In this document: positions 1-33,534 of the stretch, piece by piece | Numbering within the stretch: position 1 is the stretch's first letter | Layout: each line of letters opens with the position of its first letter | Origin: Flavobacteriales bacterium | GTDB taxonomy: Bacteria > Bacteroidota > Bacteroidia > Palsa-965 | Direction of reading: 5' to 3' | DNA length: 33,534 nucleotides | NCBI GenBank assembly: GCA_002737665.1 | Contig: NSIF01000019.1 | Location: 1-33,534 of the forward strand | Translations under genes and position numbers: made by a program | Notes under the pieces: model-generated | The model's input: the letters and a program-made list of their open reading frames with translations, nothing else | Database searches by the model: none | Told to the model about the DNA's origin: nothing

Positions 1-141
1 AAATTAAATGATGGTACTGAACGAAAATTCATAAACGATGGTGACACCGTAACGATGCGTGGATGGGCTGAGAAAAATGGTGTACGTATTGGTTTTGGAG
101 AATGTAGTTCAACAGTTTTACCATCCTATATATATACGTGA
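1..141 (+). CDS. fahA: Fumarylacetoacetase, C-terminal fragment (partial at window edge)
   Basis: Frame 1 is open from base 1 to a TGA at 139-141 and gives 46 residues. The run around KFINDGDTVTMRGW followed by RIGFGECSSTVLP matches the conserved C-terminal end of fumarylacetoacetase, where a D-G-D turn is followed by a G-W and a GFGE strand. The enzyme cleaves fumarylacetoacetate to fumarate and acetoacetate, the last step of cytosolic tyrosine breakdown. Only the tail of the barrel is present, so catalytic metal ligands cannot be inspected. Other members of the FAH fold superfamily are possible, but the GFGE...LP ending fits FAH best. It is too short for the ORF track, which is why it is missing there. 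Confidence 0.8.
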   Translation, partial: KLNDGTERKFINDGDTVTMRGWAEKNGVRIGFGECSSTVLPSYIYT

Positions 142-210
142 GAAAAATAAATTTTATTCTTCTAGCTATTTAAAAGTAATTTTATAAACTATTTGTTTTA
201 TTCCTGCTAA

Positions 211-960
211 GTGAAAACGAGAAAACTCCTCTTATTTCTGATTTTTATTTTTACTGCATTAATTGTAAATTCACAGGCATTAACACATGCAACAAAAGTT
301 CATTTTGTAGGTTATAACAACAAGCAAATTGGAATGCTTGGGTATGAACTTGGGATACGGCGAATGTCCGTCAATCTTAGCGCTGGTATTGGACAAGGAA
401 CAGACAATCAATTTCTTTCATCCGATAAAATAAATGATGACTTAGCAAAAAAGAAATTAAATTTAAGTCAAACTATTTTCCCCAAAATTAGACCACCTTT
501 CACTTATTTAGAAACTTGCAACAGCACCTATAAAATTGAACAATTACGACTTGGTTTTACAATTTTTGTTCGCCGGAACGACACACTTGGCAGGCAAGCA
601 TCAACAGGACCTCACATTGGTGTGGAGGGCATGCTCACCAAAATAATAGAATCACAAAGCGTAACCTATAAATCAAATTTAGATGAAATGCGGTACGTTT
701 ATTCCGGTATAAATAAATTTTACGCTGCAGGTGCTGCAACACATTTCGGATGGCAATTCTCCTTTTTAAAAGAACATCTGTACGTTGACCTATTAGCAGC
801 AATAGTATTCTACTATCCATTTATTACAGACATTAACTACAACAGTCCATTTGCTGGTAATCGAATAGAACTACAAACGAGTGTCGGATGGCGGTTTAAT
901 AGTACAAAACAAAAGCAAATAAAAAATTCAGAAAAAAAACAAATTCGAAGTAAAATCTAA
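211..960 (+). CDS. Secreted or outer-membrane protein of unknown function
   Basis: A 249-residue protein beginning at a GTG; no ATG lies nearby in frame, so this start fits the signal peptide. Residues 1-22 (MKTRKLLLFLIFIFTALIVNSQ) form a typical lipid-export leader with a basic N terminus, hydrophobic core and a Bacteroidota-style SQ cleavage region. The mature part alternates polar and aromatic residues, with segments such as GYELGIRR and a closing SVGWRF, which suggests a small outer-membrane beta-barrel. A lysine-rich tail of about 20 residues follows. I do not recognise the family. It stands alone, with 69 bases before it and 64 before the next gene, so it may have its own promoter, but I could not place a convincing TAnnTTTG box. 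Confidence 0.6.
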   Translation: MKTRKLLLFLIFIFTALIVNSQALTHATKVHFVGYNNKQIGMLGYELGIRRMSVNLSAGIGQGTDNQFLSSDKINDDLAKKKLNLSQTIFPKIRPPFTYLETCNSTYKIEQLRLGFTIFVRRNDTLGRQASTGPHIGVEGMLTKIIESQSVTYKSNLDEMRYVYSGINKFYAAGAATHFGWQFSFLKEHLYVDLLAAIVFYYPFITDINYNSPFAGNRIELQTSVGWRFNSTKQKQIKNSEKKQIRSKI

Positions 961-1024
961 ATCAAAAAATTTAAATGTATTCAGTAACTCCAACATTATT
1001 TTTTTTTGCTAATAGTCTTAAATT

Positions 1025-3259
1025 ATGGCAATAAAAAAAACGGAGCCAATTATCAATATTGAGGAGGAACGAAAAGAAATTCTTAAACGATATCGTGGCC
1101 TTCTTAAAGCGTGTAAACGCAAATTGGAAAAAGGCGATAAAGAAATTATTAGAAAGGCATTCAACGTTGCCTTAGAAGCGCATAAAGATATGCGTCGTAA
1201 ATCGGGCGAACCATACATTTATCACCCAATTGGAGTAGCACAAATTTGTGCGGAAGAAATAGGTCTCGGAACTACATCTGTAGTTTGTGCTTTACTGCAT
1301 GATACAGTTGAAGATACTGAAGTGACTCTTGAAGATGTAAGAGGAATGTTTGGTGAAAAAATTGCTGCAATCATTGATGGTCTCACAAAAATATCTGGTG
1401 TATTTGACAAACAAACAAATACACTACAATCCGAAAATTTTCGGAAAATGTTACTCACACTCTCTGATGATATACGTGTAATTCTAATTAAACTTGCTGA
1501 CCGTTTACACAATATGCGCACACTTGATGCGATGAATCGTGAAACACAAATTAGGATTGCTTCTGAAACATTATATTTATATGGGCCATTAGCGCATCGC
1601 TTGGGTTTAAATGCCATTAAATCAGAATTGGAAGATCTTGGATTAAAATATACAGAGACTGCCCTCTACAGTGAAATTGCGCAAAAATTAAAAGATTCCG
1701 AACCTGAAAGAAAAAAATTCATTCAAAAATTTATTCAACCAATTAATGAAATTCTGGAAGAGCAAGGTTTTAAAGTCAGGGTAATTGGTCGACCTAAATC
1801 AATTTTTTCTATTTACAATAAGATAAAATTAAAAGGTGTTCCATACGAAGAGATTTTTGATATTTTCGCAATAAGAATTATTCTAAATACGCTCATTGAA
1901 AATGAAAAAGCAGACTGTTGGCGAGTCTATTCAATTGTAACTGATTTCTATCATCCAAGTCCCGACCGTTTACGCGATTGGATTTCGACACCCAAGGCAA
2001 ATGGCTATGAATCGTTGCACACAACTGTAATGGGACCCGATGGAAAATGGGTTGAGGTACAAATACGTTCAGAAAAAATGGATGATCTTGCTGAAAAAGG
2101 TTTTGCTGCACATTGGAAATACAAAGACAATCCAAGTGGAATTACCAACAAGGAAAATCAACTTGAAGACTGGCTCCGAAAAATTAGGGAGATGCTTGAA
2201 AACCCTGATAACAATGCACTCGATTTTATTGAAGACTTCAAATTAAATTTATTTGCAGAGGAAATTTTCGTGTTTACCCCAAAGGGTGAAATGCGTACAC
2301 TTCCAATAGGTTCTACTGCTCTAGATTTCGCCTTTGAAATTCACACTAAAGTTGGTGAAAAATGTATCGGTGCGAAGGTCAACCATAAACTTGTTCCACT
2401 AAGTCATGTGGTAAAAAGTGGCGACCAAGTAGAAATCCTCACTTCAACTAAACAAAACCCAAAAGAAGATTGGCTTTCATATGTAATTACAGCAAGAGCT
2501 AAATCTAAAATCAAATCTGCATTAAAAGAAGAAAAACGAAAAGCGGCAGATGAAGGGCGAGAGATTCTTGAACGAAAATTTGATAACCATAAAATTGATT
2601 TTACTGTTAAAAATATAAATAGTTTCCAACTTTTCATGCGATTACAAAGTGCACAGGAGCTATTTTACAGAGTACAATTGGGAATAATAACGATAAAAAA
2701 TATTAAAACTTGGATTAAAGAAAAAGATCTCCCTAAAAAAGTTCTTAAAAAGGAACCTTCGCTTGAACAAGTCATTAATAAAGTTCGCGGAAAAAAAGCT
2801 GGAGAGGATGCACTCATTATTGGTGATAATCTAACTAAAATTGTATACAAGCTATCTCCTTGTTGCAATCCTATTCCAGGAGATGATGTATTTGGTTTTA
2901 TAACCATTAACGAAGGAATAAAAATACACCGTGTGAATTGTCCAAATGCCTTACAATTGATGTCAAATTACGCCTATCGTATTGTGAAAGCAAGATGGAC
3001 CGGCCAAGAACAAATTTCGTTTCTTTCAGGTATAAAAATTACAGGAATAGACGAAGTTGGCTTAGTAAACAACATTACAAAAATCATCTCCTCCGAATTA
3101 AATGTCAATATGCGTTCCTTAAATTTTGATACGCATGATGGTATTTTTGAGGGGCGCATCATGTTGTTCGTTTATGACTCAGAGCATCTTACCAACTTAA
3201 TTAAGAAATTGAAAAAAGTAAATGGGGTACTTTCCGTTTCGAGGATTAATCCCAATTAA
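1025..3259 (+). CDS. rel: Bifunctional (p)ppGpp synthetase/hydrolase (long RSH, Rel/SpoT type)
   Basis: A 744-residue protein with the full long-RSH architecture. An HD hydrolase domain occupies about residues 45-200, with YHPIGVA near 65 and the metal-binding HD plus ED in LLHDTVEDT near 89-97. The synthetase domain spans about 245-365 with GRPKSIFSIY, GYESLHT and VEVQIRS. TGS is near 410-473 (FVFTPKGEM). A cysteine-bearing segment with SPCCNPIPGD lies near 608, and an ACT domain at 667-744 starts at SGIKITGIDEVG. All visible catalytic motifs of both activities are intact, so it should both make and degrade the alarmone from GTP/GDP and ATP. The ATG at 1025 gives the normal length. A Fur-family gene follows 56 bases later and the STAS and purA genes come after it, the RSH-Fur-purA order commonly seen in Bacteroidota. 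Confidence 0.96.
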   Translation: MAIKKTEPIINIEEERKEILKRYRGLLKACKRKLEKGDKEIIRKAFNVALEAHKDMRRKSGEPYIYHPIGVAQICAEEIGLGTTSVVCALLHDTVEDTEVTLEDVRGMFGEKIAAIIDGLTKISGVFDKQTNTLQSENFRKMLLTLSDDIRVILIKLADRLHNMRTLDAMNRETQIRIASETLYLYGPLAHRLGLNAIKSELEDLGLKYTETALYSEIAQKLKDSEPERKKFIQKFIQPINEILEEQGFKVRVIGRPKSIFSIYNKIKLKGVPYEEIFDIFAIRIILNTLIENEKADCWRVYSIVTDFYHPSPDRLRDWISTPKANGYESLHTTVMGPDGKWVEVQIRSEKMDDLAEKGFAAHWKYKDNPSGITNKENQLEDWLRKIREMLENPDNNALDFIEDFKLNLFAEEIFVFTPKGEMRTLPIGSTALDFAFEIHTKVGEKCIGAKVNHKLVPLSHVVKSGDQVEILTSTKQNPKEDWLSYVITARAKSKIKSALKEEKRKAADEGREILERKFDNHKIDFTVKNINSFQLFMRLQSAQELFYRVQLGIITIKNIKTWIKEKDLPKKVLKKEPSLEQVINKVRGKKAGEDALIIGDNLTKIVYKLSPCCNPIPGDDVFGFITINEGIKIHRVNCPNALQLMSNYAYRIVKARWTGQEQISFLSGIKITGIDEVGLVNNITKIISSELNVNMRSLNFDTHDGIFEGRIMLFVYDSEHLTNLIKKLKKVNGVLSVSRINPN

Positions 3260-3315
3260 AACAAGACAAAATCAAGCCCAATTTTTATTACTTTTACTGA
3301 CCATTAAGAGCCAAT

Positions 3316-3801
3316 ATGTCCCAAACTAATATCCGGGAAACCGTAAAAATTATTTTTGCTGAACATCTCGAAAAAAAAGGGCATCGAAAAACGCCAGAAC
3401 GCTTTGCGATACTTGATGAAATCTATTCTCAGGAAGGGCACTTCGATATTGAGTCGTTGTATGTTTTTATGAAAAATAAAAAATACAGAGTGAGCCGAGC
3501 TACGCTTTATAACACCATTGAACTTTTACTGGAATGCTTACTCGTAACTCGACATCAATTTGGAAAAAATCAAGCTCAGTTTGAACGAGCTTATGCCTAT
3601 AAGCAACACGATCATTTGATTTGTCAAGATTGCAATAAAGTATATGAGTTTTGTGACCCACGCATTCAGCAAATCAAAAAAACAACAGAGCAATTTCTTG
3701 AATTCGAAATTTCAACACATTCGCTTCATTTTTTCGGACGATGCAAAAAACTTGCAACCAATGGAACTTGCGAACATTTAAAAACTTCATCTAAACGATA
3801 A
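3316..3801 (+). CDS. Fur-family metal- or peroxide-responsive transcription regulator
   Basis: A 161-residue Fur-superfamily repressor. The N-terminal winged helix contains [15 protein letters not shown] and the recognition helix region [15 protein letters not shown]. The dimer/metal domain has HDHLICQDC near residues 97-105, carrying the first structural-zinc CxxC. The second cysteine pair is not a standard CxxC; instead the C terminus reads [12 protein letters not shown], a wider spacing. Family members bind DNA when loaded with Fe, Zn or Mn and repress iron, zinc or peroxide genes; which metal this one senses cannot be read from the sequence. It sits 56 bases after the RSH gene and 2 bases before the STAS gene, so it is probably co-transcribed with them. 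A weak TACTTTTA box about 25 bases upstream might provide its own promoter. Confidence 0.9.
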
Positions 3802-3803
3802 GC

Positions 3804-4151
3804 ATGAGTTTTGCCTTTAATACAATTCAGACAGAACCAATCGCAATTATTTCATTGTATGGTGAATTAATAGATCGGACTGAGGCGCAACAATTATTAA
3901 ACCAGCTCAATCTACTTTCCGAAGGAGGAATTAAAAATTTTATTTTAGAATTATCAGAACTAAAATACATGAATAGCACAGGACTAAATGTCTTAATAAA
4001 TGTGCTAACAAAAGCAAGAAAAAATGGTGGCGAACTTGTTATTTGTGGGATTTCTAAAAAAGTCAATGAATTATTATTAATTACAAAATTAAACTCTGTT
4101 TTTACAGTATCAGAGTCAACAGATGAAGCAATCTTAAAATTTAATTCATAA
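3804..4151 (+). CDS. STAS-domain protein, anti-sigma factor antagonist type
   Basis: A 115-residue single STAS domain. The core phosphorylation-loop motif reads YMNSTGLNVLIN with Ser at about residue 58, matching the S-x-G-x-x-x-L signature of SpoIIAA/RsbV proteins where this serine is phosphorylated by a partner anti-sigma kinase. Strands at the N terminus (AIISLYGELIDRTEA) fit the fold. In the classical switch, the unphosphorylated antagonist binds the anti-sigma kinase and frees a sigma factor. No HATPase_c kinase, PP2C phosphatase or sigma factor lies in the window, so the partner is elsewhere or the role is different. It starts 2 bases after the Fur-family stop and ends 11 bases before purA, so translation is probably coupled within one operon. 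Confidence 0.85.
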   Translation: MSFAFNTIQTEPIAIISLYGELIDRTEAQQLLNQLNLLSEGGIKNFILELSELKYMNSTGLNVLINVLTKARKNGGELVICGISKKVNELLLITKLNSVFTVSESTDEAILKFNS

Positions 4152-4162
4152 AAAAAAATAAT

Positions 4163-5458
4163 ATGAAGGCAGAAGTTCTTTTAGGACTACAATGGGGTGA
4201 TGAAGGAAAAGGAAAAATTGTTGATGTCCTTACGCCCAAGTACGACATTATCGCTCGCTTTCAAGGTGGGCCAAATGCGGGACATACACTTGAATTCAAC
4301 GGAATAAAGCATGTATTGCACACAATTCCTTCTGGCATTTTTCACGAAACAACTATGAATGTGATTGGCAATGGAGTTGTCATTGATCCAATTATTCTGA
4401 AGAAAGAAATAGATAAGCTGAAAGAAATGGGCGTTGATGTAAAAAAACGTCTTCTTATTTCGCGACGAGCACATTTAATTCTACCCACACATTCTCTGCT
4501 CGATAAAGCATCGGAAGCTGCAAAGGGAATTCAAAAAATTGGTTCAACACTAAAAGGAATTGGACCAACCTACATGGATAAAACTGGACGGAATGGGTTA
4601 CGTGTGGGAGATATTGATTCAAGTAATTTTAAAGAAAAATACAAAACACTAGTTGCAAAACACCGTGAACTTTTGAAATTCATGAATGCAGATCAGGATC
4701 CAGCGCCATTTGAGAAAGCTTGGTTTGAAGGAATTGAAACAATTTGTGAGCTCACAAGAATTGACAGTGAACATTACATAAATGAAGCGCTTGCAAAAGG
4801 CAAACGCGTGCTTGCAGAAGGGGCGCAAGGGTCGATGCTTGACATTGATTTTGGAACCTACCCTTTTGTAACCTCCTCCAACACTATGTGTGCAGGCGCA
4901 TGTACTGGATTAGGAATTGCACCCAGTAGAATTGGAGGTGTGATTGGAATTTTCAAAGCGTATTGCACACGCGTAGGTAGTGGCCCTTTCCCGACTGAAT
5001 TAATTGATACAATCGAAGAAAATGGTCCCGGATCAATTATGAGAAAAATTGGAAATGAATTTGGCTCTACAACTGGTCGTCCAAGACGTTGTGGTTGGCT
5101 AGATCTTCCAGCATTAAAATATGCCATCATGATTAACGGCGTTACTGAGCTGATAATGATGAAAGCAGACATTTTAAGTGCATTTGAAACAATTCGAATC
5201 TGTACAGCTTATAAAATTGACGAGGAAATTGTAACTAAACTTCCTTATGACATTGTAAATTCTGTAATAGAGCCCATTTACATAGATGTAAAAGGATGGC
5301 AAAGTGATCTCACAGGAAAACATTCTGCAGATGAAATGCCAACAGAGCTGAATGATTATATCGCTTTTATTGAAAGAGAAACTGGTGTTCCAATAAGTAT
5401 TGTGTCGGTAGGTCCCGATAGAAAACAAACTTTGTTAAGAAACTCGGTGTGGGCATGA
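4163..5458 (+). CDS. purA: Adenylosuccinate synthetase
   Basis: A 431-residue PurA of normal length. The N terminus carries the GTP-binding loop WGDEGKGK with catalytic Asp13, followed by GGPNAGHT with catalytic His41. Further family signatures are GSTLKGIGPTYMDK, AEGAQGSMLDIDFGTYPFVTSSN and TTGRPRRCGWLD. It joins IMP and aspartate using GTP to make adenylosuccinate, the first committed step to AMP, in the cytosol. The ATG at 4163 lies 11 bases after the STAS stop and gives the normal N terminus. Its place in a run beginning with the RSH gene is notable because PurA is a known (p)ppGpp target in bacteria; co-regulation here is inference. Confidence 0.98.
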   Translation: MKAEVLLGLQWGDEGKGKIVDVLTPKYDIIARFQGGPNAGHTLEFNGIKHVLHTIPSGIFHETTMNVIGNGVVIDPIILKKEIDKLKEMGVDVKKRLLISRRAHLILPTHSLLDKASEAAKGIQKIGSTLKGIGPTYMDKTGRNGLRVGDIDSSNFKEKYKTLVAKHRELLKFMNADQDPAPFEKAWFEGIETICELTRIDSEHYINEALAKGKRVLAEGAQGSMLDIDFGTYPFVTSSNTMCAGACTGLGIAPSRIGGVIGIFKAYCTRVGSGPFPTELIDTIEENGPGSIMRKIGNEFGSTTGRPRRCGWLDLPALKYAIMINGVTELIMMKADILSAFETIRICTAYKIDEEIVTKLPYDIVNSVIEPIYIDVKGWQSDLTGKHSADEMPTELNDYIAFIERETGVPISIVSVGPDRKQTLLRNSVWA

Positions 5459-5480
5459 ATTTTGTCAACTACTGATAAGC

Positions 5481-7040
5481 ATGCGACAAATTAAATTGAC
5501 TATTATTTTATCATTACTTTTTTCTGTTTCCTCTTTTTCTCAAATTCAAATTGAAAAAGGAAAGCAGATTAATTTAAAACATGCCAACTCCCTTAAAGGT
5601 GATAAGCGACAGGGGTACCAGCGATTGATTGGTGCGGTTGCATTTGAACAAGAAGGAATGGTACTAACATGCGATAGTGCTCATTTCTACAATGAAGCAA
5701 ATTCTCTAAATGCTTTCGGGCATGTACATATTCAACAAGGGGATTCTCTAAATATATACAGTGATATTTTAAAATATAATGGGAATGAAAGAATAGCAGA
5801 ATTGAAAAAAAATGTGCGAATGATTGAAAAAGATATGACCTTAACAACAGATGCAATTACGTATGACATAAATGCCAAACTTGCCATTTATACTAGTGGC
5901 GGAAAAATTATTAATAATGATAATATTCTTACGAGTCAAATAGGTACCTACTCCACACAGGGAAAAGTGCTAACATTTAAAAAAAATGTGCTGCTTGTGA
6001 ATCCAGAATATATAATGAAATGTGACACACTTCAGTATATGCCGATTTCAAAAACATCTTATTTTGTTGGACCAACAACAATAAAAGCTGAGAATGGTTC
6101 AAATATAATTTATTGTGAAAATGGTTATTACAACACACTGACCGATATATGTCAATTTCAAAAAAATGCTTACATCATTACCAATGATCAAACAATTAAA
6201 GGAGATAGCATTTGGTACAATCGCAAAATTGGTATTGGCAAAGCAATGAAAAATGTAAAACTTATTGATACCACACAAGACATTACAATACTTGGTGACC
6301 TTGCTATTCATTATGAATTTTTAGACCAGTCGATGGTCACTGGGAATGCCCTTTTTATACAGGCCTTTCAAGAAGACTCTCTTTTTCTTCATGCGGATAC
6401 CTTGAAATCAATTAAAATTTATGAGAAGAAAGAAATTAATAAGAAAAATAAAAAATCAGTTATCAATTCAGAACCCAAACGAATTATTTTAGCCTACCAG
6501 CATGTGAAGTTTTACAAAAATGATTTACAAGGCAAATGCGATTCGTTGTCATGGTCATCTACAGATTCTACCATGCATCTATACCATGACCCTGTTTTAT
6601 GGACAGGCGGAAATCAATTAACTGCAAAGCAAGTTTCAATTATTACATCGCATGGAAAAATATTGAAATTAAATATGGACGAAAATGCATTCATCGTGGC
6701 GCAAGAAGATTCCTCTCGATTTAACCAAATAAAAGGAAAAAAGATGACTGGCTATTTTATAAAAAACGAATTAAATAGTATTTATGTAGAGGGAAATGGA
6801 CAGACTTTATACTATGCAAAAGACAAGGATTTAATTATGGGAGTAAATCGTACCGATTGTAGTAGTCTATTAATTCGATTAAAAGATCAAAAAGTAAAAT
6901 CTATAACTTTCTATAACCATCCAGAAGCAACGCTCTATCCCCCACTCGATCTTCCTCCAAAAGAAGCCTTGCTAAAAGATTTTATTTGGAGAGCAAACGA
7001 GCAGCCAAAATCGGTAAATGAATTATTTATAAAAAAATAA
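5481..7040 (+). CDS. OstA/LptA-like periplasmic protein (probable LPS-transport component)
   Basis: A 519-residue exported protein. Residues 1-20 are a signal peptide ending SVSSFSQ. The mature chain consists of repeated beta-strand units of the OstA/LptA type, for example VLTCDSAHFYNEANSLNAFGHVHI and LTTDAITYDINAKLAIY, in which bridges of about 25 residues alternate hydrophobic positions. This is the jelly-roll that shields LPS acyl chains between inner-membrane LptC and outer-membrane LptD. It is far longer than E. coli LptA (about 185 residues), as is usual for Bacteroidota OstA-like proteins. It starts 22 bases after purA, and its stop lies one base from the stop of the convergent gene. 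A partner LptD lies 6 kb away in this window. I left the symbol blank because it may not be the sole LptA. Confidence 0.85.
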   Translation: MRQIKLTIILSLLFSVSSFSQIQIEKGKQINLKHANSLKGDKRQGYQRLIGAVAFEQEGMVLTCDSAHFYNEANSLNAFGHVHIQQGDSLNIYSDILKYNGNERIAELKKNVRMIEKDMTLTTDAITYDINAKLAIYTSGGKIINNDNILTSQIGTYSTQGKVLTFKKNVLLVNPEYIMKCDTLQYMPISKTSYFVGPTTIKAENGSNIIYCENGYYNTLTDICQFQKNAYIITNDQTIKGDSIWYNRKIGIGKAMKNVKLIDTTQDITILGDLAIHYEFLDQSMVTGNALFIQAFQEDSLFLHADTLKSIKIYEKKEINKKNKKSVINSEPKRIILAYQHVKFYKNDLQGKCDSLSWSSTDSTMHLYHDPVLWTGGNQLTAKQVSIITSHGKILKLNMDENAFIVAQEDSSRFNQIKGKKMTGYFIKNELNSIYVEGNGQTLYYAKDKDLIMGVNRTDCSSLLIRLKDQKVKSITFYNHPEATLYPPLDLPPKEALLKDFIWRANEQPKSVNELFIKK

Positions 7041-7041
7041 A

Positions 7042-7563
7042 CTATTGCTGTTTACGTTCCAGAAAAAAGGAAGCTAATTTTCCTTTTTGATTAGCCACTG
7101 AAATAAATAAAAACGCCGCTAATAAAATATTTTGAATCACCAGAATTAATCCACCCCATGCCATTTCCGTTTCGTGTACAGTATCATAAAATATACCTTG
7201 CTGGTAAGTAATCATATAATAGCAATAGGGCCCGCCAAGAAATAGGAAAAAAGATTGCATTTGTAAAAAGGATTTCCCTATAAGAGCAAATGGTTTTCGA
7301 ATACTCATTGTTTCCAGCACTACAATAAACGGCATAAGTGCAAAAAAGAACAAGGCAGGAACACCAGCCGGATGGCCATTGAAATTTAACAATGTAGAAA
7401 CATATAATTCATTCGACTTTGTTAAAACCTGGTTATCTGGAGTAGTTCCTGAGTAGCGTCCAGTAACATGGTCTATTCGAATTGGAATAAATAAAATACC
7501 AATAGCCCATGTTAATGTAAAAAGGAGAAAAATAGTTTTTTTAAAGAAGTATGTGCTCATCAT
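7042..7563 (-). CDS. Conserved-looking integral membrane protein of unknown function
   Basis: A 173-residue protein that appears to span the membrane four times: about residues 9-27 (FLLFTLTWAIGILFIPI), 68-85 (GVPALFFFALMPFIVVLE), 101-120 (MQSFFLFLGGPYCYYMI) and 138-157 (GLILVIQNILLAAFLFISV). A polar loop of about 40 residues between the first two helices contains RIDHVTGRYSG. The start MMST offers two adjacent ATGs. I cannot assign a family. It is the last gene of the minus-strand block, 67 bases after the preceding gene, and its stop codon is separated by a single base from the stop of the convergent OstA-like gene, so the two messages must overlap or terminate inside each other. Confidence 0.65.
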   Translation of the reverse strand: MMSTYFFKKTIFLLFTLTWAIGILFIPIRIDHVTGRYSGTTPDNQVLTKSNELYVSTLLNFNGHPAGVPALFFFALMPFIVVLETMSIRKPFALIGKSFLQMQSFFLFLGGPYCYYMITYQQGIFYDTVHETEMAWGGLILVIQNILLAAFLFISVANQKGKLASFFLERKQQ

Positions 7564-7630
7564 AATTTGTCAAATATTTTTAAATTACAATTTAAAGATT
7601 TCCATTTTTTTACAACAAACATTATAAAAA

Positions 7631-8119
7631 TTATACCAACAGCATTCGTGCATGCCAGGAATTTTTTATTGCCACTTCCCACTTTGTAGACATTTCTTCC
7701 TTTGTTCCAAGTAAATTATTAAAAACAATTGTGTCAGCGTTTAACGCTCCTTTTTCAACAAGTTGTTCAAACTCTTGAAGTTTAGTACCACGAATAACAC
7801 CATGTTCGTCACGGAACGTAACTAACAATCTGTCAAATAAATTAATCAAATAATCTTTTTCAATCTGCTGAATGAAACGAACCGATTTATCAATACCACA
7901 GCCACTGGCGCTTGCAGTCTCTTCGTCAACCAATACGATTAAAAATCTGTTATACACAATATCAATTGTCGCCAACATCATGTTACCATGAGAAGACCAA
8001 TCCAATAAAAAAAGTGCTGCTTTTTTTCGAATCTCATCTATTTCAAAGTCTGTGAAATTTCGATCGGACTGGTAGATCCAAACTTTAGAACGGTTTGGCA
8101 TTTCATTAAATGTGACCAT
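7631..8119 (-). CDS. Conserved Bacteroidota protein of unknown function (often mislabelled ABC transporter ATPase)
   Basis: A 162-residue soluble protein starting MVTFNEMPNRSKVWIYQSDR. The pattern VWIYQS.R.FT..E...I near the N terminus and ASGCGIDKSVRFIQ in the middle match a small family I recall from many Bacteroidota genomes, where databases often call it an ABC transporter ATPase. No Walker A, Walker B or ABC signature motif is present, so that name is unsupported. The lone cysteine in SGCGID is the only obvious candidate functional residue. It follows the Fe-S protein gene by 17 bases on the same strand, an adjacency I associate with this family, so a link to the Fe-S module is plausible but unproven. 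Confidence 0.7.
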   Translation of the reverse strand: MVTFNEMPNRSKVWIYQSDRNFTDFEIDEIRKKAALFLLDWSSHGNMMLATIDIVYNRFLIVLVDEETASASGCGIDKSVRFIQQIEKDYLINLFDRLLVTFRDEHGVIRGTKLQEFEQLVEKGALNADTIVFNNLLGTKEEMSTKWEVAIKNSWHARMLLV

Positions 8120-8136
8120 AGTAGTAATTTTATTTT

Positions 8137-8931
8137 TTACAAATCTATAGCAGCCGCAATTAATTCTGCGACATCAATAACTTTTGTTTTTTCTTCTTTA
8201 TTAAAATGCTTTACACCATCGGTCATCATGGTCATACAAAAAGGACAACCAGTTGCAATAATATCTGGCTTTAATTCTAAAGCCTCAGCTGTACGTTCCA
8301 CATTTACCTCTTTGTCTCCTTTCTCCGCTTCCTTAAACATTTGTGCTCCTCCAGCGCCACAACACAAACCATTTTGTTTACTGCGTTTCATTTCAGCAAG
8401 CTCCACATCTAAATTTTGAATTACAGATCGTGGTGCTTCGTATTCGTCATTAGCACGACCTAAATAACATGGGTCATGGAAAGTGATTTTTTTGCCCAGA
8501 AATGCCCCACCTTTTACACGCAATTTACCTGTGTCAATTAACTCTTGAACCAATTGCGTATGGTGAACCACCTCATATTGACCACCCAATTCAGGGTATT
8601 CGTTTTTCAATGTATTAAAACAATGAGGGCAACCCGTAACAATTTTCTTAATGCTATAATTATTTAAAACCGTAATATTATTCATCGCTTGCATCTGAAA
8701 AAGAAATTCATTACCTGCACGCTTGGCCGGATCTCCACTACAACTTTCCTCCACACCAAGTACAGCAAATTTTATTCCAACATGACTTAAAATTCGAACA
8801 ATTGCTTTCGTAATTTTTTTTGCCCGATCGTCAAAACTACCTGCGCAACCAACCCAAAATAAAATCTCTGGTGTTTCACCCCTAGCAGCAAAATCTGCCA
8901 TTGTCGGTACATGAATCGCTTCGTTTGACAT
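8137..8931 (-). CDS. CCG-domain Fe-S oxidoreductase subunit (HdrB/HdrD-, LutA/GlpC-like)
   Basis: A 264-residue cytosolic protein with two cysteine-rich (CCG-type) domains. The first carries FWVGCAGSFDD, ESCSGDP and VTGCPHC with LKNEYP; the second carries TFHDPCYLGR, GLCCGAGGAQMF and ATGCPFC. These motifs bind an unusual Fe-S cluster in heterodisulfide reductase and in lactate/glycerol-phosphate oxidoreductases. The partner gene immediately upstream in the transcript encodes a membrane b-type/4Fe-4S subunit, so together they resemble a split HdrDE or FadF-like unit that passes electrons between a soluble donor and the quinone pool. The donor (flavoprotein, ETF or lactate) is not visible here. 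Gaps of 34 bases before and 17 bases after support one operon. Confidence 0.9.
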   Translation of the reverse strand: MSNEAIHVPTMADFAARGETPEILFWVGCAGSFDDRAKKITKAIVRILSHVGIKFAVLGVEESCSGDPAKRAGNEFLFQMQAMNNITVLNNYSIKKIVTGCPHCFNTLKNEYPELGGQYEVVHHTQLVQELIDTGKLRVKGGAFLGKKITFHDPCYLGRANDEYEAPRSVIQNLDVELAEMKRSKQNGLCCGAGGAQMFKEAEKGDKEVNVERTAEALELKPDIIATGCPFCMTMMTDGVKHFNKEEKTKVIDVAELIAAAIDL

Positions 8932-8965
8932 TTATTTTTTTATTCGTTGTATTTTATTTAAAAAA

Positions 8966-10285
8966 CTAATTTTCGTTTACCCAATTTAATCGGTCGGACT
9001 GCGCAAACTGCCAAGGTGCACCATTGTTCTCCATGTTTGTCATCATCATATTTAGTTCAGTAGGTGCTGCAGATTGCTCCATAACCTGAAAACGACGAAG
9101 ATCAATAATAATAGAAAGTGGGTCAATATTTACTGGACATTCCTGTACACAGGCGTTGCAAGAAGTACAAGCCCAAATCTCTTCACCCGAAATATAGTCA
9201 CCGAATAAAGATTTTCCATCATCAATAAATTTACCACCATTCTTCGTCATATTGCTACCAACCTCTTCTAAACGATCACGCGTGTCCATCATAATTTTAC
9301 GTGGGGAAAGTTTTTTACCCGTAATATTTGCAGGACAAGCTGAGGTGCATCTTCCACACTCAGTACAAGAATAAGCATCCATTAATTGCTTCCAGGATAA
9401 ATCCTGAACATCTTTAGCACCAAAACGAGTAAGTCCCTCGACAACAGGCGGAACAAATGTTGGATCAAGCATTGCTTTTACCTCATTCGTTACAACTGCA
9501 AGATTTGTAAATTCTCCTTTGACTTTTAAGTTAGAATAAAATACATTTGGAAATGCTAGTATAACATGAAAATGTTTTGAATAAGGAAGGTAATTCATGA
9601 ATACCAAAATACCGAGAATATGAAACCACCACGTTGAGCGCTCTGCCATCACCAAAAATGGAATAGATGCGTCTCCATATAGAGAAGCTAACAACGAACT
9701 GATTGGAAAAGCGGAGGAGGAAAGTCCTAAATCGTAATGCGAAAAATGTACCTGCTGCAAACGAAAATCGGCTGCATTCATAAATAAAAAAGCTGCCATC
9801 AATGCAATTTCTGCTACTAAAATATAGTTCGCATCGGACCGAGGCCATCCATTCAAATCATTACTCAGGAAACGCTTAATTTTTACAACATTTCTACGCG
9901 TAAAAAAAATCACACATCCTAGAAAAACGAGCGCTGCAAGAATTTCAAAAGTAGCTATCAGAAAAGTATACAATGAACCCAATACAGAAAACACTCTGTG
10001 GGTGCCGCAAACACCATCAATTATAATTTCAATGACTTCAATATTGATGACAACAAAACCTATGTAAACAAATAAATGTAAAATACCAGGGAGTGGTCGA
10101 GTAACCATTTTTGACTGCCCCATAGCAACACGAAACATCGTTTTCCAACGTTGCGTTTGGTTATCCGTACGATTGACAGGTTTTCCAAGCAAAATATTTC
10201 GCCTAATTTGAACAACATTCTTTGTAAAAAGAAGAAGCCCTGAAATAAGCAAAACGATAAAAATAATATTGATTATATATTCCAT
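8966..10285 (-). CDS. Membrane Fe-S protein: NarI/HdrE-like cytochrome b part fused to a 2x[4Fe-4S] ferredoxin domain
   Basis: A protein of about 439 residues from the ATG at 10285; the ORF track extends to a TTG at 10303 that adds MLVQKL, but the ATG directly before the first helix (EYIINIIFIVLLISG) is more likely. Five or so hydrophobic helices occupy residues 1-250, including LHLFVYIGFVV and WWFHILGILVFMN followed by SKHFHV, whose histidines suit heme b binding as in NarI/HdrE. The cytosolic C-terminal half has two 4Fe-4S motifs, CTECGRCTSACP near 305-316 and CTSCNACVQECP near 370-383. It should anchor the CCG subunit encoded next and exchange electrons with menaquinone. It is preceded by the MCE gene with a 21-base gap. 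Confidence 0.88.
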   Translation of the reverse strand: MEYIINIIFIVLLISGLLLFTKNVVQIRRNILLGKPVNRTDNQTQRWKTMFRVAMGQSKMVTRPLPGILHLFVYIGFVVINIEVIEIIIDGVCGTHRVFSVLGSLYTFLIATFEILAALVFLGCVIFFTRRNVVKIKRFLSNDLNGWPRSDANYILVAEIALMAAFLFMNAADFRLQQVHFSHYDLGLSSSAFPISSLLASLYGDASIPFLVMAERSTWWFHILGILVFMNYLPYSKHFHVILAFPNVFYSNLKVKGEFTNLAVVTNEVKAMLDPTFVPPVVEGLTRFGAKDVQDLSWKQLMDAYSCTECGRCTSACPANITGKKLSPRKIMMDTRDRLEEVGSNMTKNGGKFIDDGKSLFGDYISGEEIWACTSCNACVQECPVNIDPLSIIIDLRRFQVMEQSAAPTELNMMMTNMENNGAPWQFAQSDRLNWVNEN

Positions 10286-10306
10286 TAGCTTTTGAACAAG
10301 CAATTA

Positions 10307-11284
10307 CTAAGGTGTTGGATTTGGATTTTTTTTATTGCCACTTCCAAAAACAGAAAAATAACGTTTTGGGTTTGCTTTTAAATCTAGAATCAATGCATCT
10401 AAATCAGCAGTAGTTTTGTTAAGACCCTCATATAATTTTTTGTCATTAATTAATAGTCCCATCGAACCTTGACCAGTATTTATTTTATCCATTATTACAG
10501 CAGTACGTGACATAATAGAACTAGCGCTGTCAATAACCGTCTTTAATTTAGATTTAGAAATACTATCCGAGATATTTGCAAAATTATTTATTGCTTTTGA
10601 AAGCGGTAAATTATTGCTAGCAAGATTTGATGAAATGGATTGAATTTTACCCAAAATATCGGAAAAACGAATAGACTGTGTTACGACCAAATCATCCAAA
10701 TTAATAGATATTTTTTCGAAAGTGGTCAAGGATTTTTTGATACTTGCAAAACTAGCAATCAAATCGTTTCGGGCACTCTGATTTAAAACCGCATTAAAAA
10801 CCTGAACAACAGAATCGACACTAGCAACCAAACCCTCTAACTTTTTTTTCAAGGGTACAACCATCTCACTCACCTGATCCTTCAAACCTGATTCGTTTGT
10901 TCCTCGTAAAACAGCTTTGTCTTTTACTGGTTTCCCTCCTGAATGAGATATAATCTTAATTGACTTTAATCCCATCAGACCATCACTGAAAATCTGACAT
11001 TCCGAACTATCAGTAATAATAGCATTGTTATCGGTAATAATAAAATGGACCATTAACTTGTTAGTCTTGGGATCTAACGTAACATCACGAATTGTTCCAA
11101 CCTTAAACCCATTGATCTGAACTGTATTATTTTGGGTAATTCCGTCGACATGGTCATACAAAGCATAAAGATCTAAATCGACAGCAAAGATGTCACGACC
11201 TTTAAGAAAGTTGAACCCATAAATAAACAGGGCTAAAGCAACAACAACAACAATTCCAGTACGTATTTGTTTTTTATGTTTCAA
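10307..11284 (-). CDS. MCE/MlaD-family lipid-transport protein
   Basis: A 325-residue protein with one N-terminal membrane anchor (residues 8-27, TGIVVVVALALFIYGFNFL) and an MCE domain at about 35-115, recognisable from VDGITQNNTVQINGFKVGTI and SDGLMGLKSIKI. The C-terminal 200 residues are helical and rich in Ser, Asn and Lys, as in the needle or coiled parts of MlaD/PqiB-like proteins. MCE proteins form hexameric rings that carry phospholipid between membranes, usually driven by an MlaE permease and MlaF ATPase; neither is in this window. The start codon is a TTG at 11284: an in-frame TAA lies five codons upstream and the first internal Met is far downstream. It probably opens the transcript of the Fe-S module; a TAATTTTG box lies 27 bases upstream. 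Confidence 0.9.
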   Translation of the reverse strand: MKHKKQIRTGIVVVVALALFIYGFNFLKGRDIFAVDLDLYALYDHVDGITQNNTVQINGFKVGTIRDVTLDPKTNKLMVHFIITDNNAIITDSSECQIFSDGLMGLKSIKIISHSGGKPVKDKAVLRGTNESGLKDQVSEMVVPLKKKLEGLVASVDSVVQVFNAVLNQSARNDLIASFASIKKSLTTFEKISINLDDLVVTQSIRFSDILGKIQSISSNLASNNLPLSKAINNFANISDSISKSKLKTVIDSASSIMSRTAVIMDKINTGQGSMGLLINDKKLYEGLNKTTADLDALILDLKANPKRYFSVFGSGNKKNPNPTP

Positions 11285-11564
11285 GTGCTTGTTTTCTTAT
11301 AAATATTAACACAAAATTACAAAATTTTTGGGGCTAAAACGAAAAATTTCTAGAACATCGAAATAGCAAAAAAAAGCCCTAATAGTAACTCCTAATTTAG
11401 ATGTTATTATTTAAATAATTAGAAGAATTTTACGAACTACTTTTTTTAAAATCAAACGCATATTAGCATCATACAGGTAGGCTTAATGCATAATCATATA
11501 TAATCAAATTGATCGAATAGGGTAATCTAAAATTGTTCAAACGATACAATTGATGTCGCTAAGC
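11285..11564. other. 280-bp AT-rich intergenic stretch between amidase and MCE genes
   Basis: No open reading frame with protein-like content is visible on either strand. The part nearest the MCE gene holds its probable promoter. In the middle there is a perfect 14-bp AT palindrome (ATTATTTAAATAAT at 11406-11419), and GGGCT at 11331 can pair with AGCCC at 11376 across a loop of about 40 bases. Neither is followed by a clean T-tract in the direction of transcription, so I do not call a terminator. Confidence 0.5.
11312..11319 (-). promoter_or_regulatory. Bacteroidota-type -7 box for the MCE/Fe-S operon
   Basis: On the minus strand the sequence reads TAATTTTG, an exact match to TAnnTTTG, 27 bases before the TTG start of the MCE gene. 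No good TTG -33 box is found at 19-22 bases further upstream, so this is a partial promoter match. Confidence 0.4.
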
Positions 11565-12917
11565 TTATTTAGGTAGATTGAATTTCCTCGCCTCTTCCAT
11601 TGTTAAGCGCTTCCCGTCAGCATCGAATACTACGACAAATGCTTCAGTGAAACCTTTTTTTCGCAACTCAATCTGACGTGTAAGCGCCTCGGCTTGAGTA
11701 CCGTAGGCTCCATCAGTATATTTATATATGCCTTTGGCTTCGTAAGACCATATATCAGAAAGTCCCTTAAATTCAGGAGCAGTTACCTTTAATTGTTTAT
11801 CAGAAGCTACAATCTGAACGCGATAAACAAGCACCATTTCTTTACGCGGGGGATCAACCACTGGCTTTAGATCAATTACAATTGCCTTTTTAACACTATC
11901 AATAGCTACTTCAACAATTAAAGAATCTTTTTGGGGAACTAATACATCAATAACATCATTTACTGGTGCAATTGGAGTTTTGGAACTTGCATGATTAACT
12001 GCCTTCTTCAAGCCAGCTGTATCTGTTAATTCTGGGAGATAGGGCTTCATTTTCTCGACCTCATCTAAATAAACTTTAGAAATTCCTTCTAGTTCGTCTT
12101 TCCATTTGCGAAATGCACGAAAAATACTTGCTGCCATGTGAGTCTGTCCCTTTTCTAAGCTCAAAAATTTTTCCTCCTTTGGATTCGTTAGAAACCCTGT
12201 TTCTATAAGCACCGATGGCATACTTGTTTTCCAAAGTACTAGGAAACCGGCTTGCTTTACACCGTCATCATCGCGACCCGCATAACCTGTAAATTGCTGC
12301 TGACACAAATCGGCAAAGCGCATACTTTCTTCTAAATAAAGATTCTGATACGTGCTAAATATAATTGCTGCCTCGTCAGAATTTATATTAAGATTATAAT
12401 TTTGCTGATAGTTATCCTCCAAAAGTACTGCATCGTTTTCGCGTTTTGAAACATCTAAATTACCTTCGGTTTTATGCAATCCCATGACGTAGGTTGATGA
12501 ACCTTGAGCAGTTTCATTACACACATCATAAAACTTACCCTTCGCATTTTTTTTTCGCACGCAAGCGGAGTTACAATGAATGCAAATAAAAATATCGGCG
12601 TGATTTCTATTCGCAATGTTAGCTCTTTCATTCAATTCTATGAAAACATCAGTACTTCGGGTGTAAACAACTTTAATTTCTGGAAAATTGGTTTGGATAT
12701 ACCTGCCTAACTTCAAAGCAATGGAAAGTGCAACATCTTTTTCGTTAACAAAATCACCATGACATCCAGGGTCTTTGCCCCCATGGCCAGCATCTATACA
12801 AACTACTTTAATTTTCTTCCCTTCTGGTCTGATTATTGTATTAAAGGACAGCGTTAAGATTAAAACAGCTGCTATTGCTGAACAGAATACAAAAGGATAT
12901 TTAATAAGCCTTCGCAT
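11565..12917 (-). CDS. N-acetylmuramoyl-L-alanine amidase (Amidase_3) with C-terminal SPOR-like domain
   Basis: A 450-residue zinc amidase that cuts the lactyl-peptide bond of peptidoglycan. Residues 1-27 form a signal or anchor segment. The catalytic domain (about 35-265) holds the metal ligands in IDAGHGGKDPG, the glutamate in NEKDVALSIA, the histidine in DIFICIHCNS and the catalytic glutamate in LIETGFLTN. A linker of about 110 residues rich in Val, Asp and Lys leads to a C-terminal segment (about 350-450) with LVYRVQIVAS and a repeating KGIYKYTDG...QAEALTRQIELRKKGFTEAFVVVF pattern, which fits a SPOR-like domain that binds denuded glycans. It is divergent from lptD with 97 bases between them. 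Amidase followed by MCE is a common Bacteroidota order, though here they are 280 bases apart. Confidence 0.93.
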   Translation of the reverse strand: MRRLIKYPFVFCSAIAAVLILTLSFNTIIRPEGKKIKVVCIDAGHGGKDPGCHGDFVNEKDVALSIALKLGRYIQTNFPEIKVVYTRSTDVFIELNERANIANRNHADIFICIHCNSACVRKKNAKGKFYDVCNETAQGSSTYVMGLHKTEGNLDVSKRENDAVLLEDNYQQNYNLNINSDEAAIIFSTYQNLYLEESMRFADLCQQQFTGYAGRDDDGVKQAGFLVLWKTSMPSVLIETGFLTNPKEEKFLSLEKGQTHMAASIFRAFRKWKDELEGISKVYLDEVEKMKPYLPELTDTAGLKKAVNHASSKTPIAPVNDVIDVLVPQKDSLIVEVAIDSVKKAIVIDLKPVVDPPRKEMVLVYRVQIVASDKQLKVTAPEFKGLSDIWSYEAKGIYKYTDGAYGTQAEALTRQIELRKKGFTEAFVVVFDADGKRLTMEEARKFNLPK

Positions 12918-13014
12918 AATTAACTTAACGATAAAGTGCCGTTTTTATTTAGTTTTGCATACAAGAATACATCCGTAAACTTATAAATTAATAAAACAAA
13001 AATACAGTTATACA

Positions 13015-15558
13015 TTGCCTGCTATCCTGCATAAATATCTATTTTTCAGACGTTTTTTGTTAATAAGCCCATTACTATTGGGCTTAAGTGAAAGCGGAAA
13101 ATCTCAAAATGAGATTATTAAGAACACAGACTCTACAAAAATCAAGGTTTTAGGTATTAGTTCTCAATTGAAAGGTCTCGTCAATTACAATGCACAGGAT
13201 TCAATGTTGTTGGACCTCGAATCACAAAAGGTCTATTTATACGATAGTGCAGCAGTAATTTACCAAGCGACTAACCTGAACGCAAATTACATTGAAATTG
13301 ATTTTATAAATGGAATTGTGTCAGCTGAGGCGAAGAAAGATAGCATGGGAAAATATATAGAAAAAGCAAAAATAATAGATGCCGAACAAACATTTTATGG
13401 ACAAAAATTAGCCTATAACTTTGAAACGGGTAAAGGAAAAATAACAGAAGTCAATACAGAAGAAGGTGGTGGATATTTATTGGCCGAAGCAGTAAAAAAA
13501 GACACTTCTGGAGTTATTTACGGTTTTAGAGGGCAATTTACAACTTGCGACAAGGAACATCCACACTTTGCCATTCGGGCCAAGAAAATGAAAATAATTA
13601 AAGATGATAAAATAGTTACAGGACCAGCCTATTTAGAAATTATGAATGTACCCACACCATTGATGGTTCCATTTGGTTTTTTCCCAAATAAAAAGGGTAG
13701 AAAATCTGGAATTTTAGTTCCAAGTTACGGTGCTTCGCCTATACTTGGATTTTTCTTAAAAGATGGGGGGTACTATTTCGGAATAAGTGACAAGGTAGAT
13801 ATGTCTATACGTGGAGATCTCTATTCAAAAGGATCATGGGGGGCAAAATTATTTACATCTTATAGAGTGCGCTACAAATACAATGGAAACTTAAGTTTAA
13901 AATATTCGAAAATTCTAACCGGCGAAAGTGAAATTCCTTCTAGCAGAGTTATTCGAAATGATTTTTTTGTGAATTGGTACCATACGCAAGACCCAAAATT
14001 TAATCCATCGATTCGCTTTTCAGCGAATGTAAATGCAGGTACTAGTTCGTACAATACTTTTAATGCAAATAACTCTAACGATTACCTTTCAAATATTTTT
14101 AATTCTAATATTGCGGCATCAAAGTCGTGGAAGTTTGGCACACTCGCTGCCAATTTAAGACATACGCAAAACAGAGCTACACAAAATGTAGATATGACAC
14201 TTCCTCAATTGTCTTTTTCTGTTAATCGATTCTATCCTTTCAAAAATCCAAATCGTGTAACCAATAAATGGTACGACAAAATAGGCGTTTCCTATATTTC
14301 AGAATTTCAAAATAATCTGAACATAGGGGATACTAGTTTTAATAGAGAGGCACTTCCCTATCTGAAAACACAGATCCGAAATGGAATAAGACAAAGCCTT
14401 CCAATAGCAACGTCCTTTAATGTGCTCAAATACTTTACACTTACACCCGCTCTTGCATTCAATTCTGTAACACAATTTAAGTCAATAAGAAAAATATGGG
14501 ATGGAACAACAATTATTACCGACACACTAAACGGAGCAAAAATAAATTTTGATTGGAATGCAAGTGCAACATTAAGTACAAGAATTTTTGGAATGTATTC
14601 GCTTAAAAGAACACGATTCAGTGTTATTCGACATACACTAACACCAAACTTGTCACTCACATATATGCCCGATTTTACAAATCCAAAATATGGATTTTAC
14701 AACTCTGTTCAATCGAATTCTATTGGCGGAATTACAAAATATTCAATTTACGAAGGTGGCATTTATGGCTCAAGCGCCACCGGAAAGCTTGGTATGGTTG
14801 GTATTAATATACTAAACGCATTAGAGGGCAAACAAAGATTAAAGCCAATGGACACAACTGGAGTTCAACAACGCGTTTCTTTAATTGATGCACTAAATTT
14901 AAGTATGAATTATAATATTATGGCTGACCATTTTAATTGGTCGAATATTACAGGGGGATTCCGAACAAAACTTTTCAAAAAGATTGATTTGAATGCAAAT
15001 TTTGTTGCTGATCCTTACAAAATGACGGCAGAAGGAATTCGTATTGAACGATTTGAATGGCGAGATAAAAAACGATTAGCACGTTTAAAAGGAGCTAATA
15101 TTATTATTGGCACCAGCTTGAGAAAAGGCGGAATTTCTGCAACTACAAGGCGCACTTCCTCGCGTGGTACTGATGCTGAATTAAATATGCTGAACACCAA
15201 TCCGAATGGATACGTCGATTTTAATATTCCTTGGTCACTGAATTTTGGTTTTACATTAAATTGGTCAAAACCATTATTAACGGAGACTTTTTCACAATCA
15301 ATAAACCTTTCTGGTGATTTAAATGTGACACCTAAATGGAAGGTTGGTTTTGATTCCAATTACGATTTACAACATGGACAATTTGCCTACACTTCATTAA
15401 ATGTATATCGAGATTTACATTGCTGGGAATTACAATTTAATTGGATTCCATTTGGATTTCGACAGAGCTACAACATAACATTGAATGTAAAATCTGCCGT
15501 TTTACAAGATTTGAAATTAACAAGAAAGCGTGACTGGTATGATTTTTCTGGCAACTAG
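13015..15558 (+). CDS. lptD: LPS-assembly protein LptD-like outer-membrane barrel
   Basis: An 847-residue protein. A short leader (RRFLLISPLLLGLSESGKSQ) is followed by an OstA-like periplasmic region to about residue 200 (YNAQDSMLLDLESQKVYLY, ATNLNANYIEID). Next comes the conserved family block FTTCDKEHPHFAIRAKKMKI...GPAYLEIMNVPTPLMVPFGFFP, then GFFLKDGGYYFGISDKVD, and a long C-terminal beta-barrel rich in aromatic strands that ends YDFSGN. This is the Bacteroidota version of LptD, which inserts LPS or lipooligosaccharide into the outer leaflet. The start is a TTG at 13015; an in-frame TAA lies 12 codons upstream and no ATG occurs before about residue 60, so TTG is the only start that keeps the leader. 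The LptD disulfide pattern of E. coli is not evident. Confidence 0.9.
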   Translation: MPAILHKYLFFRRFLLISPLLLGLSESGKSQNEIIKNTDSTKIKVLGISSQLKGLVNYNAQDSMLLDLESQKVYLYDSAAVIYQATNLNANYIEIDFINGIVSAEAKKDSMGKYIEKAKIIDAEQTFYGQKLAYNFETGKGKITEVNTEEGGGYLLAEAVKKDTSGVIYGFRGQFTTCDKEHPHFAIRAKKMKIIKDDKIVTGPAYLEIMNVPTPLMVPFGFFPNKKGRKSGILVPSYGASPILGFFLKDGGYYFGISDKVDMSIRGDLYSKGSWGAKLFTSYRVRYKYNGNLSLKYSKILTGESEIPSSRVIRNDFFVNWYHTQDPKFNPSIRFSANVNAGTSSYNTFNANNSNDYLSNIFNSNIAASKSWKFGTLAANLRHTQNRATQNVDMTLPQLSFSVNRFYPFKNPNRVTNKWYDKIGVSYISEFQNNLNIGDTSFNREALPYLKTQIRNGIRQSLPIATSFNVLKYFTLTPALAFNSVTQFKSIRKIWDGTTIITDTLNGAKINFDWNASATLSTRIFGMYSLKRTRFSVIRHTLTPNLSLTYMPDFTNPKYGFYNSVQSNSIGGITKYSIYEGGIYGSSATGKLGMVGINILNALEGKQRLKPMDTTGVQQRVSLIDALNLSMNYNIMADHFNWSNITGGFRTKLFKKIDLNANFVADPYKMTAEGIRIERFEWRDKKRLARLKGANIIIGTSLRKGGISATTRRTSSRGTDAELNMLNTNPNGYVDFNIPWSLNFGFTLNWSKPLLTETFSQSINLSGDLNVTPKWKVGFDSNYDLQHGQFAYTSLNVYRDLHCWELQFNWIPFGFRQSYNITLNVKSAVLQDLKLTRKRDWYDFSGN

Positions 15559-15623
15559 AAAACAAAAACAATAAATTTATAAATGAGTAAAAAGTTAAAA
15601 ATAAGATTTAGCTAAAGCTTGAT

Positions 15624-15631
15624 TATCTTTA
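15624..15631 (+). promoter_or_regulatory. Weak -7 box before the M28 peptidase gene
   Basis: TATCTTTA matches TAnnTTTG at seven of eight positions and lies 14 bases before the preferred ATG. No TTG lies at the -33 distance, so the call rests on one element only. Confidence 0.3.
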
Positions 15632-15645
15632 CGAAAACAATTTAT

Positions 15646-17058
15646 ATGAAAATTTTATTCCCTATCATTTTTACAAGTGCTATACTTGGGTCCATTTGTT
15701 TTTCATTCAAATTAGCAGGTGAAAAAAAAGTACTTTCAACAGATAATGATTCGATTGTTTTTTCAAAAATTTATTCAGAGGGATATAATTCATGGGCGGC
15801 CTATATTGCACTTGAAGGTTTATGCAAAAAAGCACCTAAGCGTTTAGCTGGTTCCGCAGGCGCACAGGTTGCAGTAGAATACATGGAACAGGTGATGAGA
15901 GATTGCCAATTTGATAAGGTCTGGTTACAACCGGTAATGGTTCCACATTGGGAAAGAGGACCACATGAAATTGGATATGTAATCGATATCAATGGTGGAA
16001 AAAAACACGAAGTAAATGTTGCCGCTCTTGGTGGATCAATTGGAACAGGAGAAAACGGATTAACCGCAGAAGTAATTGAAGTGACCAATTTTGATGAATT
16101 AGAAAAGCTAGGTAAAAAAAGTATTGAAGGAAAAATAGTTTTTTTTAACCACCGTTGGGACGATAAGAAAATCGCAACCTTTTCTGCCTATGGCGAAACT
16201 GTAGCGTATCGATGGCAGGGGCCAACTTCTGCAAAAAAATATGGAGCCGTAGGTTGCATCATTAGATCATGCACAAGTTCAATTGACACATTTCCGCATA
16301 CTGGGGTAACACGAACGGATTCAATTGGAGCAACTATTCCATCTGTTGCAATTGCAACAAAAGATGCAGATTTTTTATCTCAGCTCTTGAAAAAATCAGA
16401 GAAGAGTGTAACTTTTTATTTAAACATGAAATGTAAATGGTTTGCTGATGTAAAATCATACAACGTTATTGGAGAAATTCGTGGAAGCGAACATCCCAAC
16501 GAGATTATAGTTGTCGGTGGTCATTTAGATGCTTGGGAACTTGGTGAAGGCGCACACGACGATGGCACTGGTGTTACAGGATCTGTAGAAGCAATCCGCA
16601 TTTTCAAAGCACTTGGCATTCGGCCAAAACACACTATTCGATGTGTCTGTTTTATGAATGAAGAAAATGGTGGAAGAGGCGGAAAAACTTATGCTGACTC
16701 AGCGTCATTAAAAAAAGAAAAACACATTGCAGCAATAGAATCGGATGCAGGAGGATTTACGCCTCGTGGTTTTGGTTTGGATATGAAACCTGATCAAAAA
16801 ATAAAGGTTCAATCTTGGGAGAAATTATTTTTACCATACGGCGTACACGATTTCACACATGGAGGCGGTGGAGCTGATATTGGACCTTTAAAAGCTTTCG
16901 GAACGCCGTTGCTTGGTCTTGAACCAGATGGTTCGCGCTACTTCGATTATCACCATACAGAAGATGATGTTTTCAAGAATGTTAATCGAAGAGAATTGCA
17001 GGCAGGTGCAGCTTCGATGGCGGCGATGATTTATCTGATTGATAAATATGGCTTGTAG
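15646..17058 (+). CDS. Secreted M28-family zinc peptidase (M20/M25/M40-like annotation) with PA-type insertion
   Basis: About 470 residues from the ATG at 15646; the ORF track begins at a TTG (15619) that adds nine residues before the natural leader MKILFPIIFTSAILGSICFSF. The catalytic core has the co-catalytic zinc ligands of family M28: His and Asp in VVGGHLDAWE, Asp in GAHDDGTGV, paired Glu in FMNEENGGRGG, Asp in IESDAGG and His in DYHHTEDDV. Residues of about 120-270, between the N-terminal segment and the zinc core, look like a protease-associated domain. It is probably an aminopeptidase or carboxypeptidase acting on peptides outside the cytoplasm. Closest in layout to glutamate carboxypeptidase-like M28B enzymes; the exact substrate cannot be read. 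Confidence 0.92.
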   Translation: MKILFPIIFTSAILGSICFSFKLAGEKKVLSTDNDSIVFSKIYSEGYNSWAAYIALEGLCKKAPKRLAGSAGAQVAVEYMEQVMRDCQFDKVWLQPVMVPHWERGPHEIGYVIDINGGKKHEVNVAALGGSIGTGENGLTAEVIEVTNFDELEKLGKKSIEGKIVFFNHRWDDKKIATFSAYGETVAYRWQGPTSAKKYGAVGCIIRSCTSSIDTFPHTGVTRTDSIGATIPSVAIATKDADFLSQLLKKSEKSVTFYLNMKCKWFADVKSYNVIGEIRGSEHPNEIIVVGGHLDAWELGEGAHDDGTGVTGSVEAIRIFKALGIRPKHTIRCVCFMNEENGGRGGKTYADSASLKKEKHIAAIESDAGGFTPRGFGLDMKPDQKIKVQSWEKLFLPYGVHDFTHGGGGADIGPLKAFGTPLLGLEPDGSRYFDYHHTEDDVFKNVNRRELQAGAASMAAMIYLIDKYGL

Positions 17059-17112
17059 AATTTATTTTCGAATAACTTATCCAATTTTTTAAATTTAATT
17101 CTGTAATCATTG

Positions 17113-17120
17113 TAACTTTG
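17113..17120 (+). promoter_or_regulatory. Bacteroidota -7 box before thioredoxin
   Basis: TAACTTTG is an exact TAnnTTTG match 45 bases before the trxA ATG. The -33 position holds a T-run (TTT with a 22-base spacer) rather than TTG. Confidence 0.55.
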
Positions 17121-17165
17121 TTGAGAATTTAATTTTTATACAATAATTACCTAAAAATAAATAAA

Positions 17166-17486
17166 ATGGCAATTGAAATTACCGATGCAAATTTTGAGGA
17201 AATTGTAATGAAAGCTGACAAACCAGTAATTTTAGATTTCTGGGCTGAATGGTGTGGACCTTGTAGAATGGTTGGGCCAATTATAGAAGAAATTTCCAAA
17301 GACTATGAAGGAAGAGCTATAGTTGGAAAAATTGATGTGGATAGCAATCCAAATGTTTCCATGCAATTTGGAATTCGAAATATTCCTACCATACTCTATT
17401 TCAAAAATGGAGAAGTAGTTGACAAACAAGTTGGCGGTGTTGCAAAAGAAGTGCTTACAGCAAAACTGGATGCACAAATAGCGTAA
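17166..17486 (+). CDS. trxA: Thioredoxin
   Basis: A 106-residue cytosolic thioredoxin of normal length. The redox centre WAEWCGPCRM lies near residues 26-35, the buried Asp in ILDFWAEW precedes it, and the cis-proline loop reads RNIPTILYF. It reduces protein disulfides with electrons from thioredoxin reductase. It appears to be a single-gene unit: a promoter box lies 45 bases upstream and a strong hairpin with a T-run lies 17 bases after the stop. Confidence 0.97.
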   Translation: MAIEITDANFEEIVMKADKPVILDFWAEWCGPCRMVGPIIEEISKDYEGRAIVGKIDVDSNPNVSMQFGIRNIPTILYFKNGEVVDKQVGGVAKEVLTAKLDAQIA

Positions 17487-17502
17487 ATTTTTTTGAAAAT
17501 TT

Positions 17503-17535
17503 AAAAAAGCAGATTAGAAATGGTCTGCTTTTTTT
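17503..17535 (+). terminator. Intrinsic terminator after trxA
   Basis: An 11-bp stem AAAAAAGCAGA / TCTGCTTTTTT encloses a 10-base loop and runs straight into a T-tract (TTTTTTT). It begins 17 bases after the trxA stop. Confidence 0.85.
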
Positions 17536-17566
17536 GTAGGGGAATGGATCATACAAGTTAACTTTG
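17534..17566 (+). promoter_or_regulatory. Probable Bacteroidota promoter upstream of the DUF58 gene
   Basis: TTTG at the end of the trxA terminator is followed, after a 22-base spacer, by an exact TAnnTTTG box (TAACTTTG at 17559-17566). If used, it would give the DUF58 gene an untranslated leader of about 195 nt that contains the direct repeats and the structured element at 17652-17726. Confidence 0.45.
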
Positions 17567-17592
17567 AATACTGAATTTGGGCATAATCACAG

Positions 17593-17619
17593 AATTTTCA
17601 ATGTATAATTTTCAATGTA
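17593..17619 (+). repeat. Two 13-bp direct repeats, 14-bp period
   Basis: AATTTTCAATGTA occurs at 17593-17605 and again at 17607-17619 with one base between. It lies in the leader of the DUF58 gene. It could be a slippage product or an operator; no function can be assigned. Confidence 0.7.
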
Positions 17620-17651
17620 CTGTGTTAAAGGAAAAATATTTTAAAAGTCTT

Positions 17652-17726
17652 TGCGTGAGGGATAGCAGTGGAAAGCCCACACGCAGGAGGACTTGCAACG
17701 AATAGCCCGACCTGTAGGGACACGCC
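17652..17726 (+). ncRNA. Candidate structured RNA or dispersed repeat element (possibly Flavo-1-like)
   Basis: This 75-base stretch is richer in G and C than the AT-rich DNA around it. It opens with GCGTG, which can pair with CACGC at its 3' end (17721-17725). An internal GTGG-AAAGC-CCAC hairpin (about 17668-17680) and a CC-TGTA-GG mini-hairpin near 17711-17718 lie inside. The segment GGGATAGCAG...GAAAGCCC and the later AATAGCCCGACC resemble a conserved intergenic element I recall from many Bacteroidota genomes; it may be the Flavo-1 RNA motif, but I cannot confirm that from memory. It sits about 40 bases before the ATG of the DUF58 gene. Confidence 0.45.
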
Positions 17727-17768
17727 GTAAAAATCTCAATACCCAAAACTAAATACTCAACACTAGAA

Positions 17769-18698
17769 ATGCCAATAAACCGCCAGGAAATACAACAGTT
17801 CTCTCACCTCGAGCTCATAGCCCGACAGGTAGTAGAAGGTTTTATTACCGGTTTACACAAAAGTCCTTTTCACGGATTTTCAGTTGAGTTTGCGGAACAT
17901 CGATTGTATAACTCAGGAGAATCAACTAAGCACATTGATTGGAAACTTTACGGACGAACAGATAAAATGTTTGTAAAACGTTACGAAGAAGAAACCAATT
18001 TACGTTGTCATTTAGTAATTGACCATTCCTCTTCCATGTATTTTCCATTGCCCGAAAAAGGAAAGAAAGAACCACTAAACAAAATTACATTTTCAGTTCA
18101 GTGTGCGGCTGCAATTGCAGAACTATTACGCATGCAGAGAGACGCAGTTGGATTAAGTGTTTTTGGAGAAGAAGTTGAAGTACACACACCTGCTAGAAGT
18201 AGTAATGTGCATCATAAGTTATTATTCAACGAACTTGAAAAATTACTAAGTATTCCCTCTGAAAATAAAAAAACAAAAACCTTCGCTGTAGAAGCTTTGC
18301 ATCAGATTGCTGAAAGTATACATAACCGTTCGCTCGTAATTATTTTCAGTGACATGTTTGATTCCAGAACGGAGTCGGAAGAACTTTTTTCAGCTCTCCA
18401 ACACCTGCGACATAATCGGCACGAAGTCATTCTTTTCCATGTTACCGACAAACAACATGAATTGGATTTTGAATATGAAAATCGGCCTTACACGTTTGTG
18501 GATATGGAGTCGGGTGAAGAGGTAAAAGTTCAACCCAATGAAATTAAAGACTCTTATATCAAAACCATCACCGAGTTTAAGCAAAATCTCAAATTACGCT
18601 GTGGCCAATACCGGATTGACTTTGTGGAAGCGGATATTAATGAGGGCTTTAAACAAGTACTTCTGCCCTACCTGCTAAAGCGAACAAGGATGCTTTAG
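17769..18698 (+). CDS. DUF58-domain protein with a VWA-like fold
   Basis: A 309-residue soluble protein. The DUF58 signature near residues 50-75 reads RLYNSGESTKHIDWKLYGRTD, followed by KRYEEETNLRCHLVIDHSSSMYF, in which DHSSSM is a MIDAS-like D-x-S-x-S motif of von Willebrand A domains. A second metal-loop-like segment IIFSDMFDSRTE lies near residue 195. DUF58 proteins usually work with MoxR-type AAA ATPases and BatA/BatB proteins in the Bacteroidota; none is adjacent here. It sits between trxA and kup and appears to have its own promoter and a long leader containing a structured element. Confidence 0.9.
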   Translation: MPINRQEIQQFSHLELIARQVVEGFITGLHKSPFHGFSVEFAEHRLYNSGESTKHIDWKLYGRTDKMFVKRYEEETNLRCHLVIDHSSSMYFPLPEKGKKEPLNKITFSVQCAAAIAELLRMQRDAVGLSVFGEEVEVHTPARSSNVHHKLLFNELEKLLSIPSENKKTKTFAVEALHQIAESIHNRSLVIIFSDMFDSRTESEELFSALQHLRHNRHEVILFHVTDKQHELDFEYENRPYTFVDMESGEEVKVQPNEIKDSYIKTITEFKQNLKLRCGQYRIDFVEADINEGFKQVLLPYLLKRTRML

Positions 18699-18719
18699 CA
18701 ATTAATTATTTTCATTTTC

Positions 18720-18751
18720 TTGAATATGGAACTTAAAACCCCATAACTTTG
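18720..18751 (+). promoter_or_regulatory. Bacteroidota promoter of kup (TTG / TAACTTTG)
   Basis: TTG at 18720-18722 is followed by a 21-base spacer and an exact TAnnTTTG box, TAACTTTG, at 18744-18751. The kup ATG follows 21 bases later. This is the best -33/-7 pair in the window. Confidence 0.7.
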
Positions 18752-18772
18752 CCAAGATTTTAATTAAGCTAA

Positions 18773-20731
18773 ATGTCAAACAATGGTAGTGTCCACAGCA
18801 AAGTTACCTCTGCAGGACTACTTATTACTCTAGGAATTATTTTCGGCGATATTGGTACATCTCCTTTGTATGTGCTAAAAGCCATCGTTGGTGATCAACC
18901 CATTGATATTGACACTGTTTTAGGTGGTGTTTCCTGTATTTTTTGGACCCTCACATTACAAACAACTATCAAGTATGTTATCCTCACTCTTCGCGCAGAC
19001 AATAAAGGTGAAGGTGGAATTTTTGCACTGTATGCATTAGTAAAGAAAACAAAAGTAAAATGGCTCATGTACCCAGCACTTATTGGTGGAAGTGCTGTTT
19101 TAGCAGAAGGAATTATTACACCACCAATTTCCGTTTCTTCCGCTGTTGAAGGATTACACATGACGGAAATGTTCAGAAATATTGAAACTGTTCCGATCAT
19201 TATTGCCATTATCGCAGGTTTATTTTTCCTTCAACAATTTGGAACAAATTTTCTCGGAAAGTTTTTTGGACCGGTAATGCTTATTTGGTTTTCCATGATT
19301 GGCGTTTTGGGATTATCGCAATTAGTTGGAATGCCTTCAGTTCTTGCTGCAGCAAATCCATATTACGCATACAAATTATTGGTCCTGCATCCGGGAGGAT
19401 TCTGGTTATTGGGAGCAGTTTTCCTATGTACAACCGGAGCCGAAGCGCTATACTCTGATTTAGGACATTGCGGAAGAAAAAATATTCGCATCAGTTGGAT
19501 CTTTGTAAAAACAATGTTGCTTCTCAATTATTTCGGTCAGTCTGCATATTTAATTACACTGAAAGGACAGTACCTAAATGACAACAACAACCCATTTTAT
19601 TCAATCATGCCAGCTTGGTTTCTGCCAACCGGTATAGCTATAGCTACTGTAGCAACTATTGTGGCTAGTCAGGCACTTATCAGTGGTTCATTTACCCTCA
19701 TTAATGAAGGTATGCGTTTGAATTTCTGGCCGAAAGTAAAAATCAAATTTCCTACTGCACTTCGTGGACAATTATATATTCCATCTGTCAATTGGTTGCT
19801 GATGATTGGATGTATCGGCGTTGTACTTTATTTTCGTGAATCAAAAAATATGGAAGCGGCATACGGCTTAACCATTATTTTAGGAATGGTGATGTCCTCA
19901 CGATTGTTGTATTATTTTATGAGAATAAAACATTACAATAAATTTTACATTTATTTATTCAGTGTTGTTTTTCTAATAGTAGAAATAGCATTCCTTATTG
20001 CTAATATGAGCAAGTTTACACATGGTGGATGGTTGAGCTTAGGAATAGCAAGTGTTTTATTTACTGTTATGTATTGCTGGCAGATGGCAAGAAAAATCAG
20101 AAACCGTTACCTGGAATTTGTAAAACTCGATGATTATTTACCAACCTTAAATCACCTGAGCAGAGATCTATCCGTAACAAAATATGCCACACATTTGGTT
20201 TATTTAACCAGTGCTGATAATCATGATGAGATTGAAACGAAAATCATGTATTCCATTTTTCAAAAGCAACCAAAGCGTGCCGATATTTATTGGTTTGTTC
20301 ATGTTGACTTGAAAGACGAACCCTATCGAATGGATTATGCAGTAAAAGAAATTATTAAGGATGATGTTTACAGAATAGACTTCAAATTAGGATTCCGTGT
20401 TGCTCCGCGCATTAATTTGTTGTTCAGAAAAGTTGTGGAAGACATGGTAAAAAACAAAGAAGTTGATATCACCAGTCGTTATGAATCCTTATCACGTCAG
20501 AATGTAATCGGCGATTTCCGTTTCGTTGTTATTGAAAAACATTTGTCGTACGATAACGAATTCCCATTCGGAGAAAAAATTGTTCTGGATATTTACGGCT
20601 TCCTGAAACATTTCAGTCAATCAGAAGAAAGTGCTTTCGGTTTGGATACAAGTTCAGTTGTAGTTGAAAAAGTTCCGATAGTAATTGCTCCAACAAGAGA
20701 TATAAATTTAACTAGAATTTATAAGGATTAA
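18773..20731 (+). CDS. kup: Kup-family potassium uptake transporter
   Basis: A 652-residue KUP/HAK/KT protein. The N-terminal signature GIIFGDIGTSPLYVLKAI begins near residue 22, and the family motif GEGGIFALYALV follows near 80. About twelve hydrophobic helices fill residues 15-440, including EGIITPPISVSSAVEG and TTGAEALYSDLGHCG. The C-terminal 200 residues form the cytosolic domain typical of the family. It imports K+, probably with protons, across the inner membrane. It has its own promoter, and the DUF4249 gene starts only 8 bases after its stop, so the two are likely co-transcribed. Confidence 0.96.
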   Translation: MSNNGSVHSKVTSAGLLITLGIIFGDIGTSPLYVLKAIVGDQPIDIDTVLGGVSCIFWTLTLQTTIKYVILTLRADNKGEGGIFALYALVKKTKVKWLMYPALIGGSAVLAEGIITPPISVSSAVEGLHMTEMFRNIETVPIIIAIIAGLFFLQQFGTNFLGKFFGPVMLIWFSMIGVLGLSQLVGMPSVLAAANPYYAYKLLVLHPGGFWLLGAVFLCTTGAEALYSDLGHCGRKNIRISWIFVKTMLLLNYFGQSAYLITLKGQYLNDNNNPFYSIMPAWFLPTGIAIATVATIVASQALISGSFTLINEGMRLNFWPKVKIKFPTALRGQLYIPSVNWLLMIGCIGVVLYFRESKNMEAAYGLTIILGMVMSSRLLYYFMRIKHYNKFYIYLFSVVFLIVEIAFLIANMSKFTHGGWLSLGIASVLFTVMYCWQMARKIRNRYLEFVKLDDYLPTLNHLSRDLSVTKYATHLVYLTSADNHDEIETKIMYSIFQKQPKRADIYWFVHVDLKDEPYRMDYAVKEIIKDDVYRIDFKLGFRVAPRINLLFRKVVEDMVKNKEVDITSRYESLSRQNVIGDFRFVVIEKHLSYDNEFPFGEKIVLDIYGFLKHFSQSEESAFGLDTSSVVVEKVPIVIAPTRDINLTRIYKD

Positions 20732-20739
20732 AAAAACAC

Positions 20740-21783
20740 ATGAAAAAAGTTTTGATTTTTAGTTCTCTTGTATTTCTTTTCTGCACCTGCAGTACCGAAC
20801 TTGATATGCTCGACAATTGGAAAGAAACTACAGTCGTTTACTGTTTGTTCGACCAATCGCAACCCAAGCAATATGTAAGAATAGAAAAGGCATTTTTAGG
20901 ACCTGACAATGCACTTTCAATGGCTCAAAATTATGATTCCATTTATTACATCAATCAATTGGATGTTTGGATGCAGGAGATTGACCAAAATGGTGTTGTT
21001 GTTAATTATTTTCAATTGAGTCCTGATACAATACCCAATAAAGAACCGGGAATTTTTTACGCTCCAAACTATGTTCTTTATTCAATGAATACACCTGTAA
21101 TAAATGCAACACATAGTTTCAAGCTTATCATCACAAATGTGAACACAGGGAATGTTGTAGATGCAACAACTACAATCATAAAAGATTTTAATATCACCAG
21201 GCCATCTGGTCCAACATTAAGTCTAATAAAAATTTCCCCTACCACAATGATAGACGTACAATGGGCTGGAACACCAAACGCTCGCATTTACCAAGTAAGC
21301 TGCAAATTTCACTATAAGGAGCGTGACTTAAGTAATAACATAACTTTTAAAGTTGCACCTGAATGGACTATTTCTAGTATTGAAACTGATTCTATTTCTG
21401 CAAATACAGCTCATGGTATTTCATTCGACCCAAATGCTTTTTACAAATACCTGGCAACCGTTTTATCAAATGACCCCAACGTGAGTGCTAGAGAATCTGA
21501 TTACCTTGAATTTATTGTTTATGCCGGTGGTGAAGCACTTCAAACATTTATGGCAGTCAACAGTCCGTCAAATTCATTAGTGCAAGAAAGACCGCTTTAT
21601 ACAAACATCAACAATGGACTTGGTGTGTTTTCTTGCAGGTATCAAAAAGTCAAAACTAATTTAACGATCACTCCACAAACTGAAGACACACTTTCAAAAG
21701 GACAATATTCCTGTCACCTGCAGTTCCTCGATCGCAATGAAACGATTACTAATATCCTTGATCTTCCCCCTGGTTGTCAATAA
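20740..21783 (+). CDS. DUF4249-family lipoprotein
   Basis: A 347-residue exported protein. The leader MKKVLIFSSLVFLFCTC ends in a cysteine-containing lipobox-like site, with Cys15 or Cys17 as the likely lipid attachment point, so it is probably an outer-membrane lipoprotein. The N-terminal mature segment WKETTVVYCLFDQSQPKQYVRIEKAFLG fits the DUF4249 pattern in which an Ig-like domain opens with a V-x-x-x-L and a Q-x-V-x-I strand. DUF4249 genes usually follow a TonB-dependent receptor; here the upstream neighbour is kup, 8 bases away, which is unusual. A strong terminator follows the gene. Function is unknown; a role in outer-membrane uptake is only suggested by the family's usual context. Confidence 0.8.
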   Translation: MKKVLIFSSLVFLFCTCSTELDMLDNWKETTVVYCLFDQSQPKQYVRIEKAFLGPDNALSMAQNYDSIYYINQLDVWMQEIDQNGVVVNYFQLSPDTIPNKEPGIFYAPNYVLYSMNTPVINATHSFKLIITNVNTGNVVDATTTIIKDFNITRPSGPTLSLIKISPTTMIDVQWAGTPNARIYQVSCKFHYKERDLSNNITFKVAPEWTISSIETDSISANTAHGISFDPNAFYKYLATVLSNDPNVSARESDYLEFIVYAGGEALQTFMAVNSPSNSLVQERPLYTNINNGLGVFSCRYQKVKTNLTITPQTEDTLSKGQYSCHLQFLDRNETITNILDLPPGCQ

Positions 21784-21802
21784 CTAATTAGCTCCTAATA
21801 TG

Positions 21803-21835
21803 AAACGGCATTTTGAATAAAAGTGCCGTTTTGTC
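21803..21835 (+). terminator. Intrinsic terminator after the kup-DUF4249 unit
   Basis: The 8-bp stem AAACGGCA (21803-21810) / TGCCGTTT (21824-21831) is extended by TTTT/AAAA inside a GAAT loop with one bulged G. A short T-rich tail (TTTTG) follows. It begins 20 bases after the DUF4249 stop and separates this unit from dnaK. Confidence 0.8.
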
Positions 21836-21876
21836 ATTAATTATAGCTTAAATAATGAAATGATGACGCTTAAATC

Positions 21877-21906
21877 TGCCAATTGACCCTTGGCATACCA
21901 ATTGAC
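21877..21906 (+). repeat. Direct and inverted repeats upstream of dnaK
   Basis: CCAATTGAC occurs at 21879-21887 and 21898-21906, a 19-bp period. Overlapping inverted repeats are TGCCAA / TTGGCA (21877-21882 with 21890-21895) and TTGG-CATA-CCAA (21890-21901). The right-hand copy supplies the -35-like TTGAC of the candidate dnaK promoter, so the array could be an operator. Confidence 0.6.
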
Positions 21907-21929
21907 TTAGGGGGATAACTAAATATAAT
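21902..21929 (+). promoter_or_regulatory. Candidate sigma70-style promoter of dnaK (TTGACT-N16-TATAAT)
   Basis: TTGACT at 21902-21907, a 16-base spacer, and TATAAT at 21924-21929 match the E. coli housekeeping consensus at 11 of 12 positions. Transcription from it would start near 21936, giving a leader of only about 8 nt before the ATG at 21944. The usual Bacteroidota box TAnnTTTG is not found in this upstream region. Confidence 0.45.
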
Positions 21930-21943
21930 TAACAAATACTTTT

Positions 21944-23851
21944 ATGGGTAAAATCATTGGAATCGACTTAGGAACAACTAACTCCTGTGTATCGGTAATG
22001 GAAGGCAACGAGCCCGTTGTTATTCCAAATTCAGAAGGGCATCGTACAACACCTTCTATAGTAGCATTCGTAGAGAACGGCGAAAGAAAAGTTGGAGAAC
22101 CTGCAAAACGACAGGCAATTACTAATCCTACAAAAACGATTTATTCAATTAAGCGTTTTATGGGACATATTTTTGAAGAGATAAAGGATGAAGTTAGTCG
22201 CGTACCTTATAAAGTTGTAAAAGGTGATAACAACACACCACGAGTTCAGATAGACGATCGCAAATACTCACCACAGGAAATTTCTGCTATCATTCTTCAG
22301 AAAATGAAGAAAACTGCAGAAGATTATTTAGGTATGGAAGTGAGCGAAGCTGTTATTACAGTTCCTGCATATTTTAATGACGCGCAACGCCAGGCCACCA
22401 AAGAAGCGGGTGAAATTGCTGGATTAAAAGTTCGAAGAATCATTAATGAACCAACAGCTGCCGCATTAGCTTACGGTCTTGACAAAAAAAATCAGGAAAT
22501 GAAAATTGTGGTGTTTGATTGTGGTGGTGGAACGCACGACGTTTCTGTTCTTGAATTAGGCGACGGCGTATTTGAAGTGAAATCAACAGACGGAGATACA
22601 CACCTTGGTGGCGACGATTTTGATCAAAAAATTATTGATTGGTTAGTGGCTGAATTCAAATCAGAAAACGGACTTGACCTTTCAAAAGATCCGATGGCGT
22701 TACAACGCTTGAAAGAAGGTGCTGAAAAAGCGAAAATTGAACTTTCGAGTACGGCAACTACCGAAATTAACTTACCATACATCATGCCTGTCGATGGAAT
22801 TCCAAAACATCTTGTGCGGACGCTAACACGTGCAAAATTTGAGCAATTGGTTGATGATTTAATAAAACGTACAATTGAGCCATGCAAAACTGCGCTTAAA
22901 AACTCCGGGTATTCTGTGAATGACATCAACGAAGTTATTTTAGTTGGTGGATCAACACGTATTCCAGCTATTGTTGATGCAGTACAGAAATTTTTTGGCA
23001 AAGCACCTTCCAAAGGTGTAAATCCAGATGAGGTTGTGGCTTTAGGAGCGGCAATTCAAGGCGGAGTTTTAACAGGCGAAGTAAAGGATGTGTTATTACT
23101 TGACGTAACACCTTTGTCAATGGGTATCGAAACATATGGTGGCGTATGCACAAAGCTGATAGAGGCAAATACAACCATTCCTACAAAAAAATCAGAAACA
23201 TTTTCAACCGCTTCCGATAATCAACCATCTGTAGAAATTCATATCCTACAAGGAGAACGTCCGATGGCAAAAGATAACCGCACACTTGGTCGATTTGTTC
23301 TTGATGGAATTCCATCAGCTCCACGTGGTGTTCCACAAGTAGAGGTAACATTCGACGTTGATGCAAATGGTATTTTAAATGTAAGCGCAAAAGATAAGAA
23401 TACTGGTAAATCACAAAATATTCGGATCGAAGCTTCTAGCGGATTGTCGAAAGATGAAATAGAAAAAATGAAACGTGAAGCTGAAATAAATGCAGAGTCA
23501 GATAAAAAATTAAAAGAAGAAGTGGAAAAAATAAATCAGGCTGATGGATTAATTTTTCAAACTGAAAAACAGCTAAAAGAATACGGAGATAAACTACCTG
23601 CCGACAAAAAAGCTCCTATTGAAGAAGCCCTTGCTGAATTGAAAAAAGCACATGCTGATAAAAACATCCCTGCTATTGACTCTGGACTGGAGAAATTACA
23701 GACTGTAGTACAAGGAATGTATGAAGCTATGAAAGGTGCAGAAGGTGCAAATCCATCTAATGAAGAAACACCAAATCCAGAACAAAAAGGCAAAGACGCA
23801 GAAGTAACTGATGTAGATTTTGAAGAGGTAAAGGAAGAGGAAAAGAAATAA
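21944..23851 (+). CDS. dnaK: Chaperone DnaK (Hsp70)
   Basis: A 635-residue Hsp70. The nucleotide-binding domain has the phosphate-1 motif [15 protein letters not shown], the phosphate-2 motif [29 protein letters not shown] and the adenosine motif [10 protein letters not shown]. The substrate domain starts near residue 390 ([14 protein letters not shown]), and a helical lid ends in the acidic tail [16 protein letters not shown]. The phosphate-2 loop has His where E. coli DnaK has Phe (GGGTFD); I recall GGGTHD from Flavobacteriia, so it looks lineage-typical. It refolds proteins with DnaJ and GrpE, neither of which is in the window. It stands alone between terminators, with a repeat-containing upstream region. 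Confidence 0.98.
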
Positions 23852-23867
23852 ATATAAATCTTAAACT

Positions 23868-23900
23868 AAAAAAAGGATGGAAAATTTTCATCCTTTTTTT
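23868..23900 (+). terminator. Intrinsic terminator after dnaK
   Basis: A 12-bp stem AAAAAAAGGATG / CATCCTTTTTTT with a 9-base loop GAAAATTTT ends in a T-run. It begins 16 bases after the dnaK stop. Confidence 0.88.
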
Positions 23901-23923
23901 ATGAATTCTCGTAACTAATTATT

Positions 23924-24062
23924 GTCTGTCCATATTGTCGTGAGTCTGATTCATAATGTTCGAGTTCGAGGCTTGCGAAGTTTTGAAAATAAAGGAGTTT
24001 ACTTTTGTAAATGACTGTTTTCAAAACAAGCATAACGAAGAAATGGGACATTATGGACAGAC
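23924..24062. repeat. 139-bp nested inverted-repeat element (MITE-like)
   Basis: The ends are 16-bp inverted repeats, GTCTGTCCATATTGTC and GACATTATGGACAGAC, with one mismatch. Inside lies a second perfect inverted repeat GTTTTGAAAA / TTTTCAAAAC, and at the centre a TTTAC-TTTT-GTAAA hairpin. CTTG also precedes the inner arm on both sides when the right half is reverse-complemented, so the two halves look like diverged copies, with the left half carrying about 20 extra bases. There is no coding potential. It fills the space between the dnaK terminator and the stop codon of the convergent T9SS gene (2 bases away), and may serve as that gene's terminator hairpin. Confidence 0.7.
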
Positions 24063-24063
24063 T

Positions 24064-26031
24064 CTAATTAGCGACAGCTAATCGTTGTACACCAATCTCA
24101 ATTCCGTCCTGGTCTATTATCTTAAATAAATAAATTCCACTTTTAAGTGACGAAATATCAATAGATGCATTTTCAGAAATAATTTGTGTTGGAAGCACAA
24201 TTCTTCCTGCAATATCAAAAACTGAAACAGTAAATTTCGCAGCCCAATTTTCTAATCCAGAAATATAAACTAAATCATGTGCAGGATTTGGAAATATGGA
24301 AATTGAAGTCATAGGACGTTGTTCAACAACTCCGCTTGCATCGTATTGATCAGCAAATACAGGGCGAATCATTAATGAACCGCTGAAGATGGATTGATTC
24401 CAATTTCCACTTGTATTATAATAAATTTTATCATGATGATCCGTATTGTAATCAAAACCAATATACAATCGATCGATGGCTTGTTGCACCCAACCTATGT
24501 AATAAGTTTGTCCTCCTGAAAGAACGACCGTTCCACTATCTATACCATAGGAAACAAAACGATTTGGAGTTTCAAAATTAAATTCGGGACTCTGGGTATC
24601 TTGAGAATATAGAATAGTTCCCGGCTCATTTCCTTGGTCGCTCCAAACAGTCAAACTAAAAGTTCGTTGTTGAAGATTTGTAATATCTTGCACGGGTAAA
24701 AAATACATTTGAATTGCTTTCAATGTATCGGTAATCCCAAGTGGCATTGTAAACTTATATGCTAATTGAGAATATTGGCCATACAAACCATAACCAACCT
24801 CTGCACTTCCATCATCATACGCATAATAATTATAAAATTTTTGAATGGTAGCACAGGTATCAAAAGTGGTCGCATTCTCCTTTAAAACATGCTTCATTAC
24901 ATAAGTTGTACTATCAGCATTCACTATCGTCTGATCGTAACTATAATTAATAGGAGGATGTGTTAATGGCGCACTATTCATATAACCTGCTGAAAAGTAA
25001 GTAGGACAAATATCTACTGCCCCAGTTAAATTTGGGTATGGTGTTGGGGCGAGAAGATTATTGGATTCATCAAAAACATAATACCAATAAGTAATATTTC
25101 TAGCAGTGATATCATTATTACGAATTTGAACATTGAAATTTGATGCCATCATAGAAGCTTTGTAATGCGTATGAGGAACGGACCAAAAATCAGTAAGACC
25201 TGAAGTTGGAGGATAAACAAATCCAACATCTAAACTGAGCGTATCATTGAAATTGCGATCATCTTTCAAAAAAACTTCGTCTAAGTGCCAATGGTCGTTA
25301 CTCCCACATTGAGAAGCATAATTATGAAATCGGAAACGAAACCCTGAAGTAAAATAAACTGCGCTGTCTAATTTTATTAAACCCAAATGAAAATTAGTGT
25401 CGTTGATTGTAGGTGTATAACCCAAAACATACCAAACAGTTTTCCAAACCGTAGTAAACTGATCAGGATTCCAAGCTGGTATGTTAAAATCGAGTAAGAA
25501 AGAGTCCTGTGTGTTTGGAGCATATCCCCGCCCCTGCGATTCATACCAGAAACTCAAATAAACTGAATCAGCAACAGTGTATGAAGTTAAATCAATCGGA
25601 CGCGACACAAGGTCATCAGCTGGTCCTGTGCTATTGACGGAAGCTAATTCTACATACGGCTGACCATTCCATTTTATTCCATCAAAAGTGCAGACACCAA
25701 GGTTGACAGGAGCAATTGCCCAAGTACGATTAATATAAACTCCAGATGGTTCCACTTGCGAAGGCGGATTCGTAAAAGCTAAATCCCACAAAGAAGTATC
25801 TGGTCTGTGTGAATCATAAGAAAAATTATCACGAAGTCCATTTGAGCTGAGCACAATAGTATCAAATGGAAAGGAAGATGCAGTTCGTGAATTTGATAAT
25901 TTATTTGCATCAGCCATTTGATTGGGGTTCGAAGTTAATGGCACTAAATTTTCTATTGATTGTCCTGCTACCTTTGGAATAAGAGTAGCATTGAAAATTA
26001 AAATCAAAAGAAAATAAAAAATACGCTTCAT
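24064..26031 (-). CDS. Secreted protein with type IX secretion C-terminal sorting domain
   Basis: A 655-residue exported protein. Residues 1-24 are a signal peptide ending VAGQS. Residues of about 55-270 look like a jelly-roll, lectin or MAM-like domain (NFSYDSHRPDTSLWDLAF, DSVYLSFWYESQG, SGFRFRFHNYAS, HWHLDEVFL). A second beta-rich domain spans about 400-560 and is followed by a type A Por sorting domain, SISIFPNPAHDLVYISG...VFDIAGRIV...SLKSGIYLFKI, near 575-655. Such proteins pass the outer membrane through the T9SS and are released or anchored to the surface. No catalytic motif is recognised. The gene starts 3 bases after the stop of the PASTA gene, so it belongs to the ddl-PASTA operon. 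Confidence 0.88.
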   Translation of the reverse strand: MKRIFYFLLILIFNATLIPKVAGQSIENLVPLTSNPNQMADANKLSNSRTASSFPFDTIVLSSNGLRDNFSYDSHRPDTSLWDLAFTNPPSQVEPSGVYINRTWAIAPVNLGVCTFDGIKWNGQPYVELASVNSTGPADDLVSRPIDLTSYTVADSVYLSFWYESQGRGYAPNTQDSFLLDFNIPAWNPDQFTTVWKTVWYVLGYTPTINDTNFHLGLIKLDSAVYFTSGFRFRFHNYASQCGSNDHWHLDEVFLKDDRNFNDTLSLDVGFVYPPTSGLTDFWSVPHTHYKASMMASNFNVQIRNNDITARNITYWYYVFDESNNLLAPTPYPNLTGAVDICPTYFSAGYMNSAPLTHPPINYSYDQTIVNADSTTYVMKHVLKENATTFDTCATIQKFYNYYAYDDGSAEVGYGLYGQYSQLAYKFTMPLGITDTLKAIQMYFLPVQDITNLQQRTFSLTVWSDQGNEPGTILYSQDTQSPEFNFETPNRFVSYGIDSGTVVLSGGQTYYIGWVQQAIDRLYIGFDYNTDHHDKIYYNTSGNWNQSIFSGSLMIRPVFADQYDASGVVEQRPMTSISIFPNPAHDLVYISGLENWAAKFTVSVFDIAGRIVLPTQIISENASIDISSLKSGIYLFKIIDQDGIEIGVQRLAVAN

Positions 26032-26034
26032 TAT

Positions 26035-26853
26035 TTATAATGGATTTTGAATTGAATCACTAGTATTTATTTTCGAGAGGTCATTGGTAACATGCAAATC
26101 AATAACAGAACCAATAACTAATCGACGATCTCTTCCAAACTTAGGTTCCTGTTGGTAAACAATGGCACTCAAAGTATCTTTAATTCCTGCATCAGCTACT
26201 ACCATCCATTCTAAGCCAAGATCCATCAGCTTACCGCGTGCTGCACGAAAATTTAAACCAACCAATTGTGGAACAAGACATCCTTGTGTACTTGCGTTTA
26301 AACCCTTTCCAAACAAAAGCGTTATCGTCTGACCTTTCGCAATTAATGTACCTGGTGCAATGCGTTTATTATTATACAGCTGTGTTATAATACAACCATC
26401 ACATGGACCATCAACAGCTTTCCCAAAGCCAAGTAATCCATAGCTTTCGCAAATAGCCAATGCTTGCCGTAACGAAAGGTCCTCTAACTTTGGCATATTT
26501 ATCATTGGGGGACGAATTGAAGTAACATATAAATATATTTTTCTTCCTTTTTTAACTTTATCACCTGGTTCAGGATCTTGCTTTATAACAACTCCCCTTT
26601 CCAATTTCGGATTCCATATTGAATCAATAATTTCAAAACCTAATCCCTTATTTTCAACAAATGACGCAAGTTGCCTTACTTTTAAATTCTTAAAATCGGG
26701 CACATCAACACTTTGATTATGAGTTGTATAAGATGCCATTGAAATAAAAATAATCCACAGTAGGAGAGGAATTGACACAATAGCAATGCCGAAATTGATT
26801 AGAAAAATTCGACTCTTCAAAAAAGCGGAAATGTTTTTCATTCTACTAATCAT
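26035..26853 (-). CDS. Membrane-anchored protein with three PASTA domains
   Basis: A 272-residue protein with a short cytosolic N terminus, one membrane helix (about 17-40, IFLINFGIAIVSIPLLLWIIFISMA) and three extracytoplasmic PASTA repeats: about 47-112 (VDVPDFKNLKVRQLASFVENKG, VIKQDPEPGDKVKKG), 114-186 (INMPKLEDLSLRQALAICESYG) and 192-262 (CLVPQLVGLNFRAARGKLMDLG, VYQQEPKFG). PASTA domains bind peptidoglycan stems or beta-lactams; here no kinase or transpeptidase domain is attached. The start ATG overlaps the ddl stop as ATGA, so translation is coupled. Linkage to a D-Ala ligase-like gene supports a role in wall synthesis or sensing. Confidence 0.93.
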   Translation of the reverse strand: MISRMKNISAFLKSRIFLINFGIAIVSIPLLLWIIFISMASYTTHNQSVDVPDFKNLKVRQLASFVENKGLGFEIIDSIWNPKLERGVVIKQDPEPGDKVKKGRKIYLYVTSIRPPMINMPKLEDLSLRQALAICESYGLLGFGKAVDGPCDGCIITQLYNNKRIAPGTLIAKGQTITLLFGKGLNASTQGCLVPQLVGLNFRAARGKLMDLGLEWMVVADAGIKDTLSAIVYQQEPKFGRDRRLVIGSVIDLHVTNDLSKINTSDSIQNPL

Positions 26854-29555
26854 ACAGATTGCTTAATTTGATTACGCTTACGTTCAAATGAAAAATCAAG
26901 AATACGATCAATAAAATCATAAGGTTTGTAAGCATTAATTGCGGCTTGGTGAAATATACAAGTTGCAGGCGTCATACCAGGCAACGAGTTTACTTCAATA
27001 AATATTATTTCAATTTTTTGCGGAGTATAAACACGGACAAAAGCATCTATTCTTGCATAACCCTGAATATTTAGAAGACGCGCGGCGGCACTAAAAGTTG
27101 CTTTAACCTGATCCGAAATTTGTTGTCGATGCTGAGGATCTAAGGCATACCTCGCTGGAGTTATATTCTGACCTTGTCCAGCCAAAAACTTTTCTTCTAA
27201 AGAAAGTACCTCTCCTTCCGACAGGGCTTCAGAAGCTTCGAAAACTTCATAATCTATTTCTCCTTTAGCATTATATTTAGTTAGCAAGCCACCTGTTATT
27301 TCCAAAAAATGATTTGCGGTCTTCTTACTTATTAATTCTTCAATTAAAAATACTTTTTTACGAGGAAACTCTTCCTTTGCTTTTATTTTTAAAACCGCTG
27401 CTAGTTCAGGATCAAAATCTTCCGTCTTCCGAAAAATTAATTTAGCAAAAGTTTCTAATTCCAATTTAGTTTTAATCCTTCGCACTGCTGAACTACAACC
27501 ATCATCAACAGGTTTAGCAATAAAAGGCCACTTTATATTTTCGTCAATTAACTTTAATGTTTTTTCGCGATTACTGTTCCAATCTTCCTCACTTATAAGT
27601 AAATGTGATGCCGTTAGCAATCCATTCGCCAGGAGTAACTCGTTGGTTCTAAATTTATCAATTGTAATTTCAGAACTTGCCTTTCCTGATCCATTGTATG
27701 GAATACCAAACGCATCTAATTTTTCCTGCACAGCACCATCTTCACCAGGCCGACCATGAAGTCCTAGGAAAACTGCATCTGACAGTTGCGCCAATTCTTC
27801 ATAATTAATCTTGCGTGGTGCTGCTAGCGAATCGGGAGTTGAATACGTTTGCGTAATGGACGTACAGGAATCAATAATTCGCTGTACAACTGGATGAACT
27901 TTCCAATTATTAATTTTATCTTTTATGTCATCAGCATTATCTTTTAATAAAACGTTGACTGGAATAATAAATAATTGATGGTCTAAATTATTGCCCGATA
28001 AAAAAACTGGAAACGGGGCATACTTCGTAGATGAGGAAAGTTTTTCATAAATATTCCTTCCACTTTCAACGGAAATATGTCGTTCAGAAGAATAGCCGCC
28101 AAGAATTACAGCAACTCTCAATTTCTTCTCACTTTTTGATTTGGATTTTCGCATTGCGTCATCCAATTTCATCAACAAATGATCATATTTTTTTGCATTC
28201 TTATCAGCCCGAATACGTGCTCGCAAAGAAGTTCGAAGAATAAAGGTTAGAAATTGCGAAGGATTTAAGCCAATCTCAGCTGCTTGGTGAAAAAAGAAAG
28301 AAGAGGGCATCATCCCAGAAGTCGTATTAGGATCGTTGAGGTAAATGACTCCATTTGCAGCAATAAATCCATCTATGCGCGCATACACATCAAAACTCAG
28401 TTCTGAAAAAAGTCTTTCACATTCTTTTCTTATTTTTTCAATTTGATCTTCCGGTAGTTCAATAGGTGTTATTTTACGAGCGAGACCTGGTAAATATTTT
28501 GAACGATAATCAAAAAGTTCTTTCCCCTTACGAATTTCAGTTGGAGGAAGTGCAACTGCTCTTTCTTCCTCATCTTCTATTACAATACATGAAAATTCTT
28601 TGCCTTCAATAAATCCTTCCAATAAAACCTCGGCCTCTGAATCAAGAGATTCAAAAAATAAAGATGAATTATATTTTGAGAAATGAGCTGTTGTTTTAAC
28701 CAGCAAAACATCAGGATGAAAAATGATTTCTTTTTCATCATTCATATGAATGACAACAGGCATTCCAATACCCTCTCGAATATCTGTAAGCAATCGAATG
28801 GTTTCAATTTGCGCTATCTTATCCTGAATTTTCCATTCTTCAGCAGAAATGGTACGCGTAAAAAAACTTTTGTTTAATGCTTCGGTAAACGCATTAACAT
28901 TTTCATTTTGTAAAATAGTTATACCAATAGAAGAACCTTGAGTAGCAGATTTTACAACAAGTGGAAATCCAATTTCTTTTACCGCTTTTTCATAAATAGT
29001 ATTTGAATTTTGCCCAAACCAATCTTTTCTTTTTACTGCGAAAAAATTAGGAGTAGCAAAGCCGGCCTTCGCCATCAATTTCTTCTGAAGTACTTTATCA
29101 ATTCCTATTATAGAAGGAAGAATACCACTACCTGAGTAAGGAATCCCCCAATATTCTAACATTCCCTGAATGCGCCCGTCTTCACCATAAGGACCGTGCA
29201 AACACAAAAAAGCAAAATCAATTATTTTTTTTAATTCAACCTCCCCTACCCGCTGGCCCAATCGCAAGGCCATTTCCTCCTGAGTAGCTAAGCTAGGATT
29301 AAGAGACTCTGCATAAACCTGAAAATCTCCTACAGAAGTGGGAACCATGTCAAGGGGTGGATAAAAATCGCGAATACTTCCCTTGTAAACATATTCCCAA
29401 TTTAAAAGAATAAATTTTCCAAAACTATCCACAAAAATTGGAATAGGTTCGAAGAGCTCCTTGTCGAGATTATCATAGACAGTTCTACCACCGGCGAAAG
29501 AAATTTCACGTTCTTTTGAAACGCCTCCGAATAGAATACCAACCCTTATTTTCAT
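26850..29555 (-). CDS. ddl: Tandem (double) D-alanine--D-alanine ligase-like ATP-grasp protein
   Basis: At 901 residues this is more than twice a normal Ddl (about 310-370) because it contains two full ligase units. Unit 1 (about 1-450) has GGVSKEREIS, FLCLHGPYGEDG, VVKSATQGSSIG, FDYRSKYLPG and YARIDGF...LNDPNTTSGM. Unit 2 (about 470-890) has GGYSSERHIS, LGLHGRPGEDG, IAKPVDDGCSSA, LEEKFLAGQG and YARIDAF...EVNSLPGMTP. A Lys/Ser-rich linker (MRKSKSKSEKK) joins them. Compared with E. coli DdlB, unit 1 keeps the E15-S150-Y216 triad but has Asp for Glu270; unit 2 has Cys for S150 and Phe for Y216 with an intact metal loop. Family members join two D-amino acids for the peptidoglycan stem in the cytosol. 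It leads an operon with the PASTA and T9SS genes. Confidence 0.92.
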   Translation of the reverse strand: MKIRVGILFGGVSKEREISFAGGRTVYDNLDKELFEPIPIFVDSFGKFILLNWEYVYKGSIRDFYPPLDMVPTSVGDFQVYAESLNPSLATQEEMALRLGQRVGEVELKKIIDFAFLCLHGPYGEDGRIQGMLEYWGIPYSGSGILPSIIGIDKVLQKKLMAKAGFATPNFFAVKRKDWFGQNSNTIYEKAVKEIGFPLVVKSATQGSSIGITILQNENVNAFTEALNKSFFTRTISAEEWKIQDKIAQIETIRLLTDIREGIGMPVVIHMNDEKEIIFHPDVLLVKTTAHFSKYNSSLFFESLDSEAEVLLEGFIEGKEFSCIVIEDEEERAVALPPTEIRKGKELFDYRSKYLPGLARKITPIELPEDQIEKIRKECERLFSELSFDVYARIDGFIAANGVIYLNDPNTTSGMMPSSFFFHQAAEIGLNPSQFLTFILRTSLRARIRADKNAKKYDHLLMKLDDAMRKSKSKSEKKLRVAVILGGYSSERHISVESGRNIYEKLSSSTKYAPFPVFLSGNNLDHQLFIIPVNVLLKDNADDIKDKINNWKVHPVVQRIIDSCTSITQTYSTPDSLAAPRKINYEELAQLSDAVFLGLHGRPGEDGAVQEKLDAFGIPYNGSGKASSEITIDKFRTNELLLANGLLTASHLLISEEDWNSNREKTLKLIDENIKWPFIAKPVDDGCSSAVRRIKTKLELETFAKLIFRKTEDFDPELAAVLKIKAKEEFPRKKVFLIEELISKKTANHFLEITGGLLTKYNAKGEIDYEVFEASEALSEGEVLSLEEKFLAGQGQNITPARYALDPQHRQQISDQVKATFSAAARLLNIQGYARIDAFVRVYTPQKIEIIFIEVNSLPGMTPATCIFHQAAINAYKPYDFIDRILDFSFERKRNQIKQSV

Positions 29556-29563
29556 AGGTGAAA

Positions 29564-29571
29564 CAAAGATA
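29564..29571 (-). promoter_or_regulatory. Bacteroidota -7 box directly before the tandem ddl gene
   Basis: The minus strand reads TATCTTTG, an exact TAnnTTTG match, ending only 8 bases before the ATG. A transcript would begin at or within a few bases of the start codon, so the message may be nearly leaderless. No clear TTG is found at the -33 position. Confidence 0.45.
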
Positions 29572-29690
29572 AGATTTTGAACTCAAGAGAACCATCTAAA
29601 ACAAATAGGTTTTCACAGCAGAATGTTAAAAACTACTTTCTATACAGCGGTTTTGAATAAAGCAACAAAAGGAGGTCTAAAAAACACGGT

Positions 29691-30269
29691 TTATCCCTTC
29701 AAAGAAAGGAATTTAGCAAAATTCTGTAAAGCCATTGATCTGTGGCTCACCTTATTTTTCTCATCAAAAGTCATATCAGCAAATGATTTAGAAAATCCAT
29801 CTGGCATAAAAATTGGATCGTAACCAAAGCCATTTTCACCAACCTTTTCTTCTGCTATTTTTCCTGTAACAGTACCCTCAAAAAGATATTCACCTTTTCC
29901 GTCACAAAAAGCAATTACAGTACGAAAACACGCTTTCCTATTAACAGTATTAACTAATTCAGCAAGCACTTTATCTATGTTAGCATTTGCATTTTTTGCC
30001 TCACCTGCATAGCGAGCCGACAATACGCCTGGGCGTCCATTCAAAGCTTGTATCTCCAACCCTGTATCGTCGGCAAAGCAAGGTTGACCTGTCTTCTCAT
30101 ATACAAATCGTGCTTTTTGAAGCGCATTTGCCTCCAAAGTATCGCCATCCTCCCTCAATTCAAAAGTAAAAATAGTTTCATCTAAACCTTTCACCAAAAT
30201 GGTCTCAGGTACTAAAGCATTAATTTCTTTAATTTTATTTTTATTTTGTGATGCAAAAATAATTTCCAT
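29691..30269 (-). CDS. rdgB: RdgB/HAM1-type (d)ITP/XTP pyrophosphatase
   Basis: About 192 residues from the ATG at 30269, where MEIIFASQNKNKIKEI begins in the usual family manner; the ORF track adds five residues from an upstream ATG. Motifs include the N-terminal SQNKNKIKEI, PCFADDTGLEIQALNGRPGVLSARYAG in the middle, ENGFGYDPIF, and the closing KNKVSHRSMAL. It hydrolyses non-canonical purine triphosphates (dITP, XTP) to monophosphates and so keeps them out of DNA. It is divergent from galE across about 75 bases and lies 135 bases upstream of the ddl start on the same strand. Confidence 0.96.
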   Translation of the reverse strand: MEIIFASQNKNKIKEINALVPETILVKGLDETIFTFELREDGDTLEANALQKARFVYEKTGQPCFADDTGLEIQALNGRPGVLSARYAGEAKNANANIDKVLAELVNTVNRKACFRTVIAFCDGKGEYLFEGTVTGKIAEEKVGENGFGYDPIFMPDGFSKSFADMTFDEKNKVSHRSMALQNFAKFLSLKG

Positions 30270-30343
30270 AGCGCTAAAGTACATATTCCATAAAATCTAC
30301 AAAATTCTTATCTTGTGACGTTCTTAATAAAAACGGAACGAAA

Positions 30344-31381
30344 ATGAGCGAAAATATAATTTTAGTTACAGGTGGTGCGGGTTATATTGGTTCCCATACA
30401 ATAGTTGCGCTAACTAAATTGTCAGGATTTAAAATTATATCCGTTGACAACTACTCGAACTCATCACCAGAAACGTACAAAAGAATCAAAGAAATTACAG
30501 GAATAACTATCGAGCATATCGAAGCTGACCTCTCCAATAAAAATGAAGTTGAAGAGGTATTTAAAAAATTCAAAGGCATTACAGGGATCATTCATTTTGC
30601 TGCATTTAAATCCGTGCCTGAATCAGTAGCTAAACCATTAATGTATTATCATAACAATATCAATTCTCTATTGCATTTATTAGAGATTGGCGAAAAAAAT
30701 GGGGTTCAAAATTTTATTTTTTCATCTTCTTGTTCAGTTTATGGAAATATTAAAGAACTTCCTGTAAACGAAGAAACAAGCATTGGTAAAGTGGAATCTC
30801 CTTACGCATTTACGAAAGTAGTAGGTGAAAAAATACTAGAAGACGCACTGCTAGGATCCTCAACAATGAAAGGAATCGTGTTAAGGTATTTTAATCCGGT
30901 AGGTGCCCACGAAACAGGAAAGCTTGGTGAACTTCCAAACCAACGTCCCAATAATTTAGTACCTGTAATTACACAAACTGGAATTGGAAAAATTCCAAAA
31001 ATGGAGATTTTCGGCAATGATTATCCTACGCGCGATGGAACGTGTATTCGGGATTACATTCATGTTTGTGATATTGCAGAAGCGCATGTAAAAGCACTGA
31101 ATTTATTAATCAATAACGAGCAACAGCAAGTATTTGATTTATTTAATTTAGGCAGTGGCAAAGGTGTTACAGTGTTAGAAGCAATCAATGCTTTTGAAAA
31201 AATATCCAATCAAAAATTAAATTTTGAAATTATAGATCGACGTGCAGGTGATGTGGAATCCATTTACGCTGACAATACAAAAGCAGCAAAAATCCTTGGC
31301 TGGAAACCTAAACGATCATTGGACGAAATGATGGAGTCGGCTTGGAAATGGGAATTATATTTAAAGAACATTTCACAATAA
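30344..31381 (+). CDS. galE: UDP-glucose 4-epimerase
   Basis: A 345-residue extended short-chain dehydrogenase. The NAD-binding glycine motif is GGAGYIGSH near residue 10, the catalytic Ser/Thr region reads FSSSCSVYG, and the YxxxK pair lies in SPYAFTKVVGEK. NPVGAHETGKLGE and DGTCIRDYIHVCDIAEAH are typical GalE blocks. It interconverts UDP-glucose and UDP-galactose (or the N-acetyl forms) for envelope sugars. It stands as a single gene, divergent from rdgB and convergent with rlmH 38 bases away; no clear terminator hairpin is seen between them. Confidence 0.95.
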   Translation: MSENIILVTGGAGYIGSHTIVALTKLSGFKIISVDNYSNSSPETYKRIKEITGITIEHIEADLSNKNEVEEVFKKFKGITGIIHFAAFKSVPESVAKPLMYYHNNINSLLHLLEIGEKNGVQNFIFSSSCSVYGNIKELPVNEETSIGKVESPYAFTKVVGEKILEDALLGSSTMKGIVLRYFNPVGAHETGKLGELPNQRPNNLVPVITQTGIGKIPKMEIFGNDYPTRDGTCIRDYIHVCDIAEAHVKALNLLINNEQQQVFDLFNLGSGKGVTVLEAINAFEKISNQKLNFEIIDRRAGDVESIYADNTKAAKILGWKPKRSLDEMMESAWKWELYLKNISQ

Positions 31382-31419
31382 AAAATACAAAAAGAAAAAA
31401 TATTTAATTCAAGTATTAG

Positions 31420-31893
31420 CTACAAATGATGGTATTTTTCTCCTTTAATTATTGAAAAAGCTCGATATAATTGCTCCGCTAAAATTACCCTAACCATTTG
31501 GTGAGAAAAAGTCATCTGAGAAAGCGAAATTTTATCGTTTGCTCGTTGGTAAACCATCTCAGAAAACCCAAATGGACCTCCAACCAAAAACACGATTCTT
31601 TTGTACCCTGCAACTTGTTGCTTTTCTATCCATGTAGAAAATTCCACCGAGGAAAACTCCTTCCCTTTTTCATCCAATAAAATAAGTCGATCGGTAGGTG
31701 CAATTTTAGCCAATTGTAATTCGCCTTCAGCACGATTTTGTGCTACAGTATCTAATTTACTATGCTGTTTGGGGGCTGGGATTTCAATCACTTCAAGTGT
31801 ACAATAATGCTCGAGTCGTTTCAGGTATTGCAAAAATCCGAGCTTTACCCAGCCATCCTCCGTTTTTGCAGTTAGCAGAATAGTTATTTTCAT
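31420..31893 (-). CDS. rlmH: 23S rRNA (pseudouridine1915-N3)-methyltransferase
   Basis: About 157 residues from the ATG at 31893; the track start two codons earlier is a TTG. It is a SPOUT methyltransferase of normal length: the SAM-knot region reads FLVGGPFGFSEMV near residue 102, and the C terminus carries the conserved LAEQLYRAFSIIKGEKYHH. It methylates pseudouridine 1915 in helix 69 of 23S rRNA on assembled 70S ribosomes. It lies divergent from the DUF4783-nadC pair. Confidence 0.96.
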   Translation of the reverse strand: MKITILLTAKTEDGWVKLGFLQYLKRLEHYCTLEVIEIPAPKQHSKLDTVAQNRAEGELQLAKIAPTDRLILLDEKGKEFSSVEFSTWIEKQQVAGYKRIVFLVGGPFGFSEMVYQRANDKISLSQMTFSHQMVRVILAEQLYRAFSIIKGEKYHHL

Positions 31894-31907
31894 TAGCAAT
31901 TAATATA

Positions 31908-31938
31908 TTAGTGAAGTTAAAAAAAAACATTAAATTTG
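31908..31938 (+). promoter_or_regulatory. Candidate promoter for DUF4783-nadC
   Basis: TAAATTTG at 31931-31938 is an exact TAnnTTTG box; at 20 bases upstream lies TTA rather than TTG. The leader to the DUF4783 ATG would be about 70 nt. Confidence 0.35.
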
Positions 31939-32012
31939 ACATCAAAGTGGAGCAACGAAAATAACCGATATTTTGGCTCGATAGTTGTATTTAAATTGTA
32001 ATTATCAATAAA

Positions 32013-32396
32013 ATGAAAACACTTCTTGCCTTTCTACTTTTTATTTCACCCTTAGCAGCCACAGCGGATATTATTGATGATATTGCAACTGCTATACGAA
32101 AGGGAAATTCTAAAGAAATTTCTAAATTTCTTGCCGAAAATATTGATATAAAAGTATTGGATAAAGAAAGTATTTACAGCCGAGCTCAAGCAGAATTAAT
32201 ACTAAAGGACTTTTTCGCCAAACACCAAGTTCAGGAATTCACTGTCATTCGTAAAAGTCAAACAAAAAACGAAGCGCAATTCGCAATAGGAACTTTAAAA
32301 ACCTCAACAGGCAACTATCGAGTTCATTACCTTTTGAAAATGTCAACAGGAACAAATACGGTGACACAATTCCGTATTGAAAATAACGATGAGTAA
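32013..32396 (+). CDS. DUF4783-family exported small protein
   Basis: A 127-residue protein with a signal peptide (residues 1-18, MKTLLAFLLFISPLAATA) and one compact domain of the NTF2-like, DUF4783 type: IIDDIATAIRKGNSKEISKFLAENIDI followed by YSRAQAELILKDFFAKH and alternating strands ending TVTQFRIEN. The family is confined largely to Bacteroidota and often precedes nadC, as here. Its stop overlaps the nadC start (ATGAGTAA), so translation is coupled. No catalytic residues are apparent; a ligand-binding or folding role is possible. Confidence 0.85.
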   Translation: MKTLLAFLLFISPLAATADIIDDIATAIRKGNSKEISKFLAENIDIKVLDKESIYSRAQAELILKDFFAKHQVQEFTVIRKSQTKNEAQFAIGTLKTSTGNYRVHYLLKMSTGTNTVTQFRIENNDE

Positions 32397-33264
32397 TTCC
32401 ACAACTTATACAGATTTTGTTGCCGATCTTCCGTTAATTCATTCATTCATTAAAGCAGCACTAGCTGAAGATGTACAAGAAGGAGATCATACTTCAATTG
32501 CCACAATTCCTGAATCTAAAATCGACAATGCAAAATTGTTAATTAAAGATAACGGCATTTTAGCTGGAGTAGAATTGGCGAAACTTATTTTTCTTCAGGT
32601 TGATCCGAAAATAAAAATACATGTTTTTATCGCTGATGGTGCATTAATCAAAAAAGGAGATGTTGCCTTTTCGGTACAAGGTCCTGCACGCTCCATACTG
32701 AAGGCAGAGCGCCTAGTGTTAAATTGTATGCAACGAATGAGTGGGATTGCAACTCAGACATTTGAATTAGTAAAATTACTAGACGGATTAAAAACAAAAG
32801 TTATTGATACTCGCAAAAACACTCCCGGATTTCGTTACTTTGAAAAATGGGCCGTGCGCATTGGCGGTGGAATAAACCATCGATTTGGCTTGTACGATAT
32901 GATTTTAATTAAAGATAATCATGTTGATTATGCAGGTGGAATTAAAAATGCAATTCTATCAGCAAAAAAATATTTGGAAGAAAATAAACTAGCCCTTTCC
33001 ACAGAAATTGAAGTTCGTAATTTTAAGGAGTTAGATGAAGTACTTACGCTGGGGGGAGTTAATAGAATTATGCTAGATAATTTCACAACAGAAGACTTGC
33101 AAATAGCTATTGCTAAGATTGCTAACCGATTTGAGACAGAAGCATCTGGAGGCATTAGCGCAGCTAGTATTCGATCGTATGCACAAACCGGTGTGGATTT
33201 TATTTCAGTTGGGGCAATTACTCACAGTGTTCGTAGTTTAGATTTAAGTTTAAAAGCGGGTTAA
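32389..33264 (+). CDS. nadC: Nicotinate-nucleotide diphosphorylase (quinolinate phosphoribosyltransferase)
   Basis: About 291 residues from the ATG at 32389, which overlaps the DUF4783 stop by 8 bases; the track start is a TTG four codons earlier. Signatures are AALAEDVQEGDHTS near the N terminus, ERLVLNCMQRMSGIAT, the PRPP/quinolinate loop DTRKNTPGFRYFEKWAVRIGGG (the family usually has RKTTPG), INHRFGLYDMILIKDNH, EIEVRN, and the closing EASGGIS...YAQTGVDFISVGAITHS. It makes nicotinate mononucleotide from quinolinate and PRPP in de novo NAD synthesis. Confidence 0.97.
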   Translation: MSNSTTYTDFVADLPLIHSFIKAALAEDVQEGDHTSIATIPESKIDNAKLLIKDNGILAGVELAKLIFLQVDPKIKIHVFIADGALIKKGDVAFSVQGPARSILKAERLVLNCMQRMSGIATQTFELVKLLDGLKTKVIDTRKNTPGFRYFEKWAVRIGGGINHRFGLYDMILIKDNHVDYAGGIKNAILSAKKYLEENKLALSTEIEVRNFKELDEVLTLGGVNRIMLDNFTTEDLQIAIAKIANRFETEASGGISAASIRSYAQTGVDFISVGAITHSVRSLDLSLKAG

Positions 33265-33331
33265 TAATAATTTTATCGTTTTTAAAATATCAATTCGGTT
33301 ATTCATTACAATCATTAATTTGCTACAGTGA

Positions 33332-33534
33332 ATGATAAAAAGATTTTTTAAAATATTAAGGGAGTCCTTCTTGGGACGTACAATCAGTACACTAACCAAA
33401 AGACTTAAACCATGGGGCTTTGAGGGTATCTCAATTTACGAAGTAGGTGTCTTTTTCTCAAGAGGATTACGTCGCGGCGGACTCAATCAAAGAGCGTCGT
33501 CTATGGCCTATAATTTTTTTGTTGCCTTGTTTCC
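33332..33534 (+). CDS. YihY/BrkB-family membrane protein, N-terminal fragment (partial at window edge)
   Basis: An ATG at 33332 opens a frame that runs to the window end (67 codons). The product starts MIKRFFKILRESFLG and continues with GISIYEVGVFFSRGLRRGGLNQRASSMAYNFFVALF, which matches the N-terminal entry of YihY/UPF0761 proteins, where R-A-S-x-x-A-Y-x-x-F/x-A-x-F leads into the first membrane helix. The family's function is not settled; older names such as ribonuclease BN are wrong for it. It lies 67 bases after nadC on the same strand. Confidence 0.85.
   Translation, partial: MIKRFFKILRESFLGRTISTLTKRLKPWGFEGISIYEVGVFFSRGLRRGGLNQRASSMAYNFFVALF

Follow-up and report, generated by a model that had tools for sequence, protein, structure and literature searches.

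Ddl, the target of D-cycloserine, is an essential enzyme that is usually viewed as one ligase fold per chain. In the window analyzed here (the whole stretch of 33,534 nucleotides), one reading frame encodes a Ddl-like protein of 901 aa with two units, whereas a single-unit D-Ala-D-Ala ligase has roughly 300-370 aa. The locus raises the question of what such a double-length protein makes and how its two halves share the work. The features considered are listed below; equivalent positions, given after an equals sign, refer to E. coli DdlB (sequence from NC_000913), which served as the reference for residue numbering.

26850-29555, minus strand: gene for the 901-aa double-length Ddl, with both units in a single frame (ORF; each half matches the Pfam N and C domains, and the protein exceeds the TIGR01205 and NF002378 cut-offs)
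28206-29555, minus strand: unit 1 (aa 1-450), with E15, K154, K202, S208, S209, K353, Y354, R393, D395, D408 (=E270), N410, S413 (=P275), S419 and F420 (=L282) (DdlB alignment)
28332-28334, minus strand: Asp408 codon, at the position of the DdlB metal ligand Glu270 (alignment)
28317-28319, minus strand: Ser413 codon (=Pro275); Ser in 137/137 full fusions, Pro in 25/25 shortened proteins read (alignment)
28125-28205, minus strand: linker joining the two units (aa 451-477), in the model largely helical (458-477) (AlphaFold2 secondary structure)
26871-28124, minus strand: unit 2 (aa 478-895), with E491, K634, K681, C687 (=S150), S688, E739, K789, F790 (=Y216), R835, D837, E854 (=E270), N856 and T865 (=S281) (DdlB alignment; Ddl fold)
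27837-28085, minus strand: part of the N-terminal region of unit 2 (aa 491-573), which persists in decayed form in family f68 (alignment of f68 proteins)
27495-27497, minus strand: Cys687 codon (=Ser150) (alignment)
27186-27188, minus strand: Phe790 codon (=Tyr216) (alignment)
26961-26963, minus strand: Thr865 codon (=Ser281, acceptor carboxylate) (alignment)
26035-26853, minus strand: gene for a membrane protein of 272 aa with PASTA domains, sharing 4 bases (ATGA) with the end of the Ddl frame (ORF, Pfam)

That this frame holds two complete Ddl-like units, as the initial annotation had stated, is confirmed by the domain matches: in Pfam, two stretches match Dala_Dala_lig_N and four match Dala_Dala_lig_C, with N and C domains in both units. 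The whole protein scores 360.6 bits against TIGR01205 (cut-off 245.65) and also exceeds the cut-off of NF002378. Its scores against the NCBIfam models D_ala_D_lac (190.7 bits) and D_ala_D_ser_VanG (249.6 bits) fall far under the respective cut-offs of 550 and 495. The two units of the window protein are 24.7% identical to each other.

The alignment to DdlB agrees with the active-site changes first read by eye. Unit 1 keeps the triad E15, S150 and Y216 (as E15, S208 and Y354), while the metal ligand E270 is replaced by D408. Unit 2 has all three metal ligands (D257, E270 as E854, and N272), but its triad reads E491, C687 and F790. The alignment further revealed two changes that the initial annotation lacks: P275S in unit 1 (S413) and, at the acceptor-site position Ser281, which unit 1 keeps as S419, S281T in unit 2 (T865). 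All 137 aligned full fusions carry these five substitutions, namely E270D and P275S in unit 1 and S150C, Y216F and S281T in unit 2. It should be noted that 79 of these 137 proteins come from the window and named contigs and the remainder from other genomes, and that a few genomes entered twice. Such fixation over a large clade makes the observation stronger than first stated. In contrast, E270, P275, S150, Y216 and S281 are found in 39/39 of the single Ddl sequences compared. The only positions that are near-invariant within the fusions and within these 39 sequences, yet differ between the two sets, are G22, V390, D408, S413 and F422 in unit 1, and C687, F790 and T865 in unit 2.

We also considered whether a shifted register might hide another Ser or Tyr at the S150 and Y216 positions of unit 2. 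The S150C register is firm, as divergent members of the fusion family read GCSMGV and GCSSGV where DdlB reads GSSVG, and the predicted omega loop of unit 2, a low-confidence stretch of the AlphaFold2 model (779-797), contains no Tyr. This possibility was thus ruled out.

Both units are under equal purifying selection, with a median dN/dS of 0.051 for unit 1 and 0.044 for unit 2 (18 pairs, close enough for measuring). The listed residues of unit 1 are fixed in 135-137 of the 137 relatives (F420 in 134), and the ATP, Mg2+ and oxyanion residues of unit 2 in all 137. Over the 137 fusions, mean identity to the window protein is 62% for unit 2 and 59% for unit 1.

According to AlphaFold2, the full protein is modeled with a pLDDT of 85.5 and a pTM of 0.85 over 901 aa. 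As loose halves hardly exceed a pTM of about 0.5-0.6, the model implies that the halves are held in a fixed arrangement. The best PDB matches of the full protein are Ddl structures, with 1iow (DdlB Y216F) at a TMt of 0.89. Unit 2 alone (pLDDT 82.4, pTM 0.80) is predicted to adopt the Ddl fold. Its top Foldseek match is the Leuconostoc D-Ala:D-Lac ligase LmDdl2 (1ehi), followed by VanG and Ddl; since all close matches are Ddl-type, this ranking does not discriminate among types of Ddl.

A family tree of both halves against single Ddl proteins, as the initial annotation had proposed, gave two sister clades. In this maximum-likelihood tree (88 rows, rooted at the midpoint only), unit 1, together with the f68 proteins, forms one clade (100/100), as does unit 2 (100/100), and the two units together form one clade (99/96), which groups with DdlA-type single Ddl, apart from most single Ddl of the class. 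Since the units are sister clades, the simplest reading is that the double-length form arose once in the class, when one Ddl was duplicated and fused.

The full-length form is frequent in a set of 59 relatives. When 396 genomes of the class were sampled, 211 had a Ddl over cut-off and nearly all others had a split-hit signature, which was the fusion in every case inspected directly. We thus place the fusion in about 175 of the 396 genomes (those with split hits, after removing four genomes of f68, two whose single Ddl is fragmented and four ambiguous ones), the rest having mostly a single Ddl. A scan of contigs revealed at least 555 encoding stretches, of which the best 80 nearly all carry titles of Bacteroidota-type organisms, including Pontibacter and Rufibacter; it is from these titles that the class is taken to be Bacteroidia. 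One contig titled Candidatus Saccharibacteria (L080) encodes a fusion of 64% identity and is probably a mis-binned Bacteroidota contig. Presence throughout the phylum was considered and dropped, as the fusion was not found in about 150 genomes of other classes, which have a single Ddl only.

No second Ddl was seen in the fusion-carrying genomes, most of the complete ones giving one match only. The search for another ddl in the window's own genome yielded only weaker ATP-grasp matches; as this MAG is 66.6% complete, the absence rests on the relatives. In genera that lack the fusion, an ordinary single Ddl takes its place, and five families (f44, f53, f60, f61 and f63) each contain fusion genera and ordinary-Ddl genera. 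Given these mixed families, and as no genome was seen with both, the two forms look interchangeable. In two genomes of family f1, the fusion, or its second half, occurs twice at the ends of contigs (G008, contigs C49 and C50; G009, contigs C61 and C53), reflecting either a second paralogue or an assembly effect.

The double Ddl occupies the usual ddl-PASTA locus of single Ddl. Of 80 fusion loci, 41 contain a PASTA gene, which lies immediately downstream in the loci listed; a PASTA gene also adjoins the single Ddl in 12/40 short loci. In one genome (locus L161, G316:C5:245789-248485 and downstream), a single frame of about 1,197 codons comprises Ddl-Ddl, a hydrophobic stretch and a PASTA-like tail, the tail being recognized by eye. 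Elsewhere in the window's genome, a MurF-alanine racemase fusion is encoded (G000:C33:3448-5928; NF008897 over cut-off). This second fusion was considered as an explanation for the double Ddl and rejected, since genomes with either type of Ddl commonly carry it and it is hence unlinked.

Family f68 (101 genomes, 36 genera) presents a natural loss of most of unit 2. Its proteins consist of unit 1 and a decayed stub of unit 2 that ends near residue 573, with only pieces seen in a few broken assemblies, and the remainder of unit 2 was not found elsewhere in the f68 genomes. In some stubs, GGYDAEIREESYAKAR stands at the site of GGYSSERHISVESGR in unit 2, a resemblance that identifies the stub as a decayed Ddl N-terminal region. 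In the f68 proteins that we read (25 of 34), unit 1 retains E15, S150, Y216 and Asp408, with Pro at position 275 in 25/25 and Leu at position 282 in 21. Six closed single-contig f68 genomes contain no other Ddl; as Asp408 is kept there without another Ddl, E270D is compatible with function. Some other f68 genera (genomes G614, G556, G627, G586 and G553) have an extra ATP-grasp ORF of 319-337 aa that is weakly Ddl-like. In the tree, f68 is placed beside Hymenobacteraceae. Reversion to Pro275 in f68 should nonetheless not be taken as an established event: an AU test does not reject a position of f68 outside all full fusions (p 0.206), so Pro275 could be ancestral.

We consider the protein to be most probably, at about 60%, a double-length housekeeping D-Ala-D-Ala ligase in which unit 1 is the catalytic half and unit 2 a co-conserved ATP-binding partner of altered acceptor chemistry. 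The D-Ala-D-Ala product is inferred from the replacement of single Ddl by the fusion genome by genome, with sister genera having an ordinary Ddl. Unit 1, with Asp in place of the metal ligand Glu270, would most likely perform the ligation, as f68 lost most of unit 2 but kept unit 1. Unit 2 would be a second ATP-grasp site that kept its ATP and Mg2+ residues and lost three hydroxyl-bearing residues on the acceptor side (S150C, Y216F and S281T). It would probably act as a nucleotide- and D-Ala-binding partner in a fixed pseudo-dimer, supporting or tuning unit 1 rather than working as an ordinary ligase. Two points count against this explanation. Proteins that have unit 2 always carry Ser413, and those that have lost most of it carry Pro, so unit 1 may depend on its partner in the full fusion. 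The conservation of unit 2, slightly higher at 62% versus 59%, also exceeds the need of a passive partner.

Other readings were weighed as well. The protein might be one obligate two-site ligase in the manner of carbamoyl-phosphate synthetase, with unit 2 spending ATP on a partial reaction, or on an allosteric step, that the Ser413-bearing unit 1 needs, and with the same design, and possibly the same ancestor, in the plant plastid DDL; we regard this reading as a tentative possibility. It is rather doubtful that both sites work on different acceptors or in sequence, with unit 1 making D-Ala-D-Ala and unit 2 a D-Ala-D-lactate-like or other product, or with the two sharing a reaction like the carbamoyl-phosphate synthetase halves. 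The fixation of the ATP, Mg2+ and oxyanion residues of unit 2 at such a low dN/dS is consistent with a second working site, as is Phe at the Y216 position, a mark of the depsipeptide ligases of lactic acid bacteria (PMC5996685), and, weakly, the 1ehi match. Yet related genera have an ordinary Ddl in place of the fusion, f68 as a family has lost most of unit 2, the D-Lac and D-Ser models score far below cut-off, and unit 2 lacks S150 and S281 as well as the Tyr. The initial annotation had inferred that the units differ in acceptor, or that one is a regulator or sequential partner of the other. As the active-site changes of the two units are fixed and different and neither unit is decayed, they may fairly be described as two specialized halves or as an enzyme with its partner, and f68 favors the option of unit 1 as enzyme and unit 2 as regulator or partner. 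A difference in acceptor, or the formation of a depsipeptide, is supported by one residue analogy only: the genome-by-genome replacement of ordinary Ddl fits D-Ala-D-Ala, and a second acceptor such as D-lactate finds no support beyond Y216F.

The roles could also be reversed, with unit 2 as the main ligase and unit 1, with its altered metal ligand, as helper. Unit 2 has the canonical Asp257, Glu270, Asn272 and Pro275, its conservation is slightly higher, and Pro275 in the f68 unit 1 looks as though full activity had been regained there. We regard this reading as improbable, as unit 2 misses Ser150, Tyr216 and Ser281, which all 39 single Ddl have, and as f68 lives with a unit 1 bearing Asp408. 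Least probable of all is a dead, purely structural unit 2 attached to an ordinary D-Ala-D-Ala ligase. The changed triad and the decayed N-terminal remnant in f68 agree with such a half, but every ATP and metal residue is fixed in 137/137 and unit 2 evolves under the same constraint as unit 1. Equal purifying selection on both units argues that unit 2 is not dead, and a dead second half, the case against which the initial annotation had set its claim, was thus ruled out as the main reading.

The findings imply that a large part of Bacteroidia relies on a two-site Ddl, the second site of which has fixed, unusual acceptor-side residues, and f68, as a natural deletion family, offers a ready comparison for the division of labor between the units. 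Our targeted literature searches of open-licence papers found no report of a bacterial double Ddl. The fusion resembles E. coli DdlA and DdlB in fold, domain order, ATP and Mg2+ residues and the ddl-PASTA locus, with its units on the DdlA side of the tree, but differs in having two units per chain and in the five substitutions. With the D-Ala-D-Lac ligases (Leuconostoc LmDdl2 and those of lactobacilli) it shares Phe at the Y216 position, F790 of unit 2; those ligases are, however, single-unit, whereas unit 2 also carries S150C and S281T and the fusion stands without an ordinary Ddl. The large subunit of carbamoyl-phosphate synthetase, CarB, is likewise a duplicated and fused ATP-grasp pair in one chain, but of another family and with other substrates, such that the analogy is one of architecture only. 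Plants have a comparable protein: a fusion of two DDL in one gene is found throughout the plant lineage, including Arabidopsis and Physcomitrella, with the activity of each half unproven (PMC9954125). These are plastid proteins of plants, unlike the bacterial fusion, and the moss Ddl is reported to be nearest to the Fibrobacteres-Chlorobi-Bacteroidetes group (PMC9434261). With an origin reported near the Bacteroidetes group, the unexplained plant DDL-DDL is turned by the bacterial fusion into a testable question.
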